From positions 1 through 64,000 of the forward strand of contig NZ_SEBR01000010.1 of the NCBI RefSeq assembly GCF_004295795.1: a DNA stretch of 64,000 nucleotides. The letters are read 5' to 3'. Made by a program: the position numbers and the translations under genes. Shown here piece after piece: positions 1 to 64,000 of this stretch (position 1 is the first letter of the stretch; every line of letters begins with the position of its first letter). The DNA is from Flavobacterium sp. GTDB lineage: Bacteria; Bacteroidota; Bacteroidia; Flavobacteriales; Flavobacteriaceae. Under the pieces are notes generated by a model. It saw only the letters and a list, made by a program, of their open reading frames with translations, was not told the DNA's origin and searched no databases.

Positions 1-138
1 CCCGAGAGCGGGAACGGGTGGGACGGAACCTTCAACGGGAAGCCGATGCCGTCGACCGATTACTGGTTCCTGGTCGAGTATCCGGATCCGAGTGGCGCCA
101 TGAAAGAATTTAGAGCCCATTTTTCATTAAAACGATAA
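1..138 (+). CDS. C-terminal end of a T9SS type B sorting-domain protein (5' partial)
   Basis: The open frame enters from the left edge and ends at TAA 136-138. The 45 visible residues (WDGTFNGKPMPSTDYWF ... FRAHFSLKR) match the end of the gliding-motility-type C-terminal domain used by type IX secretion (type B CTD). The same ending, with WDGTYNGKALPSDDYWF and HFSLKR, is seen in the lectin adhesin at 26205-28262. The protein is therefore probably a large secreted or surface adhesin whose body lies outside the window. A PorP/SprF gene follows after 5 bp, a pairing typical of SprB-like adhesins. Confidence 0.85.
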   Translation, partial: PESGNGWDGTFNGKPMPSTDYWFLVEYPDPSGAMKEFRAHFSLKR

Positions 139-143
139 ACCCC

Positions 144-1133
144 ATGAATTTCAAAAAGAGGTATCTATTTGTATTATTATTTTTAACCAAATTCGCGTTA
201 GCACAGGAAGGAGTAGCAGTTTATTCAGATTATCTTACCGACAACTATTACCTGATTCACCCTTCGATGGCTGGTGCCGCGAATTGTGCCAAAGTACGAG
301 CAACTGCGCGAGCTCAGTGGTTTGGTGAAGATGACGCTCCGGCGCTTCAGACGATAAGCTTCAACGGAAGAGTAGGAGAGCGTTCGGGAGCAGGTATTAT
401 CGTATTCAACGATAGAAACGGTTACCACTCGCAAACAGGTGTGAAGTTGACTTATGCTCACCACATCATGTTCTCAAGAGACGAAGTAGATTTGAACCAA
501 TTGTCTTTCGGGGTTAACGTCGGACTTATCCAAAGTAGATTGGACGAGACTTCTTTCCGTGAATTTGATCCGAATGTAACTGGAACGATCATCCAAAAAG
601 ATTCTTACTTCAACGTCGATCTTGGTGCTTCTTACAACTTCCTTGATTTTTACGCTCACTTGACTGTGAAGAACGTAATTGAGACGAGACGTGAAATCTA
701 TACGGGATACGAATCGGATAACTTGAGAAAATTCCTCTTGAGTCTAGGTTATGTGTTTGGCGATGAAGATCGCTTGTTGTGGGAGCCATCGGTTTTGTTT
801 CAATATACTGATGAAACTGCCGAGAAAGCGCTTGACGTCAACCTCAAAGTGTACAAAACTTTGGATTGGGGTAGACTTTGGGGAGGTTTGTCGTACAGAA
901 GACAATTCGATGGAGCTGAATTCCTGCGCGGTGGTTCAAGAGAAGAGCAACATCTTCAGTATTTCACACCATTAGTAGGTATCAACTACAAAAACTTCAT
1001 GTTCGCTTACACTTATTCTTATTTGACAGGAGATGCGAAATTCTCTACGGGCGGTTTTCACCAAATCACGCTTGGTTTCAACCTGTTCTGCCAACGCGAG
1101 AAATACCACTGTAACTGTCCTGCAGTAAACTAA
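144..1133 (+). CDS. PorP/SprF family type IX secretion system membrane protein
   Basis: This 329-aa protein begins with a signal peptide (MNFKKRYLFVLLFLTKFALAQ) followed by a beta-rich outer membrane sequence. HPSMAGAANCAKVRATARAQW is the usual PorP/SprF start (roughly NPA-AG ... R-QW). SprF-like proteins are outer membrane partners needed for secretion or anchoring of a particular type B CTD adhesin. The location 5 bp after such an adhesin supports that role and a shared transcript. Several Cys near the C-terminus (CQREKYHCNC) are unusual but not diagnostic. The family is clear; the specific partner is inferred from position. Confidence 0.9.
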   Translation: MNFKKRYLFVLLFLTKFALAQEGVAVYSDYLTDNYYLIHPSMAGAANCAKVRATARAQWFGEDDAPALQTISFNGRVGERSGAGIIVFNDRNGYHSQTGVKLTYAHHIMFSRDEVDLNQLSFGVNVGLIQSRLDETSFREFDPNVTGTIIQKDSYFNVDLGASYNFLDFYAHLTVKNVIETRREIYTGYESDNLRKFLLSLGYVFGDEDRLLWEPSVLFQYTDETAEKALDVNLKVYKTLDWGRLWGGLSYRRQFDGAEFLRGGSREEQHLQYFTPLVGINYKNFMFAYTYSYLTGDAKFSTGGFHQITLGFNLFCQREKYHCNCPAVN

Positions 1134-1138
1134 TATTG

Positions 1139-1166
1139 AGTCCCGATTCGTTCGGGACTTTTTTTA
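1139..1166 (+). terminator. Rho-independent terminator after the PorP/SprF gene
   Basis: An 8-bp perfect stem (AGTCCCGA / TCGGGACT) with a 5-nt loop is followed by a run of T. It lies directly after the PorP/SprF stop codon. Confidence 0.85.
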
Positions 1167-1179
1167 TATCTTATTTTTT

Positions 1180-1698
1180 ATGCTTATCAAATCTGTAAAT
1201 GGGAAATCACCTTCGATTCCCGAAGATTGTTATGTCGCTGAAAATGCTACGATTGTTGGAGATGTTACATTTGGCGACTCGTGCAGCGTCTGGTTCAATG
1301 CGGTTGTGCGCGGCGACGTCCACTTTATCAAAATCGGAAACAAGGTCAATATACAGGATGGCGCGATCATCCATTGCACTTACCAGAAACATCCGACGAT
1401 AATCGGAAACAACGTCTCGATTGGGCACAACGCCATCGTTCACGGTTGCACGGTTCATGACAATGTACTTATCGGAATGGGCGCGATCGTGATGGATAAC
1501 TGCGTAATTGAAAGCAACTCCATAATTGCTGCCGGAGCGGTTTTGACCCAAAACATGAGAGTCGAGTCGGGAAGTATTTATGCGGGTGTTCCGGCCAAGA
1601 AAGTCAAGGACATCGATCAATCTGCATTTGCGGGCGAAATCGGGCGTATATCCAACAATTATGTAATGTATTCGTCTTGGTTTAAGGACGAAGGCTAA
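1180..1698 (+). CDS. Gamma carbonic anhydrase family protein (left-handed beta-helix)
   Basis: A 172-aa protein made of hexapeptide repeats (for example NVNIQDGAIIHC, NVSIGHNAIVHGC, NVLIGMGAIV), the signature of a left-handed parallel beta-helix. His residues in IIHC and in IGHNAIVHGC sit where gamma-class carbonic anhydrases and YrdA/PaaY relatives bind their metal. The likely role is a cytosolic metal-dependent hydratase or related activity; catalysis cannot be confirmed from sequence. The end overlaps murI tail-to-tail by 4 bp, so no terminator separates them. Confidence 0.85.
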   Translation: MLIKSVNGKSPSIPEDCYVAENATIVGDVTFGDSCSVWFNAVVRGDVHFIKIGNKVNIQDGAIIHCTYQKHPTIIGNNVSIGHNAIVHGCTVHDNVLIGMGAIVMDNCVIESNSIIAAGAVLTQNMRVESGSIYAGVPAKKVKDIDQSAFAGEIGRISNNYVMYSSWFKDEG

Positions 1699-2471
1699 AA
1701 GTCAATCTGGTCGATTTTGTATTCGTTTTTGAGAATGTTCGATAGCACCTTTGGATTGAAGTTGGTGTAGAACGTCGCTTGTCCGTTTCTCGCTTCGGCG
1801 TTTCCGACCTTTTCTTTCAGCAGATTCTGTACCTGTTTGGCGACTGCGCGACCCGAATCGATTATCTGCACGTGTTCCGGAACGATTTGTCGGATTTGCG
1901 GAATCAGATACGGATAATGACTGCATCCGAGTACGAGATAGTCAATGTTTGCCTTGACCATCGGCTCGAGATATTCGTGCAAGAGCTTCGTCATTTCTTC
2001 AGATTCCATCTTTCCGCTCTCAATCAAAGCAACCAGATTGAATCCGACCTGTTCGACGATATTCGTATCGTGGTAAGTTTCTACCGCTTTGTTGAAAAGC
2101 TCGCTGGAAAGCGTTCCTTTCGTGGCCAGAACGCCAATGTTGTTTGTCTTCGACTCAAGAGCAGCAGGTTTGATGGCAGGTTCGATCCCAACGAACGGAA
2201 TGTCATATTTCGCCCTAAGTTCCTTTATCGCATTTGTGGTAGCCGTATTGCAAGCCACGACAATGAGTTTACAGCCTTTGTCAATCAGGAACTCGACATT
2301 TTTTTCGCTAAGTGCTATGATTTCCTCTTTTGGACGTTGGCCATAGGGCGCGTTTTTGCTGTCGGCCAGATAAATCGTGTCCTCGTTTGGAAGCAGATTG
2401 TGGATTTCCCTCCAAATGGAAGTTCCGCCAATTCCCGAATCGAATAGGCCAATGGGGCGATTGTTGTGCAT
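1695..2471 (-). CDS. murI: Glutamate racemase
   Basis: A 258-aa cytosolic enzyme that makes D-glutamate for peptidoglycan. Visible motifs are FDSGIGG at the N-terminus, the first catalytic Cys in VVACNTATT and the second in LGCSHYPYL. Length is normal. It is the last gene of the minus-strand envelope cluster, but a terminator at 2489-2513 lies between it and the upstream OmpH gene, so it probably has its own promoter or relies on read-through. The 3' end overlaps the convergent carbonic anhydrase gene. Confidence 0.95.
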   Translation of the reverse strand: MHNNRPIGLFDSGIGGTSIWREIHNLLPNEDTIYLADSKNAPYGQRPKEEIIALSEKNVEFLIDKGCKLIVVACNTATTNAIKELRAKYDIPFVGIEPAIKPAALESKTNNIGVLATKGTLSSELFNKAVETYHDTNIVEQVGFNLVALIESGKMESEEMTKLLHEYLEPMVKANIDYLVLGCSHYPYLIPQIRQIVPEHVQIIDSGRAVAKQVQNLLKEKVGNAEARNGQATFYTNFNPKVLSNILKNEYKIDQIDF

Positions 2472-2488
2472 AAAAACAAAAATAAAAA

Positions 2489-2513
2489 AAACTGCTCTTT
2501 TTGGGAGCAGTTT
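2489..2513 (-). terminator. Terminator at the end of the bamA-OmpH operon
   Basis: A 9-bp stem (AAACTGCTC / GAGCAGTTT) is followed on the minus strand by a long T tract (the A run at 2484-2490). It separates the OmpH gene from murI. Confidence 0.85.
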
Positions 2514-2537
2514 CTGTGATGGGTTTCGATGTTCTGA

Positions 2538-3047
2538 TTAGAAACCTAGGTCTTTCTTTACGTCAGCAGTGATGTTCGGACCGTCGGCAACCAAAAGATC
2601 GGCAGCGTTCAGGACATATTGGAAACCTTTGGCTTTTCCTACTTTTGTGATAGAAGCTTTGATTTTGTCCATGATCGGCTTTACCAAATCAGACTCTTTT
2701 TTCTGAAGTTCTTTTTGAGCATTGTCTCTGTAATCGACAATTCTCTTCTGCATATCCTGAACTTCTTTCGAACGCTCTTGGTTGATGGCTTCAGTCGTCG
2801 TTGGCAAAGTAGCTTCACGCTCGTATTTTTGAACCTTGGCCTGGAATTCGTCAACCATGGTTTTGTATTCTGTATCGTAAGTAGCGCTTAATTTTTCAAG
2901 TTGTTTCTGGGCATCGAGCATTGCCGGCATCTTCTGCATTAGTTCACTAACGTCTACGTGAGCCACTTTGGCTTGTGCATTCATCGCTTGGGTAGTTCCG
3001 AAAAATGCAACTGCAGCTATTAGCAAAGTCTTCAATTGTTTCATCAT
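2538..3047 (-). CDS. OmpH/Skp family periplasmic chaperone (short copy)
   Basis: A 169-aa protein with a signal peptide (MMKQLKTLLIAAVAFFGTTQAMNAQA), then the compact Skp core: VAHVDVSELMQKMPAMLDAQKQLEKL, a charged helical hairpin, and the closing FQYVLNAADLLVADGPNITADV. Skp/OmpH proteins hold unfolded outer membrane proteins on the way to BamA. It is the second of two OmpH genes directly after bamA. This copy has the standard length; the upstream copy is about twice as long. ATG at 3047 or the adjacent ATG at 3044 could be used. Confidence 0.92.
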   Translation of the reverse strand: MMKQLKTLLIAAVAFFGTTQAMNAQAKVAHVDVSELMQKMPAMLDAQKQLEKLSATYDTEYKTMVDEFQAKVQKYEREATLPTTTEAINQERSKEVQDMQKRIVDYRDNAQKELQKKESDLVKPIMDKIKASITKVGKAKGFQYVLNAADLLVADGPNITADVKKDLGF

Positions 3048-3072
3048 TTTTAGTATTAATTATTATTTGTTT

Positions 3073-4134
3073 TTAATTTGTTTTGGTGGAATCTTTCGGA
3101 GTGGCGGCCTTCTTGCGCTCTTCCTCTTTTTGCTTTTTCAGGGCTTCACGTGCGTCCAATGCTTTTTGGCGACGTTCGTCAGCCGCTTTTTTGCGCTCCT
3201 CGAGTTTTTTTGCACGGTCTTCTGCCGATGCTTGTTTCTCCGCAGCTTTCACAGAATCGGTAGCTTTTTTCGCAGCCTCGATTTCAGCTGTTTTTGGAGC
3301 AACCGATTTCTCTGCGGCAGTTTTATCAGCGGATGTTGTAGGCGCTGTTTCTGTCGTAGTCGGTGGAACAGTCGTGCCGTTTTTCTTGGCTTCGCGTTCC
3401 GCTTTCTGACGCGCTCTGTTATCCTCGAACTCTTTTCGCTTTGCGGCTTGGGCAGCTTTGCGGTCTTCTGCTAGTTTTTCACGGGCCGCTTTTTTCTCGT
3501 CAAGCGCTTTTTGACGTTCCTGCAAAGCCGGATTTTCGTCAATCATATCTTCCTGAGCTTCTTTTTTCGCTTCCTCCTTGAGGTCTTTTTTGCTCATCTG
3601 CTCACGTCTGGCGGCTCTGGTCAACGTTCTTATGACCTGATCGCTGATGTCAAACTTTTTGGCGGCGAAAAGCATCGTCATATCAGAAGACTTGTCGAAA
3701 ATGAAATCGTACTTCTTGGCTTCGGCAATGTCTTGCGCCGCGGTAAAAACCTGGTCTTGAATCGGTTTGATCAGAACAGCTTTTTGCGTGACAAGATCGC
3801 CGGTTGGACCAAATCTCTTTTGTTGGTAATCTGAAAGTTCTTTTTCCTGGAATGTGATTTCTTCTTCTCTTTCCTCGATCAGCTCTTTGGTCAAAAGCAC
3901 TCTTTCTGTCTTGAGTGTTTCCTTGAGTTTATTGATCTCGTTTTGCTTGGCGACGATTTCCTGTTTCCAACCTTGGGCTTTCTGCTCAAGTTGATTCTTG
4001 GCTTCGGCGAAATCGGGAACGCTTTTGAGGATGAAATCCATATCGATATAACCGATTCGGATGCCACGGCTTTGCGCGTTCAAAGTCGTCGATAGCAATA
4101 AAACGGGAAACAGTAAAAAAAGAATTCTTTTCAT
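3073..4134 (-). CDS. OmpH/Skp family protein with a long Lys/Glu/Ala-rich C-terminal extension
   Basis: The start is taken at ATG 4134, which opens a signal peptide (MKRILFLLFPVLLLSTTLNAQS); the track's longer ORF adds 24 unlikely residues. The protein is 353 aa. Residues ~20-175 are an OmpH/Skp core (IRIGYIDMDFILKSVPDFAEAKNQLE ... YDFIFDKSSDMTMLFAAKKFDISDQVI). The remaining ~175 residues are almost entirely K, E, A, R and D with a T/P-rich break (GTTVPPTTTETAPTTSADKT), predicting long helices or disorder. It lies between bamA and the short OmpH gene, so a periplasmic chaperone role for outer membrane proteins is likely. What the tail does is unknown. Confidence 0.88.
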   Translation of the reverse strand: MKRILFLLFPVLLLSTTLNAQSRGIRIGYIDMDFILKSVPDFAEAKNQLEQKAQGWKQEIVAKQNEINKLKETLKTERVLLTKELIEEREEEITFQEKELSDYQQKRFGPTGDLVTQKAVLIKPIQDQVFTAAQDIAEAKKYDFIFDKSSDMTMLFAAKKFDISDQVIRTLTRAARREQMSKKDLKEEAKKEAQEDMIDENPALQERQKALDEKKAAREKLAEDRKAAQAAKRKEFEDNRARQKAEREAKKNGTTVPPTTTETAPTTSADKTAAEKSVAPKTAEIEAAKKATDSVKAAEKQASAEDRAKKLEERKKAADERRQKALDAREALKKQKEEERKKAATPKDSTKTN

Positions 4135-4169
4135 AACCAAATGTTGCTTAGTAAATATCGTGCCAGTTT

Positions 4170-6806
4170 TTAGAACTGCTGACCGATAATGAAGTGCGTT
4201 TCCCAACCGTTTCTTCCGGTTTGTCCAGGCACGGCGTCGAAACCGTGTCCGAAGTCGATACCAAGCAATCCGAAGGCAGGCATGAAGACGCGCAATCCGA
4301 AACCGGCCGAGCGTTGCAATACAAACGGATTATACTGCTTAAAATTGTCATAGGACGCTCCGGCTTCGGCAAAAGTAAGCGCATAGATAGACGCCGTTTG
4401 AGCCAAGGAGATCGGATAACGCAATTCCATTGAGAACTTATTGTAAATCGTACCACCGTCAGTAGAAGAGAGCGAGTAGTTCGGATAACCGCGCAACTGA
4501 ATGATCTCCCTACCGTCCATCGAGAAGTTCGCCAAACCGTCTCCACCTAAGAAGAAACGCTCGAACGGAACCAGTCCGCGATCGCTGTTGTAAGCGCCAA
4601 GGAAGCCGAATTCACCCAATGTACGGAGCACTAATTTACCATAAATTTTGGTATACCAATCTGCTTTGAATTTTATTTTGTAGTATTCCAACCAGTTGAA
4701 CTTTTTCTGGTCGACTTTCGACTGATCGACGGCTGCGTCGGCCAAAGCGTTCTGAGGCGAGACATAATTTCCGGTGGCGTTGATGTAATCGCCAGGAGCG
4801 ACCCAATGGTTGTTGTTGTCGAAATAGCCCGCTCCGGTCGTATTCGTAAGCTTGTATTCAAGCTGGTTTTCGAGATTCTTGTAGTCGACGTTGTTGAACA
4901 ATGAATAGGGAGGCGTCAACTTGGCCGTTAGTGAGAATTCCGATCCGTACATCGGGAAAATCGGGTTCGAACCTTTGTTGTTTCTAAGAATTCCGAACGT
5001 GTATGCCATGTTTCTCGCAGAACCGTTTCCGAAGGTAAACAATCCTGTGTTGTAGTTCTTCAAGTCATAATATTGGAAACTCAACGAGTGCGAGATGTAG
5101 AAGTTGTCATCCGGAACGGTCAAACGCTTCTGCAATCCGACGGTAACCGATGTAATGTTGAAGCTCTTGTCGCGATCCACATTGGCCGAACCGCCGGAAT
5201 AATTCGCAAGAAATTGCTTACTGTGGGAAATCGAGGCGCTGAACTGGATTGGTTTTTTTCCTCCGAACCAAGGCTCGGCGAACGATGCGGAATACGTCTG
5301 GAAGTAAGAACTTCCCTGAAGGCGCAACGATACTTTTTGTCCGTCTCCCATAGGAAGCGGGTGATAAGCGTCTTTGTTGAAAATGTTGCGCATCGAGAAG
5401 TTGTTGAACGAAAGTCCAAGTGTTCCGATGAAACCGCCACCGCCGTAACCACCTTGCAATTCAACCTGGCTGGATCCTTTTTCGACCACATGCCATTCCA
5501 CGTCGACGGTTGCGTCGGTTGGATTGATGTTTTTGAGTTCAGGTCGGATGGCTTCCGGATCGAAAAACTGGAGTGCTCCAAGTTCGCGGATCGTACGCAC
5601 AATTTCTTCCTTGGAATATTTCTGGCCCGGTTTGGTGCGAAGCTCTCGGTAGATAACTTCATCATTGGTGCGGTCGTTTCCGATAACCGTGATTTTGTTG
5701 AAGTAAGCGACTGGACCTTCGACAATCCTGATTTCGAAGTCGATCGTGTCGTTGTATGTTTTTGTCTCAACCGCGTTCACGTTCGAGAACATATAACCGT
5801 TGTTTTGGTAAAGGTTCGAGATGTCGTCAGAATCTGGTGAAGTTTTATCAGAAATACGTTTCTCGAGCAAGACGCCGTTGTAGACATCGCCCTTCTTGAT
5901 TCCCAACATTCGCTGCAAAGCTTGGTCGGAATAAACCGTGTTTCCCAGGAATTTGATGTTTCCGAAGTAGTGCTTTCGACCTTCCTCAAGTTTGATCTTG
6001 ATCTTGATGTCGTTGTCTTTTTTGTCGTATTTGACAGAATCGTAAACGACACGCGCATCGCGGTAACCGTTCTCCTTATAAAGGTTCGTGGCCGAGACCA
6101 AATCTTCCTTATATTTTTCCGGGATGAATTTCGAGGCTTTCCAAACGCGAAGGAAATTGCGTTGTTTGGTACCTTTCATGGCGCGTTTCAAGCGTCCGTC
6201 AGTGAAAACCGTGTTTCCGTCGAAGTCAATTTCATCGATCTTGATCTTCTTGCCTCGATCGACTGCGACGACCATTTTCACGTTGTTTCCGCCAATCGTG
6301 TCCGGAATCGTGTTGATGTTGACTTTCGTGGCGAAATATCCGTCTTTCCTGTACTTGTTCTCGATGTAGTTTTTGGTGGTCGTAACCAAGTTCTCGTTCA
6401 CGACTTTTCCTTTGGTCAAGCCGGTTTCCTTGATAAGGTCGTCGATTTTCCCTTTTTTGACACCCGTGATTTTGGCTTCGCTGAGTTTCGGAAGCTCATT
6501 GATGTTCAATTCAAGCCAGATGCTGTCATTTTCGACGCGGTCAACGTAAAAATCAATGTCGCTGAAAAGTCCGAGTTTCCCTAATTTCTTGATGGCGTTG
6601 CTGATCTGTTCTCCCGGAACCTGAATTTGCTGCCCTTTTTGAAGTCCTGTAAAAGTTACGACTGTTTGTTCGTTGAAGGTGACTTTACCGGTAACGGCAA
6701 CATTGGCCAAGATGTATTTTTTACCCTGGAGCCTGTCTTGGGCACGGAGCGAAAAAGTTCCGAAAATCAATACGATAAGAGCTAGCCCTAAGTTTTTTTG
6801 TAACAC
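4170..6806 (-). CDS. bamA: Outer membrane protein assembly factor BamA
   Basis: The core of the BAM complex, which inserts beta-barrel proteins into the outer membrane. The N-terminal half contains POTRA-type repeats (for example GVKKGKIDDLIKETGLTKGKVV and LGIKKGDVYNGVLLEKRI) and the C-terminal half a barrel with the surface-antigen ending (RSAGFGLRVFMPAFGLLGIDFGHGF ... HFIIGQQF). The track's ORF starts inside uppS. I prefer GTG at 6806, 7 bp after the uppS stop, because it opens a good signal peptide (VLQKNLGLALIVLIFGTFSLRAQ). That gives 878 aa, a usual length. The start is inferred; the family is certain. Confidence 0.93.
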   Translation of the reverse strand: MLQKNLGLALIVLIFGTFSLRAQDRLQGKKYILANVAVTGKVTFNEQTVVTFTGLQKGQQIQVPGEQISNAIKKLGKLGLFSDIDFYVDRVENDSIWLELNINELPKLSEAKITGVKKGKIDDLIKETGLTKGKVVNENLVTTTKNYIENKYRKDGYFATKVNINTIPDTIGGNNVKMVVAVDRGKKIKIDEIDFDGNTVFTDGRLKRAMKGTKQRNFLRVWKASKFIPEKYKEDLVSATNLYKENGYRDARVVYDSVKYDKKDNDIKIKIKLEEGRKHYFGNIKFLGNTVYSDQALQRMLGIKKGDVYNGVLLEKRISDKTSPDSDDISNLYQNNGYMFSNVNAVETKTYNDTIDFEIRIVEGPVAYFNKITVIGNDRTNDEVIYRELRTKPGQKYSKEEIVRTIRELGALQFFDPEAIRPELKNINPTDATVDVEWHVVEKGSSQVELQGGYGGGGFIGTLGLSFNNFSMRNIFNKDAYHPLPMGDGQKVSLRLQGSSYFQTYSASFAEPWFGGKKPIQFSASISHSKQFLANYSGGSANVDRDKSFNITSVTVGLQKRLTVPDDNFYISHSLSFQYYDLKNYNTGLFTFGNGSARNMAYTFGILRNNKGSNPIFPMYGSEFSLTAKLTPPYSLFNNVDYKNLENQLEYKLTNTTGAGYFDNNNHWVAPGDYINATGNYVSPQNALADAAVDQSKVDQKKFNWLEYYKIKFKADWYTKIYGKLVLRTLGEFGFLGAYNSDRGLVPFERFFLGGDGLANFSMDGREIIQLRGYPNYSLSSTDGGTIYNKFSMELRYPISLAQTASIYALTFAEAGASYDNFKQYNPFVLQRSAGFGLRVFMPAFGLLGIDFGHGFDAVPGQTGRNGWETHFIIGQQF

Positions 6807-6813
6807 TAAGAAA

Positions 6814-7554
6814 TTATTTAATTTGTTCGCTGGTTTTACCAAATCTCCTCTCCCGACTTTGATAGCTGATAATGGCTTGATATAAATCTTCCTCACTGAA
6901 ATCAGGCCACAAAACGTCTGTAAAATAAAGTTCCGCATAAGCGATTTGCCAAAGGAGGAAATTGCTGATGCGGTGCTCTCCGCTGGTGCGGATCAGCAAA
7001 TCTACATCGGGTAAATTATGCGTGTAAAGATGCTGATTAATAATTGATTCGTCAACCTCGTCAATTACAATTATATTATTTTTAACTTTAGCTGAAATCG
7101 CTCTCACAGCCCGCGCCAACTCTTCGCGCGCGCCATAACTCAAAGCCAAAGTCAAGGTCATTCTCGAGTTGTTTTTTGTCTTTTCGATGACTTCTTCGAG
7201 TTCTTTGCGAGTGCCTTTCGGAAGTAGATCCAAATTGCCTATCGCGTTGAGTCTGATGTCGTTTTTGAGAAGCGTTTTGACTTCTGACCGCAGCGACTTC
7301 ATGAGCAATTTCATGAGCAGGTCGACTTCCAGTTTCGGTCGGTTCCAATTTTCGCTGGAAAAAGCGTATAAAGTAAGGTTTGCGATGCCAAGACGCGCAC
7401 AAGTTTCGACCGCCATGCGCACAGATTTCGTTCCGTTTTCGTGTCCAAAGGCGCGCAACATGCCTTTTTGTTTGGCCCAACGGCCGTTCCCGTCCATGAT
7501 TATGGCGAGGTGACTTGGAAGGTTGTCTTTGTTTATACGGTCTTTAAGTTCCAT
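6814..7554 (-). CDS. uppS: Isoprenyl transferase (undecaprenyl diphosphate synthase type)
   Basis: A 246-aa cis-prenyltransferase that makes the C55 lipid carrier for peptidoglycan and O-antigen. Visible motifs are the substrate loop AIIMDGNGRWAKQKG and the C-terminal RTSGEHRISNFLLWQIAYAELYF. It sits between DUF6089 (whose stop abuts this start codon) and bamA (7 bp downstream), so the three are almost certainly co-transcribed. Confidence 0.96.
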   Translation of the reverse strand: MELKDRINKDNLPSHLAIIMDGNGRWAKQKGMLRAFGHENGTKSVRMAVETCARLGIANLTLYAFSSENWNRPKLEVDLLMKLLMKSLRSEVKTLLKNDIRLNAIGNLDLLPKGTRKELEEVIEKTKNNSRMTLTLALSYGAREELARAVRAISAKVKNNIIVIDEVDESIINQHLYTHNLPDVDLLIRTSGEHRISNFLLWQIAYAELYFTDVLWPDFSEEDLYQAIISYQSRERRFGKTSEQIK

Positions 7555-8235
7555 CTAATCTGCGCAGTAGCAGGGTTTGTTTCCGAAGGTATACGTCAGG
7601 GTCAAGCCCGAAAATATATACCAGTCTTTATTGTTCTGGTTTCCGAATCGCAACGTTTCTAGGTCGTCGTTCTTCGGATTGCTTCCGTCGAGGTTGTCGG
7701 TAAAGGTCCAACGGGCGCCAATTTCGGCACCCAAAACCCAATGGTCGGCAATATTCGATTTGATTCCGACGGTAATCGGGACCGCAAACGAAAAGGCGCG
7801 GTAATCGATTTTGTATCCGTCGAGCTGATACAATTCATCGTAAATGAAAAAGTTCAACCCCGTAAATACATAGGGAGTGATTTTCTTCTTTCCGTCGTGC
7901 AGGTTGAAATCGAAAAAGTTGAATTCAAGTCCGGCCGAAAATTCCTTCAGGTCGTTCTGGAAATTGAAACCTCTCGTCTTTCTTGCGGGCATATCAGAAT
8001 CGAGGTCGTTCGCCGTCAGTTTCGTTTGGTTGTAACCGAATCTCCAACTGTGACGCGGGCTTCGGTTCCATTTGTACAGCACGCCGTATGCAAACTCGTT
8101 AGGGTTGATGTAATTCGTCTTTCCTACATCGCCAATAAAATTACTGCCGCCCAAAAATACCCCGATCTCGTGAATCTGGGCCGTCGAGGCGTTCAGGCCA
8201 AAAATGCAAACGAATAAGACAAAAATCCTTTTCAT
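7555..8235 (-). CDS. DUF6089 family outer membrane protein
   Basis: Start chosen at ATG 8235, which gives a signal peptide (MKRIFVLFVCIFGLNASTAQ); the track's start adds ten residues. The 226-aa mature region (HEIGVFLGGSNFIGDVGKTNYINPNEFAYGVLYKWN) is typical of DUF6089, a small beta-barrel family found upstream of uppS in Flavobacteriia. The end, TFGNKPCYCAD, contains two Cys. The stop codon is directly adjacent to the uppS start, indicating tight coupling. Function is not known; location with uppS and bamA suggests an envelope role. Confidence 0.85.
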   Translation of the reverse strand: MKRIFVLFVCIFGLNASTAQIHEIGVFLGGSNFIGDVGKTNYINPNEFAYGVLYKWNRSPRHSWRFGYNQTKLTANDLDSDMPARKTRGFNFQNDLKEFSAGLEFNFFDFNLHDGKKKITPYVFTGLNFFIYDELYQLDGYKIDYRAFSFAVPITVGIKSNIADHWVLGAEIGARWTFTDNLDGSNPKNDDLETLRFGNQNNKDWYIFSGLTLTYTFGNKPCYCAD

Positions 8236-8399
8236 CGATTTGAAAATAGCGTGCAAATATAACAATTAAGACCACTCCCGAAGGCTTTTCGGTTTAATTC
8301 TCTCAAATTATAACACACAGTTAGTGAATAATTTTGCGCAAAAGTCAATTAAGAAACGGGTCGGGAAGCGTTAATAGTATTGCCCGCCTGAAATTTGCG

Positions 8400-9284
8400 T
8401 CAATTTCTCTTGTCTTCGCCCCATAAAAGTTTGGCGCGCAATGTCTTGAGAAAAGTGTCTCCGGGAACTTCGACCATATTGATCCTGAAAGGCGTTTTCC
8501 TGATGATGAGTTCCGATTCGTTTTTGACCGAAGCGATGCGCGAATCGAGTGAAACCAAGTATTGTTCCTCGCGTCCGGAAACTTTCAATCGAATTTCGGT
8601 ATTGTCCGGAATCACCAATGGACGGGCATTTAGATTGTGCGGTGCGATTGGCGTAATGACCAAACTTTCGGCTTTCGGTGTCAGGATCGGGCCGCCGCAA
8701 CTCAGCGAGTATCCGGTGGAACCTGTTGGCGTGGAAATGATCAAACCGTCCGCCCAATACGAATTCAGGTATTCGCCGTCGAGCCAGGTTTCGATCGTGA
8801 TCATCGAGGTCGTGTCTTTTCGGCTGACCGAAACCTCGTTCATCGCAAAGTTGATTTCCTTTACGGATGCGATTTCGGGCACGACTTCCAGACTCAACAA
8901 CGTTCGGGGCGAAATCGTGAAATTCCTATCGATCACATATTGCATGAAAACATCGATATGGTCGCGCTGGACGCTTGCCAGGAAACCCAGTCGGCCCGCG
9001 TTTATTCCCAAAATAGGGATTCCGAGGTCGCGTACCAAAGTCGCTGCACGCAAGATTGTTCCGTCGCCGCCGATCGAGATCATGATGTCGAAACCCGAAT
9101 CAAGATCTGTGTATGAAGAAAAAGTCTTGTATTCTTTTTTGACGATTTCCTTCTCGTACAAAAGTTTCAGAAAATCGGCTTCTATGTAAAGATCGACCTT
9201 GTTTTTGTTGAAGAAGATGAAAATGTCCCTGATGATCGGCTCGGTACTGTTTTGATAGTATTGTCCGTAAATGGCGACTTTCAT
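8400..9284 (-). CDS. nadK: NAD kinase
   Basis: A 294-aa cytosolic enzyme that phosphorylates NAD to NADP. It shows the kinase signature ISIGGDGTILRAA, the NAGRLGFLA segment, and the conserved TPTGSTGYSLSCGGPI motif. Its ATG overlaps the TGA of the upstream CBS-domain gene (ATGA), so the two are translationally coupled. A gap of about 165 bp then precedes DUF6089. Confidence 0.96.
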   Translation of the reverse strand: MKVAIYGQYYQNSTEPIIRDIFIFFNKNKVDLYIEADFLKLLYEKEIVKKEYKTFSSYTDLDSGFDIMISIGGDGTILRAATLVRDLGIPILGINAGRLGFLASVQRDHIDVFMQYVIDRNFTISPRTLLSLEVVPEIASVKEINFAMNEVSVSRKDTTSMITIETWLDGEYLNSYWADGLIISTPTGSTGYSLSCGGPILTPKAESLVITPIAPHNLNARPLVIPDNTEIRLKVSGREEQYLVSLDSRIASVKNESELIIRKTPFRINMVEVPGDTFLKTLRAKLLWGEDKRN

Positions 9285-9943
9285 CAGATGTTCAGGTATT
9301 TGTCGAGATAGTCAGAACGGTCGCGCAAACTGCTCAGGTAAGTATCCTCCTGGTGTTCTGAGATGATTTCGTAATTGTATCGGCGAAAAGTCTGCAAGAT
9401 GTCGTTCATGCCGCCAATTGCGATTTTTACAGTCACCTGAACCGTGTCGATCGTCGCTTCGGAAATGAACATCCCAAGGATTTTTCCGTTGTTGCTCTCG
9501 ACGATTTGTGTGATTTGTCCTATGGAATAATCGGCGATCCCTTTTTCGATGATGATGATTCCGCCTTGTTCTTTCAAGAATGGTGTCTCGTGAAAAAGCT
9601 TTATGATGTCGGAACTTTCGTAATATCCGACATACTTGTTGGTCTCATCCAGCACTGGAACGACGTTGGTCTCGTATCTCGCAAAAAGCTCCAAAACATC
9701 GAGCCAAAGCATGTTCGGCCTGGCGAAAAAACCTTCCAAAGCGTACCTGTAGTCGGCGATTTCCTTTTCGTCCTCAAACGTCTCGACGTCGTCAGCGCCA
9801 ACCGAACCGATGTAAACCGAATCTTCTACGATAGGAAAATGCGTGAAGTGTTCTTCGGCAAAAAATTCCTTGATCGCGCCGATAGTTTCCTTCGTGTCGA
9901 TAGGTCTGTAGTCGTTGTTGATATATTCGGAAATCTCGCTCAT
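9284..9943 (-). CDS. CBS domain-containing protein
   Basis: A 219-aa protein with a tandem CBS pair in the first ~125 residues (ending with NVVPVLDETNKYVGYYESSDIIKLF) and an ACT-like C-terminal part (GQITQIVESNNGKILGMFISEATIDTVQVTVKIAIGGMNDILQTFRRYNYEI). CBS pairs bind adenine nucleotides, so this is a candidate nucleotide sensor. The ATGA overlap with nadK suggests a link to NAD(P) or nucleotide status. That link is inferred from position only. Confidence 0.82.
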   Translation of the reverse strand: MSEISEYINNDYRPIDTKETIGAIKEFFAEEHFTHFPIVEDSVYIGSVGADDVETFEDEKEIADYRYALEGFFARPNMLWLDVLELFARYETNVVPVLDETNKYVGYYESSDIIKLFHETPFLKEQGGIIIIEKGIADYSIGQITQIVESNNGKILGMFISEATIDTVQVTVKIAIGGMNDILQTFRRYNYEIISEHQEDTYLSSLRDRSDYLDKYLNI

Positions 9944-10011
9944 CTCGCCAATGCTGGGTTTGAGAATGCAAATTAATCAAAAAATGCAACAAACGCCCTT
10001 GTTTAACTTTG

Positions 10012-10019
10012 TATTTTTG
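10012..10019 (+). promoter_or_regulatory. Candidate -7 element for pdxJ
   Basis: TATTTTTG fits the Bacteroidota -7 consensus TAnnTTTG and lies ~24 bp upstream of the preferred pdxJ ATG at 10043. No good -33 TTG at the right distance is visible, so this is weak. It does argue against the track's GTG start at 10019. Confidence 0.4.
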
Positions 10020-10042
10020 TGGGTAAAACTACAAGAATTACC

Positions 10043-10756
10043 ATGACTAAGCTGTCCGTGAATATCAATAAAATAGCCACTTTGCGAAATGCGAGAGGCG
10101 GAAACGTGCCCGATTTGCTCAAGGTCGCCACCGATATCCAGAACTTTGGCGCGCAAGGCATCACGATCCATCCGAGACCTGATGAACGCCACATTCGGTA
10201 TCAGGATGCACGCGACCTCAAAAGCGTGGTTCATACCGAATTCAATATCGAAGGAAATCCCGAGAAGAAGTTTATTGATTTGGTTTTAGAGGTCAAGCCT
10301 GATCAGGTGACGCTTGTTCCTGACGCTGTCGATGCGCTCACCTCAAACGCGGGTTGGGATACGATCAAGAACATCGGTTTTCTCAAAGAAGTAATTTCCG
10401 AATTCAAGCGCAACGGCATCCGGACTTCGATTTTTGTGGATCCGATAGCGGCGATGATCGATGGAGCGGCCGAAACCGGAACCGACAGAATCGAATTGTA
10501 CACCGAAAGTTTTGCCACCGAATACGCAAACGGCAACATGCAAAGTGTCGAGATTTACGCCGCTGCGGCAAAACGCGCGGGAGAACTCAATTTGGGTGTG
10601 AACGCCGGACACGATCTGAGTTTGGACAATCTTGCTTATTTCAATCGCAACATCCCGAACTTGCTCGAAGTTTCCATCGGACACGCCTTGATTTCCGAAG
10701 CTTTGTATCTCGGATTGGAAAATGTCGTCAATATGTATCTGCAACGCCTCAAATAA
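10043..10756 (+). CDS. pdxJ: Pyridoxine 5'-phosphate synthase
   Basis: A TIM-barrel enzyme that condenses 1-deoxy-D-xylulose 5-phosphate with 3-amino-2-oxopropyl phosphate in the last step of de novo vitamin B6 synthesis. Recognised by [14 protein letters not shown] at the start, [22 protein letters not shown], and [11 protein letters not shown] near the end. ATG at 10043 gives 237 aa, the usual size; the track's GTG start adds eight non-conserved residues. The stop overlaps the next start (TAATG). Confidence 0.95.
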
Positions 10757-11529
10757 TGGACCTACTTTATTCAAGGATCGAAGGCGAAGGAAAACCGCTT
10801 TTGATCATTCACGGATTTTTGGGAACGTCAGACAACTGGAAAACGTTTTCCGGACAATATGCCGCGAAAGGTTATCAGGTTCATGCAATCGACATGCGCA
10901 ATCACGGCCGAAGCTTTCATTCGGATGAATCGAATTACGAAGTAATGGTCGAAGATGTTTGCCGATATGCGAACCATCACGGGATTTCTGCTTTCGATTT
11001 GATCGGACATTCGATGGGCGGAAAGATCGCGATGTTCTTTGCGATGAAATATCCCGAAATGATCGAGAAGATGATAATCGCCGACATCGGACCCAAATAT
11101 TACAAACAGCATCACCAAGACGTTCTTGCTTCTTTGAACGCAGTTGATTTTTCGGTCAAGCCGACGCGCTCTGACGTAGCGGAAATCATGAAAAAGTATT
11201 TGGGAGACGATCAGGGAACGATTCAATTTCTCCTGAAAAACCTGTATTGGATCGAACCCGGACAACTTGGTTTTCGCTTCAATTTGCCTGTCTTGACGAG
11301 TGAAATCGAGAACATCGGACTCGCTTTGCCCGAGAATGGAGCTTTTGAAAAACCGACGCTTTTCCTAAGAGGCGGGAATTCGAGGTACGTGAAAGATGAA
11401 GATATGGAAAACATCAGAAAGCAATTTCCGAAAGCGGTTTTTGCCACAATCAAGAACGCCGGACATTGGCTACACGCCGAAAAGCCTCAGGAGTTTCTCG
11501 ATGCGACTTTGTATTTCCTGGAACAATAA
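10756..11529 (+). CDS. Alpha/beta fold hydrolase (YbfF-like esterase)
   Basis: The real start is ATG 10756, overlapping the pdxJ stop; the track's longer ORF runs through pdxJ in another frame. The 257-aa protein has the oxyanion segment IIHGFLGTSDNW, the nucleophile elbow LIGHSMGG (Ser), and the catalytic His in KNAGHWLHAEKP. This matches the YbfF group of small soluble esterases. The natural substrate cannot be told from sequence. Co-transcription with pdxJ is likely. Confidence 0.88.
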   Translation: MDLLYSRIEGEGKPLLIIHGFLGTSDNWKTFSGQYAAKGYQVHAIDMRNHGRSFHSDESNYEVMVEDVCRYANHHGISAFDLIGHSMGGKIAMFFAMKYPEMIEKMIIADIGPKYYKQHHQDVLASLNAVDFSVKPTRSDVAEIMKKYLGDDQGTIQFLLKNLYWIEPGQLGFRFNLPVLTSEIENIGLALPENGAFEKPTLFLRGGNSRYVKDEDMENIRKQFPKAVFATIKNAGHWLHAEKPQEFLDATLYFLEQ

Positions 11530-11552
11530 ATAAAAATTTTTGCCATAAAAAA

Positions 11553-11580
11553 AGCCCCTCGGTATCGAAGGGCTTTTCTT
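11553..11580. terminator. Bidirectional terminator between the esterase and a T9SS protein gene
   Basis: A hairpin (AGCCCCTCG / CGAAGGGCT, one mismatch) is flanked by an A run on the left and TTTTCTTTT on the right. It can stop both the plus-strand pdxJ/esterase transcript and the convergent minus-strand gene. Confidence 0.8.
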
Positions 11581-11600
11581 TTATTCCAAGTTTGAAGTTA

Positions 11601-12890
11601 TTAGTTCTTCAAGACTTTAGTAGTTTTTGTTGCTCCAGTGTCTGAAGTAGCAGTCAAGACGTAAGCTCCTGTTTGAAGAGCAGAGATGTCAACTGACGCA
11701 TCGGCGATAGAAGCGAAATCTTTAGTGTAGACTTTTTTACCTGTAAGGTCGTAAACGCTAACATTTGCAACGTTGAATCCAGAAACTGTTACAACGCCGT
11801 TCGTAGGGTTTGGAGTAACTGAAACTTGAACAGCGTTCGTGTCGTTAGTTCTAAGATTTCCGTCGAATTTGTAGATTCCACCAACTCCGCCATTAACGAA
11901 TCCGCCAGTCCAACCTGTAGTCGCGTCGAAAAACGTGACAGTTGTGTGCTGAACTCCTGTGTCGATAGTCGTGAAAGAAGTTCCGGCGTTAGTAGTGAAT
12001 CTAGAACCTGAGTTTCCTGTAGCGGCACCTGTAGTAACGTAATAGTTAGCTTGTCCCGGTACAGAAGAGATGTTAGGCAATCCTGTCCAAGGTGCAGAAG
12101 CGCTCCAAGTCGTTCCTCCGTTTGTGGTTACGTAGTAAACTGTTCCGTTTGTGATAAGTCCGTTGTTGGCATCGCTGAAAACCAATTGGTGACCAGTGAA
12201 ATCGGCAACCGGAGTTTGAGACGCTGTCCAAGTATTACCTTGGTTCGTGCTCTTGAAGATACGACCGTTGCTCGTTCCGAACCAGATTGTGTTTCCAACA
12301 GCAGCATAAAGATCAGTGTATCCGTATTCTCCAGCAGCGGTTGGCATAGTAAGCAATCCTGTTGGGTTTGTCCAAGTTGTTCCGCCGTCAGAAGTAACTT
12401 TCAATTCAAAACGGTTTCCCGGAGACGGATCTCCCTGAGTGATTCCGTGAGTAGCATCGAAGAAGTGAACGAAGTTGAACCAAGAAGTCCCTGATGCATT
12501 GTAAGTGTTTGCAGGCGTAGATTGCGCCCATGTTGTTCCTCCGTTGGTCGTTTTCCAAACACCTCCAAGACCAGTGTCTCCGTCGAATGCGCCTACGAAT
12601 GCCGTGTTTGCATCAAGAGCGATAACATTCGAAAGTGTGTAAGTCGGGTGTCCGATGTTTACCAAACCTGGCGTCCAAGTGTTTCCGCCGTCAGTAGTTT
12701 TTGTAAATTCCTGAACAACGTTTGTCGGGGCAGCTCCGTCATAAGCCAAAGCCCAAACGGTACTTGCGTCAACGATGTGAATATCATTGATTCCACGTGA
12801 AGCCGTAGGGAATCCTGTATTCTGCACAACCCAGCTTTGAGCCGAAACGAAAGCGGGAGCGATAAGTAAAGAGAGTAATAGTTTTTTCAT
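11601..12890 (-). CDS. Secreted beta-propeller (BNR/sortilin-like) protein with a T9SS type A sorting domain
   Basis: A 429-aa protein with a signal peptide (MKKLLLSLLIAPAFVSAQ). Repeats built on TTDGGNTW, TTNGGTTW, TSDGGTTW and STNQGNTW run to residue ~340; these BNR-like motifs form the blades of a beta-propeller, as in YCF48/HCF136-like and sortilin-type proteins. The last ~75 residues (VSVTPNPTNGVVTVSG ... GAYVLTATSDTGATKTTKVLKN) are a classical type A T9SS C-terminal domain, so it should be exported and surface-attached or released. Ligand unknown. Confidence 0.88.
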   Translation of the reverse strand: MKKLLLSLLIAPAFVSAQSWVVQNTGFPTASRGINDIHIVDASTVWALAYDGAAPTNVVQEFTKTTDGGNTWTPGLVNIGHPTYTLSNVIALDANTAFVGAFDGDTGLGGVWKTTNGGTTWAQSTPANTYNASGTSWFNFVHFFDATHGITQGDPSPGNRFELKVTSDGGTTWTNPTGLLTMPTAAGEYGYTDLYAAVGNTIWFGTSNGRIFKSTNQGNTWTASQTPVADFTGHQLVFSDANNGLITNGTVYYVTTNGGTTWSASAPWTGLPNISSVPGQANYYVTTGAATGNSGSRFTTNAGTSFTTIDTGVQHTTVTFFDATTGWTGGFVNGGVGGIYKFDGNLRTNDTNAVQVSVTPNPTNGVVTVSGFNVANVSVYDLTGKKVYTKDFASIADASVDISALQTGAYVLTATSDTGATKTTKVLKN

Positions 12891-13047
12891 AATTTTTAAT
12901 AGGATTTGTTAACTCGCTCAAAAGTAGGAAATTATTCTATCGATAAATCGCGGCTGCCATTTTTTTAAAGAAATTAACATCAGTTGCAGAAACGATTTTT
13001 GCCCTTTCGTCAAATTGGGTTAACTTTAAAGTAAAATCTTACGAATT

Positions 13048-13386
13048 ATGAATGTGATACTCCGATTGATAGCAACCGCATTGTTAGTGATGCTACTTTC
13101 TTACTTTCTTCCCGGCGTTGGCGTCGACGGATTTTTCTCGGCCATGGTCGTCGCAATCGTCCTGGGTTTGCTGAATCTTTTCGTGAAGCCCATACTTGTG
13201 CTTTTCACGCTTCCAGTGACGATTCTCACTTTCGGATTGTTCCTGCTGGTGATTAATGCCGTCGTAATTATGATGGTCGATTATTTCGTCGACGGATTCC
13301 GCGTCACATCTTTCCTGACGGCCGTCTTGTTCAGCCTGATATTGTCGGTCGTGCAATCGCTTATTTTTTCGTCCGGCAAGGACTGA
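13048..13386 (+). CDS. Phage holin family / small four-helix membrane protein
   Basis: A 112-aa, almost entirely hydrophobic protein with about four membrane helices (LIATALLVMLLSYFL, FFSAMVVAIVLGLL, PILVLFTLPVTILTFGLFLLVINAVVIM, FLTAVLFSLILSVVQSLIF). The pattern, including NLFVKPILVLFTLPVTILTFGLF, matches the phage_holin_4_2/YvlD group of chromosomal membrane proteins. The holin name is by homology only; no phage genes are nearby. It stands alone before tig. Confidence 0.8.
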   Translation: MNVILRLIATALLVMLLSYFLPGVGVDGFFSAMVVAIVLGLLNLFVKPILVLFTLPVTILTFGLFLLVINAVVIMMVDYFVDGFRVTSFLTAVLFSLILSVVQSLIFSSGKD

Positions 13387-13414
13387 TCGCCTGAAATTTT
13401 ACCGTTGCTTTAAC

Positions 13415-13445
13415 TTGTGGCTCAAATTAAAAAATACTACTTTTG
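13415..13445 (+). promoter_or_regulatory. Bacteroidota-type promoter for tig
   Basis: TTG at 13415-13417, 20 bp spacer, then TACTTTTG at 13438-13445 (consensus TAnnTTTG). It lies 24 bp upstream of the trigger factor ATG at 13470 and overlaps the track's alternative TTG start, which therefore cannot be the start codon. Confidence 0.65.
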
Positions 13446-13469
13446 CGCCCAATTTTAGCACGTATACAC

Positions 13470-14795
13470 ATGAATATCACGAGAAATAACGTCGACGCTT
13501 TGAATGCCGTCGTTACGGTCGAAATGAAAAAAGCCGACTACGAGCCTCAAGTGGAGAAAGTACTTTCGGATTATCGCAAGAATGCCAACGTTCCGGGATT
13601 CCGCAAAGGTCAGGTTCCTATGAGCCTTATCAAGAAACAATACGGCAAAGCTGTTTTGCTCGAGGAAGTCAACAAATTGTTGCAGGAAAAGTTGAACCAA
13701 TATCTGGTTGACGAAAAGCTCGAGATTTTGGGTAATCCGTTGCCTAAAGTGAACGAAGATTTCAATTTGGACAATGAAGATTTCACTTTCGAATTCGAAC
13801 TTGGGCTTGCTCCGACGTTCGATGTCGATTTGGCATCTGTCAAAAATCTGACACAATATAAAGTGGTTGCCGATGACAAATTGCTCGACGACCAGGTTTT
13901 GCGCATCCGCAAGCAATACGGGAAAATGATCCAGAAAGACGAAGTTGCCGACGGTGACGACATCACCGGAACATTCACCAACGAAGAAAAAGGGATCAAC
14001 GCTCCGGCGACTTTTGCAACCGATGTTTTCAAGAACAAAAAAGAAGCCGCAAAATTCAACGGCAAAAAAGTAGGTGACGTGGTGACTTTGGCCACGAAAG
14101 GTTTGTTCGACGACGACCACAAATTGATGGATTTCCTCAAAGTGGGACACGATGATGTTCACGGACTCGATATCAACGTCGACTTCAAGATCGAAGAAAT
14201 CACGACTACTGAACCAGCCGAATTGAACGAGGAATTGTTCCAAAAGCTTTTCGGAGAAGGTGAGGTCGCCAATCTCGACGAGCTTAAGAACAGGATCAAA
14301 CAAGATGCCGAGACGCAATTCGCGGTTCAGGCCGACCAAAAATTCCTCAACGACGTGACCGAAGCTTTGTTGGCAGGTACGACGTTCGATCTTCCGTCGG
14401 AATTCCTTAAAAAATGGATTCAACAAAATGGCGAAAATCCACTTACTGCAGAGCAAGCCGAAACAGAATACAACCGATCTGAAAACGGACTTCGCTACCA
14501 ATTGATCGAAGGAAAAATCATAACCTCGAACGGATTGCAGATCACTTTCGACGATCTGAAAGACTACACTAGCGTGCTAATCCGCAAGCAAATGGCGCAA
14601 TTCGGACAAATGAGTCCAACTGACGCAGACGTCGACGGAATCGTGATGCGAGTGCTTTCGAACCAAGAAGAAGTGAAGCGTCTGAGCGAGCAGGTCATGA
14701 GCGAAAAAATGCTGAATCTGTTCAAGGAAAAGGTAAAAGCCAAGACGAAAGAAGTTTCTTACGAAGACTTCGTTAAAGCAAGCTACGGCGAATAA
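13470..14795 (+). CDS. tig: Trigger factor
   Basis: A ribosome-associated chaperone that meets nascent chains at the exit tunnel. The start is ATG 13470 (MNITRNNVDALNAVV), giving 441 aa. The ribosome-docking signature GFRKGQVP is at about residue 42, followed by a divergent central PPIase-like domain and a long helical C-terminal chaperone region. Bacteroidota trigger factors commonly have weakly conserved PPIase domains, as here. It is followed by clpP and clpX, the classical tig-clpP-clpX order, separated by hairpins. Confidence 0.95.
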   Translation: MNITRNNVDALNAVVTVEMKKADYEPQVEKVLSDYRKNANVPGFRKGQVPMSLIKKQYGKAVLLEEVNKLLQEKLNQYLVDEKLEILGNPLPKVNEDFNLDNEDFTFEFELGLAPTFDVDLASVKNLTQYKVVADDKLLDDQVLRIRKQYGKMIQKDEVADGDDITGTFTNEEKGINAPATFATDVFKNKKEAAKFNGKKVGDVVTLATKGLFDDDHKLMDFLKVGHDDVHGLDINVDFKIEEITTTEPAELNEELFQKLFGEGEVANLDELKNRIKQDAETQFAVQADQKFLNDVTEALLAGTTFDLPSEFLKKWIQQNGENPLTAEQAETEYNRSENGLRYQLIEGKIITSNGLQITFDDLKDYTSVLIRKQMAQFGQMSPTDADVDGIVMRVLSNQEEVKRLSEQVMSEKMLNLFKEKVKAKTKEVSYEDFVKASYGE

Positions 14796-14820
14796 CTTTG
14801 TAAAAAAAGTAGTATATTTG

Positions 14821-14850
14821 AGCGCCTAAATCCTGTGATTTAGGCGCTTT
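14821..14850 (+). terminator. Hairpin terminator between tig and clpP
   Basis: A perfect 12-bp stem (AGCGCCTAAATC / GATTTAGGCGCT) with a 4-nt loop is followed by TTTTACTTT. It should end most tig transcription, so clpP may depend on read-through or on a promoter near the TATATTTG just upstream. Confidence 0.75.
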
Positions 14851-14884
14851 TACTTTCCATAAAGCATCTAAAGCTCAAACAACT

Positions 14885-15562
14885 ATGAATTACGGTAAAG
14901 AATTCAGGAAGTTCGCCACGAAACACCATGGCGTGAACTCCATGTACTACGATAAAATCGTCGGTGCCATGACGCCGACAAACATGACTCCTTATATCAT
15001 CGAAGAAAGACAGCTCAACGTTTCCCAACTTGACGTTTTTTCGCGTTTGATGATGGACAGGATTATTTTCCTCGGAACAGGTATCGACGACCAGATCGCC
15101 AATATCGTGCAAGCACAGCTTTTGTTCCTTGCAAGTGTGGATTCGGGCAAAGACGTCCAGATCTACATCAATTCACCAGGCGGAAGCGTTTATGCAGGTC
15201 TTGGTATTTATGACACGATGCAATTCATCCAACCCGATGTGGCTACGATCTGTACAGGAATGGCAGCTTCCATGGGTGCGGTTTTGCTTTGCGCCGGGGC
15301 AGCCGGAAAACGTTCGGCTTTGCCACATTCACGTGTCATGATCCACCAACCTTCAGGCGGCGCCCAAGGTGTTGCGACAGATATGGAAATCAACTTGCGT
15401 GAAATGCTCAAATTGAAAGAGGAACTTTACAAGATCATTTCCGATCACTCCGGACAATCGTTCGACCGCGTTCACAAAGACAGCGAGCGCGATTATTGGA
15501 TGAAAGCCGATGAAGCCAAAGAATACGGCATGATCGACGAAGTTTTGAGAAGAAACGTATAA
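14885..15562 (+). CDS. clpP: ATP-dependent Clp protease proteolytic subunit
   Basis: A 225-aa serine protease that forms the barrel-shaped ClpP chamber. The catalytic Ser is in GMAASMGAV, the His in SRVMIHQPSGG, and the Asp lies in the DSERDYW segment. IEERQLNVSQLDVFSRLMMDRIIFLG is the usual N-terminal region; residues before it (~40) are a little longer than in E. coli. It works with ClpX, encoded 120 bp downstream. Confidence 0.96.
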   Translation: MNYGKEFRKFATKHHGVNSMYYDKIVGAMTPTNMTPYIIEERQLNVSQLDVFSRLMMDRIIFLGTGIDDQIANIVQAQLLFLASVDSGKDVQIYINSPGGSVYAGLGIYDTMQFIQPDVATICTGMAASMGAVLLCAGAAGKRSALPHSRVMIHQPSGGAQGVATDMEINLREMLKLKEELYKIISDHSGQSFDRVHKDSERDYWMKADEAKEYGMIDEVLRRNV

Positions 15563-15625
15563 GTCGGGAATCAATATCGGGGATGCCAATTTCTGATATC
15601 CGATCCGAATTAAACTAAACAGAAG

Positions 15626-15664
15626 GCTTGGAAACATTGGTTTTTCCATTGGTTCCAAGCTTTT
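15626..15664 (+). terminator. Hairpin between clpP and clpX (terminator or attenuator)
   Basis: A 15-bp stem with one mismatch (GCTTGGAAACATTGG / CCATTGGTTCCAAGC) and a 5-T loop is followed by TTTTC. The stem is long but the T tract short, so it may reduce rather than stop read-through from clpP to clpX. Confidence 0.6.
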
Positions 15665-15682
15665 CACATCTGACAAAAAAAC

Positions 15683-16915
15683 ATGGCAAAAGAAGTATTG
15701 GATTGCTCATTTTGCGGTAGGAAAAAGCCCGAAACCAATTTGCTGATCGCCGGCATTAGCGCGCACATTTGCGACAAATGCATCGAACAGGCTCACGGAA
15801 TCGTACTTGAAGAACTCAAATCGAGCGGACATTCGAAAATCTCGAGTGACCTCGTCTTGAAAAAACCGCGTGAAATCCGTGCATTTCTCGACACTTATGT
15901 GATTGGGCAAGACCAGACCAAAAAGGTCATGTCGGTAGCCGTTTACAATCACTACAAGCGTTTGATGCAAAAAAACCACGATGATGAAGTGGAAATCGAA
16001 AAGAGCAACATCATCATGGTAGGACAAACCGGAACAGGGAAAACCCTTGTAGCCAAAACGATAGCAAAGATGCTCGACGTGCCTTTGGCAATCGTAGACG
16101 CAACGGTTTTGACCGAAGCCGGATATGTTGGTGAAGACGTAGAAAGTATCCTCACGCGTTTGCTGCAAGCCGCCGATTATGACGTGGCCAAAGCCGAAAG
16201 GGGAATCGTTTTCATTGACGAAATCGACAAAATTGCGCGCAAGAGCGACAATCCTTCGATCACACGCGATGTGTCGGGAGAAGGCGTTCAGCAAGCTTTG
16301 TTGAAATTGCTCGAAGGAACGGTCGTGAATGTTCCGCCAAAAGGTGGGCGAAAGCATCCGGACCAAAAATTCGTTGAGGTAAACACCCAAAATATCTTGT
16401 TTATTGCCGGTGGCGCTTTCGACGGGATCGACCGAGTGATCGGAAAACGCCTCAATCGTCAGGCTGTCGGGTACGGAGCCGCGAAAGGACACGACGCGAT
16501 TGACCAGGAAAACCTGTTGCAATACATCATTCCGAAAGATATCAAAGACTTCGGACTGATTCCGGAGATCATCGGACGTTTGCCGGTTCTCACGCACATG
16601 GATCCGCTTGACCGCGAGACTTTGCGAGCAATCTTGACCGAACCGAAAAACGCGCTCATCAAACAATATCAAAAGTTGTTCGCGATGGACGATGTCGATT
16701 TCAATATCACCGAAGAGGCGCTTGATTTCATCGTAGACAAAGCTTTGGAATACAAACTCGGAGCGCGCGGACTTCGCTCGTTGTGCGAGGCGATCCTAAC
16801 CGATGCCATGTACGATTTGCCAAGTTCCGACGAGAAAATCCTCAGGATCGACCGCGCTTACGCAGAAGACAGCCTAACGCGCAACCTTCTGAAAAGGCTG
16901 GAAATCGCATCTTAA
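15683..16915 (+). CDS. clpX: ATP-dependent Clp protease ATP-binding subunit ClpX
   Basis: A 410-aa AAA+ unfoldase. The N-terminal C4 zinc-binding domain is visible (CSFCGRKKP ... CDKCIEQA), then Walker [13 protein letters not shown], the pore loop GYVGEDVE, Walker [11 protein letters not shown], and the sensor and C-terminal parts including [11 protein letters not shown]. It recognises tagged substrates and feeds them to ClpP. Adjacent to clpP in the expected order. Confidence 0.97.
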
Positions 16916-16931
16916 TTATTACGGTTATACG

Positions 16932-17099
16932 TTAATTCAAAAAAAATCCTGCTATCAAGGCAGGATTTTTTTGTTTCGGTAAAATCAGATTTTCTTTGGG
17001 TTTTAGGTAACACCTTCGGTACGGTCCGCATCCATATCGCTTTGGTCCGCACGAAATAAACAATATTCCGGCGGTAGCGATCATCATCATCTTTTTCAT
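16932..17099 (-). CDS. Very small Cys-rich putative lipoprotein
   Basis: ATG at 17099, 14 bp downstream of the GH3 stop, opens a 55-aa frame (MKKMMMIATAGILFISCGPKRYGCGPYRRCY...). The hydrophobic segment ending in FISC is a plausible lipobox, followed by a Cys/Arg/Gly-rich stretch. The last ~12 residues (NPALIAGFFLN) are encoded by the terminator hairpin itself, so the true functional part is probably the first ~40 residues. The track's 97-aa ORF begins inside GH3 and is not the right start. Function unknown. Confidence 0.5.
   Translation of the reverse strand: MKKMMMIATAGILFISCGPKRYGCGPYRRCYLKPKENLILPKQKNPALIAGFFLN
16941..16972. terminator. Bidirectional terminator after clpX
   Basis: A perfect 12-bp stem (AAAAAATCCTGC / GCAGGATTTTTT) with a 7-nt loop. 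T runs flank it on both strands, so it serves clpX and the convergent small-lipoprotein/GH3 transcript. The lipoprotein reading frame runs through it. Confidence 0.85.
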
Positions 17100-17113
17100 T
17101 CTGTCGGTTAAAA

Positions 17114-18640
17114 TTATGTAGCCTTGGAGAACTGCATTTCCTTGAGCTTTTCGAGATAGTCGCGCTGGTTCGACAATCTCGGGATTTTGTGTTGACCGCC
17201 GAGTTTGCCTTGGTCGCGCAACCAATCGTAGAAAAGATTCGGGCGTGCAGTGTTGAGGATTAACGCATTGAGCGTCATATTATTGTATCGCTTGGCTTCG
17301 TAATCTGAATTTAAGGTTTGCAGCGTTTCATCGAGCACTTTCGCAAAATGGCTCGGATCGACCGGCGGATTTCGGAATTCGACCATCCACTCGTGTGCGC
17401 CTTTTTCTTTTCCGTCCATGAAGACCGGAGCGACGGTGTAATCAATGACTTCGACTCCGGTAATTTCGCAGGCTTTCGCAAGCGCGGCATCGGTATTTTC
17501 GACCATCAATTCCTCCCCGAAGACATTTATGTGGTGCTTTGTTCGTCCCGTTATCCGGATGCGATACGGACTAAGCGACGTGAATCGCACAGTGTCGCCA
17601 ATCAAATAGCGCCACAAGCCCGAATTCGTCGTAATGACAACTGCGTAATTCTTGTTCAGCTCGACATCGGCCAAACGGATGGCTTTCTCGTTCGTCGTCC
17701 CAAAAACAGCCATCGGAATAAATTCGTAGAAAATGCCGTAATCCAGCATTAGCAGCAAATCACTCGAACCGTTTTGATCCTGGATCGCGAAAAATCCTTC
17801 GGAAGCATTGTAAATTTCGTAGTACTGAAAGCCTGTTTTCGGAAGTAATTTTCGGTATTGTTCGCGATAGGGTTCGAAACTCACGCCTCCGTGAAAGTAG
17901 ACCTCGAGATTCGGCCACAACTCGTGTAGGTTCGTCTTTTGATTTTCTTCCAGCACGCGGTTCATCAAGACCAAAAGCCAACTCGGAACGCCCGCGAAAC
18001 TCGTGACATTTTCCGTTCGGGTTTCGGCAATTATCGCTGCGAGTTTGCTTTCCCATTCGCTCATCAGCGAAGTTCGGTTGCTTGGCGTGGAACTGAATTC
18101 GGCCCACATTGGCATGTTTTCAATCAAAATCGCCGACAAATCACCAAAAAACGTGTTGTTGTTTTCGTAAATCTGAGAACTTCCGCCCAAGCGCAAACTC
18201 TTTCCGATGAACAATTGGGAATCTTCGTTGTTGTTCAGATACATGCACAGCAAATCCTTGCTGCCTTTGTAGTGGCAGTCTTCGAGCGCTTCTGCCGAGA
18301 CGGGAATGAATTTGCTTTTGGCATTCGTCGTTCCACTCGATTTGGCGAACCATTTGATTGGCGTGTTCCAGAAAACGAATTGTTCGCCCGTTCTCGTGCG
18401 TTCGATCATCGGCTGTAAATCTTCGTACGAAGAAATTGGCACGCGCTCGCAAAACGTTTGGTACGACTTTATCGACGAGAAATCGAATTGCTTCCCGACG
18501 GCCGTCAATTCTGCCGCGCGAATCAAGTTCATGAGCAGTTCTTCCTGAACCTCATTCGGATATTTGAGGAACAATTCAATTTGGTGGATGCGCTGTTTGA
18601 GCACCCACGACGCAATCGAATTGATAATCGGTAGCGGCAT
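17114..18640 (-). CDS. GH3 family acyl-adenylating enzyme (auxin-responsive GH3-like)
   Basis: Start set at ATG 18640 (MPLPIINSIASWVLKQRIHQIELFLKYP), which gives 508 aa; the track's extra 32 residues are unlikely. SSGTTNAKSKFIPVS is the phosphate-binding A3-type motif, and YNASEGFFAIQD and GLWRYLIGDTVRFTS are the other GH3 adenylation motifs. Plant GH3 enzymes join amino acids to jasmonate or auxin; bacterial homologues are common in Bacteroidota but their substrates are not established. It is divergent from the DUF2797 gene, 39 bp apart. Confidence 0.9.
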   Translation of the reverse strand: MPLPIINSIASWVLKQRIHQIELFLKYPNEVQEELLMNLIRAAELTAVGKQFDFSSIKSYQTFCERVPISSYEDLQPMIERTRTGEQFVFWNTPIKWFAKSSGTTNAKSKFIPVSAEALEDCHYKGSKDLLCMYLNNNEDSQLFIGKSLRLGGSSQIYENNNTFFGDLSAILIENMPMWAEFSSTPSNRTSLMSEWESKLAAIIAETRTENVTSFAGVPSWLLVLMNRVLEENQKTNLHELWPNLEVYFHGGVSFEPYREQYRKLLPKTGFQYYEIYNASEGFFAIQDQNGSSDLLLMLDYGIFYEFIPMAVFGTTNEKAIRLADVELNKNYAVVITTNSGLWRYLIGDTVRFTSLSPYRIRITGRTKHHINVFGEELMVENTDAALAKACEITGVEVIDYTVAPVFMDGKEKGAHEWMVEFRNPPVDPSHFAKVLDETLQTLNSDYEAKRYNNMTLNALILNTARPNLFYDWLRDQGKLGGQHKIPRLSNQRDYLEKLKEMQFSKAT

Positions 18641-18679
18641 TTGTTTTATCTTTACGCACACTAAAATACTACTTTTTAC

Positions 18680-19474
18680 ATGCAGTACGAAGGCACGCTT
18701 TCGAAAATGCCGACCGAAATCGGCAATCCCATCCAATATTATCTAGTGTTTGAAGACAGTTTCCTGAACGTTAACCAATTGCTTGGGCGAGACGTGTCGA
18801 TTTCATTCAAAGGTTATCAGTGTTTGAACTGCTCCAAACGCAAAAAGATTTTCCGACAAGGATTTTGTTACGACTGTTTTTATTCGAGTCCGGAAGTGGG
18901 CGATTGGATCATGCGTCCCGAATTGAGTACGGCTCATTTGGGCATTGCCGACCGCGATCTCGAATATGAGTCAAAAGTGCAATTGACGCCACATGTCGTG
19001 TATTTGGCGCTTTCGAGCGAGGTGAAAGTAGGAGTGACGCGCAAGACTCAAGTTCCGACGCGTTGGATTGATCAGGGCGCTTGCGAAGCTGTTTCGATTT
19101 TGGAAGTTCCGAATCGCTATTTGGCCGGAATCACCGAAGTCGAGCTCAAGAAACATTTCGTGGATAAGACAAATTGGCGAAAAATGTTGCAGAACGAGGT
19201 TTTGACTTTGGATTTGTTGGAGGAGAAAACGCGTATTTTCGACTTTTTGCCAGATGAAGTAAAACCGTTTTTCAATACGGATTTGCACGAACATTTGGTC
19301 ATCAATTATCCGGTTTTGGAACATCCGAAGAAAGTTGTCGGACTAAATTTGGACAAGACGACTTCTTACGCTGGAAAGCTCATCGGGATAAAAGGCCAAT
19401 ATTTGATTTTCTCGGATGGAACGGTTTTCAACGTTCGGTCTTTTGAGGGTTATGTCGTGAATATATCGGTTTAA
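18680..19474 (+). CDS. DUF2797 domain-containing protein
   Basis: A 264-aa soluble protein. A four-Cys cluster (CLNCSKRKKIFRQGFCYDC) suggests a bound zinc, followed by PELSTAHLGIADRDLEYE, VYLALSSEVKVGVTRKTQVPTRWIDQGACEAV, and EVELKKHFVDKTNWRKML. The middle resembles a GIY-YIG-like nuclease fold, as noted for this family. Function unknown. Start ATG 18680 is well placed. Confidence 0.85.
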   Translation: MQYEGTLSKMPTEIGNPIQYYLVFEDSFLNVNQLLGRDVSISFKGYQCLNCSKRKKIFRQGFCYDCFYSSPEVGDWIMRPELSTAHLGIADRDLEYESKVQLTPHVVYLALSSEVKVGVTRKTQVPTRWIDQGACEAVSILEVPNRYLAGITEVELKKHFVDKTNWRKMLQNEVLTLDLLEEKTRIFDFLPDEVKPFFNTDLHEHLVINYPVLEHPKKVVGLNLDKTTSYAGKLIGIKGQYLIFSDGTVFNVRSFEGYVVNISV

Positions 19475-19600
19475 TCCTCCAAAACCTCTATAGAAAAAAG
19501 CCGCCACCACCCACCCGTAAATTTAGAGGTAATGAGGTTGTGTCGGATACAGAAAATCTGTAATAAATCTTAAATGAAGGTGTCCGATATTTTGAACAGA

Positions 19601-20111
19601 TCAGTCGATTCTCAAAAATTCCCAACCGTAACCGCGCCCGCCGTCGAAAAAAGGGAAGAAAAAGATCATGCCCTATTTCAGATGTCTTGAATCGGCTAAC
19701 AAATTGCCTTTTTCGGACAGCCGAATCCTGATTTTGCCATTTTTGTAGAAGTTGCCCAGCAACAGCGGGTAGACAATCGCATTTCTGTTGAACACGAAAT
19801 AATCGGCCATTATATTTCCTTTCAGAATTTTTTCGTTTTGAATGCTATCTTCCTGGACGAGGCGCACCAATATGCGCGCGCTGTCGACTAACCTTGACGA
19901 AATATAGTCGTCTTCCCGGATCGATTACCCTATCATGAAGAAATCCCAAAACAGATCAGCGTTCGTCGGTTGAAAGTCGCTTGAATTTCTCGTTGAACTT
20001 TTCGAGGTTTGCTGACTATAACGGCGGTAGCTTTTCGGCATTCTCGACTTTTTTCAAGGACGAGCAGCAAGAAATGAGGATTGCTAAAATGGCCATGAAT
20101 AAGGTCCTCAT
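19601..20111 (-). pseudogene. Decayed lipoprotein gene with several lesions
   Basis: Reading the minus strand from ATG 20111 gives a good lipoprotein start (MRTLFMAILAILISCCSSLKK), then TAG at 20018, more coding-like sequence (SANLEKFNEKFKRLSTDER), and TGA at 19958. The frame then shifts: NADLFWDFFMIG, TAA at 19927, REDDYISSRLVDSARILVRLVQEDSIQNEKILKGNIMADYF..., TAG at 19675, and GMIFFFPFFDGGRGYGWEFLRID ending at TGA 19603. Together these look like one ~170-aa lipoprotein with three or four nonsense changes and one frameshift. The 65-aa ORF in the track is only its middle part. I do not recognise the family. Confidence 0.7.
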
Positions 20112-20160
20112 GATGGTTTTTGAGTTTTGCGAAATTTCCGGATTGTAGCCATTTTCAAAG

Positions 20161-20189
20161 ACCTAACAAATCTCAAAGATTTGTTAGGT
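20161..20189. repeat. REP-like palindrome, copy 1
   Basis: A perfect 13-bp inverted repeat (ACCTAACAAATCT / AGATTTGTTAGGT) with a 3-nt loop (CAA). An identical palindrome with loop TCG occurs at 60417-60445. It lacks a T tract, so it is better read as a dispersed palindromic element than a terminator. Confidence 0.85.
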
Positions 20190-20245
20190 TTGCACGAAGT
20201 TAGTCCCTAAAAACCAAAATCAATTACAGGAAATCTGTAAAAAAT

Positions 20246-20274
20246 CATAAAAAAAGCCACTACAGAAAGTGGCT
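20246..20274 (-). terminator. Terminator after the AsmA gene
   Basis: A 7-bp stem (AGCCACT / AGTGGCT) is followed on the minus strand by a T7 tract, 27 bp past the AsmA stop. Confidence 0.8.
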
Positions 20275-20300
20275 TTCGGTAATCTTATGTCCGAAAAAAA

Positions 20301-22925
20301 TCAATTCGTCTTCGGTTCCTCTTTTTTCTTCTTTTTCCCAAACAAATCAATTACGCCCTGAGCCGCATTTTTGATGTCCTCATTCTTCGTTTTGGGCTTG
20401 GTTTTGGTCGTATCGGTTGTACTTTGATTCTGATTTTTGGTATTCTTATTGATCAAATCGGTCAAAGCCGACGTGCCTTGATTCACTAGTTTTTCCTTTT
20501 GCGCTTTCACGATCTGATTGGTCAGATTGGTCGCGGCCGACTTCATATCGGTAGCGACTTTCGGATTCGAAAAATTCCCTGTCAAAAGCGCCGTCACCGG
20601 AATGTTCTCGATCTTGTTCTGTTCGCCAGGAGACAATTTCGCCAGCAATTTGTTGACGTCGGTACCAAAATATTTCGCCGGAACATCGAATTTCAAACTG
20701 TAATTCATCGTCTGGTCAAATCCGTGAGAACCGACGATATCGACTTTCATGTCCTGATATTTCAGTGTGAACGGTTTTAGGTTCACGCGTCCGTTGGTGA
20801 ATGTCAAAGCCGCTTTGAGATCGTTGAGGTTCAATTTCTGAAGGTCGATAAAACTCACGCTTTCGTCCAATTTATTGAGCAAAGTCGAATTTTTCTCGTT
20901 GATCGTGGTCGACAAAAGTTGTCCGGCCAAATCGCCGTTTATCGTGTTGAGGATCGGCGACATTTCCTTCGGATCCAGTTTTCCGGAAACATTGATTTTC
21001 GAATTCAGTTTGCCGTTGATCACACCCGCGATCGGAGCGATGCTTTTCATCATCTCGAGTTGCGTGAAAGTCTGTTGAATGTCAACCGAGTTCAAACCCA
21101 GATCAACATTGAAAGTCGGAGTCGCTTCTTTGGTAGAAACGTCACCCGTAACAGCGATCAGTCCGCCGAAAATAGTGGTTTTCACGTCCTGAAGTTTGGC
21201 CGTTTGATCTTTGATGATGACTTTGCCCGAAACGTTTTTCAGCACCAGATTGTCGTACAAAACCGTGTTGGCTTTCGCCGTCAATGTGCAATCGAGAAAC
21301 GCAGGAATCTTCACGGCTTCTTTCGGCTGTTGGGTTTTCTGTTCCTTTTTCGGATCGGCTTCGGTTATGAAATCGGAAACCGCGAATTGGTTCGAAGTCA
21401 GGTTGAAATTGCCTTTCAGAGTTTGGTTTTTGAGCAGGAATCCGTAGAAATTGTCGAGTGTTCCAGAAAGTTTCATGTCGGTTTTTCCAGTTGTCGCGTC
21501 GAGTTCCTGAAGGGTGATGCGCGAAGGATTGAACTGCACGACGGCTTTGTTGACATTGATCGCCTTGTTGTCGGCATCGACATATTTGAATCCCGTAAGC
21601 GCCAAATTTCCGGAGTTTTGCATGTTTTGGTATTGGCTGGTTTCCACCGATTTCATGTCGAATTTCGTCACGACGTTTGCATCCAAAATGCCCGAAAGTG
21701 GTTTGTCAAGTTTCACCGGATACGCTTTTGTCAGATTCGCCAAATTGATCCGTCCGTCGAGTTTCGCATCGACAAGCGGGTTTTCCGACAGGTTTTTGAC
21801 AGTGGCCTTGGCATTGAAAACGTCTTGGTCGATTCGGAAAGAAAGCCTGTCCAGATTCACGTAAGTGTCGTTCATCAAACCCGTTTCGTTGATGATTTTG
21901 GTATCGATCACTATATTTTGAACCGACTTCGGCAAATCGGGATACTTGAATGACGCGTTGTTGGATGCGATCGCGATGTTGAATTTCGGAATGGTCGTGT
22001 CGGACAAAATCCCTTTCGCGAATCCTTCGACCTTGAAATCGCCCGTCGTCTGTACGTTCGCCAAACTTCCAGAATAGGCCGACGGGATCAATCCGAGGAA
22101 ATTCTGGAAACCCGAAACCGGCGTCTTGAACGTAAGATCGTATTGTTGGCCGTTGTCCAAAAGTTGGATGAATCCGTCGAATTCCAAAGGCAATTTATTG
22201 ATTAGCGCCTTATTTTTCTTGAACGAATATTTGCTGTTTTCGAGGTCGATCCCAAGCACGGCGTCCAAATTCAAATTCACTTTATTCAGATAATTCACTT
22301 TGTCCATGTCCAAAGAGACCACGGTCGAGGTTTTGGTGTCGAGATCGAGTTTTTTAGCCGCGAAATCTCCGGTTCCGTTGTGGTTCAAACTATCTAGCAC
22401 CAATTTGATCTTCGAGCGTTCGTCGTAATACTGGAAGCGATAGTTCTCGATTTTGTATTCCTGGACTTTTAGCGATAACGGATCGCCTTCGTTCTTGTCT
22501 TTGTTTTTTTCTTCGGCATTTTTGATCGCGATGTCGAAATTGCCGAGTCCGTCTTTGTTGAACAAAATATTTACGACGCCGTTTTTGGTCGAAATAGACT
22601 CGATGTTCATGCCTTCTTTCGCATCCTTGAACAGTTCCTTAACAGACATTTTGAGGTTAACTTCGCCCAAATAAACCAAAGTATCGCCCGCAAAAGGCGC
22701 TTTGTTGATGATCGAAAGTTTGTCTATCGTGACATTTGCCTGCGGAAAACTCTTGATCAGACTCAAATCTACATCTTCAAAAGCGACTGTCGCATCGACA
22801 TTCTTGTTGATGGTTTCGACAATCATCTGCTTGATTTTGTCTTTGAAAAGGAAAGGTGTTGCGACTAAAAGCGCGATGAGAACCAGAAGAACGATTCCGG
22901 TCCATTTGAGGATTTTCTTGACCAT
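20301..22925 (-). CDS. AsmA family protein
   Basis: ATG at 22925 (MVKKILKWTGIVLLVLIALLVATPFLF) opens an 874-aa protein with an N-terminal membrane anchor; the track's start adds residues read from a hairpin. The body is a long periplasmic beta-rich region with AsmA features (FEDVDLSLIKSFPQANVTIDKLSI at the start; GNFNLTSNQFAVSDF and INGKLNSKINVSGKLDPKEMSP later). AsmA-like proteins are thought to bridge the periplasm and move phospholipids or affect outer membrane assembly. The C-terminal ~60 residues are K/N/T-rich and low-complexity. Confidence 0.88.
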   Translation of the reverse strand: MVKKILKWTGIVLLVLIALLVATPFLFKDKIKQMIVETINKNVDATVAFEDVDLSLIKSFPQANVTIDKLSIINKAPFAGDTLVYLGEVNLKMSVKELFKDAKEGMNIESISTKNGVVNILFNKDGLGNFDIAIKNAEEKNKDKNEGDPLSLKVQEYKIENYRFQYYDERSKIKLVLDSLNHNGTGDFAAKKLDLDTKTSTVVSLDMDKVNYLNKVNLNLDAVLGIDLENSKYSFKKNKALINKLPLEFDGFIQLLDNGQQYDLTFKTPVSGFQNFLGLIPSAYSGSLANVQTTGDFKVEGFAKGILSDTTIPKFNIAIASNNASFKYPDLPKSVQNIVIDTKIINETGLMNDTYVNLDRLSFRIDQDVFNAKATVKNLSENPLVDAKLDGRINLANLTKAYPVKLDKPLSGILDANVVTKFDMKSVETSQYQNMQNSGNLALTGFKYVDADNKAINVNKAVVQFNPSRITLQELDATTGKTDMKLSGTLDNFYGFLLKNQTLKGNFNLTSNQFAVSDFITEADPKKEQKTQQPKEAVKIPAFLDCTLTAKANTVLYDNLVLKNVSGKVIIKDQTAKLQDVKTTIFGGLIAVTGDVSTKEATPTFNVDLGLNSVDIQQTFTQLEMMKSIAPIAGVINGKLNSKINVSGKLDPKEMSPILNTINGDLAGQLLSTTINEKNSTLLNKLDESVSFIDLQKLNLNDLKAALTFTNGRVNLKPFTLKYQDMKVDIVGSHGFDQTMNYSLKFDVPAKYFGTDVNKLLAKLSPGEQNKIENIPVTALLTGNFSNPKVATDMKSAATNLTNQIVKAQKEKLVNQGTSALTDLINKNTKNQNQSTTDTTKTKPKTKNEDIKNAAQGVIDLFGKKKKKEEPKTN

Positions 22926-22945
22926 GTTGCGTGTGTTTGGAGTAA

Positions 22946-22979
22946 ACAAAAACTCCCGATACTTCGGGGCATCGGGAGT
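22946..22979 (-). terminator. Terminator between sppA and the AsmA gene
   Basis: The stem ACTCCCGAT / ATCGGGAGT (9 bp) with a 10-nt loop is followed on the minus strand by TTTTTG. It lies ~210 bp past the sppA stop and just upstream of the AsmA start. Confidence 0.65.
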
Positions 22980-23145
22980 AAAACTAGTCCATTTTTTTAA
23001 CATTTGCCGAGGATCGGCTTTACTTTTAAGAACAATTTAATTTCGGATTTTGAGGCTGAGAGTCAAGAGTCGAGAGCCAAGATTGTGTCGACAAATTCGT
23101 GGATTGTTCTTTGGGGTGTTTTCCTGACTCCGACAAAGTCTATTG

Positions 23146-23180
23146 TCTATCCGTCTATTATCTATCCGTCTATTATCTAT
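23146..23180. repeat. 15-bp tandem repeat (TCTATCCGTCTATTA x 2.3)
   Basis: Two exact adjacent copies of TCTATCCGTCTATTA and a partial third lie in the gap after sppA. The reverse complement of a 19-nt core also occurs at 28851-28869 in another intergenic gap. Confidence 0.85.
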
Positions 23181-23190
23181 AATCTTGTCC

Positions 23191-24948
23191 TTAGTGAATA
23201 TCTATCTTCACAGGAAGCAACGCCTGAACACCTTTGCGTTCAGTCATGCGTTTGGCCTGTTGCAACACTTCGTAATTCTCGGCGCCAAGCTCTTCTTTGA
23301 GCAATTGTTCCTTGGTTTTGGCGAATGGAAATCCGGCTAGCAAATCGGCGAGTTTCTTGTCGTATTCCGGGAAATCGACCGTTTTGTATTCCTTGATCTT
23401 GGCAAGTTTTGCCGCTTCCTTGATCGCGTCGTCCATTCCGCCGATTTTGTCCACAAGACCAATTTTCAAAGCTTCGGCTCCGGTCCAAACGCGACCTTGC
23501 CCAATAGAATCGACTTGAGCGACTGTCATTTTTCGGCCTTGAGCCACTTTCGAAGTAAACGTGCCGTAAATGCGCTCGATCTCGCCTTGCATCAGATTCC
23601 TGAAATTTGCGTCAAGCGGAACGAAAGGACTGTAACCCGAAGCATTCGCGTGCGTGCGGACTTGCTCTGCGTTTATCCCGATTTTGGTCGACAACTTCGT
23701 TACGTTCGGAAGCGTTCCAAAAACACCGATCGAACCCGTAATCGTACCATTTTCGGCAAAAATCGTATTGGCGTTGCAAGAAATATAATAACCGCCGGAC
23801 GCTGCGTAATTTCCCATGGAAACCACAACTGGTTTGGTCTTTTTGGTCAATTCGATTTCTCTCCAGATCAAATCTGAAGTCAGTGCGCTTCCGCCCGGAC
23901 TGTCCACGCGAAGCACGACAGCTTTCACGTTGTCGTCTCGTCTGGCTTCCTGAAGTGAGCGCTTGATTGAACCTTCGCCAATATAACTCACGTCGCCTTC
24001 ACCGCTCAAAATCTCGCCTTGAGCGTACACGATCGCGATTTCGTCATCGGCAAAATTCGATGGCGTCATGGCCACATTTCTTGCATAATCGAGCAAATCG
24101 ACTTTGTTGTATTTTTTGTCCTTGTCAACTTTCAGACGTGTTCGGATCGCATCGTGATATTCGTCCTCATAAGCAACTTTGTCTACTAAATTCGCGGCTT
24201 TCGCCATTTCGGGCGTCCTTGCGCCAAGGTTGTTGGCGAGTTCGTTGAGTTTTTCAACCGGAATTTTTCGGCTTTCCGAAATCTCGCTTACGATCGAACT
24301 CCATATAGAATTCAACATCGCCGTCAATTGCTCGCGGTTGGCCGGACTCATTTTGTTGTCCAGAAACGGTTCGACAGCACTTTTGTATTTTCCGTGGCGG
24401 ATGACTTCCATCGTGATTCCCGATTTCTCCTGGAAATCCTTGAAAAACATGACTTCAGTCGCCAAACCTTTGAAGTCAAGATCGCCTTGCGGATTCAGGT
24501 AAACGACGTCAGCCACAGAATTCAGGTAATATTCCTTTTGCGAGTAAGAATTGTTGTAAGCCATAACGAACTTGCCCGATTTCTTGAAGTCGATCAACGC
24601 GTCGCGAAGTGCTTTTGTTTGGGCGATTCCAGTTGTCGTATTGTCGTTCAGGATCGAAATTCCCTTGATTTTGTCGTCGTTTTTGGCTTCAGAAATCGCG
24701 GCGATGACGTCAGAAACACCAACAGATTTTGAATCCGAAAAAATAGTGACCAAAGGATCGCTGAATTTTCCGGCGTAGTCGTTATTGACTTCTTTCATGT
24801 CGAAAACCAGAACCGAGTCTTTTCGCACTTCGACCGCATCAGAATCGCCTCCGAAAAGCGCACTGATGAGAATCAGTAGGAAAAAAGAACCCATAAAGAA
24901 CAAAAATATACCGACGACGGTCGCCAATACGTTGCTGAGGAATTTCAT
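23191..24948 (-). CDS. sppA: Signal peptide peptidase SppA, 67K type
   Basis: A 585-aa inner-membrane serine protease with an N-terminal membrane helix (VLATVVGIFLFFMGSFFLLILISALFG) and two tandem S49 domains. The likely catalytic Lys is in RHGKYKSAVEPF in the first domain, and the nucleophile Ser is in MGNYAASGGYYISC in the second, as in E. coli SppA. It degrades leftover signal peptides. Divergent from folK-dNK. Confidence 0.94.
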   Translation of the reverse strand: MKFLSNVLATVVGIFLFFMGSFFLLILISALFGGDSDAVEVRKDSVLVFDMKEVNNDYAGKFSDPLVTIFSDSKSVGVSDVIAAISEAKNDDKIKGISILNDNTTTGIAQTKALRDALIDFKKSGKFVMAYNNSYSQKEYYLNSVADVVYLNPQGDLDFKGLATEVMFFKDFQEKSGITMEVIRHGKYKSAVEPFLDNKMSPANREQLTAMLNSIWSSIVSEISESRKIPVEKLNELANNLGARTPEMAKAANLVDKVAYEDEYHDAIRTRLKVDKDKKYNKVDLLDYARNVAMTPSNFADDEIAIVYAQGEILSGEGDVSYIGEGSIKRSLQEARRDDNVKAVVLRVDSPGGSALTSDLIWREIELTKKTKPVVVSMGNYAASGGYYISCNANTIFAENGTITGSIGVFGTLPNVTKLSTKIGINAEQVRTHANASGYSPFVPLDANFRNLMQGEIERIYGTFTSKVAQGRKMTVAQVDSIGQGRVWTGAEALKIGLVDKIGGMDDAIKEAAKLAKIKEYKTVDFPEYDKKLADLLAGFPFAKTKEQLLKEELGAENYEVLQQAKRMTERKGVQALLPVKIDIH

Positions 24949-25071
24949 AAAATGTTTTTTGTGTTAGTGATTCGCGCGCGGAATTCGTTACAATTTGGGT
25001 TGGTAAACCTTTGTGAAACTTATCAACACAGGCGGCCAAAGATAAGTTTATTCTGTTAATTTGTGGCCGAT

Positions 25072-26208
25072 ATGAATGCGCAACATCAGGTAGTTTTGGC
25101 CATCGGAAGCAATCAGGGCGATCGTCTCGAACTTGTGAAATCGGCTATTTCGTACATTCACGAACACATTGGCACGGTGATCCGGGTTTCGAAACTTTAC
25201 GAGACGCCGGCTTGGGGTTTCGAAGGCGAGGCTTTCTACAATTGCGCGATCTTGATGCACACGACGCGTCCGGCCCACGAAATTCTCGACCTTGTTCTTG
25301 AGGCCGAAATCAATTTGGGTCGCGTGAGAAGCGACGAACCAGGTTATCAATCTCGGCTTATCGACATCGACGTGATCACGTTCAACGAAGACATAATCAC
25401 GTCCGAAAAACTGCAAGTGCCGCATCCGCTTATGCAGGAACGCCTTTTCGTGTTGTTGCCGATGCGCGATCTGAACCTCGATTGGCGCCATCCGATTTTC
25501 CAGAAATACCTGCATGAATTGCTCAGGATTTCAGAGGACAAAAGCGTCTGCAAAGTCGTCGGGAATCTCGATTCGCCTTTGAAGGAAATCGCTTTGGAAA
25601 ACTTCCGATACATCGCCATCGAAGGAAATATCGGTGCAGGGAAAACGACTTTGGCTTGCAAGATCGCCTCTGATTTCAATGCGAAAACCGTTTTGGAGCG
25701 TTTTGCCGACAATCCTTTTTTGCCGAAGTTTTACGAAGACCAAAACCGATACGCGTTTCCGCTCGAAATGTCGTTTCTGGCCGATCGTTTCCAACAAATT
25801 TCAGACGATTTGGCACAATTCGACCTATTTCGCGACTTCATCATTGCTGATTATCACATCTTCAAGTCCCTGATTTTTGCCAAAGTCACGCTTGGCGACG
25901 ACGAATATCGCCTTTACAGAAAGTTGTTCGAGATCATTTACAAGGAAATGCCAAAGCCGGATTTGTACGTGTATTTGTATCAGAATACCGACAGATTGCT
26001 CGAGAATATCCGAAAACGCGGACGCAGTTACGAGCAGGAAATCCCGGCCGAATACCTCGATTCGATCAATCGTGGCTATCTCGATTACATCAAGTCGCAA
26101 ACAGATCTGAACGTTTTGGTCATCGATGTCTCGGACAAGGATTTCGTCAAGAATCAGCAAGATTACGTCTACATTCTCGATCAGGTCAAATCCAAAATCC
26201 CCAACTAA
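25072..26208 (+). CDS. folK: Bifunctional HPPK (folK) - deoxynucleoside kinase fusion
   Basis: Two enzymes in one 378-aa chain. Residues ~5-150 are 6-hydroxymethyl-7,8-dihydropterin pyrophosphokinase of folate synthesis (AIGSNQGDRLELV, ETPAWGFEGEAFYN, the signature YQSRLIDIDVITF, and PHPLMQERLFVLLPM). Residues ~180-378 are a P-loop deoxynucleoside kinase (YIAIEGNIGAGKTTLA, ERFADNPFLPKFYED, LEMSFLADRFQQ, and the lid RKRGRSYEQEI). The fusion is known from Bacteroidota. Start chosen at ATG 25072 rather than the track's GTG. The end overlaps the adhesin gene by 4 bp tail-to-tail. Confidence 0.94.
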   Translation: MNAQHQVVLAIGSNQGDRLELVKSAISYIHEHIGTVIRVSKLYETPAWGFEGEAFYNCAILMHTTRPAHEILDLVLEAEINLGRVRSDEPGYQSRLIDIDVITFNEDIITSEKLQVPHPLMQERLFVLLPMRDLNLDWRHPIFQKYLHELLRISEDKSVCKVVGNLDSPLKEIALENFRYIAIEGNIGAGKTTLACKIASDFNAKTVLERFADNPFLPKFYEDQNRYAFPLEMSFLADRFQQISDDLAQFDLFRDFIIADYHIFKSLIFAKVTLGDDEYRLYRKLFEIIYKEMPKPDLYVYLYQNTDRLLENIRKRGRSYEQEIPAEYLDSINRGYLDYIKSQTDLNVLVIDVSDKDFVKNQQDYVYILDQVKSKIPN

Positions 26209-28262
26209 CGTTTCAGTGAAAAGTGTCCGCGGATCGTAGGAATTTGCGTGCCCGATTCGAACACGAACCAATAATCGTCGCTCGGAAGTGCTTTGCCGTT
26301 GTAAGTTCCGTCCCAAAACAGACTCTCGCGATTCAGCGTTTTGATAAACTTGCCGAACCTGTCGTAAATCTGGGTCGAGGCTTTCGGATAGAAAATCATT
26401 CCATTTACTGTCCACAAATCGTGGAAACCGTCGGTGTTCGGTGTAAAATAGTCCGGAATCACTATTGTTTTCGTATACGGAAAATCGTCGCCTCCGCAAC
26501 CGTGTATCGATTGCGCATAGAGTGTCGTGATGTCTGAACCCGAGATCACGAAAACCGGCGAATTCTGCCAGTTCACGCCGTCGAGCGAATATTCGAAATC
26601 GCCCGAATTGCTTGTTAAGATCGTGAGTTCATTCCCATAAAGAACCGCTCCGATTATCTCCGGAATATTTTTCTGCAAAACCGTGAAAGTCTTGGTCGCG
26701 CTGCAATTCGCGGGCGCCGGAGTGGTTACCGTGACCGTGAAAACACCTTGTCCAAAAACCGCGATTTGCTGCGAAGTTTGGCCCGTTGACCACAAATACG
26801 AAACGCCGGTGATTCCCGCGTCCAGAATGGCGCTTCCGTTTTCGCAAATGCCTACGTTCGGTTCGTCCTGAACTTGCGGAATCGGGTAAATGGTGACATC
26901 GACAGCAACTCGCGCGCCCGGGCAGGAATTGCTCAAGACTTCGGCATAGTAAGTCGTCGACTGGTTCAAAACCGGAGTCGTGAACGAATTTCCAGTGGCG
27001 ATCGAATTTCCGCCTGTGGCCGTCGTATACCAATTGATTGTGCCAGAACTAGCCGTGGCCGAAATTGTTACGCTGCCTTCGCAAGAGGCCGCGTTCGTCG
27101 TCGAAGTGATCGTGGGAATGTCGTTTATGGTAGCCGTTACCGGATTTCGTGTTCCGGTCGTGCAACCCACATCGTAAGCCGATGCGAAAAATATCGTGGT
27201 TTGGTTCAGGATTGGTGTCGTGAAATTGCTTCCCGTTGCCACGATATTGCCGCCCGTAGCCGCGTCATACCAAGTCACTGATCCGTTTTGGGCTTGTGCG
27301 CTTAAAGTCAATGACGAAGATCCGCAGCCTGTTGCGCCCGTCGTCGCCGAAATCGACTGAATTACCATCGAAGTCGTCGCTGAAATATTTAGAATCGGGT
27401 CGCCCGGCATTCCGCCATATTCGACGATAAAACCTTTCGGGACATAATCGCCTCCGCCACCTTCGTCTCCCAAATCGTTCCAGGAACCGTAAATCCCGAC
27501 GCCCGGCGCTGTAATGTGTGCATAATCTTCTTCGTCGAAATTGTTGGGTTCGCCATTGTTCCAGTTCGCGTAATTCGGGGTCGATCCGTTTGCTACGCCG
27601 TTCCAGAAGATGGTTCCGGCTTCCGGTCCCGTCATCCATTTCCAGACGCCTTCGGTTTCGGAATCGCTTCCGCCTATCCAACCTGTTCCGCTGGATTGTT
27701 CTCCGCACAAAGCTGCTTCGTCGGCCGCACCGATTGTCGCCAAATAACCCTGGAGCCCGTAATAGGTCATGTTTTGGGCGGCGACCCTCGCATCTGTCCA
27801 CTTGATGTTGAGGTTTGGGATGAATTGGTAATAGTGTCCGGTTGATGGCAGATAATTGGCATTTCCGGCAGTAATCGAAAAAGTGCGGTTTCCCGACGGA
27901 TTCGCAGCCGAACTCGAGAAAACGATGTCCTCGATCGCCGATTCGAATTGGGCGTAAGTCACCAACTGTCCGGCAACGGCGCTTGTCATCGTAAGTTTTC
28001 CGGTGCTTGTGTTCCAGGTTGTGCTTATGGTGGGATGGTTTCCGGTCAAAGTCAGCAAGTCGGTTCCGTTTTGGTATCCGACAGAAATCTGGACGTATAT
28101 CGCGATTGTGCCGATGTCGTCCGGATCGGTAATCGTCATGTTGTTCACGATCTTGTTAGGCGTTCCCGGACAATAGGCGTTGAATCCGACGGCGCTCAGA
28201 GTTGGCGGAATATTGCCTTGCGAAAAAGCATCCACACTTGGGAAAAGTCCGAAGACAAACAA
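26205..28262 (-). CDS. Surface adhesin with C-type lectin and Ig-like domains and a T9SS type B domain (start frameshifted)
   Basis: The open frame codes for ~685 aa. Order: a cadherin-like N-terminal region, a C-type lectin-like domain at ~150-290 (WTDARVAAQNM, GWIGGSDSETEGVWKWMTG, NWNNGEPNNFDEEDYAHI), two Ig-like repeats (VTWYDAATGGNIVATGSNFTTPILNQTTIFFASA and the close copy INWYTTATGGNSIATGNSFTTPVLNQSTTYYAEV), a PKD-like region, and a type B T9SS tail (YFTPNTDGFHDLWTVNG ... HFSLKR). The in-frame start is only TTG, inside the signal peptide. The obvious ATG at 28285 is out of frame by one base; restoring one A in its A5 run gives MKKVASILLFVFGLFPSVDAFSQ, a complete signal peptide (693 aa in all). 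Confidence 0.88.
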   Translation of the reverse strand: MFVFGLFPSVDAFSQGNIPPTLSAVGFNAYCPGTPNKIVNNMTITDPDDIGTIAIYVQISVGYQNGTDLLTLTGNHPTISTTWNTSTGKLTMTSAVAGQLVTYAQFESAIEDIVFSSSAANPSGNRTFSITAGNANYLPSTGHYYQFIPNLNIKWTDARVAAQNMTYYGLQGYLATIGAADEAALCGEQSSGTGWIGGSDSETEGVWKWMTGPEAGTIFWNGVANGSTPNYANWNNGEPNNFDEEDYAHITAPGVGIYGSWNDLGDEGGGGDYVPKGFIVEYGGMPGDPILNISATTSMVIQSISATTGATGCGSSSLTLSAQAQNGSVTWYDAATGGNIVATGSNFTTPILNQTTIFFASAYDVGCTTGTRNPVTATINDIPTITSTTNAASCEGSVTISATASSGTINWYTTATGGNSIATGNSFTTPVLNQSTTYYAEVLSNSCPGARVAVDVTIYPIPQVQDEPNVGICENGSAILDAGITGVSYLWSTGQTSQQIAVFGQGVFTVTVTTPAPANCSATKTFTVLQKNIPEIIGAVLYGNELTILTSNSGDFEYSLDGVNWQNSPVFVISGSDITTLYAQSIHGCGGDDFPYTKTIVIPDYFTPNTDGFHDLWTVNGMIFYPKASTQIYDRFGKFIKTLNRESLFWDGTYNGKALPSDDYWFVFESGTQIPTIRGHFSLKR

Positions 28263-28295
28263 AAGAATGGAAGCAACTTTTTCATGCAGAAAGAT

Positions 28296-28826
28296 CTAGC
28301 TACGGAGTTTACAAAATATATCCCAAACGACAATGCCGGCCGAAACCGAAATATTTAGCGAGTGTTTCGTGCCAAGCTGCGGAATTTCGATCACGCCGGC
28401 ACAAACCTCGATGGCTTTCTGGTTTACGCCAAAAACTTCGTTTCCGAAGACGAGTGCATAAGTCGTATTGGCTTCTGGCGTAAATTTCTCGAGCGAAATC
28501 GAATTCTCGACTTGTTCTAGCGCATACGTTTTGACGCCTTTTTCCTTCAGTTTGGAAATCGCCTCGACAACGTCTTTTTCGTGTTCCCAAGCCACGGTTT
28601 CGGTCGCGCCCAGTGCCGTTTTGTGGATTTCCTTGTTTGGAGGTGTGGCCGTGATTCCACACAGGATGATTTTTTCGATCAGGAAAGCATCGGCTGTCCG
28701 AAAAACCGAACCGATGTTGTGCAAGCTTCGGATGTCGTCCAAAACCAAGATCAAAGGTGTTTTTTTTGCCGATTTGAAGTCCAATACAGATAATCGGTCA
28801 AGTTCGCTGTTGTCGAGTTTACGCAT
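28296..28826 (-). CDS. TrmH family (SpoU) RNA 2'-O-methyltransferase
   Basis: A 176-aa SPOUT methyltransferase. Motif 1 is RSLHNIGSVFRTADAF, motif 2 YALVFGNEVFGV, and motif 3 IEIPQLGTKHSLNISVSAGIVVWD, including the knot segment that binds S-adenosylmethionine. Small TrmH-like proteins modify tRNA or rRNA; the exact target cannot be assigned. Its stop is 10 bp before the ATG of the adhesin gene, so both may share a transcript. Confidence 0.9.
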   Translation of the reverse strand: MRKLDNSELDRLSVLDFKSAKKTPLILVLDDIRSLHNIGSVFRTADAFLIEKIILCGITATPPNKEIHKTALGATETVAWEHEKDVVEAISKLKEKGVKTYALEQVENSISLEKFTPEANTTYALVFGNEVFGVNQKAIEVCAGVIEIPQLGTKHSLNISVSAGIVVWDIFCKLRS

Positions 28827-28850
28827 TATTTTTTTGGATAATAGATGATG

Positions 28851-28869
28851 GACGGATAGATAATAGACG
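28851..28869. repeat. Dispersed repeat, inverted copy of the 23.15-kb tandem repeat core
   Basis: GACGGATAGATAATAGACG is the exact reverse complement of 23152-23170. Both lie in short intergenic gaps after minus-strand genes or at gene starts. Flanking sequence is a degenerate continuation (TAATAGATGATGGACGG). Confidence 0.8.
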
Positions 28870-28902
28870 ATAACCTCAAAGTCGACAACATCCGTCTTAA
28901 TA

Positions 28903-28932
28903 AAAAAAGCTTCCCGGTTAAGAGAAGCTTTT
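28903..28932 (-). terminator. Terminator after the DUF1573 gene
   Basis: A 9-bp stem (AAAAGCTTC / GAAGCTTTT) is followed on the minus strand by a T-rich tract, 20 bp past the DUF1573 stop. Confidence 0.8.
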
Positions 28933-28952
28933 CAAATTATAAGTAAGATTTA

Positions 28953-29399
28953 TTAGCCTTTCGGAGCATCAGTTTCAAGGACAGTTCCCTTGATAGTCAA
29001 AACTTTAGGTTGCTCAGAAGCGTTTGAAGTAACAGTTACGGTCTTGGTGAAAGCACCAACGCGCTCCGTAGCATATTTGACTCCGATAACTCCTCTTGCA
29101 CCTGGCATGATCGGTTCAGTGGGTTTTGTTGGAACCGTACATCCGCAAGAGCCGGTTGCATTAGTGATGATAAGTGGCTTGTTTCCGTTGTTGTTGAAAA
29201 CAAACTCGCGCTTTCCATCAGCGTTTTTGTTTATTGTTCCGTAGTCGATAGTCTCGTTTTCGAACACGATTCCAGGACCTTCAACTTTTGGAGCATTGGC
29301 AGCAGGCGTAGCTTTCTTAGCTGTAGCCTTTTTGGTCTGGGCTTGGGAAACCGTTAGCCCACCGATAGTTAGCATGGCCAACAAAAGGTATTTTTTCAT
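28953..29399 (-). CDS. DUF1573 domain-containing secreted protein
   Basis: A 148-aa protein with a signal peptide (MKKYLLLAMLTIGGLTVSQAQ), a K/A/P-rich linker, then the DUF1573 core (IDYGTINKNADGKREFVFNNNGNKPLIITNATGSCGCTVP ... FTKTVTVTSNASEQPKVLTIKGTV). The fold is an immunoglobulin/ASPM-SPD-2-Hydin type domain. Common in Bacteroidota in several copies; role unknown. Divergent from mutS. Confidence 0.9.
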   Translation of the reverse strand: MKKYLLLAMLTIGGLTVSQAQTKKATAKKATPAANAPKVEGPGIVFENETIDYGTINKNADGKREFVFNNNGNKPLIITNATGSCGCTVPTKPTEPIMPGARGVIGVKYATERVGAFTKTVTVTSNASEQPKVLTIKGTVLETDAPKG

Positions 29400-29558
29400 G
29401 TTTTTATGGTTTTAAAAAGTGACGGACAAATTTATTGAAAAATTGCAGACACGTCTTGATTAACGTCTTAAAATTAATTTAATTTTTCGGTTGAAGTCGG
29501 CAATGGCAAAAATCGTAAATTCGCCAATCGATTTTTTTTACCCTAAAACCCTAGAATT

Positions 29559-32165
29559 TTGGCAGTCAAACAGAAAGAAGCGAAGGAAACGCCGCTCATG
29601 AAACAATACAATGAGATCAAGCGAAAATATCCCGACGCTTGCCTTTTGTTTCGCGTGGGCGACTTTTACGAGACTTTTGGTGAAGATGCGATCCGCGCGG
29701 CGAAAATTCTCGGAATCGTGCAAACCAAGCGAGGTGCGGGCTCTGAAACCGAAACCGCGTTGGCCGGATTTCCACATCATTCGTTGAATACGTATCTGCC
29801 AAAATTGGTAAAAGCCGGATTGAGAGTCGCCGTATGCGATCAGCTCGAAGATCCGAAAATGACCAAGACGATCGTGAAGCGTGGAGTAACCGAATTGGTA
29901 ACGCCCGGAGTTTCGATGAACGACGAGGTTTTGATCTCGAAATCGAACAACTTTTTGGCCGCGATCCATTTTGGGAAAAAATTGCTCGGAGTGTCGTTTT
30001 TGGACGTTTCGACAGGCGAATTTTTGACTTCACAAGGAAATTCCGAGTACGTCGACAAATTGCTGCAGAATTTCAGTCCATCCGAGATTTTGGTTCCGAA
30101 GGCTTGCAAACAGGATTTCCAGGCCTTGTTCGGACAAAGTTTCCACACTTTCTATCTCGAGGATTGGGTTTTCAAGCACGATTACGCGTTCGAATCGCTC
30201 AACAACCATTTCAGGACAACATCGCTAAAAGGTTTCGGGATCGACGAGTTGCCTGACGGGATCGTGGCGTCGGGTGCGATTTTGTATTATCTGTCAGAAA
30301 CACAACACAATAAATTACAGCACATTACCGCGATCCAGCGCATTGCCGAAGACGCTTATGTTTGGATGGACCGCTTTACGATCCGCAATCTCGAGTTGTA
30401 TCACAGCTACAATCCGAATGCCGTTACGCTTCTCGACGTGATCGACCGCACGCTTTCGCCTATGGGCGGACGTTTGCTCAAACGCTGGCTCGCGCTTCCG
30501 TTGAAAGATGCCGACAGGATTCGCAATCGCCATCAAATTGTCGGTTATCTGAAGGATAACTCAGAGGTGCTCAAAAATATCCAATTTCAGATTAAGCAAA
30601 TGAGCGATCTGGAGCGCCTGATCTCGAAAATCGCCACGGGGAAAGTTTCGCCACGTGAAGTCGTTTACCTCAAGGATTCGTTGAACGCGATTGTTCCGAT
30701 AAAAGAATTGGCTTCGAAAAGCGACAATGAATCGGTAAAGAAAATGGGAGAAAACCTTGACAGTTGCGACGATCTGCGCGCGAAAATTGCACAAATGCTC
30801 AATCCCGAAGCGCCGGTTGCGATCGCGAAAGGAAACGCTATTGCCAAAGGCGTGAATCCGGAACTCGACGAATTGCGCGCGATTTCGACATCGGGAAAGG
30901 AATTTCTGGAAAGGATCGAGAAAGCCGAATCGGAAAGAACCGGAATTTCATCGCTCAAAATTTCGTTCAACAATGTTTTCGGTTACTATATAGAAGTCCG
31001 GAATGCGCACAAAGACAAAGTTCCGACCGAATGGATCCGGAAACAGACTTTGGTGAACGCCGAGCGCTACATCACCGAAGAACTCAAGGAATACGAATCG
31101 AAGATTTTGGGTGCCGAGGAGAAAATCCAAAAGCTCGAATCGGAACTTTTTGAACAATTGGTTTCGTGGATAGCGGGTTATATCAAGCCTGTGCAAATGA
31201 ACGCGAACTTGGTGGCGCAGCTTGACTGTCTGTCGTCTTTCGCGCAATTGGCCATCGAAAACAAATATGTGCAACCTACGATCGACGAATCTTTCGAACT
31301 CGAAATCAAGGACGGACGCCATCCGGTTATCGAAAAACAACTTCCGGTTGGAACGCCTTACATCGCAAACGACGTTTATCTCGACCGCGACAATCAGCAG
31401 ATCATCATGATCACCGGACCGAACATGTCTGGTAAATCGGCGATTTTGCGTCAGACGGCGCTTATAGTCTTGCTGGCGCAGATGGGAAGTTTCGTGCCGG
31501 CCAAAAGCGTGCGCATGGGAATTGTCGACAAGATTTTTACGCGTGTAGGCGCATCGGACAATATTTCGATGGGCGAGTCGACGTTTATGGTTGAAATGAA
31601 CGAAACGGCTTCGATTTTGAACAATCTGTCTGACCGAAGTTTGGTGCTTTTGGACGAAATCGGCCGCGGAACCAGTACTTACGACGGAATTTCCATAGCT
31701 TGGGCAATCGCCGAATATCTGCACGAACATCCAGGGAAACCCAAGACTTTGTTCGCGACGCATTATCACGAGTTGAACGAAATGACCGAAATCCTTCCGC
31801 GAATCAAGAATTTCAATGTTTCGGTGAAAGAACTCAAGGACAATGTTTTATTTATCCGAAAATTGGTCGAAGGCGGAAGCGCGCACAGCTTCGGAATCCA
31901 CGTGGCAAAAATGGCCGGAATGCCGCAAATGGTGATTTCGAAAGCCCAGAAATTGCTCAAAAAACTCGAGAAAGATCATTCTGGCGAGGCTTTGAACGGA
32001 AATATGGTCAAGGAAGATGAACTGCAACTGAGTTTTTTCAATCTCGACGATCCGCTTTTGCTTGAAATCAAGGAAGAGATCCTGAGTACGAACATCGACA
32101 ACCTCACGCCGGTCGAGGCTTTGATGAAGCTCAATGAAATCAAGCGAATGTTGACCAAAAAATAA
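29559..32165 (+). CDS. mutS: DNA mismatch repair protein MutS
   Basis: An 868-aa mismatch-recognition ATPase. The mismatch-binding Phe-X-Glu motif is in [11 protein letters not shown], Walker A is [13 protein letters not shown], Walker B is [16 protein letters not shown], and the helix-turn-helix region follows (THYHELNEM). The preferred start is TTG at 29559 ([34 protein letters not shown]), since residues before the ATG at 29598 already resemble MutS N-termini. An alternative start at 29598 is possible. Confidence 0.95.
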
Positions 32166-32230
32166 TTTTGTGTTATCGTTCCCGAAATCAAGAGATTAGA
32201 AATCGGAGATAATTTTTTCTTTGAAAAGAC

Positions 32231-32260
32231 TTGCGTTTTTGGTTTATTGTCTTAAATTTG
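32231..32260 (+). promoter_or_regulatory. Bacteroidota-type promoter for the tRNA-Gly/tRNA-Leu pair
   Basis: TTG at 32231-32233, a 19-bp spacer, and TAAATTTG at 32253-32260 match the -33/-7 consensus. It lies 44 bp upstream of tRNA-Gly. Confidence 0.7.
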
Positions 32261-32303
32261 CCTCCGCATTACAGCAATGTGTGCATTTGAAATAGTGAAG
32301 TAC

Positions 32304-32376
32304 GCGAAAATAGCTCAGTTGGTAGAGCGCCACCTTGCCAAGGTGGAGGTCGCGGGTTCGAATCCCGTTTTTCGCT
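32304..32376 (+). tRNA. tRNA-Gly (GCC)
   Basis: A 73-nt cloverleaf: acceptor GCGAAAA / TTTTCGC with discriminator T, D arm TAGCTCAGTTGGTAGAGC, anticodon stem CCACC / GGTGG around loop TTGCCAA (anticodon GCC), and T arm with GGTTCGAATCC. No encoded CCA. Followed 14 nt later by tRNA-Leu. Confidence 0.96.
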
Positions 32377-32390
32377 CCAAAGTGACTACC

Positions 32391-32476
32391 GCTCGGATGG
32401 TGAAATCGGTAGACACGCTGGACTTAAAATCCAGTGGGCAGTAATGCCTGTGCGGGTTCAAGTCCCGCTCCGAGTA
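32391..32476 (+). tRNA. tRNA-Leu (TAA)
   Basis: An 86-nt class II tRNA. The acceptor stem is GCTCGGA / TCCGAGT (one G-T pair), the anticodon stem-loop is CTGGA CTTAAAA TCCAG with anticodon TAA, the long variable arm follows (GTGGGCAGTAATGCCTGT), and the T arm contains GGTTCAAGTCC. No encoded CCA. Confidence 0.95.
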
Positions 32477-32481
32477 CAAAG

Positions 32482-32524
32482 AAAACCCGTAACGAATTTA
32501 TTATTAATTCTTTACGGGTTTTTT
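32482..32524. terminator. Terminator after the tRNA pair
   Basis: A long stem (AAAACCCGTAA / TTACGGGTTTT, with a bulged inner part GAATT / AATTC) is followed by a T6 tract. It can also end the convergent minus-strand B12-associated transcript that stops at 32556. Confidence 0.8.
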
Positions 32525-32555
32525 GTTTGTTGTTTGTCAGACTTGTGTCAAGCGA

Positions 32556-33521
32556 CTATTTCTTCATCACTTTCACCACTTTTGTCTTTTCCCCAATCTT
32601 GATTTTCGCCAGATATATTCCTATCGGCAAATGCGTCAGATCGATCGTGTTTCCCGATATTTTCTGAGGTGCGACAACCATTTTTCCGTCGAGGGCAAAA
32701 ATCGAAAATACGCAATTTTCGTCTGAGTTGACATGGATTTCTCCGGATGTCGGATTCGGATAGACACTGACTTCCGACAAATCCTGATCATTGACGCCAA
32801 GCGATTGCTGATGGATCACACCGACGGCCTGCAGGTCGAATCCGCAAGAATTGAATGGCGTGGGAAACGAATCGTTCACGGCGTTTCCGAAACTGTCTTG
32901 AGAAGCGAAATCAGGGTTGATCGATCCTACGACGTCGATGATTTTGACATGTGTGATACTATTCTTGTCCAAAAGCGCATCGTCAGGCAAATCGGACAAA
33001 TCGAAAGGCGTTCCGTAAAGCGCGGCATATTTTCCGGCGAGATTGTTCAGATACGGCGCAGAAGGCGTTCCGAATGAACCTATTTGGGTCGCGGTCTCCG
33101 TTTGGCTGTGATTCGGAAAACGGAAAAAATGCTGTCCGTCAGAACTCACTTCGACAAATGCCAATTCGAGATAAGCCGTGCTGCCGTTTTCAAAAACCGC
33201 GAAGTCGAACCCTTCGTCATTTCGGACGGCAGAGTCAAAAGTTGCGATCGCAAAACCGCCATCGCCAAGACTTACGGTGTTTCCGTCGGGAAAACCTGTC
33301 GCGTACTCCGGAAGTCCGGCCGAGGCGAAATTGCTTCCGGCGGCGGTAAGAGTCGGATTCGAAATATTGACATACCCGCGCTCGACCGAAATTTCCGTTG
33401 CCCAAGCGACAAAATTCGGGCTTTCTTTGGGAATCGCAGTCGAACCGGCCTCGCCCGCAGCCGGTGGATAACTTTGGGCGAGACAAGTCAGACTTAGAAA
33501 ACAGAGCAGCGAAAAACGCAT
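32556..33521 (-). CDS. T9SS type A secreted protein in the cobalamin riboswitch operon
   Basis: A 321-aa protein with a signal peptide (MRFSLLCFLSLTCLAQ), a beta-rich body, and a type A T9SS tail (VSVYPNPTSGEIHVNS ... GIYLAKIKIGEKTKVVKVMKK). The body contains VSLGDGGFAIATFDSAVRNDEGFDFAVFEN and SSDGQHFFRFPNHSQT, and reads like a carbohydrate-binding/discoidin-type fold, but I cannot name the family. Its ATG overlaps the stop of the beta-propeller gene (TAATG), so it lies in the same riboswitch-controlled transcript. By position it is a candidate accessory protein in cobalamin capture at the surface. That role is inferred. Confidence 0.75.
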   Translation of the reverse strand: MRFSLLCFLSLTCLAQSYPPAAGEAGSTAIPKESPNFVAWATEISVERGYVNISNPTLTAAGSNFASAGLPEYATGFPDGNTVSLGDGGFAIATFDSAVRNDEGFDFAVFENGSTAYLELAFVEVSSDGQHFFRFPNHSQTETATQIGSFGTPSAPYLNNLAGKYAALYGTPFDLSDLPDDALLDKNSITHVKIIDVVGSINPDFASQDSFGNAVNDSFPTPFNSCGFDLQAVGVIHQQSLGVNDQDLSEVSVYPNPTSGEIHVNSDENCVFSIFALDGKMVVAPQKISGNTIDLTHLPIGIYLAKIKIGEKTKVVKVMKK

Positions 33522-34816
33522 TATTTTACGAGGATTTTTGTCGTGACGACGCCTTTTTGCGTGGCGATTTGCGCCAGATATTGTCCCGATTGCAAGCTTG
33601 TCACGTCAATACCAAGTTGGTTTGACGCATTTTGTTCGAGTACTTTTCGTCCGGTGAGATCGAATAGAGAGACCGGGACGACTTCTTCGGAATTCACGAA
33701 AAACTTGTCGCTTGTTGGGTTTGGATACGCGAACAACGCCAATTTTCGAGTAGGATTCGGAACGGACAAATTCGGTTCGGCTTTGTAGAAACCGTTCGGG
33801 ATCACGCCGACGACATAATTTGTGACTGCCGTGCCGTTAGCGTCATAAACAAAGGCCGTTCCTGGGGAAACGTAATTTCCGGCGTCGGCTACATAGAGTT
33901 TTCCGTCGATGAAATTGAGTCCGTAAATGCCGTAAACGCCTTGTTCGCCAAGAGCGATTATCGCCGGAGCGTTCAATCCCAAAGAAGAGATTTCGCCTTT
34001 GTACACGTTCGCGTCGTTGGTAAAGAAAATACTTCCGTTGCCCGAACTTTGTAAATTCGCCGGATTCATGCCGTTCCAAGTAAGGCTTTCCTCGACCTCA
34101 TTGTCGCTGAGGTCGATCTTGTAAAGTCCGCCGGAGGTTTGCGTTCCTGACCAAGACGGTTTCCCGCCGCACAAAACGTAAAGGAATCCGTTGTCGACCA
34201 CATAAGAATTCGGGACGTCGCCAACTGCAATCGAAGTCGTGAGCGTCTCGGTTTGAGGATTCACGATCGATACCGAATTCCCGAATCCGTAACCGCCTTG
34301 ATGCAAAATGTAAAGTTGGTTATTGATTGCCGCAATGCGCTCGGCACCTTCAGCAAGCGGGATCGTGTTTTCCACGATGTTAGTTTCCAAATCGAGAACC
34401 GCGAGGTAGTCGTCGTTTGCGTTTGCGCCGCTTCCCCAATTGGTAATGAAGCCTTTTCCATCGACAAAAGCCATATACCGCGGATTGTTCAAACCTGTAC
34501 TAACAGTAGCGACGAGTTCGAAAGTCATGCGGTCGACGATTTTTATCGTGTTGGAAATATTGAGTACGATGTAAGCGTAATTTCCGTAGAACGTCAGGCT
34601 TTGTGCCGTGTCACCCAAAGATCCGGCCGACGGATTCGCGCTTGCGAAAATGTTGTTCTGTAGCGATCCTGAGTTTGGGATGTAGGAAACCGAGGCGTTG
34701 TTGCTTCCGGCTCCGCCTTCGTTGAGCACGAAAATGCCGTTGTCGAACGATTGCGCATCGGCTGCGACCGAAATCAGTCCAAAAAGCATTGCAAAAAAAG
34801 TGTAGATATGTTTCAT
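33521..34816 (-). CDS. DUF5074/YncE-like beta-propeller with T9SS type A domain; BtuG-like candidate
   Basis: ATG at 34816 opens a signal peptide (MKHIYTFFAMLFGLISVAADAQ); the track's longer start is not credible. The 431-aa protein has blade-like repeats (YAYIVLNISNTIKIVDRMTFELVATVSTGLNNPRYMAF, YLAVLDLETNIVENTIPLAEGAERIAAINNQLYILH, VSIVNPQTETLTTSIAVGDVPNSYVVDNGFLYVLCGG), then a type A T9SS tail (LALFAYPNPTSDKFFVNS ... AQIATQKGVVTTKILVK). In Bacteroides, YncE-like BtuG lipoproteins bind B12 at the surface and hand it to BtuB. The cobalamin riboswitch directly upstream makes a BtuG-like role likely here. A T9SS tail in place of a lipid anchor is notable. Confidence 0.82.
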   Translation of the reverse strand: MKHIYTFFAMLFGLISVAADAQSFDNGIFVLNEGGAGSNNASVSYIPNSGSLQNNIFASANPSAGSLGDTAQSLTFYGNYAYIVLNISNTIKIVDRMTFELVATVSTGLNNPRYMAFVDGKGFITNWGSGANANDDYLAVLDLETNIVENTIPLAEGAERIAAINNQLYILHQGGYGFGNSVSIVNPQTETLTTSIAVGDVPNSYVVDNGFLYVLCGGKPSWSGTQTSGGLYKIDLSDNEVEESLTWNGMNPANLQSSGNGSIFFTNDANVYKGEISSLGLNAPAIIALGEQGVYGIYGLNFIDGKLYVADAGNYVSPGTAFVYDANGTAVTNYVVGVIPNGFYKAEPNLSVPNPTRKLALFAYPNPTSDKFFVNSEEVVPVSLFDLTGRKVLEQNASNQLGIDVTSLQSGQYLAQIATQKGVVTTKILVK

Positions 34817-34918
34817 GTTACAAAATTTACAAATGAAACATCGGGAAATGGAGAAGCGGGCGCGAACGCCAAAATGCCTCAAATCTTTTTTCCCGAAGAT
34901 TCGCGATGAATGTCGATT

Positions 34919-35082
34919 GAGGCAGGTCTCCTGGCTTGCGTCTTGGCCGCGCCTTCCCATATTTTCATACAGTGGCTTTAGGATGCGGCAAGCTTTTTAG
35001 CTTACAGTTGCGGGAACAGCTTTGGATTTTCACCAAATTCCCTTTTAATGCTTTGCGCGAAAAACGATCGGCAAGGCAACCA
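34919..35082 (-). promoter_or_regulatory. Cobalamin riboswitch upstream of the beta-propeller gene
   Basis: Read on the minus strand, the segment has the conserved elements in order: GGGAATTTGGTGAAAATCC, GCTGTTCCCGCAACTGTAAG, AAGCCACTGTATG, a GGGAAGG box, and the B12 box AGCCAGGAGACCTGCC. It lies ~100 nt upstream of the start codon at 34816. Binding of adenosylcobalamin normally represses downstream genes. Confidence 0.93.
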
Positions 35083-35194
35083 AAATCGCGGCAAAGGTAA
35101 AGCAATTCTTTTCAAATTGGCAAAACGCTAAGAATTCCTTGGAATTTAAACGATACCTTTGCGGCTTTTAAGTTCTTTCTTAATTCTTCAACCG

Positions 35195-35345
35195 GGAAAG
35201 GTTGCATGTAACGTGCATTAATAGGGAATCGTGTGCAAATCACGAGCTGTCGCGCAACTGTAAGTAACATGAGGTTTCATCTTTTTGTCCACTGTTTTTG
35301 AAATGGAAGGCAGATGAAAGCGTTACGAGCCAGGAGACCTGCCTT
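35195..35345 (+). promoter_or_regulatory. Cobalamin riboswitch upstream of fabH
   Basis: The plus strand shows GGTTGCATGTAACGTGC, AGGGAATCGTGTGCAAATCACGAGCTGT, CGCGCAACTGTAAG, TCCACTG, GGAAGGCAG, and the B12 box AGCCAGGAGACCTGCC. The B12 box runs straight into TTTTTT, and CTGCCT can pair with AGGCAG at 35308-35313, so an intrinsic terminator may be part of the expression platform. It is divergent from the other riboswitch, with ~110 bp between them. Confidence 0.92.
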
Positions 35346-35529
35346 TTTTGAATTGACGGTACTTTCGCGATTTGAAGTGTTTGTCAGGTGATGTCTGTTT
35401 TCCGGAAGCCTTTGTTTTCGGGAGATCGCTTTTTCAAAACGTCGCCTTTTCAATGATTTCCGCAAATTACCTCGAAGCGAGGCAGGATTTTTGACGACAA
35501 CAACCAATCAATAAAAAGTTGGGCGGCGA
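35346..35529 (+). other. Leader between the plus-strand riboswitch and fabH
   Basis: About 180 nt without a convincing gene. Two tiny frames follow one another (MSVFRKPLFSGDRFFKTSPFQ and MISANYLEARQDF); neither is recognisable. Together with 34817-35194 this completes the 713-bp gene-free stretch, which otherwise holds the two riboswitches and the promoter region between them. Confidence 0.5.
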
Positions 35530-36579
35530 ATGTTTATTTCCGTCAAGCGGATTTTTCGCGCCCTTTCAGCACATCAAGACAACACAGTGAACCACAACCA
35601 AAAAACCACAGCAAGAATTTCAGGCATTGGCGGATTCGTTCCAGACACGATTCTCGACAACGCGCAACTCGAGCAAATGGTCGATACAAGCGATCTTTGG
35701 ATTACCTCGCGAACCGGGATCAAACAACGAAGAATTGTCGGGAACGACGATTTTGCGACTTCGGACCTTGCTGCGAAAGCGATCGCGAATCTTTTCGAAA
35801 ACACTTCGATTTTACCCGATCAAGTCGAATGCGTGATTCTCGCCACGGCAACTCCGGATGAAATGCTCGCGCCTACGGCAGCTGTCGTATGTCAAAAATC
35901 GGGGCTCGAAAAAGCCTGGGGATTCGACCTTGGCGCAGCGTGCAGCGGATTTCTATACGCGTTGTCAGTAGGAGCAAGCCTCATCGAAAGCGGACGACAC
36001 ACACACGTAATTGTAGTCGGCGCAGACAAAATGAGTTCGATCGTGAATTACGAAGACCGAAACACCTGCATTCTTTTTGGTGACGGAGCCGGAGCGGTTT
36101 TGCTTTCGGCGAATTACGATGGTTTTGGCGTGCAACAAAGCATTTTTGGTTCGGACGGAGACGGCGCGCAATATCTTTCGGTTCCCGCCGGAGGTTCCAA
36201 AATGCCCGCCTCGCAGGAAACTGTCGCATCCAAACAACATTTCGTGCAACAAGACGGGAAAACCGTTTTCAAGCAGGCAGTGCGCAAGATGGGCGAGAGT
36301 TGCATCGAGCTTTTGAATCTGGCCAAAATCGGGAACGAACAGGTCGATTGGGTAATTCCGCATCAGGCGAACCTTCGCATCATAAAAGCCGTCGGTGAAC
36401 AAATCGGTATCGATCCCGACAAGTTCAAGATCAATATCGAACGTTACGGAAACACAACCGCAGCCACGATTCCACTCGCGCTTTGGGATTTCAAAGACGA
36501 TTTCAAAGCGGGCGACAATGTGGTTTTGACGGCGTTTGGCGCGGGATTCACTTGGGGAAGTACCTATGTGAAATGGTAA
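35530..36579 (+). CDS. fabH: Beta-ketoacyl-ACP synthase III family protein
   Basis: A thiolase-fold enzyme that condenses an acyl-CoA with malonyl-ACP. The catalytic triad is present: Cys in DLGAACSGFLYAL, His in WVIPHQANLRII, and Asn in ERYGNTTAATIPLAL. GAGFTWGS closes the chain. The ATG at 35530 gives 349 aa; GTG at 35587 (VNHNQKTTARISGIGGFVPD) gives 330 aa, closer to typical FabH, and may be the true start. The gene overlaps the next one by 7 bp. Its place behind a cobalamin riboswitch is unusual; it may not be the housekeeping copy. Confidence 0.88.
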   Translation: MFISVKRIFRALSAHQDNTVNHNQKTTARISGIGGFVPDTILDNAQLEQMVDTSDLWITSRTGIKQRRIVGNDDFATSDLAAKAIANLFENTSILPDQVECVILATATPDEMLAPTAAVVCQKSGLEKAWGFDLGAACSGFLYALSVGASLIESGRHTHVIVVGADKMSSIVNYEDRNTCILFGDGAGAVLLSANYDGFGVQQSIFGSDGDGAQYLSVPAGGSKMPASQETVASKQHFVQQDGKTVFKQAVRKMGESCIELLNLAKIGNEQVDWVIPHQANLRIIKAVGEQIGIDPDKFKINIERYGNTTAATIPLALWDFKDDFKAGDNVVLTAFGAGFTWGSTYVKW

Positions 36580-37273
36580 AATCGGATGCAAAAAAGACGT
36601 ATTTCAATTGGAGCAGCGGCAAAGATTCGGCCATGGCGCTTTTTGAGTTGTTGCAGGATAAAAGCTATGATGTCTCGTATTTGCTGACTTCGGTAAATGC
36701 CGTTTTGGATCGGGTTACGATGCATGGCGTTCGGGCGGAATTACTCGACAAACAATTGGAAGCGATTGGAATTCCGAGCGGAAAAGTGCTTTTGCCCGAG
36801 CATCCGACAAATCTCGAGTACGAGAAATTGATGGCTCAAAAAGTGTCCGAACTAAAACAAGACGGTTTTACCCATGCGGCTTTCGGCGATATTTTCCTGG
36901 AGGACTTGCGGATTTATCGGGAAACACAATTGGCATCTTTTGGAATCGAGACCGTTTTTCCGATTTGGGGAAGAAACACAAAGGATTTGATGCGGAATTT
37001 CGTGCAATCCGGATGCAAGGCGATCGTGGTTTGTGCCGATGCGTCGAAGCTCGACAAAGTTGGGTCGGAAAAGCAATCGATGCCGATTTTGTCGATTCGC
37101 TTCCCGAAAATGTCGATGCTTGCGGCGAAAATGGTGAATTCCATACGTTTTGTTTCGACGCTCCGTTTTTTGCGAATCCAGTCGCTTTTTCGGTTGGGGA
37201 AATCGTTTATCGCGAATATGAATCCGAAGGTTGCCAATCCGGATTCTGGTTTTGTGACTTGCTTCCGGCCTAA
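36573..37273 (+). pseudogene. PP-loop ATPase, diphthine-ammonia ligase family (frameshifted)
   Basis: ATG at 36573 opens the family's start (KKTYFNWSSGKDSAMALFEL, the PP-loop, then HGVRAELLDKQLEAIGIP and AAFGDIFLEDLRIYRE). The frame stays good to CADASKLDK at ~37058, after which the open frame becomes nonsense. The expected C-terminus continues in the -1 frame: SWVGKAIDADFVDSLPENVDACGENGEFHTFCFDAPFFANP ... FWFCDLLPA, TAA at 37271-37273. Adding one A to the AAA at 37056-37058 restores LDKSWVGKAID and a 233-aa protein. It is either a real lesion or an assembly error. In bacteria the family's substrate is uncertain. Confidence 0.88.
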
Positions 37274-37336
37274 AAAATCCGAAATAAATCAACGATAAAA
37301 AAAACTTCATCGCACGCAAAATGTGTGAAATACCTT

Positions 37337-37729
37337 ATGGAAATGACAAGAGAAGAGAGAATTGCGAAGTCAGAAACCCGAATTTTTAAAGCCGTTTTTC
37401 CCAATACGACCAATCATTACGACACACTTTTCGGCGGAACGGCCATGCAGCTTATGGACGAAGTGGCTTTTATCACAGCCACGCGTTTTAGCAGACAGCG
37501 AATGGTGACCGTAAGTAGCGATCGCATCGATTTCAAAAAGGCAATTCCGGGAGGAACGATTATCGAATTGATCGGGAAAGTGACTTATCTGGGAAATACG
37601 AGTCTCAAGGTCAAAGTCGATATCTACATCGAGCAAATGTATTCGGAACATCGCGAAAAGGCCGTGAGTGGCGACTTTACGTTTGTGGCGATCGATGCCG
37701 ACAAAAATTCCGTCAAGATCGAACATTGA
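37337..37729 (+). CDS. Acyl-CoA thioesterase (hotdog fold, YciA-like)
   Basis: A 130-aa cytosolic hotdog protein; ATG 37337 is preferred to the track's GTG four codons earlier. FPNTTNHYDTLFGGTAMQLMDEVAFITATRFSRQRMVTVSSDRIDFKKAIPGG carries the usual active-site region (N-H-x-x-x-x-FGG and the D of MDE). These enzymes hydrolyse acyl-CoA; chain-length preference is unknown. Confidence 0.9.
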   Translation: MEMTREERIAKSETRIFKAVFPNTTNHYDTLFGGTAMQLMDEVAFITATRFSRQRMVTVSSDRIDFKKAIPGGTIIELIGKVTYLGNTSLKVKVDIYIEQMYSEHREKAVSGDFTFVAIDADKNSVKIEH

Positions 37730-37784
37730 GACTTTTGGCAGATTCGCCGTTTGAAATCTGTCCTATCCGCAAAATTCCAGACAT

Positions 37785-37808
37785 AAAAAAAGCCCCGCAA
37801 TGCGGAGC
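37785..37808 (-). terminator. Terminator after the small lipoprotein gene
   Basis: A 7-bp GC-rich stem with one mismatch (GGCTCCGC / GCGGGGC) is followed on the minus strand by a T7 tract. Confidence 0.75.
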
Positions 37809-37836
37809 CTTATTCTGTATAAGCTTAAGCTTAAAA

Positions 37837-38049
37837 TTACTTAGCTGGAGCAGCAGCTGGAGCTTCAGTAGCAGCAGGAGCAGCAGCTGTATCAGCAGGA
37901 GCAGCAACAGTGTCAACAGCTGGAGCAGCTTCTTCAACTGGAGCAACTTCTTCAGTTGTAGTTTCTTCTGCAGCTTTCTCTTCAGTGTTTTTACAAGATA
38001 CAACTGTCAAAGCAGCGATCATAGCCAAGCTCAAAAATACTTTTTTCAT
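37837..38049 (-). CDS. Small Ala/Glu/Pro-rich lipoprotein
   Basis: A 70-aa protein with a lipoprotein signal (MKKVFLSLAMIAALTVVSC). After the Cys it is only K/E/T, then A, P, V, D and T (EEVAPVEEAAPAVDTVAAPADTAAAPAATEAPAAAPAK), so it is disordered and acidic. Such tiny lipoproteins are frequent in Flavobacteriia; a spacer or envelope role is possible but unproven. A -7-like TATCTTTG is at 38087-38094 on the minus strand. Confidence 0.8.
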   Translation of the reverse strand: MKKVFLSLAMIAALTVVSCKNTEEKAAEETTTEEVAPVEEAAPAVDTVAAPADTAAAPAATEAPAAAPAK

Positions 38050-38255
38050 CTTACTTAATTATAAAAGGTTAATTATTAATTCGTGGCAAAGATATAAATT
38101 TTTTAATTCGGAAAAATTTTTTCAAATCTTTTTTAGAAAAAACCTTTAACACTTTGCTTGCGCCACACTTTGCAATTCTCGTGCCAAAAAATGCATGAAT
38201 CGTAAAAAATCCATAAAATTTTCAAAATACGTGTAACAATCTGAAAGTCTTGGTT

Positions 38256-40400
38256 TTATTTCTTTTTTGGATGCACCAGTTTCAATTCGCTCATGATGTT
38301 TTGGGCGTTAGCGAACTTGTCGATGATGAAAAGCACGTATCTCGCATCGACCATAACGTTTCTGCAAATCGACGGATCGTAGTGAATGTCGCTCATCGTT
38401 CCTTCCCAAACGCGGTCAAAGTTGAGTCCGATCAGGTTTCCCTTGGCGTCGATCGCCGGGCTTCCGGAATTTCCGCCGGTCGTATGATTCGTCCCGATAA
38501 AACAAACCGGCATTTTTCCTTTCTCGGCATATTGACCGTAATCCTTCTTATTATATAGGTCGATCAATTTCTGCGGAACATCGAATTCGTAATCGCCGGG
38601 AATGTATTTTTCCATGACGCCGTCCAAATAAGTCACTGGCGTGTAGATCGTGGCGTCTTTCGGTTCATAACCTTTCACTTTCCCGTATGTCACGCGCAAA
38701 GTCGAATTCGCATCGGGAAACAGGCGCTTGTCCTTGAAAAGCTCGAGTTGTCCTTTCACGTAAGCGCGTTGCAAAGCCGAGATCTTGAGGTTGATTTCGT
38801 CATATTTCGGGGCAACCGAATTGAAGTAAGAATCGGCCATTTCCTTGGTGATCTTGAAAGCCTTATCGTTGTTGAGGTTGGCCAAGACCGTTTTCGCGTC
38901 TCCGTTCAAAAGCGATTTCACGCCTTCGAGCGAAGTCAGTTTCGAATCTCTGTAAACTTCGGCAGACAAAGTCGCGGCGTTCACGTTTTTCAAGCTCGCA
39001 GGCAAAAACTGCGCGGGATATTTCTTCGAGTAAATTCCGATGAGTTGCTCGAAAACCTTCTCGTCCACAGTTTTGTTGAAATCCTTGTAGAAATCCACAA
39101 GTCCGTCCATCATGTTCTGTTTGCGCGCGTTGAACGCTTGTTCGCCTTTGGAAATGTAAGCTTGTTCGAGTTGATAAAGTCGGAAAGCGACGCTCGTCAA
39201 TTCTGTGTTCCGAAGCGCGATTTCCTGAAAATAATCGCGTGCCAATGCATAGGGCGCGATTTCTTTGTAGTTGGTTTCGAATTCCGGAAGGATTTTTCCA
39301 TATTCCGATTGCTTTCCGGCTTTCTCGACGCGTTTGGCAAATTCTGCTTCGTCTTTTTTCTTGAGATTCACGGCATCCGATTTCTTCAGACCTTGGGTTT
39401 CCCCGATCCATTTTTTCCAGTAATTGGCAATGCTGGCGTATTTCGACGCATATTGAATCTTGGTCGCCTGGTCTTTTCTCATGAAACCGTCCTCGACTTT
39501 CAAAGCGGCTTCGCGCACCTCGATTTTCGCCGGATTCAATTCGTTCACGATTTGCGCAACGGCGACCGCAGGCAAATATTCTGTGGTTCGTCCGGGATAG
39601 CCGAAAACCAGCGTAAAATCGTCTTCTTTTATTCCGTCGAGCGAAATCGGAAGGAAGTGTTTCGGTTTGTAAGGAACGTTGTCTTTCGAGTAAGCGGCTG
39701 GCTTGTTGTCCTTGTCGGCATAAATCCGGAACAACGAGAAATCGCCCGTGTGACGCGGCCAAACCCAGTTGTCAGTATCCGATCCGAATTTCCCGATAGA
39801 CGATGGCGGCGCACCGACCAAGCGAATGTCCTTGAAAGTTTCGGTCACGAAAAGCATGTATTGGTTGCCTTCGTAAAACGTCCGGATTTTGTTTTCCTGC
39901 CAGGTTTCCTTTGGCAAAGAAGTCGACAATGACGAAATGTTTTCCTGGATTTTCTTTTGTTTTTCGGCTTCCGAAGCAAGACTTTGCGTGCCATCGAGCA
40001 CTTTCGCGGTCACGTCCTCGATTCGCACGATAAACGTTACGACCATGTCAGGATTCGACAGTTCGTCTTCCATTTTGTAGGCCCAAAATCCGTTCTGCAA
40101 ATAGTCGTGCTCAACGGTGGAATGGTTTTGGATCGCGTCGAAACCACAGTGGTGATTCGTCAGAATAAGGCCTTTTGGCGAAATGACTTCAGACGTACAA
40201 CCGCCGTTGAATTGCGGAACCGCGTCCTTCAAGCTCGATTTGTTGACGTCGTAAATGTCTTTGGCCGACATTTTCATGCCCAGGCTTTTCATCTCTTTTT
40301 CGTTCATGCCTTCAAGCAAAGACGGAATCCACATGCCGCCTTGTTGGGCGCTCATTTGGATGACGAACATAAGCAGGAAGAGTCTTAGGAATTTGATCAT
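38256..40400 (-). CDS. S46 family dipeptidyl peptidase, DPP11-like
   Basis: A 714-aa periplasmic or surface serine exopeptidase with a signal peptide (MIKFLRLFLLMFVIQMSAQ). The catalytic His is in LTNHHCGFDAI, the Asp in WPRHTGDFSLFRIY, and the Ser in GGNSGSPAID. An Arg sits 18 residues after that Ser (GLNFDRVWEG), the position where DPP11 enzymes carry the Arg that selects Asp/Glu at P1 and DPP7 enzymes carry Gly. It should therefore release dipeptides with acidic second residues. Specificity is inferred from this one site. Confidence 0.92.
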   Translation of the reverse strand: MIKFLRLFLLMFVIQMSAQQGGMWIPSLLEGMNEKEMKSLGMKMSAKDIYDVNKSSLKDAVPQFNGGCTSEVISPKGLILTNHHCGFDAIQNHSTVEHDYLQNGFWAYKMEDELSNPDMVVTFIVRIEDVTAKVLDGTQSLASEAEKQKKIQENISSLSTSLPKETWQENKIRTFYEGNQYMLFVTETFKDIRLVGAPPSSIGKFGSDTDNWVWPRHTGDFSLFRIYADKDNKPAAYSKDNVPYKPKHFLPISLDGIKEDDFTLVFGYPGRTTEYLPAVAVAQIVNELNPAKIEVREAALKVEDGFMRKDQATKIQYASKYASIANYWKKWIGETQGLKKSDAVNLKKKDEAEFAKRVEKAGKQSEYGKILPEFETNYKEIAPYALARDYFQEIALRNTELTSVAFRLYQLEQAYISKGEQAFNARKQNMMDGLVDFYKDFNKTVDEKVFEQLIGIYSKKYPAQFLPASLKNVNAATLSAEVYRDSKLTSLEGVKSLLNGDAKTVLANLNNDKAFKITKEMADSYFNSVAPKYDEINLKISALQRAYVKGQLELFKDKRLFPDANSTLRVTYGKVKGYEPKDATIYTPVTYLDGVMEKYIPGDYEFDVPQKLIDLYNKKDYGQYAEKGKMPVCFIGTNHTTGGNSGSPAIDAKGNLIGLNFDRVWEGTMSDIHYDPSICRNVMVDARYVLFIIDKFANAQNIMSELKLVHPKKK

Positions 40401-40404
40401 TCTG

Positions 40405-40441
40405 AATTAATTTATAATTAATAATTAATAGTTAATAATTA
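40405..40441. repeat. AT-rich TAATTAATAATTA repeat block
   Basis: Degenerate copies of AATTAATAATTA follow one another before the DPP11 start. A similar block is at 44511-44543 after galE. Confidence 0.6.
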
Positions 40442-40530
40442 CAGGCGATATCGAAAACTTCGTCGGTAATTATCGTTGACTGTATTTCTATAATGGCAAA
40501 TAGAAAAAAGGATTTGTTGTCTGGCAATAA

Positions 40531-40983
40531 TCATTCATTATTCAATTTGCGACGCAACAATTGGCGTTTGTGTCCGATGAAACCTTTGTCCAAATAAAGT
40601 TTCCTGGCATTTTTATTATGTGGTTCGACCTCAAGATAAAGCAGTTTAAGCTTTTCTTCAGAAGCGATTTTTGTGATGAAATCAATGCTTTCCGCGCCGA
40701 TTCCTTTTCCGCGAAACGCCTCGACGATATACAATTCATCGACAAAACCGATTTTTCCGCCATACTCGAAATTGAAGACAAAAGTCAGAATCATGTAGCC
40801 GACGGTTTTCGAGTCGCTTTCAATTATCCAGGCTTTCCCGAGGTTTTCGTTCGCGATGAATTCCGAAAATAGCTTTTTCGATTTTTCGGGATCGATCGGA
40901 TAATTGTCGATCGCATAAAAATCCTGCATCATTTTGACGAGGATTTCGATGTCGGTTTCGGCAATCGGTCTATATGTCGTCAT
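40531..40983 (-). CDS. GNAT family N-acetyltransferase
   Basis: A 150-aa acetyltransferase. The acetyl-CoA binding segment is VDELYIVEAFRGKGIGAESIDFI (motif A, R/Q-x-x-G-x-G/A), followed by LKLLYLEVEPHNKNARKLYLDKGF (motif B). Target not known. It overlaps the kdtA 3' end by 14 bp and is probably co-transcribed with it. Confidence 0.88.
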   Translation of the reverse strand: MTTYRPIAETDIEILVKMMQDFYAIDNYPIDPEKSKKLFSEFIANENLGKAWIIESDSKTVGYMILTFVFNFEYGGKIGFVDELYIVEAFRGKGIGAESIDFITKIASEEKLKLLYLEVEPHNKNARKLYLDKGFIGHKRQLLRRKLNNE

Positions 40984-42214
40984 TTTGGTCGAAATGTTTC
41001 ATGATGGTTGGTGTCGCATTTTTGTTCATTTGGACAAAAGTCGCGCAAATGTGGCCTTTTTCGTATCTGACATCTTCATTCGAAAGCAACAAATCGAAAG
41101 CTTCGTCCAATTCCGATTGATCGTCAATTGAAATCGCGCCTTCGAGATCGACTAGCGCGGTCGCCTCGGCAAAATGCGAATAATTTGGGCCGATGACAAT
41201 CGGAACGCCGAAGGTCGCAGGTTCCAAAATGTTGTGAACGCCAGGGTTTCCGAAGCCGCCGCCCACGTAGGCGATATCGGCATAACTGTAAATCTTGGTC
41301 AGAATCCCGATCGTATCAATGATGAAAACGTCGTATTCCGACAGGTTTTTGCCATGTTTGTCCGAAAACAAAACCACTTTTTTTGAAATGGAATTTTTGA
41401 GTTCGGAAATTTGAGCATCCTTAATATTGTGAGGTGCGATGATGAACTTGACGTTTTGCGACGTTTTGTTGATGAAATCGACGAGAAGCGTTTCGTCTTT
41501 TGGCCATGAACTTCCAATCACGATCGTATTCATGTCGTGTTTGAAATCGGAAATAAAAGCGAGCGAATTGTCTTTTTCGAGAATCGCAGCGACGCGGTCA
41601 AATCTCGTGTCGCCCGAAACCGTCGCGTTGTAACGCTTGAGTTTGGCGAGCAATTCTTTCGAACGTGAATTCTGGACGAAAAAATGCTCGAATGCGTCCA
41701 AAGCTTTGTTGTAAAAACTTCCGTACCATTTGAAAAACGCTTGATTTTCGCGAAAAATTCCAGAAATCAGGAACGTTCTGATGTTGCGTTTTTTTAGTTC
41801 CGTCAGGTAATTGGGCCAGAATTCATATTTGATCATGAACGCCATTTCGGGATGCACGGCGTCGAGGAATTTTTTTACGTTGGATTTTGTGTCGAGCGGA
41901 AGATAAACGGTCACATCGGCAATCGCATTGTTTTTGCGCACTTCGAATCCGGACGGCGAGAAGAACGTGAGTACGATCTTGTGGTTCGGGAACTTTTTTT
42001 TCATAGCCTCGATCACGGGCAAACCTTGTTCGTATTCGCCCAAAGACGCCGAATGGAACCAGATCGTTTTGTCAGAAGGCGCAATCTTGTCAGCCAAAGT
42101 GTTGAAAACCGATTTTCTTCCGTTGACGAACAACTTCATTTTCGGGCTGAAAAGTGCGACTACGCGAACGAAAAATCCGACGAGGGAAACCAACAAGCCA
42201 TAGATTGCAAACAT
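40970..42214 (-). CDS. waaA: 3-deoxy-D-manno-octulosonic acid (Kdo) transferase
   Basis: A 414-aa inner-membrane glycosyltransferase that adds Kdo to lipid A. ATG 42214 (MFAIYGLLVSLVGFFVRVVALFSPKMKLFVNGRKSVF) is preferred over the track's start six codons earlier. WFHSASLGEYEQGLPVIEAMKK carries the essential Glu and HSASxGE signature; HPEMAFMIKYEFWPN and GGGFGNPGVHNILEPATFGVPIVIGPNYSHFAEA complete the family pattern. Divergent from a sugar aminotransferase gene. Confidence 0.95.
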   Translation of the reverse strand: MFAIYGLLVSLVGFFVRVVALFSPKMKLFVNGRKSVFNTLADKIAPSDKTIWFHSASLGEYEQGLPVIEAMKKKFPNHKIVLTFFSPSGFEVRKNNAIADVTVYLPLDTKSNVKKFLDAVHPEMAFMIKYEFWPNYLTELKKRNIRTFLISGIFRENQAFFKWYGSFYNKALDAFEHFFVQNSRSKELLAKLKRYNATVSGDTRFDRVAAILEKDNSLAFISDFKHDMNTIVIGSSWPKDETLLVDFINKTSQNVKFIIAPHNIKDAQISELKNSISKKVVLFSDKHGKNLSEYDVFIIDTIGILTKIYSYADIAYVGGGFGNPGVHNILEPATFGVPIVIGPNYSHFAEATALVDLEGAISIDDQSELDEAFDLLLSNEDVRYEKGHICATFVQMNKNATPTIMKHFDQNDDI

Positions 42215-42247
42215 GGTCGCTAAAATACGCACTTTACAGAAATTTCA

Positions 42248-42277
42248 TTGTGACAAGTCGCTTATTTAGTACTTTTG
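42248..42277 (+). promoter_or_regulatory. Bacteroidota-type promoter for the aminotransferase gene
   Basis: TTG at 42248-42250, a 19-bp spacer, and TACTTTTG at 42270-42277, 19 bp before the ATG at 42296. Confidence 0.65.
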
Positions 42278-42295
42278 TGTGGCTAAAATTTGAGC

Positions 42296-43426
42296 ATGAA
42301 AAAAATACAGATGGTTGACCTCAAAGGTCAATACGAAGCTATAAAAGAGGAAGTGAACGCCGGAATCCAATCGGTTTTGGACACGACTTCCTATATAAAC
42401 GGACCGGCGGTTCACGCGTTCCAGAAAAATCTCGAAACCTATCTCGACGTAAAACACGTGATCCCGTGCGCAAACGGAACCGACGCCTTGCAAATCGCCA
42501 TGATGGGCTTGGATCTGCAACCCGGAGACGAGGTCATCACCGCCGATTTCACGTTCGCGGCAACCGTAGAAGTCATTGCGCTTTTGCGTCTTACGCCTGT
42601 GTTAGTCGATGTAGAACTCGATACTTTCAACATTTCGATCGATGCGATCAAGAAAGCGATCACTCCAAAAACCAAGGCGATCGTCCCGGTACATTTGTTC
42701 GGGCAAGCGGCGAATATGGACGCGATCATGACAATCGCGCGCGAACACGATTTGTTCGTGATTGAAGACAATGCACAGGCGATTGGTGCGAATTACCAAT
42801 ATCCGCACGGCATGAAACAAAAAGTCGGTACGATTGGACACGTGGCTTCGACCTCGTTCTTTCCGTCGAAAAATTTGGGATGTTATGGCGATGGCGGAGC
42901 GATTTTCACCAACGACGACGGACTTGCCCACAAACTTCGCGGCATCGTAAACCACGGAATGTATGTGCGTTACCACCACGACGTCGTGGGCGTGAACTCT
43001 CGTCTTGACTCCATTCAGGCGGCGGTTCTCGACACGAAACTTCCAAAACTCGATCAGTACAATCAAGCGCGTTTGGCGGCCGCCGAGGCTTACTCTTCGG
43101 CGTTTGCGAATCATCCGAATATCGTCACTCCAAAAATCGTCGGAGACAAAGACAGCCACGTTTTCCATCAGTATACTTTGAGGATCGTCGACGCAGACCG
43201 CGATGGATTGATGCAACATTTGCTCGACAAAGGCATTCCTTGTGCGATTTATTATCCGATTCCGCTTCATGCGCAAAAGGCTTACCTCGACGATCGTTAC
43301 AAAGAGGAAGATTTTCCTGTGACGAATCAATTGGCCAAGGAAGTTTTGTCTTTGCCGATGCACACCGAGCTTGAAGCCGACCAAATCGAATTCATTACCT
43401 CAAGCGTGCTTGAATTCCTCAAATAA
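42296..43426 (+). CDS. DegT/DnrJ/EryC1/StrS family sugar aminotransferase
   Basis: A 376-aa PLP enzyme that aminates keto-sugar nucleotides. The PLP Lys lies in STSFFPSKNLGCYGDGGAIFT; CANGTDALQIAMM, VHLFGQAANMDAI and VIEDNAQAIGA are family blocks. ATG 42296 is the start, not the track's TTG. Next to kdtA and galE it is likely to make an amino sugar for LPS or another surface polysaccharide; the exact sugar is not predictable. Confidence 0.92.
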   Translation: MKKIQMVDLKGQYEAIKEEVNAGIQSVLDTTSYINGPAVHAFQKNLETYLDVKHVIPCANGTDALQIAMMGLDLQPGDEVITADFTFAATVEVIALLRLTPVLVDVELDTFNISIDAIKKAITPKTKAIVPVHLFGQAANMDAIMTIAREHDLFVIEDNAQAIGANYQYPHGMKQKVGTIGHVASTSFFPSKNLGCYGDGGAIFTNDDGLAHKLRGIVNHGMYVRYHHDVVGVNSRLDSIQAAVLDTKLPKLDQYNQARLAAAEAYSSAFANHPNIVTPKIVGDKDSHVFHQYTLRIVDADRDGLMQHLLDKGIPCAIYYPIPLHAQKAYLDDRYKEEDFPVTNQLAKEVLSLPMHTELEADQIEFITSSVLEFLK

Positions 43427-43498
43427 TCCGGTAGGGAAAACAGGATTGCGTTTGCGATCTCATTTACTTTTGAATCAAATCGATATACTCAAACAAAC

Positions 43499-44512
43499 AT
43501 GAAAATACTTGTAACAGGCGGCCTCGGATTCATCGGTTCGCACACCGTCGTTGAATTGCAGAACGAAGGATTCGACGTCGTGATCATCGACAATCTCTCG
43601 AATTCGTCCGAAAAAGTGCTCGACGGAATCGTGGCGATTACAGGCAAAAAGCCGATTTTCGAGAAACTTGACCTGCGTGAGAAAGCATCCGTCCAGGATT
43701 TCTTCTTGCGTCATTCCGATGTTTCTGGAGTGATTCACTTCGCGGCTTCGAAAGCGGTTGGTGAAAGTGTCGAAAATCCGCTTTTGTATTACGAAAACAA
43801 CATCAACGCTCTGGTTTATCTGTTACAGGAACTTTCGAAAAAACAGCAAGCTCACTTTATTTTCAGCTCGTCTTGTACGGTTTACGGTCAAGCCGAAACA
43901 ATGCCGATTACAGAGAGCGCCTCAATCCAGCCAGCCATGTCGCCATACGGAAACACGAAGCAAATTGGAGAGGAGATCATTCAGGACACGGCCAAAGTTA
44001 CGAACATCAACGCGATTTTGCTGCGTTATTTTAATCCGATAGGATCGCATCCGTCAGCTGAAATTGGGGAATTGCCGCTTGGTGTTCCGCAGAATTTGGT
44101 GCCTTTTATCACTCAGACGGGAATTGGCATGCGCGAGAAATTGTCGGTTTTTGGGGACGATTATCCAACGAGTGACGGAACTTGCGTTCGCGATTACATC
44201 CACGTTGTCGATTTGGCCAAGGCGCACGTTGTTGCCCTTCAACGTCTCATCAAAAACAGAAATCAGGACAAAGTCGAAACTTTCAACGTAGGAACCGGAA
44301 CTGGAAGCACGGTTTTGGAAGTCATTAACACGTTCGAGAAAGTCAGCGGGAAATCGTTGCCTTACCAAATCGTCGGAAGACGCGAAGGCGACGTGATCGA
44401 AGCCTATGCAAATACCGATAAAGCAAACAACGTTCTCGGTTGGAAGGCGGAATCTACTTTGGCAGATGGACTTGCCAGTGCTTGGAAATGGGAGCAGAAG
44501 ATTCGTTCCTAA
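43499..44512 (+). CDS. galE: UDP-glucose 4-epimerase
   Basis: A 337-aa extended SDR enzyme interconverting UDP-glucose and UDP-galactose. The NAD motif is ILVTGGLGFIGSHTVVELQ; the catalytic residues are in SSSCTVYG (Ser/Thr) and SPYGNTKQIGE (YxxxK); GTGTGSTVLEVI is the usual C-terminal block. Supplies sugar nucleotides for surface polysaccharide together with the upstream aminotransferase. Confidence 0.93.
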   Translation: MKILVTGGLGFIGSHTVVELQNEGFDVVIIDNLSNSSEKVLDGIVAITGKKPIFEKLDLREKASVQDFFLRHSDVSGVIHFAASKAVGESVENPLLYYENNINALVYLLQELSKKQQAHFIFSSSCTVYGQAETMPITESASIQPAMSPYGNTKQIGEEIIQDTAKVTNINAILLRYFNPIGSHPSAEIGELPLGVPQNLVPFITQTGIGMREKLSVFGDDYPTSDGTCVRDYIHVVDLAKAHVVALQRLIKNRNQDKVETFNVGTGTGSTVLEVINTFEKVSGKSLPYQIVGRREGDVIEAYANTDKANNVLGWKAESTLADGLASAWKWEQKIRS

Positions 44513-44543
44513 TTAATAATTAAAAATGAATAATTAATAATTA
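44511..44543. repeat. AT-rich TAATTAATAATTA repeat block, second site
   Basis: Two copies of AATTAATAATTA separated by AAAATGAAT lie directly after galE. Compare 40405-40441. Confidence 0.55.
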
Positions 44544-44557
44544 CCCGATACATAAAA

Positions 44558-44590
44558 AAAATCCCGATTGTTAGTCAATCGGGATTTTTT
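44558..44590. terminator. Bidirectional terminator between galE and the fabD operon
   Basis: A 13-bp stem (AAAATCCCGATTG / CAATCGGGATTTT) with a 5-nt loop and T runs on both strands. Confidence 0.88.
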
Positions 44591-45039
44591 TATTTCTTCA
44601 ATTCGTGGAAACCGAGGTCGCCGTGCAGTCCGTAGCGTTTTATTTCCTTGATTTTTCCCGATGAAAATCGCAGTGAAATCATCGTTGAGAGTTTTTCAGG
44701 AGCAACTTTCCAAACGAGTTTGCTGTCGATCATATCCTTGATCTTGAGTTCTTCGGTTGGAATTGTTGTTTTATTGTCCAGGCTTATCAGACAGGATTTT
44801 CCGTCTTTTCCGACGATAATCTGGAGCATCAGAATCCCTTCGATTTTTGCCATTTTTTCCGATCCGATGGCTTCCGAAACAACTTTTATCAATTCCGATT
44901 GCTCGATTTTTGCCGATTCCACTTTTGACTCTATGGTGAAATGGTCGGTGTTACAACCCGCAAATTTTGTCGGATAAATATTTTGCGCCTTGGCAAATCC
45001 GACACAAAACAGAAGTATCGCGGCTACAAGTGATTTCAT
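44590..45039 (-). CDS. Hypothetical secreted protein, possibly TonB-C-terminal-like
   Basis: ATG 45039 opens a signal peptide (MKSLVAAILLFCVGFAKAQ); the protein is 149 aa. The core (KIEGILMLQIIVGKDGKSCLISLDNKTTI ... LVWKVAPEKLSTMISLRFSSGKI) resembles the TonB C-terminal fold found in many small Bacteroidota periplasmic proteins, but the similarity is weak. It begins one base after the fabD stop, so it shares that transcript. Function unknown. Confidence 0.6.
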   Translation of the reverse strand: MKSLVAAILLFCVGFAKAQNIYPTKFAGCNTDHFTIESKVESAKIEQSELIKVVSEAIGSEKMAKIEGILMLQIIVGKDGKSCLISLDNKTTIPTEELKIKDMIDSKLVWKVAPEKLSTMISLRFSSGKIKEIKRYGLHGDLGFHELKK

Positions 45040-45040
45040 C

Positions 45041-45916
45041 TTAAGCGCCGGCAACTTCCGCCTCTTTATCGATCTTTTTAATCAAGCCTTGCAACACATT
45101 TCCCGGCCCGACTTCGGTGAACAAAGTCGCTCCGTCGGCGATCATTTGGCGAACCGATTGCGTCCATTTTACAGGCGCGGTCAATTGGATTATGAGGTTT
45201 TTCTTGATTTCAGATGCGTCCGAAACCGCGCTCGCCGTCACGTTTTGGTAGACCGGACAAGTTGGTGCGTTGAAAGTCGTGGCCTCGATCGCTGCGGCAA
45301 GTTCTTCGCGCGCCGGTTCCATCATTGGCGAGTGGAAAGCGCCGCCCACAGGCAAGATCAAAGCGCGTTTTGCACCTGCGGCTTTCATGGCTTCGCAAGC
45401 TCTTTCGACTGCCGAATATTCTCCTGAAATCACGAGTTGTCCCGGGCAGTTGTAATTTGCGGGAACGACGATTCCATCAATTGTGGCGCAAACTTCCTCG
45501 ACTTTTTCGTCTTCCAGTCCAAGAACCGCGGCCATTGTGGAAGGCGTGATCTCGCAGGCTTTTTGCATGGCCAGTGCGCGCTGCGAGACGAGTTTGAGTC
45601 CGTCCTCAAATGACAAAGTGCCGTTTGCGACCAATGCCGAGAATTCTCCCAAAGAATGTCCGGCGACCATTTCGGGTTTGAACGATTCGTTCATCGTCTT
45701 GGCCAAAATCACCGAGTGCAGAAAAACCGCTGGCTGCGTGACTTTGGTTTCTTTCAATTCCTCGGCCGTGCCTTCGAACATGATATCGGTGATGCGGAAT
45801 CCCAGGATTTCGTTGGCACGCTCGAAAAGCTCTCTCGCCAAGTCAGACTGTTCGTACAATTCCTTGCCCATTCCCGTAAATTGGGCGCCTTGGCCCGGAA
45901 AAACGTATGCTTTCAT
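45041..45916 (-). CDS. fabD: Malonyl-CoA:ACP transacylase
   Basis: A 291-aa enzyme that loads malonyl groups onto ACP for fatty acid synthesis. FPGQGAQFTGMGKELYE at the start, the catalytic Ser in AGHSLGEFSALVA, and the His in PVGGAFHSPMMEPA are all present. Normal length. Followed by the small secreted protein gene with one base between. Confidence 0.96.
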   Translation of the reverse strand: MKAYVFPGQGAQFTGMGKELYEQSDLARELFERANEILGFRITDIMFEGTAEELKETKVTQPAVFLHSVILAKTMNESFKPEMVAGHSLGEFSALVANGTLSFEDGLKLVSQRALAMQKACEITPSTMAAVLGLEDEKVEEVCATIDGIVVPANYNCPGQLVISGEYSAVERACEAMKAAGAKRALILPVGGAFHSPMMEPAREELAAAIEATTFNAPTCPVYQNVTASAVSDASEIKKNLIIQLTAPVKWTQSVRQMIADGATLFTEVGPGNVLQGLIKKIDKEAEVAGA

Positions 45917-45974
45917 AAGTTGGTTTTCGATGTTTCAGACAGCAAAAATACTACTTTTTCAGTACCGAATCGGC

Positions 45975-46001
45975 ATAAAAAAGCCCGGACGAATCCAGGC
46001 T
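45975..46001 (-). terminator. Terminator after the bestrophin gene
   Basis: Stem AGCCCGGA / TCCAGGCT (one mismatch) is followed on the minus strand by a T-rich run. Confidence 0.7.
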
Positions 46002-46035
46002 TTTCCCACATTTATAAAAAAACAAATCAAAGTGA

Positions 46036-46986
46036 TCACAGTACGAAATAGGGTTGCTTGACCTTTTCGACAGGCTTGGGTTGCGAAGCTTTGGCGCTGA
46101 ACTCGTGCTCATATTCTTCGCGGAATTCGTTCACCATTTCAAGCAGATCTTTATGGATATTCTGCGAGATTACGGTCATCGGCGTATCGGTCGGACGGTT
46201 TTCGAACGGATCCTGCAAATGGATCGCCATTTTCTCGATCAGGAAAAAAGCGGCTCCGATAGTCGTCGTCAAAGGAATTACGAGCCATCCCAAATCATCG
46301 ATCATTCCGAAAGGCAACAAAATGATGAGCAGACACAGCGTGAATCGGATGTACATGCTGTAAGTCGTCGGGAAAATCGTGTTCTTGATTCGCTCGCATT
46401 TTCCCATTCCGTCGCACAAACGCGTCAAGGTGTTATCGATCTCGACTTGCTGGAAAGTGTTGATCCGTCCGTTGCCGAGCGCTTTCATGGTTTCTTTGGC
46501 GTGCAAAAGCAAGATTGCATTCGGTACGTGCTTATGGCGTTTTATGAACTGGAATTCGTCCTCGTCCAAAAATTGTTTAGCGGCTTTGACCGAGTCTTTT
46601 CCGCGAAGACGATTGGTAAGCGAAAAACACCACGCGGCCTGCCTCTTGGCGAATTTTTCCTTGAAATTATTGGCTTCATCCGAGAAATCGGGATCTTTGT
46701 AAAACGCGACGACCTGGCGCAAAAGCGATCTCGAGTCGTTCACGATTCCGCCCCAAACGATTCTGGCTTCCCACCAACGGTCGTAAGCCTGATTCGATTT
46801 GAACGCCAAAAGCAGCGAGATGATCGTACCCACTATTCCCGGAATCGCGATTGGAATTGTCAGTGGAACCGCCGCATAAAAATAGTGCACGAGCCAGAAT
46901 GAGGTCGAATATATGAGTACAAGTGCGAGTTCGATCTTGATTTTTCCAAGGACGTACTCCATCGGGATTTTTCTTTTTAACAGCAT
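46036..46986 (-). CDS. Bestrophin family ion channel
   Basis: A 316-aa membrane protein with about four transmembrane helices (LALVLIYSTSFWLVHYFYA, IAIPGIVGTIISLLLAF, FTLCLLIILLPFGMI, WLVIPLTTTIGAAFFLIEKMA). The family pattern is clear: LLAFKSNQAYDRWWEARIVWGGIVNDSR and the late ATTIGAAFFLIE / QDPFENRPTDTPM segment. Bacterial bestrophins form pentameric channels, sodium-selective in the Klebsiella protein; selectivity here is unknown. Downstream of a universal stress protein gene by 19 bp. Confidence 0.9.
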   Translation of the reverse strand: MLLKRKIPMEYVLGKIKIELALVLIYSTSFWLVHYFYAAVPLTIPIAIPGIVGTIISLLLAFKSNQAYDRWWEARIVWGGIVNDSRSLLRQVVAFYKDPDFSDEANNFKEKFAKRQAAWCFSLTNRLRGKDSVKAAKQFLDEDEFQFIKRHKHVPNAILLLHAKETMKALGNGRINTFQQVEIDNTLTRLCDGMGKCERIKNTIFPTTYSMYIRFTLCLLIILLPFGMIDDLGWLVIPLTTTIGAAFFLIEKMAIHLQDPFENRPTDTPMTVISQNIHKDLLEMVNEFREEYEHEFSAKASQPKPVEKVKQPYFVL

Positions 46987-47005
46987 AGACTTGGTTTTTA
47001 AGCGT

Positions 47006-47722
47006 TTAACTGATTTCTTCGAAGACCGAAAGCACGGGCATTTTGAGGCTTTCGTGCCAAAACGGTGTTTTTTTGCCGAGTTTCACTTTTTCAGGTTTTC
47101 TCGTGGCGACCACCAGATCGATGTCGTTTCTTGTTATGGTTTCCGACAGCAATTGTTGCAGCGATTCTTCCTCGCTTCGGCTGATTCTGGCCTGGCTCAC
47201 TATGCGGAACGGGAATTTTCCGTCGAGTTGCTGTTGCACGTCAGAAGCCTGGAGTTTGCTTTCGTCATATTCCAGGAAAAGCGCTTTTTGCATTTCAGAA
47301 GTCGGGCCATCGCACAAATTCAGGATCGGGCAGTGGCTGTTGGCCAAAAGTCCGAGGCAATAGCGATTGATTTTTTTGGACGATTCGCGAAAGCTCTTCG
47401 GAACGATGACAAGTCCAATTTCCAAAGCGGCGATCATATTGCGCAACAAAGGAGCCGAAATGCTCGACTGTTTCTGGATGTGCAAGGTTGCGTTTCCTTC
47501 GGCATAAGCGCGATTCTGGCAATCCTCGAGAACTTGCTGTTGCGAGATCGTGTAGGCAGCTCTGGAATTGCGAAGGAAAGCCGATGCCGAATAGTGACTG
47601 TCAGATTCATTGAGCAGCAACAAAACGAGATTGAAGTTTTGGCCGTTCGCATACGAAATGGCGCTTTCGATTGCGGCCAAAGTATCTTTTTCCAAAACCG
47701 TAGGTAGCAAAATATTCTTCAT
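47006..47722 (-). CDS. Universal stress protein (UspA-like), divergent
   Basis: A 238-aa cytosolic protein starting MKNILLPTVLEKDTLAAIESAISYANGQNFNLVLLLLN, the usual Usp beta-alpha opening. Two Usp-like halves are suggested (first through VIVPKSFRESSKKI..SHCPILNL, second from KALFLEYDES to MPVLSVFEE). The nucleotide-binding G-rich loop is not evident. It lies between the histidine kinase and the bestrophin channel and may be co-expressed with them. Confidence 0.75.
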   Translation of the reverse strand: MKNILLPTVLEKDTLAAIESAISYANGQNFNLVLLLLNESDSHYSASAFLRNSRAAYTISQQQVLEDCQNRAYAEGNATLHIQKQSSISAPLLRNMIAALEIGLVIVPKSFRESSKKINRYCLGLLANSHCPILNLCDGPTSEMQKALFLEYDESKLQASDVQQQLDGKFPFRIVSQARISRSEEESLQQLLSETITRNDIDLVVATRKPEKVKLGKKTPFWHESLKMPVLSVFEEIS

Positions 47723-47815
47723 GGTCGTCGTTTTTAGTTATACAAAACAACACCCTGAACATTAGTTCTTCCTTAGATTGAACTTAGAAGTTCCTTAGAT
47801 TTTCAATTAGAAATT

Positions 47816-49180
47816 TTAATGTGGACGTTTGAAAGTGATCGTCGCCATCGTACCTTTGTCGGTTTCCGATTGGATGTCGAGATCGCCATCGTGCATGCGG
47901 ATGATCTTGAAGGCAAGCGGCAATCCGAGTCCGTAGCCGTTGTATCGCGACGCTTTTTTTCCGCGGAAGAAAGGTTCGTACAAAAACGGAAGATCTTCTT
48001 TCGGGATTCCGATGCCAATGTCAGTAATCCTGACCGTAATCTGGCTTTTATCGGCTAACAATTCCACGAAAACGACGCTGTTGTCCGAATATTTGACCGC
48101 ATTCGAAATGATGTTCGAGAGCGCCAATTCCAAAAGCGGACGGTTGCAGGGCAATAACAAAAATTCCTCGTTATCAGGCAATTCGGTCATTCTCAAACTG
48201 ATGTTGTTTTCGGGAATTATCTTGTCGAGGTCGGCTTTCACATCTTCGAGCAATTCATCGAAACGCGCCACGTCCTGAACTTGTTTGTTCCCGTCGTAAC
48301 CCGTTCGCGTGAGCTTGAGCAAACCTTCGGTGAGATTTCCGAGTTTCGTCGCCTGGGCATTTATGTTCGTCAAAGCTTCTTCGTATTCGTCCGAGGTGCG
48401 CTTGCTTTGCAGAATGATCTCGGTTTCGGCCATGATCGTCGTGATTGGCGTCTTGAGCTCGTGAGAGGCGTTGTTGATGAAGTTCGCCTGAATCTCGAAC
48501 GAGGTTTCGAGTCGGTTGAGCATGTCGTTGAAGGTTCGCGAAAGTTCGGCGATTTCGTCGGCACCGATTGGTTGGTCAAGCCGATTGTGCAAATTCGAAG
48601 CGCTTATCCGCTTGACTTCGGAATTGATCTTCGAAATCGGATTGATCACGGTGTTAGCCAAAAATCTCCCAAGGAAATAAGCCAGGACCAGAAACAAAAG
48701 TCCGCCAACGGCCATCATCCGGATAATGTACCAAGTACTTGTGTTGCCGCGTCTGTCGCGAGCAGTGATTACAACGATGTACTTTTTGCCGTTTTCCTCG
48801 AACAATTGGGCATAATGGTAACGGCTGTCGTCCTCGACCCAAGACGATCCGCTCGACAAAACTTCGGTATAAAACTCGGGCGGAAGCTGCAATTCTGTGT
48901 TGTATTCGAACGAATTCGATCCGTTTACTGGCAAAACCCAATCGCCTTCATCGATGAGCTCCTCGAGGCCTTTCGATTTCAGGTTCCGATAGTATTCCGC
49001 TTTGGCCGGATCGTTCTGATAATGTATCGAAGACACGATTTTGGCGCGATCCTGCAAGCGTTTCAGGAAGTAATACTGATTGTTGTTCTTGAAAAGGATG
49101 ACCATGACGGCGCAGAGCAAGAGCGTGCTCAAGCCCGAAAGTGCAACATAGGTTATGGCGACTTTCTTGCGTATCTGCAT
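47816..49180 (-). CDS. Sensor histidine kinase
   Basis: A 454-aa kinase with two membrane helices (VALSGLSTLLLCAVMVILF and MMAVGGLLFLVLAYFLGRFL) around a ~120-residue periplasmic sensor, a HAMP domain (NPISKINSEVKRISASNLHNRL), the HisKA phospho-site (NASHELKTPITTIMAE), and an HATPase_c domain (NIISNAVKYS, DIGIGIPKEDLPFLYEPFFRG, GYGLGLPLAFKI). Its partner regulator gene ends one base upstream. The signal is unknown. Confidence 0.93.
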   Translation of the reverse strand: MQIRKKVAITYVALSGLSTLLLCAVMVILFKNNNQYYFLKRLQDRAKIVSSIHYQNDPAKAEYYRNLKSKGLEELIDEGDWVLPVNGSNSFEYNTELQLPPEFYTEVLSSGSSWVEDDSRYHYAQLFEENGKKYIVVITARDRRGNTSTWYIIRMMAVGGLLFLVLAYFLGRFLANTVINPISKINSEVKRISASNLHNRLDQPIGADEIAELSRTFNDMLNRLETSFEIQANFINNASHELKTPITTIMAETEIILQSKRTSDEYEEALTNINAQATKLGNLTEGLLKLTRTGYDGNKQVQDVARFDELLEDVKADLDKIIPENNISLRMTELPDNEEFLLLPCNRPLLELALSNIISNAVKYSDNSVVFVELLADKSQITVRITDIGIGIPKEDLPFLYEPFFRGKKASRYNGYGLGLPLAFKIIRMHDGDLDIQSETDKGTMATITFKRPH

Positions 49181-49181
49181 G

Positions 49182-49856
49182 TCAGGATTTCAGCGTATAA
49201 CCCAAACCTTTCACAGTGTGGATGAGTGGATTTTTGTAAGGTTTGTCGATTTTTTTCCTCAGATAATTGATGTAGACGTCGACGACATTCGTATTCATCT
49301 CGAAATTGATGTCCCAAACATTGTCGAGAATCTGTTCCCGCGAAAGGATCGCTTCGGAATTTTTGGCCAAATAATGCAAAAGCCGATATTCCTTGGCCGT
49401 AAGCACGATCTCATCGCTGGCACGTCTTACGGTTTTGGCTCTGTTGTCCAAAGTCAGATCGCCTACCGAAATGATTTCCTGAGGTTTGTGTTCCATTGCC
49501 GAACGCCTTACCAAAGCGTGAATTCTGGCTTCGAGTTCGCTGAATTTGAATGGCTTCGACATATAATCGTCAGCTCCCGATTGCAATCCCGTAACGATGT
49601 TTTCAGTGCTTCCCAAAGCCGTCAATAGCAAGATCGGCACGAAATTTCCGGCGGCGCGCAGTCTTCGGCAAATCTCGATTCCGTTTACATCTGGCAACAT
49701 CACGTCGAGAACGACCGCGTCGAAGGTATACTCGTCGAGCATCAAGAGTGCGGTGTTTCCGTCAAGGGCGGCGCTGACGTCGTGTCCTTTTTCAGAAAAT
49801 CCCTTCCGGATGACCGACAACAAATTGGGTTCGTCTTCGACTATAAGTAATTTCAT
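49182..49856 (-). CDS. OmpR/PhoB family response regulator
   Basis: A 224-aa two-domain regulator. The receiver domain has the acidic pair (IVEDEPN), phospho-Asp in DAVVLDVMLPDVNG, and the Lys in DYMSKPFKFSE; the winged-helix DNA-binding domain follows (LTAKEYRLLHYLAKNSEAILSREQILDNVWD ... VDVYINYLRKKID). Forms an operon with the histidine kinase. Confidence 0.95.
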   Translation of the reverse strand: MKLLIVEDEPNLLSVIRKGFSEKGHDVSAALDGNTALLMLDEYTFDAVVLDVMLPDVNGIEICRRLRAAGNFVPILLLTALGSTENIVTGLQSGADDYMSKPFKFSELEARIHALVRRSAMEHKPQEIISVGDLTLDNRAKTVRRASDEIVLTAKEYRLLHYLAKNSEAILSREQILDNVWDINFEMNTNVVDVYINYLRKKIDKPYKNPLIHTVKGLGYTLKS

Positions 49857-49979
49857 TCGCGGTATTTTATCTCGTCAAATCGGCCAAATGACCAACTGCT
49901 TCCAAAAATAACAAGGATTGTGTGAAATAAACGCTAAAACTAGGTGCTTTTGGCTATTATTCAGAATGCACAAAAGAAA

Positions 49980-50014
49980 TCCGCTTCTTCCCGAAGCATT
50001 CGGAAAAAAGCGGA
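49980..50014 (-). terminator. Possible terminator after purT
   Basis: An interrupted hairpin (TCCGCTT ... TTCC / GGAA ... AAGCGGA) lies 29 bp past the purT stop, followed on the minus strand by TTTCTTTT. Confidence 0.5.
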
Positions 50015-50042
50015 AATTTTTATGTGATTCCACTATTTGGAA

Positions 50043-51209
50043 TTAGCCATGCACCTTGACCAAAGCCGCCGCCAATTTGGCTTTCTCGACAATTTGCTCC
50101 ACGGGCGTTTCCAGATCATCGCTTGTCAAGGCCACGCCCATTCTCCTGTATGGACGACTCGTCGGTTTACCGAAAAGGCGGAAGTCGGTTTTTGGCAGCG
50201 ATGCGATTTCCTCGATTCCCGTGAAAGTAGGATGTTCCGAATTTTCGGATGCGAGAATTACCGCGCTCGCTCCGGCTTTCTCGAGTCTGATCTCGAAAAT
50301 AGGAAGGCTAAGAATTGCTCGCAAATGCAATTCGAATTCGTTGAAATTCTGTGTTCCGGCCAATGTGACCATTCCCGTATCGTGCGGACGCGGTGAAAGT
50401 TCCGAGAAGTAAACGCCATCGTCTGCCAGGAAAAACTCCACTCCGAAAATTCCGGCGCCACCAAGGGCTTCGGTTACTTTTTCGGCCATGTCCTGGGCGT
50501 CGTAAAGATCTTTTTCAGAAACTTGTGCCGGTTGCCAACTTTCCTGGTAATCGCCTCTTTCCTGTCTGTGACCTATTGGCGAACAGAACAGTGTCGGCCC
50601 AAAATTTTGGGTAACCGTCAGCAAAGTGATTTCGGAATTGAATTTGACGAAAGCCTCGACAATCACTTCAACAACGTCGCCTCGCGAACCTTCGACCGCA
50701 TATTTCCACGCTTTTTCTATGTCTTCAGACGTTTTGATAGTCGATTGGCCTTTGCCCGATGAAGACATCAAGGGTTTGACGACACAAGGAATTCCGACTT
50801 CTTCGACCGCAGCTTTCAGTTCTTCGGATGAAGTCGCATACCGATGATTTGCCGTTTTGAGTCCGAGTTCTTTGGACGCCAAGTCGCGGATCGCCTTTCG
50901 ATTCATGGTGAAATTGGCCGCTTTCGCCGACGGAACGACTGTAATGCCTTGTTTTTCGTAATCGTAGAAACGCTCGGTGCGGATCGCCTCGATTTCCGGG
51001 ACGATGAAATCTGGGTTGTGTTTGGCGACGATTCGGTCGAGTTCGCTTCCGTCGAGCATGTTGATGACCTCGAAACCGTGCGCAACCTGCATGGCCGGAG
51101 CGTTCTCGTAACTGTCGACCGCGATTACTTTCTGGCCGATTCTTTGGGCCGCGATGACGAATTCCTTACCGAGTTCGCCTGAGCCGAGAAGTAATATTTT
51201 CTTTTGCAT
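50043..51209 (-). CDS. purT: Formate-dependent phosphoribosylglycinamide formyltransferase
   Basis: A 388-aa ATP-grasp enzyme that formylates GAR using formate and ATP, step three of purine synthesis. [30 protein letters not shown] at the N-terminus, [20 protein letters not shown] (ATP-grasp glycine-rich loop), and [37 protein letters not shown] (metal-binding and PurK/PurT signature) identify it. Confidence 0.95.
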
Positions 51210-51240
51210 TTTAGACTGATGTTATTTCGAAGACGATTGC

Positions 51241-51337
51241 CCGCGTTAGGGATTCGCGGCTTTGTTTAAGCTCTTTGCCAAACCCTCAAAGTTTGGCAAA
51301 AGCGAGTGCCGCAAGCCCGACCCGAAGGGTAACGCCC
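51241..51337. repeat. Structured dispersed element (nested inverted repeats)
   Basis: Nested complementary blocks: GCGTTA 51243 with TAACGC 51330; GCGGC 51256 with GCCGC 51308; CTTTGCCAAAC 51273 with GTTTGGCAAAAG 51291. The inner part ends in CCCGACCCGAAGGGTAACGCCC. I recall very similar GCGTTAGGGAT ... CCCGACCCGAAGGGTAACGCCC elements scattered through Flavobacterium genomes; this recollection should be checked. Confidence 0.7.
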
Positions 51338-51343
51338 AAATCA

Positions 51344-51371
51344 TTAAAAAAGCCCCAGAAATCCTGAGGCT
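51344..51371 (-). terminator. Terminator after the aminotransferase gene
   Basis: Stem AGCCCCAG / CTGAGGCT (one mismatch) is followed on the minus strand by a T6 tract, just past the stop at 51378. Confidence 0.75.
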
Positions 51372-51377
51372 AATAGG

Positions 51378-52565
51378 TTAGGCCAAAGCCTCTTTGATTC
51401 TCTTGAATGCTTCCTTGAGCACGTCGTCGCTGGTCGCGTAAGAAAAGCGGATGCAGTCCGGATTCCCGAAAGCATCGCCCGTTACGGGGGCGACATTGGC
51501 TTCGGCGAGCAAGTACATGGCCAGATCGTCGGCGTTTTTAATCTCTTTTCCGCGAAGTGTTTTTCCGAAGAAAGACGACACGTCAGGGAAAGCGTAAAAA
51601 GCGCCATCAGGAACGTTGATTTTCAAGCCCGGAATGTCGTTGATCAATCCGACTACAAGATCGCGACGGCTTTTGAATGCCGAGACCATATCGTTCAACA
51701 CCGATGGATCGGCGTCAACGGCAGTGATCGTGGCTCTTTGCGCGATGGAATTTGCACCTGAAGTCACTTGGCCTTGCATTTTGGTGCACGCTTTTGCGAT
51801 AAATTCCGGCGCGCCGATGTAGCCGATTCTCCAACCTGTCATGGCGAAAGCTTTCGCGACTCCGTTGACCGTAATCGTTCTGTCGAACATTCCCGGAATC
51901 GATGCGATAGAGCAAAAGTTTCCGGCAAAATTGATGTGTTCGTAGATTTCGTCAGAAACTACGTAGATATTCGGGTGTTTTTCGAGAACTGCCGAAAGTT
52001 CGGTCAATTCTTCTTTTGTATATACCGATCCGCTTGGGTTGCAAGGCGAGGAATACCAAACCATTTTGGTCTTTGGCGTGATCGCTTTCTCGAGTTGGTC
52101 GGCGGTAATTTTGAAATCGGAATCGACAGACGTCGGAACTTCTACCGGAACGCCACCGGCCATTTTGACGATTTCGAAGTAAGAAACCCAATACGGAGCC
52201 GGTAAAATCACTTCGTCACCTTCGTTCAACATGACTTGCGCAATGTTGTACAAAGACTGTTTCGCTCCAGTCGATACTACGATGTTGGCAGGTTTGTAAT
52301 CGAGGTCGTTGTCGCGTTTGAACTTGCGGCAGATCGCTTCTTTTAAATCCTGGTAACCGTCAACCGGCGAATACGTGCTGTAATTCTCGTCGATCGCTTT
52401 CTTGGCGGCTTCCTTGATGAAATCTGGAGTGTTGAAATCGGGTTCGCCCAAAGAAAGACTGATCACGTCTTTGCCCTGAGCTTTCAATTCGCGAGCCAAA
52501 GCGGCCATAGCCAACGTCTGGGAAGTGGCCATGCTGTTGATTCTGTCAGAAAGTAAATGGTTCAT
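51378..52565 (-). CDS. Class I pyridoxal-phosphate aminotransferase (aspartate aminotransferase type)
   Basis: A 395-aa cytosolic enzyme. The N-terminal SLSLGEPDFNTPDFIKEAAKKAI, the PLP-interacting STGAKQSLYNIAQ, YSSPCNPSGSVY (Asn), and the Lys-containing NGVAKAFAMTGWRIGYIGAP are all typical. Likely an aspartate or aromatic transaminase; substrate is not certain. Confidence 0.92.
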   Translation of the reverse strand: MNHLLSDRINSMATSQTLAMAALARELKAQGKDVISLSLGEPDFNTPDFIKEAAKKAIDENYSTYSPVDGYQDLKEAICRKFKRDNDLDYKPANIVVSTGAKQSLYNIAQVMLNEGDEVILPAPYWVSYFEIVKMAGGVPVEVPTSVDSDFKITADQLEKAITPKTKMVWYSSPCNPSGSVYTKEELTELSAVLEKHPNIYVVSDEIYEHINFAGNFCSIASIPGMFDRTITVNGVAKAFAMTGWRIGYIGAPEFIAKACTKMQGQVTSGANSIAQRATITAVDADPSVLNDMVSAFKSRRDLVVGLINDIPGLKINVPDGAFYAFPDVSSFFGKTLRGKEIKNADDLAMYLLAEANVAPVTGDAFGNPDCIRFSYATSDDVLKEAFKRIKEALA

Positions 52566-52599
52566 CTTGTGTTGTTATGCTTGTTAGAGGTTGTAAGGT

Positions 52600-53694
52600 T
52601 TAAGCGGCCACCGGCTTTGTCCCGAGTTCTTTGAGATGCCTGAAGTGGGCCGCGACGGCAGAACGCATCGTCTTGAATTCGTGATAAGGCAAGTTGCACT
52701 CGGCCGCGGTTTGTTTGATGATTTTGGAAATCTTGCTGTAGTGCACGTGGCTGATGTTCGGGAAAATGTGGTGTTCGATCTGATGGTTCAATCCGCCAGT
52801 AAACCAGTTCACGATCTTGTTTTTGGGCGCGAAGTTCGCCGTTGTGTAAAGTTGGTGGATTGCCCAGGTGTTTTCCATTGATCCGTTTTCATCGGGAATC
52901 GGATTGTCAGTTGCTTCGACGACGTGCGCCAATTGGAACACGATGCTCAAGATCAGTCCGGCAGTGTAGTGCATCAGGAAAAATCCGATAAGGACTTTCC
53001 ACCAGATCACGCCTGCGATCATAGGAAGTACGATCCAAATCGAGAAATAAATGACTTTCGTGATTACCAAAGTCGTCCACTGGATCGCGGGACTTTTGAA
53101 TTTTCCGTAAGACAATTTTCGCTTCAGATAACGTCGCATCTGTTTGAAATCTGTGGTGATTGCCCAATTGAAAGTGAGCAATCCGTAAAGGAAAATCGAA
53201 TAATAATGCTGGAATTTATGGAAACGTCTCCATTTGGCCTCATGCGTAAATCTTATCACTTGTCCGGCCTCGAGATCTTCGTCGTGGCCGTGAATGTTCG
53301 TGTAAGTGTGGTGCAAAACGTTGTGCTGCACTTGCCAGTTGTAGACATTTCCGGCCAGCACGTAAATCGTTCCGCCCATGAATTTGTTGAGCCAGGTCTT
53401 GGACGAATACGAACCGTGGTTGCCGTCGTGCATGACGTTCATCCCTATTCCGGCCATCCCGATTCCCATGGCGATGCTCAAAAGCAAATGTGCCCAAAAC
53501 GGAACGTCGAGTGCCATGATCAGGAAATAAGGCGCGAGGAAAACCGCGAAGAGAATGGCAGTCTTGAGATAGATTTGCCAGTTTCCGGTTTTTTTGATGT
53601 TGTTTTCCTTGAAATAAGCGTTGACCCGCGAGTTCAATGTCCTGAAAAATTTCACGGAATCCTGGGTCGAGAAGGTTGGAAGGTTGTAATTCAT
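52600..53694 (-). CDS. Membrane fatty acid desaturase
   Basis: A 364-aa membrane enzyme that inserts a double bond into acyl chains. The three histidine boxes are present: HDGNHGS (H1), HNVLHH (H2), and HQIEHH (H3), with four or more membrane segments between them (AILFAVFLAPYFLIMALDV, HLLLSIAMGIGMAGIGM, ISIWIVLPMIAGVIWW). The HQIEHH box with Gln is characteristic of front-end / linoleoyl-CoA-type desaturases. No N-terminal cytochrome b5 domain is seen. Confidence 0.93.
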   Translation of the reverse strand: MNYNLPTFSTQDSVKFFRTLNSRVNAYFKENNIKKTGNWQIYLKTAILFAVFLAPYFLIMALDVPFWAHLLLSIAMGIGMAGIGMNVMHDGNHGSYSSKTWLNKFMGGTIYVLAGNVYNWQVQHNVLHHTYTNIHGHDEDLEAGQVIRFTHEAKWRRFHKFQHYYSIFLYGLLTFNWAITTDFKQMRRYLKRKLSYGKFKSPAIQWTTLVITKVIYFSIWIVLPMIAGVIWWKVLIGFFLMHYTAGLILSIVFQLAHVVEATDNPIPDENGSMENTWAIHQLYTTANFAPKNKIVNWFTGGLNHQIEHHIFPNISHVHYSKISKIIKQTAAECNLPYHEFKTMRSAVAAHFRHLKELGTKPVAA

Positions 53695-53773
53695 GCTTTA
53701 AAATGATGCCAAAGGTAATTATTAAAACAGGTTCAAAGGTTTACAAAAACAAAAAAAATCCGTTGTGAATGGC

Positions 53774-53781
53774 TACTTTTG
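53774..53781 (+). promoter_or_regulatory. Candidate -7 element for rsmG
   Basis: TACTTTTG matches TAnnTTTG and lies 15 bp before ATG 53796. It lies inside the track's longer ORF, supporting the shorter start. The -33 element is weak. Confidence 0.45.
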
Positions 53782-53795
53782 CCAAAACTCTCACA

Positions 53796-54437
53796 ATGGA
53801 AGAAATCCTGCGCCATTTCCCGCATCTGACTGATACACAAAAGGAACAATTCGCCAAATTAGGCGAGCTTTACGAGGATTGGAACGCCAAGATCAACGTG
53901 ATTTCGCGAAAAGACATAGACGAACTTTACACGCGTCACGTGCTGCACTCATTGGCAATTGCGAAAGTGCAGCCTTTTGAGCCGGGATCGTCTATTATGG
54001 ACGTCGGCACGGGCGGCGGTTTTCCGGGAATTCCGCTTGCGATTTTGTTTCCGGAAACGAAGTTCTATCTGATAGACGTCATCGCCAAGAAAATAAAAGT
54101 CGTGCAAGCAGTGGCCGATGCGCTAGGCTTAAAGAATGTGAAAGCCGAACAGAAACGCGCCGAACTTGTCGACAGGCAATTCGATTTCGTCGTGAGCCGA
54201 GCCGTAACGAACATGCCCGATTTCGTGTCGTGGGTAAAGACAAAAATCGCCAAAAAGCAGAACCACGAACTTGCCAACGGGATTTTGTATTTGAAAGGCG
54301 GCGATCTGAGCGAGGAACTCAAAGATTACCAAAAGATTGAATTGTTCGAGATTCCCGATTTCTTCGAAGGCGAATTTTTCGAAACCAAGAAAGTCGTTTA
54401 CCTTCCGATAAAATTCAAAGGCGATTTGAACGCATAA
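53796..54437 (+). CDS. rsmG: 16S rRNA (guanine527-N7)-methyltransferase
   Basis: A 213-aa SAM-dependent methyltransferase of the small-subunit rRNA. ATG 53796 (MEEILRHFPHLTDTQKEQF) is the conserved start; the nine extra residues in the track overlap a promoter-like site. WNAKINVISRKDIDELYTRHVLHSL and the SAM loop MDVGTGGGFPGIPLAI are diagnostic. Confidence 0.95.
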   Translation: MEEILRHFPHLTDTQKEQFAKLGELYEDWNAKINVISRKDIDELYTRHVLHSLAIAKVQPFEPGSSIMDVGTGGGFPGIPLAILFPETKFYLIDVIAKKIKVVQAVADALGLKNVKAEQKRAELVDRQFDFVVSRAVTNMPDFVSWVKTKIAKKQNHELANGILYLKGGDLSEELKDYQKIELFEIPDFFEGEFFETKKVVYLPIKFKGDLNA

Positions 54438-54467
54438 AAAATCCCGGTCGATGTGGCCGGGATTTTT
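54436..54467. terminator. Bidirectional terminator between rsmG and a T9SS protein gene
   Basis: Stem AAAAATCCCGG / CCGGGATTTTT with a ~9-nt loop and T runs on either strand. Confidence 0.85.
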
Positions 54468-54470
54468 TGT

Positions 54471-55514
54471 TTAGTTCTTGATGAATTTATGGGTTTCGGA
54501 TCCGACGTCCGAAGTTAGCGTCATGATGTAGATTCCCGAATGCAGTCCCGAGACGTCGATGCCTGCTGTTTGTCCGATTTTGGCCAAAACCGTTTTTCCG
54601 GTCAAGTCGGAAATCGTTGTCGATTTGAGTGAAAATCCATCGGCGAAAGCCAGATTCACAACTCCATTTGCCGGATTCGGCGACAATGTCACATTCGCTT
54701 TCTTTGCAAATTCCGGACTTGCCAGAAAAGTGTCATTCTGTCTTTCCAAAAGTGTCAGGGATTCGTTCACGCCCAAAAGCGGAACCGAAATCGTTGTGTT
54801 CGTGCTCTTGAACAGTGGCCAGAATCGCGCGGGCGAATCGGCGGCCAAATGGTAGTAGAAATAGGAAGTGATCACGACAGTTCCAACATTTCCGAAAGGC
54901 GAATAGGCGATATTCAGCGTTTGGACGGTTTTTAGCCTGGTAACGGCGATTGGCGTCGTGGTCTGATTGTCGACCAAAGTTCCGTAAGCGTCGAATGTCG
55001 TTACGATATTTCCCGAAAAGGTTCCGGCATAAGTGTCATATTCGTACGTTCCGGCGACCGCATCAGTATTCGAATAGCCATAATTCAGCGGAAAAGTGCC
55101 AAGACTCGCCGGATTCGTGTAAATGAGCGAGAATTGGGAATTCTGCAAAGCGACGATGGACGATCCATTCGTGGAAGTGAACTCAACGCCGGTCAAATTT
55201 CCTCCCGAGGTAAAATCAGTCCGCTTTGTCGCCGTTGGAAAAGCCGCGATTTCGTTGGCAGTCGGAGCTTGGTTTTTGTACTCGTTAGACGTGTTGAGGT
55301 TGGTCATTCCGGTGAAATTCCAAGTGGCGTTTGCTCCGGTTGGCGCGTGATTCAAAGCCGTTGCGCTTTCGTACATGTTGTAGATCCGCCAGTTCAGTCC
55401 ATCGGAAAAAGTCGTTCCCGGAATGCCTTCGAGCGTACCTTGATAATGTGTGATCGGACTTTGGGCAAAAGCCGAAATTCCAACGAATAAAAGAGAAAGT
55501 AGTTTTATTTTCAT
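54471..55514 (-). CDS. T9SS type A sorting-domain protein, paralog B
   Basis: A 347-aa secreted protein with a signal peptide (MKIKLLSLLFVGISAFAQ). The body contains LNWRIYNMYESATALNHAPTGANATWNFTGMTNL and FSLIYTNPASLGTFPLNYGYSNTDAVAGTYEYDTYAGTFSGNIVTTFDAYGTLV; the tail is a type A CTD (VTLSPNPANGVVNLAF ... GIYIMTLTSDVGSETHKFIKN). Clearly homologous along its whole length to the gene just upstream (55517-56536), so the pair arose by tandem duplication. Family not recognised; no catalytic motif visible. Confidence 0.82.
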   Translation of the reverse strand: MKIKLLSLLFVGISAFAQSPITHYQGTLEGIPGTTFSDGLNWRIYNMYESATALNHAPTGANATWNFTGMTNLNTSNEYKNQAPTANEIAAFPTATKRTDFTSGGNLTGVEFTSTNGSSIVALQNSQFSLIYTNPASLGTFPLNYGYSNTDAVAGTYEYDTYAGTFSGNIVTTFDAYGTLVDNQTTTPIAVTRLKTVQTLNIAYSPFGNVGTVVITSYFYYHLAADSPARFWPLFKSTNTTISVPLLGVNESLTLLERQNDTFLASPEFAKKANVTLSPNPANGVVNLAFADGFSLKSTTISDLTGKTVLAKIGQTAGIDVSGLHSGIYIMTLTSDVGSETHKFIKN

Positions 55515-55516
55515 GG

Positions 55517-56536
55517 TTATTGTTTTGCTATTTTTTGAACGGAGTTTCCTTTTTCGGATGTAATCTCGGCGATGTAAATTCCGGTTTTCAAGTCGGATAA
55601 ATCGATTTGCGCACCCGGATTCTTGATTTTTCGGATGATTTTTCCCGAAATGTCAGCAATCGAGATCGACTGGATTTGCGCATCTGATTGAAGATTCAGG
55701 AGTTCTTTTACGGGATTAGGATAGATGGCCACGGACGCTTTTGCGTTCTCCGGATTTCCAAGGAAAACCTGCGTCTGTTGCTCGAGAATCGTATCGTTTT
55801 CGTTCAAGCCAAGCAGCGGAACGCTCAAAACCGTATTCGTGCTTCTGAATTGCGGCCAAAGAAACAGTACGTCATTTTCGTAATAGTGGTAGACCGTTTG
55901 CGTAAAAGTGCCCACGTTTCCGAACGGTGGATAGCTTAAATTGAGCGTTTGTACAACTTTCATGCGGATCACGTCGCGAGGCTCGTTGAATGCATAAGTC
56001 ATCAAAGTGCCTTGAGCATCTACCGTCGTCGTTATCGTTCCTGAAAATGTGCCGTTGTAAGTTTGGTAACTGAAAGTTCCCGCAACGGTATCGGAATTGT
56101 TGTATCCGAAAGACAATGGAAAGCTTCCCATCGTGGCTTGATTGGTGTAAGTCAGTACGAATTCGGGAGTTGCGGCCGCTGTAAAACCTCCTCCGTTATT
56201 TCCAAGATAAAATTGAGACGATTGTCCGCCTGGAAACGTCGCTGACAACACGCGATCTGTTCCCGGGAAAGCAGAAATCTCCGCTGGCGTTGGCGTCGTC
56301 ACGGCATAAGTGGCGCCGCCTGCAGCTGTAAGATTCTGGAAGTTCCAAGTAAGTTCGCCAGCTGTTGGCGTGTGATTCAACGCCGTTGGACTTGTGACTA
56401 TTTCATAAGAACGGAAATTGATTCCGTCGACGACTCCGCCCGGACCATTGTAAAGTTGTCCCATAAAAGTCTGGGGAACGCCTTGGGCAAAAATTGCGCA
56501 GGGAACGAAAAGTAATGCTAGTAAAGTTTTTTTCAT
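55517..56536 (-). CDS. T9SS type A sorting-domain protein, paralog A
   Basis: ATG 56536 opens a signal peptide (MKKTLLALLFVPCAIFAQ), giving 339 aa. It shares the paralog's blocks in the same order: INFRSYEIVTSPTALNHTPTAGELTWNFQNLT, FVLTYTNQATMGSFPLSFGYNNSDTVAGTFSYQTYNGTFSGTITTTVDAQGTLM, and FRSTNTVLSVPLLGLNENDTILEQQTQVFLGNPENAKASVAIYPNPV. The tail (DLKTGIYIAEITSEKGNSVQKIAKQ) is a type A CTD. Only 2 bp separate the genes, so they are co-transcribed. Function unknown. Confidence 0.82.
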   Translation of the reverse strand: MKKTLLALLFVPCAIFAQGVPQTFMGQLYNGPGGVVDGINFRSYEIVTSPTALNHTPTAGELTWNFQNLTAAGGATYAVTTPTPAEISAFPGTDRVLSATFPGGQSSQFYLGNNGGGFTAAATPEFVLTYTNQATMGSFPLSFGYNNSDTVAGTFSYQTYNGTFSGTITTTVDAQGTLMTYAFNEPRDVIRMKVVQTLNLSYPPFGNVGTFTQTVYHYYENDVLFLWPQFRSTNTVLSVPLLGLNENDTILEQQTQVFLGNPENAKASVAIYPNPVKELLNLQSDAQIQSISIADISGKIIRKIKNPGAQIDLSDLKTGIYIAEITSEKGNSVQKIAKQ

Positions 56537-56561
56537 ATAGCCGATATTTGCCCAAATATAA

Positions 56562-56591
56562 AAACAAAGCCCCGACAAATATCAGGGCTTC
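56562..56591 (-). terminator. Terminator after pruA
   Basis: Stem AAGCCCCGA / TCAGGGCTT (one mismatch) is followed on the minus strand by TTGTTTTT. Confidence 0.7.
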
Positions 56592-56615
56592 AATTATTTA
56601 ATCGAGTTTTTTCGC

Positions 56616-58244
56616 TTATTCACCCAAAAACGGATAGCGGTAATCGACCGGCGTCACGAAAGTTTCCTTGATCGTGCGAGGCGAAACCCAACGCAATAGG
56701 TTTTGTGGCGATCCGGCTTTGTCATTCGTTCCCGAAGCTCTTGCTCCGCCAAACGGCTGCTGACCGACGACGGCTCCGGTAGGTTTGTCGTTGATGTAGA
56801 AGTTTCCGGCGCAGTTCTCGAGCGCTTTCGTGGCTTCGTTGATCGCATATCTGTCTTGGCTGAAAATTGCTCCGGTCAAGGCGTAAGGCGAAGTTTCGTC
56901 TACGAGTTTCAGGGTTTCGGCCCATTTTGCGTCTTCGTAAACGTAAATCGTGATGACTGGTCCGAACAACTCGGTTTCCATCGTCACATATTTCGGGTTT
57001 GTAGTAAGGATGACGGTCGGTTCGACGAAATAGCCAACCGATTTGTCGTAGTTTCCACCAATGATCACTTCTGCGTCAGCGTCAGCTTTGGCGCCGTCAA
57101 TGTACTTCGCCAATTTGTCGAACGAACCTTCGTGGATCACGGCCGTGATGAAGTTCGAAAAATCTTCGGGCGTTCCCATCTTGAACGATTTGATGTCTTT
57201 TTCAAGTTCCGATTTCACTTGCGGCCACAAACTTTGCGGAATGTAAGCACGTGAAGCCGCGGAACATTTTTGTCCCTGGAATTCAAAAGCGCCACGGACA
57301 ATTCCTGTCACGACCTGGCGCACATTGGCACTCGGATGCGCGACAATGAAGTCTTTCCCGCCGGTTTCCCCAACGATTCGCGGATAAGTCTTATAGATAT
57401 CGATGTTGTTTCCGATGTGTTTGAAGATGTCTTTGAACACGTGAGTCGATCCCGTAAAGTGGATTCCGGCAAAATCCTGGCTCGCGTAAACGGTTTCCGA
57501 AATCATTTGTGCGTCTCCGAAAACGACGTTGATCACGCCATCAGGAACTCCGGCTTCCTTGAAAATGTCGATGATGACTTTGGCCGAGAAAACCTGTGAA
57601 TCACTCGGTTTCCAAACCACGACGTTGCCCATCAAAGCGGCGCTCGCTGGCAAATTCGCCGAAATCGCGGTAAAATTGAAAGGCGTAACGGCATAGACGA
57701 AACCTTCAAGCGGACGGTATTCGACGCGATTCCACATGTCTGAAGTAGACGTTGGCTGATCGGCATAAATTTGTGTCATGAACTCGACATTGAAACGCAA
57801 AAAGTCGATCAGTTCGCAAGCCGCGTCAATCTCAGCCTGGAAAATTGTCTTGGATTGCGCGATCATCGTGGCCGCGTTGATTTTGGCGCGATAGGGTCCG
57901 GCGATCAATTCGGCTGCTTTGAGGAAAATTGCGGCTCTTTGCTCCCAAGGCAACGAAGCCCAGTTTTTTCTGGATTCCAAAGCGTTCGAAATCGCTTTTT
58001 CCACGTGGGATTTTTCTGCCAGGTGATACTGACCCAAAACATGTTTGTGGTCGTGCGGCGGCGTCATGTTTCTCGTGTTTCCCGTCTTGATTTCCTCGCT
58101 TCCGATGTAGAGCGGAACGTCGATTTTCGCATTCCACATTCCGCGGTAAGTAGCAAGGATGGCGGCCTTTTCGGGCGAGTTCGGAGCGTACGCTTTTACA
58201 GGCTCGTTGACTGCTTTCGGTACGTTATAAAAACCTTTTGGCAT
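56616..58244 (-). CDS. pruA: L-glutamate gamma-semialdehyde (1-pyrroline-5-carboxylate) dehydrogenase
   Basis: A 542-aa enzyme that oxidises glutamate semialdehyde to glutamate, the second step of proline catabolism. ATG 58244 (MPKGFYNVPKAVNEPVKAYAPNSPE) is preferred to the track's start eight codons earlier. YAVTPFNFTAISANLPASAALMGNVVVWKPS binds NAD, the catalytic Glu is in IVGETGGKDFIV and the Cys in EFQGQKCSAASRAYIP. Typical length for the PruA/ALDH4 branch. Confidence 0.95.
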   Translation of the reverse strand: MPKGFYNVPKAVNEPVKAYAPNSPEKAAILATYRGMWNAKIDVPLYIGSEEIKTGNTRNMTPPHDHKHVLGQYHLAEKSHVEKAISNALESRKNWASLPWEQRAAIFLKAAELIAGPYRAKINAATMIAQSKTIFQAEIDAACELIDFLRFNVEFMTQIYADQPTSTSDMWNRVEYRPLEGFVYAVTPFNFTAISANLPASAALMGNVVVWKPSDSQVFSAKVIIDIFKEAGVPDGVINVVFGDAQMISETVYASQDFAGIHFTGSTHVFKDIFKHIGNNIDIYKTYPRIVGETGGKDFIVAHPSANVRQVVTGIVRGAFEFQGQKCSAASRAYIPQSLWPQVKSELEKDIKSFKMGTPEDFSNFITAVIHEGSFDKLAKYIDGAKADADAEVIIGGNYDKSVGYFVEPTVILTTNPKYVTMETELFGPVITIYVYEDAKWAETLKLVDETSPYALTGAIFSQDRYAINEATKALENCAGNFYINDKPTGAVVGQQPFGGARASGTNDKAGSPQNLLRWVSPRTIKETFVTPVDYRYPFLGE

Positions 58245-58495
58245 ATCGTTGTTTTTTAAGTGGCACAAAGATAGGAAATCGGGATTTTATAAATGTGCCG
58301 ATTGTGAAATCAGTAACAAAGGCTGTTTTTTTAGCTGTTTCGTTATTGGATTTTCAGATTGTCGGAAAGTCTGGAGTTGACGTTCGGATGAAGGATTATT
58401 GATCGAAGGCTCGCTTGATTTGTATCGGACAAAATCCGCAAGTCGATTCCGCCTGACATTTTTCGACGATCAGAAATCCGAAAATCAAGAAAAAA

Positions 58496-58882
58496 TCAAT
58501 TCAATGCAAAAGGCGCGCTCAGTTTGAAAGTAGGAACAATCACGCGAAAACTTTTCGTGGAAGTGAAATTGATCATATTGAAATAACCGCGCATGGCACC
58601 AAAAGGTGATGCTAGCAAGCAACCCGAACTGTAAGTGTGTGTTTCTCCGGGTTTCAAAACGGGTTTTTTCCCGATCACGCCTTCACCGTCAACTGTTTCG
58701 AGATCGTTAAGAGAATCGAGAATGTCCCAATGGCGCGAAGTGAGCTGTACGGAATCTTTGCCGTGATTCTCGATGGTCACATGATAGCTGAAGGCATAGT
58801 GGATCTTGTGATTCTTGAAGTAAGTGCCTTCAAAAGTCGTTCCCACGGAAATTTTTATGCCTCTGGTAATTTGTGAAACCAT
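58496..58882 (-). CDS. apaG: ApaG family protein
   Basis: A 128-aa single-domain protein; ATG 58882 is used (the track counts a preceding TTG). The ApaG fold is recognised by HYAFSYHVTIENHGKDSVQLTSRHWDI, VIGKKPVLKPGETHTYSSGCLLASPFGAMRGYF. Linked to cobalt/magnesium resistance in Salmonella; biochemical role not settled. Stands alone. Confidence 0.92.
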   Translation of the reverse strand: MVSQITRGIKISVGTTFEGTYFKNHKIHYAFSYHVTIENHGKDSVQLTSRHWDILDSLNDLETVDGEGVIGKKPVLKPGETHTYSSGCLLASPFGAMRGYFNMINFTSTKSFRVIVPTFKLSAPFALN

Positions 58883-58953
58883 CAAAGAGATCAGGATTTT
58901 GTTGGTGCAAATTTACTAAAAATAGCGTAGATGCGTGACTTTCAGTGCTAAAT

Positions 58954-60207
58954 TTAGTTTATGATGTTTGTCGAGCTGGCCATTCCGCGCCCAATTACGC
59001 GGTCGTAGCGAGAATTGTTTTCCCGATAGTACGCGATGACGAAATAGTTGCTTTCGGTTTGCCAGAAGTTTCCGTCAACGGCATTTTTGGCGTCGATTCT
59101 TCCGGCTTTGTCTACGATTTCGTACTGGAAATTCGTGTAGCCTTGTTTTACCAGAATCGCTTTTTTGTACGATTTCGATTTCTCGTCATAGTCGAGTTTG
59201 AACTCTGGCGTATGCTGGAAATTGTTGAACATTCCGTTCACGTAAATGTCGTTTTTGCCGAAATAAGACGGAGCCGAAAGACTGAAATAAACCCAGACGT
59301 AGTCGGCTTCGACTCTTGGATCATCGCGGTTGACGACCATCGGGATAAAGTTTCCGTTTTGGTCTGGATAAAACGTGTAGGCTTTGTCAGCGCGGGCGTC
59401 GTTGGTGAACAGATAGGCGTTGTAAAGCGATCCGTTTGAGTCGATTTTGGCTACGTTGAAAGCAGCGGCGCGCACGTCTTTGTTTTCGAAGAACAGGAAT
59501 TCGTTTCCGGCGTAAAATTGGGTTTCCTTGTCGTATTTATAGATGAGGTCGTTTGCGATCGTGTACTGCGGTTGGATGTTCGTTATGGCGTTGTCGAACC
59601 GTCCGTTTTGCATCAGCATAACCTTCACGTTCTTAAGCGGATTCTGAAAAGTGATAGAAGCAGATTTGACCGAAAAATCAAGGTTATGCATAAACGGCAT
59701 TGCGTCGATGGTTCTTGCGCGTTTTATTTGCAAAGGCACCGAAACCAATTCTTCGTACAGAATAAATTTTCTTGTGAAAACTACATCGCGGTCTTCGTTG
59801 AGAATCTTGAGCATGTAATTGCCCGAGACTTTTAGTTGTGTTTGCCTGTTTGGGAAGGAAATGGTGTAATGCGAGTAAATCTGGAGTGTGTTGAACGAAT
59901 TCGTGTAAGTCTGGATTCGGATGTCATCAAATCCTGACAGATATTCCTGTTTCACCAATTGTGAAGGTTTCCAGTCGTAATCGCAGTGTATGATTTGGTA
60001 ATAATAATTGGCCTCGTTTCCATAAAGATCGTCGAACTGAAGCGTGAAAGTATCGTTCAACGGGAAAATCGGGGCAATGTTCATGCCCGCGCCTTGCGTA
60101 AACATGATCGATCTTATGTTATATGGTGCCTGGATTTCGGTCTCGGCTTGCTGCGCGTTCGTCATGGCGAAAATCAGCAGGAATACTGTCGCGAAAAATT
60201 TTGTCAT
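58954..60207 (-). CDS. DUF5103 domain-containing secreted protein
   Basis: A 417-aa protein with a signal peptide (MTKFFATVFLLIFAMTNAQQ). The body (FTLQFDDLYGNEANYYYQIIHCDYDWKPSQLVKQEYLSGFDDIRIQTYTNSFNTLQIYSHYTISFPN) is the typical DUF5103 sequence of Bacteroidota, predicted to be Ig-like beta sandwiches. There is no T9SS tail. Function unknown; expected in the periplasm or outer membrane. Confidence 0.9.
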   Translation of the reverse strand: MTKFFATVFLLIFAMTNAQQAETEIQAPYNIRSIMFTQGAGMNIAPIFPLNDTFTLQFDDLYGNEANYYYQIIHCDYDWKPSQLVKQEYLSGFDDIRIQTYTNSFNTLQIYSHYTISFPNRQTQLKVSGNYMLKILNEDRDVVFTRKFILYEELVSVPLQIKRARTIDAMPFMHNLDFSVKSASITFQNPLKNVKVMLMQNGRFDNAITNIQPQYTIANDLIYKYDKETQFYAGNEFLFFENKDVRAAAFNVAKIDSNGSLYNAYLFTNDARADKAYTFYPDQNGNFIPMVVNRDDPRVEADYVWVYFSLSAPSYFGKNDIYVNGMFNNFQHTPEFKLDYDEKSKSYKKAILVKQGYTNFQYEIVDKAGRIDAKNAVDGNFWQTESNYFVIAYYRENNSRYDRVIGRGMASSTNIIN

Positions 60208-60416
60208 GGTGAGAAATTGAGATTCGTAAATATAGGGAAAATCGAATCAGTTGGGTAACAACGTGGCATTGTCTCGATTTATTGGTGGAAGTCACAGACT
60301 TCATCACGCAACGTCCGGAGTTGCAAACTCCGAACCAAAAAACGCCACGACCTCCATTTAACAATTTTTACAGAAAATCTGTAAGGAGTTCTGGCGTTTG
60401 GTCCCGAACTTTGCAG

Positions 60417-60445
60417 ACCTAACAAATCTTCGAGATTTGTTAGGT
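60417..60445. repeat. REP-like palindrome, copy 2
   Basis: Same 13-bp inverted repeat as 20161-20189 (ACCTAACAAATCT / AGATTTGTTAGGT), loop TCG. One further G/C pair extends the stem to 60416-60446. Confidence 0.87.
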
Positions 60446-60527
60446 CTAGCAAAACCTCGAAAAAAGCAAATTTTCCAACAGCCAAAAACGCTTGCAAAAC
60501 ACAAACAGCGATCCAAGCCGAAAGTCC

Positions 60528-60673
60528 TAGCCCCGATAGCAGCGGCTAGCCTTTTGCCCAAAGCAAACTAGGTTTGCCCAAAAGCCGCAGCGACCGGAGG
60601 AAGCTCGCGGGTTTTGGTACAAACCTTTTGTTTTGGGTGAAAGCTACTAGCGGATAGCGGGATTCAGCTTCAA
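60528..60673. repeat. Structured dispersed element (TAGCCCCGATAGCAGCGG ... GGATAGCGGGATTCAGCTTC)
   Basis: The ends CCTAGCCCCGATAGCAGCGGC and GCTACTAGCGGATAGCGGGATT are partly complementary (CCCCGAT/ATAGCGGG) and the middle holds the pair CCTTTTG / CAAAAG. I recall the same ends flanking many intergenic inserts in Flavobacterium and related genomes. No protein is encoded. Confidence 0.65.
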
Positions 60674-60705
60674 AAAAAAGCAGATTCAGCCTAAACCAAA
60701 TCTGC
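60672..60705 (-). terminator. Terminator after the QorB-like gene
   Basis: Stem GCAGATT / AATCTGC with a 12-nt loop is followed on the minus strand by a T8 tract, just past the stop at 60727. Confidence 0.8.
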
Positions 60706-60726
60706 GTTCCATTCTAGATTTCGCTG

Positions 60727-61590
60727 TTACAGTCCGTAGATTTCCTGTAAAGCGGTTTTGAGATCGGCGGGTCTTCTGCCCAGGAACTTCTCCAGATCGC
60801 CGGTGTTGACTTCGAAATTTCCGGCTTTTGTGTCGGCTAAAAATCCTGGAACCAACCACACGATCTCTTCCGGAGCGCCAGAATCGGCAAGGCCTTTTTT
60901 GAACGCTTCGGCGTCGATGTCGTTGTACGCGATTGTCTGTCCGGTCAATTCTGATAAGGCTTTTGCGACATCGGCAAACGAATAGAGTTCGGTATTCGTG
61001 ATCGGGTAGGATTTGTTCTCGTGTCCGTCTTCGCTCAAACCGTTGGCGATCGCTTCTCCCATTTCGCGTCTCAAGGCATACGGCGCTTTCCCGTCTCCGA
61101 CAGGCGCGTTTATTTCGCTGTTTTCGAAAACTTTGTCGCCTATGTACATGGGAATCACGTCCGCGTAAAGCGAATTTTGGTAGAAAGTGTAAGCCAAACC
61201 GCTTTGTTTGATGTAATCTTCGGTTTGGAAATGGCTTTCCATCAAAGGTTTGATTGCCGAATTTTCAAGGTCGTTCAAAGTTACGCTCGTGTAAGCGACA
61301 AGTTTTACGCCCGCTTTTTTGGCTGCATCGACGACGTTTTTGTGTTGCTCGAAACGGTTGTGGTCGACCGTCGAAATGATCAGCACTTTTTCGATGCCTT
61401 TTAAGGCTTTGTCAAGCGAATCCACGTCGTCAAAATTGCCTACTCGAACTTCAACTCCTTGTTTTTTGAGGTTTTCGGCTTTGGCTTCATCCCGCACGAA
61501 AGCGGCGATGTTCGCGACCGATGTTTTCTTTAAAAGTTGGTTTATGACTGCGCTTCCAAGATGTCCGGTCGCTCCTGTTACTAAAATCAT
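60727..61590 (-). CDS. NmrA/SDR-family NAD(P)H:quinone oxidoreductase, QorB-like
   Basis: A 287-aa atypical SDR. The NADP loop is ILVTGATGHLGSAVINQLLKK; GVEVRVGNFDDVDSLDKALKGIEKVLIIST, VKLVAYTSVTLNDL and GLAYTFYQNSLYADV are typical of the NmrA/QorB branch, which lacks the normal catalytic YxxxK. A HxlR-type regulator gene is directly divergent, the common arrangement for such stress-induced quinone reductases. Confidence 0.9.
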   Translation of the reverse strand: MILVTGATGHLGSAVINQLLKKTSVANIAAFVRDEAKAENLKKQGVEVRVGNFDDVDSLDKALKGIEKVLIISTVDHNRFEQHKNVVDAAKKAGVKLVAYTSVTLNDLENSAIKPLMESHFQTEDYIKQSGLAYTFYQNSLYADVIPMYIGDKVFENSEINAPVGDGKAPYALRREMGEAIANGLSEDGHENKSYPITNTELYSFADVAKALSELTGQTIAYNDIDAEAFKKGLADSGAPEEIVWLVPGFLADTKAGNFEVNTGDLEKFLGRRPADLKTALQEIYGL

Positions 61591-61619
61591 TTTGTATAAT
61601 GTTTAAATTAATTACTTTT

Positions 61620-61704
61620 GTTACGCAAAGTAACTAATGATAGTTGTAAAAAGTAACTGGTTACGTAGCGGTAACGTCAAATAAAGTGGTAACGCAATGG
61701 TAAC
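61620..61704. promoter_or_regulatory. Candidate HxlR operator region (GTAAC/GTTAC repeats)
   Basis: The gap between the two divergent genes contains GTTAC-GCAAA-GTAAC (61620-61634), the perfect palindrome GTAACTGGTTAC (61653-61664), and further GTAAC copies at 61671, 61689 and 61700. Such clustering suits a dimeric winged-helix regulator binding both promoters. Confidence 0.55.
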
Positions 61705-62038
61705 CAATGAGGTTTTTGGGGGCGGAAATTGTCCCGTGGTAGCGACTCTGGAGAAAATCGGAGGAAGATGGAAGTCGATAATCCTGTTCCAACTCACCTA
61801 CGGAACGAGGCGTTTTGGGGAAATCGCAGTAAGAATCCCGAGCATTTCCAGAAAAGTCCTGACCGAACAATTGCGGGAACTCGAAAAGGACGGATTGATT
61901 TTTCGTCAGGAATTTCGCGAAACGCCACCGAGAGTCGAATATACGCTAACTGAAATGGGCGTGAGTCTTTCGCCGATTTTCGACCAAATGGCGGTTTGGG
62001 GAAAAACGAATCTGTTCCGCGAACGCGTTACGGTTTAA
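61697..62038 (+). CDS. HxlR family transcriptional regulator
   Basis: A 113-aa winged-helix protein (CPVVATLEKIGGRWKSIILFQLTYGTRRFGEIAVRIPSISRKVLTEQLRELEKDGLIFRQEF). The Cys in GGNCPV near the N-terminus is the redox- or electrophile-sensing Cys in relatives such as HypR and QorR. It is divergent from the QorB-like gene, so quinone or aldehyde control of that gene is likely. The 3' end overlaps the convergent methyltransferase by 11 bp. Confidence 0.92.
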   Translation: MVTNEVFGGGNCPVVATLEKIGGRWKSIILFQLTYGTRRFGEIAVRIPSISRKVLTEQLRELEKDGLIFRQEFRETPPRVEYTLTEMGVSLSPIFDQMAVWGKTNLFRERVTV

Positions 62039-62795
62039 AAACGACCGGAATGATTTCGCCCGGAGCGAGGCAATATTTTTCGACCGATTCCGTTGCGATT
62101 TTCTTGGTGTAATCTTCCTCGATCACAGTAAATCCGATGCTTCTCAGCTTGTCGAAATAATCGCGTCCGTAGACTCTTACATGGTCATATTGGCCAAAAA
62201 TCTCGGCTCTTTTCTTTTGGTCGGTGATCGAATTGTCCTCGAAAGTCTTTTCGCGTTTCAAATCTTGCGGAATCTGGAAAATGCCCATTCCGCCAGGTTT
62301 CATCACGCGAAAAAGTTCCTGCATCGCCTTGGTGTCGTCCGGAATGTGTTCCAGGACGTGGTTGCACAAGATCAGGTCGTACTGATTGTCTGCAAACGGC
62401 AAGTTGCAGATGTCGGCCTTGACGTCGGCCAAAGGAGAAAGCAAATCCGTAGTCGTGTAATCGAGGTTTTTTTGGTTTCGGAAACGCTTGTAGAACGCTT
62501 GTTCGGGAGCGAAATGCAGCACTTTTTTGGGAGCCGTGAAAAAATCGGTTTCATTTTTCAGGTAAATCCAAAGCAACCGATGGCGTTCCAGCGAAAGCGT
62601 ACTCGGGGAAAGCACATTGTCGCGCTGTTTTCCGTATCCGTAAGGCAAAAATTTCCTGAAACTTTTCCCGTCGATAGGATCGGTGAAGCGATTTCCCGTA
62701 AGCAAAGCCGCCACGACAGGACGCGCGACATAACTCAGCCGAATCAATATCGGACGCGGAATCGCATTGAGGATAAACTTGAAGATTTTTTTCAT
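62028..62795 (-). CDS. Class I SAM-dependent methyltransferase
   Basis: A 255-aa methyltransferase with the type 11 pattern (LDYTTTDLLSPLADVKADICNLPFADNQYDLILCNHVLEHIPDDTKAMQELFRVMKPGGMGIFQIP). Motif I is poorly kept (VLHFAPEQAFYKRF), as in a sub-family of sugar/LPS-associated enzymes. Substrate unknown. Its ATG overlaps the map stop (ATGA), indicating coupling with map. Confidence 0.87.
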   Translation of the reverse strand: MKKIFKFILNAIPRPILIRLSYVARPVVAALLTGNRFTDPIDGKSFRKFLPYGYGKQRDNVLSPSTLSLERHRLLWIYLKNETDFFTAPKKVLHFAPEQAFYKRFRNQKNLDYTTTDLLSPLADVKADICNLPFADNQYDLILCNHVLEHIPDDTKAMQELFRVMKPGGMGIFQIPQDLKREKTFEDNSITDQKKRAEIFGQYDHVRVYGRDYFDKLRSIGFTVIEEDYTKKIATESVEKYCLAPGEIIPVVFKP

Positions 62796-63616
62796 CAGGC
62801 AAAAACGAGCGCTTGTTGTCTGAATTCGTTCTCTTCGTCAGATTCGATTCCCAACGCCTTGTAAATGTAGGCGTAAGTCGACAGCAATTCCGGTTTTCCG
62901 TCGATGATAGCAACGTCGTGCTCGAAATGTGCCGATGGTTTTTTGTCGGCCGTAACGATTGTCCAACCGTCTTTCAAAGTGCGGATGTTTTTCACGCCCA
63001 TGTTGATCATCGGCTCGATCGCAACCACCATTCCTTCGACGAACATCTTGCCTTTTCCGCGTTTTCCGTAGTTTGGCATTTCGGGTTCTTCGTGCATTTT
63101 CTTGCCGAGTCCGTGTCCCACAAGTTCGCGAACGACGCCATATCCGTGACCTTCGGCGTAAGCCTGGATCGCATTTGCCACGTCGCCAACTCGGTTTCCG
63201 GCCTGGAATTCACGAATCCCGATGTAAAGCGATTCTTTCGTGACCTGAAGTAATTTCTTGGTTGCCGGCGCAATTTCACCAACCTCGAAAGTATAGGCGT
63301 GGTCACCGTAATATTCGTTCATCAACGTACCGCAATCCAGCGAAATGATGTCGCCTTCCTCAAGCGGGCGGTCGTTCGGAAGTCCGTGAACGACGGCTTC
63401 GTTTACGCTTGTCAAAATCGATGACGGACATCCGTAAAGTCCCAAAAATCCTGGAACCGCGCCGTGGTCGCGAATGAATTCCTCGGCTTTTTTGTCGAGG
63501 TGCAAAGTCGTGACGCCAGGTTTGATTTCGGTGGCGAGCATTCCCAGAGTCTTTGAGACCAAAAGAGCGCTTTCTCGCATGAGTTCAATCTGTTCGCGGG
63601 ATTTCTGGATGATCAT
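62795..63616 (-). CDS. map: Type I methionyl aminopeptidase
   Basis: A 273-aa metalloprotease that removes the initiator Met. The start is ATG 63616 (MIIQKSREQIELMRESALLVSKTLGMLA); the track's ORF adds 49 residues. Metal ligands are visible: Asp in DIISLDCGTLMNEYYGDHAYTF (two), His in GHGLGKKMHEEPEMPNYG, Glu in VVAIEPMINMG, and Glu in SAHFEHDVAII. Normal length. Confidence 0.96.
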   Translation of the reverse strand: MIIQKSREQIELMRESALLVSKTLGMLATEIKPGVTTLHLDKKAEEFIRDHGAVPGFLGLYGCPSSILTSVNEAVVHGLPNDRPLEEGDIISLDCGTLMNEYYGDHAYTFEVGEIAPATKKLLQVTKESLYIGIREFQAGNRVGDVANAIQAYAEGHGYGVVRELVGHGLGKKMHEEPEMPNYGKRGKGKMFVEGMVVAIEPMINMGVKNIRTLKDGWTIVTADKKPSAHFEHDVAIIDGKPELLSTYAYIYKALGIESDEENEFRQQALVFA

Positions 63617-63753
63617 AACGATTAAATTTTCGCGCAAAAATACAACTTTAAACGCAAAATAAATGTGAAGAAGCGATATGGAAATTATCCTCGGATTTTT
63701 TGCGGTCGCGGCCGAAATAGGCGTCGTCCGAGTTTGGGTCTTCGGCCTAAAAA

Positions 63754-63775
63754 AAGCCCTCAAATTCGGACGGCT
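63754..63775 (-). terminator. Terminator after the thioredoxin-like gene
   Basis: Stem AGCCGTC / GAGGGCT (one mismatch) is followed on the minus strand by TTTTTTT. Confidence 0.65.
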
Positions 63776-63797
63776 ATTGATTTTTAGGAACGCTTTT

Positions 63798-64000
63798 TCA
63801 GTTCGCGTAAGTGTGTTTGTACGCCTGATTCGTGAGAATTTTGAGCATGTCGGCTTCCAGGGTTTCTCGTGGCGATTCTACAATGCGGTTCAGTTCCTTG
63901 GTTTTCGGATCGCCTTTCGGACCTTTTTTTCCGCCGGGAATCGTCGTTCTGTAGAAGATAAAAGTAGGAACGTTCGTGATAGCCAATCCTGATTCGAGTT
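63798..64000 (-). CDS. C-terminal part of a thioredoxin-like protein (5' partial)
   Basis: The open frame continues past the right edge on the minus strand (LESGLAITNVPTFIFYRTTIPGGKKGPKGDPKTKELNRIVESPRETLEADMLKILTNQAYKHTYAN). NVPTFIFY is the cis-Pro loop of the thioredoxin fold. The redox-active Cys pair would lie outside the window, so it is not known whether it is catalytic. The track's start at 63986 is a TTG inside this frame, not a true start. Confidence 0.75.
   Translation of the reverse strand, partial: LESGLAITNVPTFIFYRTTIPGGKKGPKGDPKTKELNRIVESPRETLEADMLKILTNQAYKHTYAN

Follow-up and report, generated by a model that had tools for sequence, protein, structure and literature searches.

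Two cobalamin riboswitches stand divergently in the window, the 64-kb stretch of a Flavobacterium sp. genome that was analysed, and each is followed by genes on its own strand (Table 1). Both match the RF00174 model over the full aptamer (model positions 1-189), at scores well above its gathering score of 31.5 bits. An earlier note, made from the sequence alone, had placed a full B12 riboswitch on the minus strand ahead of a propeller gene, and the complete Rfam match bears this out. The note had missed two features, the second gene of the minus-strand operon (gene 2) and the divergent riboswitch. It had also stated that btuB, btuF, btuC and btuD are missing from the window, which is the case; a different contig of this genome carries them.

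Table 1. Features of the double-riboswitch locus (window coordinates)
Feature	Position	Strand	Details
Gene 2, 321-aa T9SS-tailed protein of an unnamed, B12-locus-linked family	32556..33521	-	ATG overlaps btuG stop
T9SS type A sorting domain of gene 2, residues 253-321	32559..32765	-	TIGR04183, 50.9 bits
T9SS-tailed BtuG paralog (T9SS BtuG), DUF5074 beta-propeller, 431 aa	33521..34816	-	ATG 34816, stop 33523-33521
T9SS type A sorting domain of T9SS BtuG, residues 364-431	33524..33727	-	TIGR04183, 56.3 bits
BtuG-type propeller, residues 25-345	33782..34744	-	Pocket aromatics Y176, Y298, Y315
Signal peptide of T9SS BtuG, residues 1-22	34751..34816	-	Ends SVAADAQ, no lipobox cysteine; aligned with lipoprotein BtuGs
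Cobalamin riboswitch of the T9SS-btuG operon	34904..35099	-	Rfam RF00174, 117.5 bits, E 7.9e-29, model 1-189
Second, divergent cobalamin riboswitch	35182..35360	+	RF00174, 95.8 bits, full model, E 1.3e-22
fabH (KAS III) paralog, downstream of second riboswitch	35530..36579	+	
DUF71/COG2102 ATP-pyrophosphatase	36573..37298	+	Overlaps fabH stop; PF01902, 2.4e-18
YciA-like acyl-CoA thioesterase	37325..37729	+	

The minus-strand operon consists of two genes, a btuG paralog whose product ends in a type IX secretion system (T9SS) sorting domain and, after a one-base overlap (TAATG), gene 2. An alternative open reading frame start for btuG at 34960 was discarded because it falls within the riboswitch aptamer. 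A perfect 9-bp inverted repeat (ATGTTTCAT...ATGAAACAT, 34808-34841, minus strand) spans the btuG start codon, and inverted repeats at 49 other open reading frame starts of the window reach at most 6 bp. Could the hairpin be a conserved expression platform? This was rejected, as it is present in the window but absent from the four relatives with the same stand-alone operon. Elsewhere in the window there is a Flavo-1 small RNA (RF01705, 60525-60668, plus strand, 52.3 bits).

The propeller protein and its genome

The product of the first gene is a propeller of the BtuG type, with BtuG its nearest neighbour both by fold and by sequence. Pfam finds DUF5074 (PF16819) at residues 26-334 (7.7e-17), and among solved structures the Bacteroides proteins BtuG3 and BtuG2 are the closest in sequence (E 2e-24, for BtuG3, to 6e-22), with about 25% identity to BtuG2/3. 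A PDB fold search with the AlphaFold2 model (mean pLDDT 86) returned chains of BtuG1, BtuG2 and BtuG3 as its first 16 matches (E 1.8e-26 to 5e-20; TM to target 0.86-0.88 for the best of them), and Escherichia coli YncE came at rank 44 (E 1.6e-10). The BtuG-like propeller proposed in the earlier note thus stands when put to structure prediction.

The signal peptide is an ordinary one without a lipobox, and the sorting domains of both proteins of the operon score above the curated TIGR04183 cut-off of 23 bits; in T9SS BtuG the Por_Secre_tail family (PF18962) is also found (1.5e-13). Both the peptide and the type A tail of T9SS BtuG had been correctly recognized beforehand. A signal peptide with a C-terminal sorting domain above curated cut-offs is the plan of T9SS type A cargo (TIGR04183/PF18962), and descriptions of such cargo as vitamin-capture proteins were not found in the literature searched. 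With T9SS tails as common as they are in this genome, the tail alone says little on function.

How does the protein compare with the BtuG1, BtuG2 and BtuG3 of Bacteroides (8okv, 8bmx, 8bmy, 3dsm; PMC6143338, PMC10404256)? It shares with them the seven-bladed DUF5074 propeller, part of the pocket aromatics, the cobalamin riboswitch and, in its relatives, the link to a btuB operon. It differs in that it lacks a lipobox and lipid anchor, carries a T9SS type A tail, is an extra paralog and lies away from btuB. As the lipobox, a defining feature of BtuG (PMC6143338), is absent, the window protein is described here as a BtuG-clade paralog and is not classed among the BtuG lipoproteins.

The whole genome has three cobalamin riboswitches. 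The third, on contig C6, precedes a TonB receptor gene, btuB, and then a lipoprotein btuG, with btuF-btuC-btuD divergent beside them; a riboswitch-controlled TonB receptor elsewhere in the genome, which the earlier note had suggested looking for, is therefore present. The C6 lipoprotein BtuG (351 aa, signal peptide ending FFVSC) is 35% identical to T9SS BtuG. The T9SS translocon protein SprA is also encoded in the genome (TIGR04189, 2754 bits against a cut-off of 200). The note had envisaged a T9SS version of surface B12 capture in which the sorting tail stood in place of a lipid anchor. The BtuG fold, the B12 riboswitch, the T9SS tail and SprA support the first part. The second calls for correction, as the genome keeps a lipoprotein BtuG in a classical riboswitch-btuB-btuG locus, and replacement of that protein by T9SS BtuG was rejected. 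Because the classical locus with btuFCD is retained in the same genome, T9SS BtuG represents an extra paralog, an addition to the importer.

Conservation and the putative binding pocket

A scan of GTDB genomes gave 44 loci with BtuG relatives, and a T9SS-tailed BtuG is encoded in 21 of these. A 581-aa T9SS-tailed protein from one locus (L097, genome G048) was dropped from the BtuG count, since Pfam gives no DUF5074; encoded at 7902-9647 (minus strand), directly behind a riboswitch at 9779-9953, it is another candidate T9SS B12 protein. In the tree, 21 T9SS BtuGs, the window protein included, form one clade (support 97/96) apart from the lipoprotein BtuGs, and the T9SS BtuG of locus L220 (genome G039) falls outside this main clade, with a separate origin. 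The clade spans Flavobacteriaceae and Weeksellaceae, with 20 species beyond the window. The lipobox is absent and the open reading frame intact in all 21 members, and gene 2 always adjoins, or is fused to, the T9SS btuG. A cobalamin riboswitch lies upstream at each of the 20 other loci. Sixteen of these 20 are linked to btuB, and a lipoprotein BtuG is encoded alongside in all 16.

Three layouts are seen among the 20 loci. The commonest (14 species) is riboswitch-btuB-btuG(lipoprotein)-btuG(T9SS)-gene2(T9SS), found in Flavobacterium microcysteis, F. endophyticum, F. cerinum, F. subsaxonicum and F. noncentrifugens, and in Mesonia algae, five Winogradskyella, Moheibacter sediminis, Aequorivita viscosa and one more member of the Flavobacteriaceae. 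The stand-alone riboswitch-btuG(T9SS)-gene2 order of the window recurs in four (F. selenitireducens, F. tegetincola, F. rivuli and F. sp. Sd200). In the remaining two, Bizionia argentinensis and Algibacter miyuki, T9SS BtuG and gene 2 are fused into one protein of 653-655 aa with a single tail; the Bizionia fusion is 43% and 51% identical to the two window proteins. These fusions resemble BtuGH (formerly BtuG1, BT_1490), a BtuG-BtuH fusion (PMC12751083), in joining a propeller to a second domain, but they carry a T9SS tail instead of a lipid anchor, and their gene 2 part is only weakly similar to BtuH.

The riboswitch-led, T9SS-tailed BtuG is confirmed as real, and it is conserved. Might the window's BtuG nevertheless be a non-functional relic, a duplicated copy that picked up a tail by chance? 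Stand-alone copies, the window's among them, do lie away from btuB, but a single supported clade, reading frames intact throughout and the constant company of gene 2 and a riboswitch largely contradict this idea, and it is very improbable.

Does the propeller bind cobalamin? The 21 T9SS BtuGs were compared at the pocket residues of BtuG2 named in PMC10404256. Tyr316 is tyrosine in all 21 and Tyr335 in 20, and the place of Trp194 is taken by tyrosine or phenylalanine in every one. N54-E55-G56, Q93 and P132-R133 are retained; Trp272 and Tyr239 are not, although Trp272 is also missing from BtuG3, a B12 binder. With the pocket partly retained, T9SS BtuG may bind cobalamin. The propeller might instead have drifted to another ligand, such as another tetrapyrrole or a siderophore, with only the regulation by B12 kept. 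The low identity to BtuG2/3 and the loss of Trp272 and Tyr239 are in keeping with drift. Yet Tyr316, Tyr335 and the aromatic at 194 vary less within the T9SS clade than they do in the lipoprotein BtuGs, and the riboswitch (20/20) and btuB (16/20) recur at the other loci, so that a change of ligand appears unlikely.

Gene 2 and the predicted secreted pair

Gene 2 has its own signal peptide and T9SS tail, the remainder has no Pfam family match, and the protein has no confirmed B12-binding relative. A profile built from three sequences picked up full-length homologs in about 117 of the 395 Bacteroidia genomes sampled (~30%). Their neighbourhoods were viewed in a sample of 20 loci from 20 families. 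A cobalamin riboswitch lies within ~7 kb in 14 of these, one further locus, at the end of a contig, includes btuB and BtuG, and another lies next to cobT and cobS, which gives a B12 link in 16 of the 20. The usual operon in this sample is riboswitch-btuB-DUF4465(T9SS)-gene2(T9SS)-BtuG(lipoprotein). TIGR04183 was found in 21 of 23 gene 2 proteins and 11 of 11 DUF4465 proteins, but in only two of 27 BtuGs of the first sample.

DUF4465 (IPR027828), the family of BtuJ, comprises proven B12 binders (PMC12751083, PMC13398666). Its members are likewise accessory proteins of B12 loci, T9SS-tailed in those sampled here (11/11); they belong to another family, however, and are absent from the window operon. 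One of these two sources, a 2026 paper, ascribes periplasmic targeting signals to those DUF4465 proteins that lack a lipobox, and makes no mention of T9SS.

Is gene 2 related to BtuH? A search with its profile (hmmsearch) gave a weak match to residues 428-472 of the BtuG1 chain 8blw_B (E 0.018, best domain i-E 1.2). Alignment by hhalign with the BtuH-like domains of seven Bacteroidales proteins scored 34-37, a local match over only ~40 residues, against controls of at most 22 (60 column-shuffled), 16 (reversed), 13 (BtuG) and 19 (DUF4465). The profile comparison yields a motif common to both, VSLG-GG...F..I.N..G.DF...N. No BtuH or BtuJ fold was present among the 50 best PDB matches of the gene 2 model (pLDDT 82), where only the T9SS tail matched well. 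Gene 2 thus has in common with BtuH (BT_1488, BT_1956; PMC8941943) a motif of some 40 residues and the kind of locus, and differs from it in lacking PKD domains, a lipid anchor and an overall fold match. It is possibly a distant BtuH. In a Bacteroidales protein (L246, 1255-3057, plus strand), BtuH-like and DUF4465 domains are found in one chain.

What might the pair do? The favoured reading, to which a probability of about 0.78 is given, is that the minus-strand operon encodes a pair of accessory proteins, exported by type IX secretion, that capture B12 and are produced under a shortage of cobalamin. Under the predicted control, low cobalamin would let the riboswitch permit synthesis of T9SS BtuG and gene 2, much as the counterparts in B. 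thetaiotaomicron are repressed by B12 (PMC12751083). SprA would carry both proteins across the outer membrane; after removal of their tails, they would either be fixed to the surface of the cell or go free. Outside, they may capture corrinoids and hand these over to the lipoprotein BtuG on BtuB, for import by BtuB. T9SS BtuG would then act as a collector, in the role that BtuH and BtuJ have in Bacteroides. Export, attachment or release and the hand-over to BtuBG are putative steps; the riboswitch, the BtuG-type fold, the T9SS signals, the importer and the conserved operon are seen in the sequences. A methylmalonyl-CoA mutase encoded in the genome points to a need for B12, and the T9SS tails of DUF4465 proteins in comparable operons also speak for this reading.

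A different possibility is that T9SS BtuG is an alternative lid on BtuB, wholly taking the place of the lipoprotein BtuG there. At L220 in genome G039, the gene straight after btuB encodes a T9SS BtuG, and the neighbourhood shown contains no lipoprotein BtuG. In the main clade, however, a lipoprotein BtuG accompanies btuB at all 16 btuB-linked loci, as it does in the window genome. Bacteroides BtuG opens and closes on BtuB by a hinge that includes the linker behind its N-terminal lipid anchor (PMC10404256). Neither a released protein nor one fixed by its C-terminus could use such a hinge, and T9SS BtuG is probably not a hinged lid of BtuB. As the hinge is unusable and a lipoprotein BtuG is normally there for the lid's task, an accessory collector is preferred, and the alternative lid is improbable.

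Flavobacterial type A tails can lead to release as well as to attachment. This lends some weight to a variant of the collector model in which T9SS BtuG and gene 2 are set free as soluble B12 carriers, comparable to protein siderophores. A siderophore-like part has been proposed for the vesicle-borne BtuJ of B. thetaiotaomicron (PMC12751083). No sequence feature separates release from attachment, though, and in open water or soil the cell would lose free carriers if nothing retained them; the variant is a tentative one, less probable than not by some distance.

To our knowledge, the proteins that earlier studies of Bacteroidota describe as capturing B12 at the outer surface are lipoproteins, in some cases borne on vesicles. 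The literature searched, which included neither preprints nor most subscription papers, contained nothing that connects T9SS with BtuG or any other B12 binder. The parts of the system are of known kinds, but their combination, their conservation and the gene 2 family appear to be undescribed. T9SS cargo appears to take on B12 capture in conserved riboswitch operons, in Flavobacteriia and, as accessory proteins, across the sampled Bacteroidia. If this is true, vitamin uptake is added to the functions of T9SS, and the gene 2 family, with homologs in nearly a third of the sampled Bacteroidia genomes, becomes a candidate for B12 uptake. It would also suggest an explanation of those DUF4465 proteins that lack a lipobox and to which the 2026 survey assigned periplasmic targeting signals.

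The plus-strand operon

The second riboswitch precedes genes for FabH, a DUF71 protein and a thioesterase. Another fabH elsewhere in the genome is 52% identical, so the plus-strand fabH is an extra copy; judged by its position, it is probably under B12 control. Related arrangements recur. Riboswitch-fabH-thioesterase is found in genome G033 and riboswitch-DUF71-thioesterase in G024; a riboswitch next to the thioesterase is found in G040, G020 and G018 and, by coordinates, in G472, G481 and G540. Riboswitch and thioesterase are neighbours in at least eight other genomes. The thioesterase or DUF71 also occurs within or beside btu operons (G251, G129, G097, G089 and Aequorivita).

That DUF71 proteins act in B12 salvage has been predicted before (PMC3541065). 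The window gene resembles the DUF71-B12 subgroup of that work in standing under a B12 riboswitch and in having homologs in btu operons. It differs in being joined with fabH and a thioesterase, and the word 'thioesterase' is absent from PMC3541065. No description of fabH and a thioesterase under B12 control was found in the literature searched.

The genome encodes methylmalonyl-CoA mutase, a B12 enzyme. One guess is that the plus-strand operon serves as a drain for propionyl-CoA while the mutase is without B12. Could both operons form a single low-B12 response with two arms? One arm, the pair of T9SS BtuG and a BtuH-like protein, would gather corrinoids outside, away from BtuB. The other, FabH-DUF71-thioesterase, would salvage corrinoids and drain propionyl-CoA or methylmalonyl-CoA while the mutase is idle, and gene 2 would represent a new, widespread B12-binding family. 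Taken as a whole, this scheme is speculative and rather unlikely.

Some further genes next to cobalamin riboswitches came up among the loci surveyed. Short proteins of no known family are encoded beside riboswitches and btuB or btuF at L108 (2740-3528, plus strand), L113 (3104-3928, plus) and L118 (3771-4619, minus), and those of L108 and L113 have T9SS tails by Pfam. Class I ribonucleotide reductase and MetE are the usual B12-independent isozymes. Proteins that resemble these two, by sequence alone, are encoded with cobalamin riboswitches upstream at L106 (5285-7561, minus strand) and L115 (2778-5099, plus strand).
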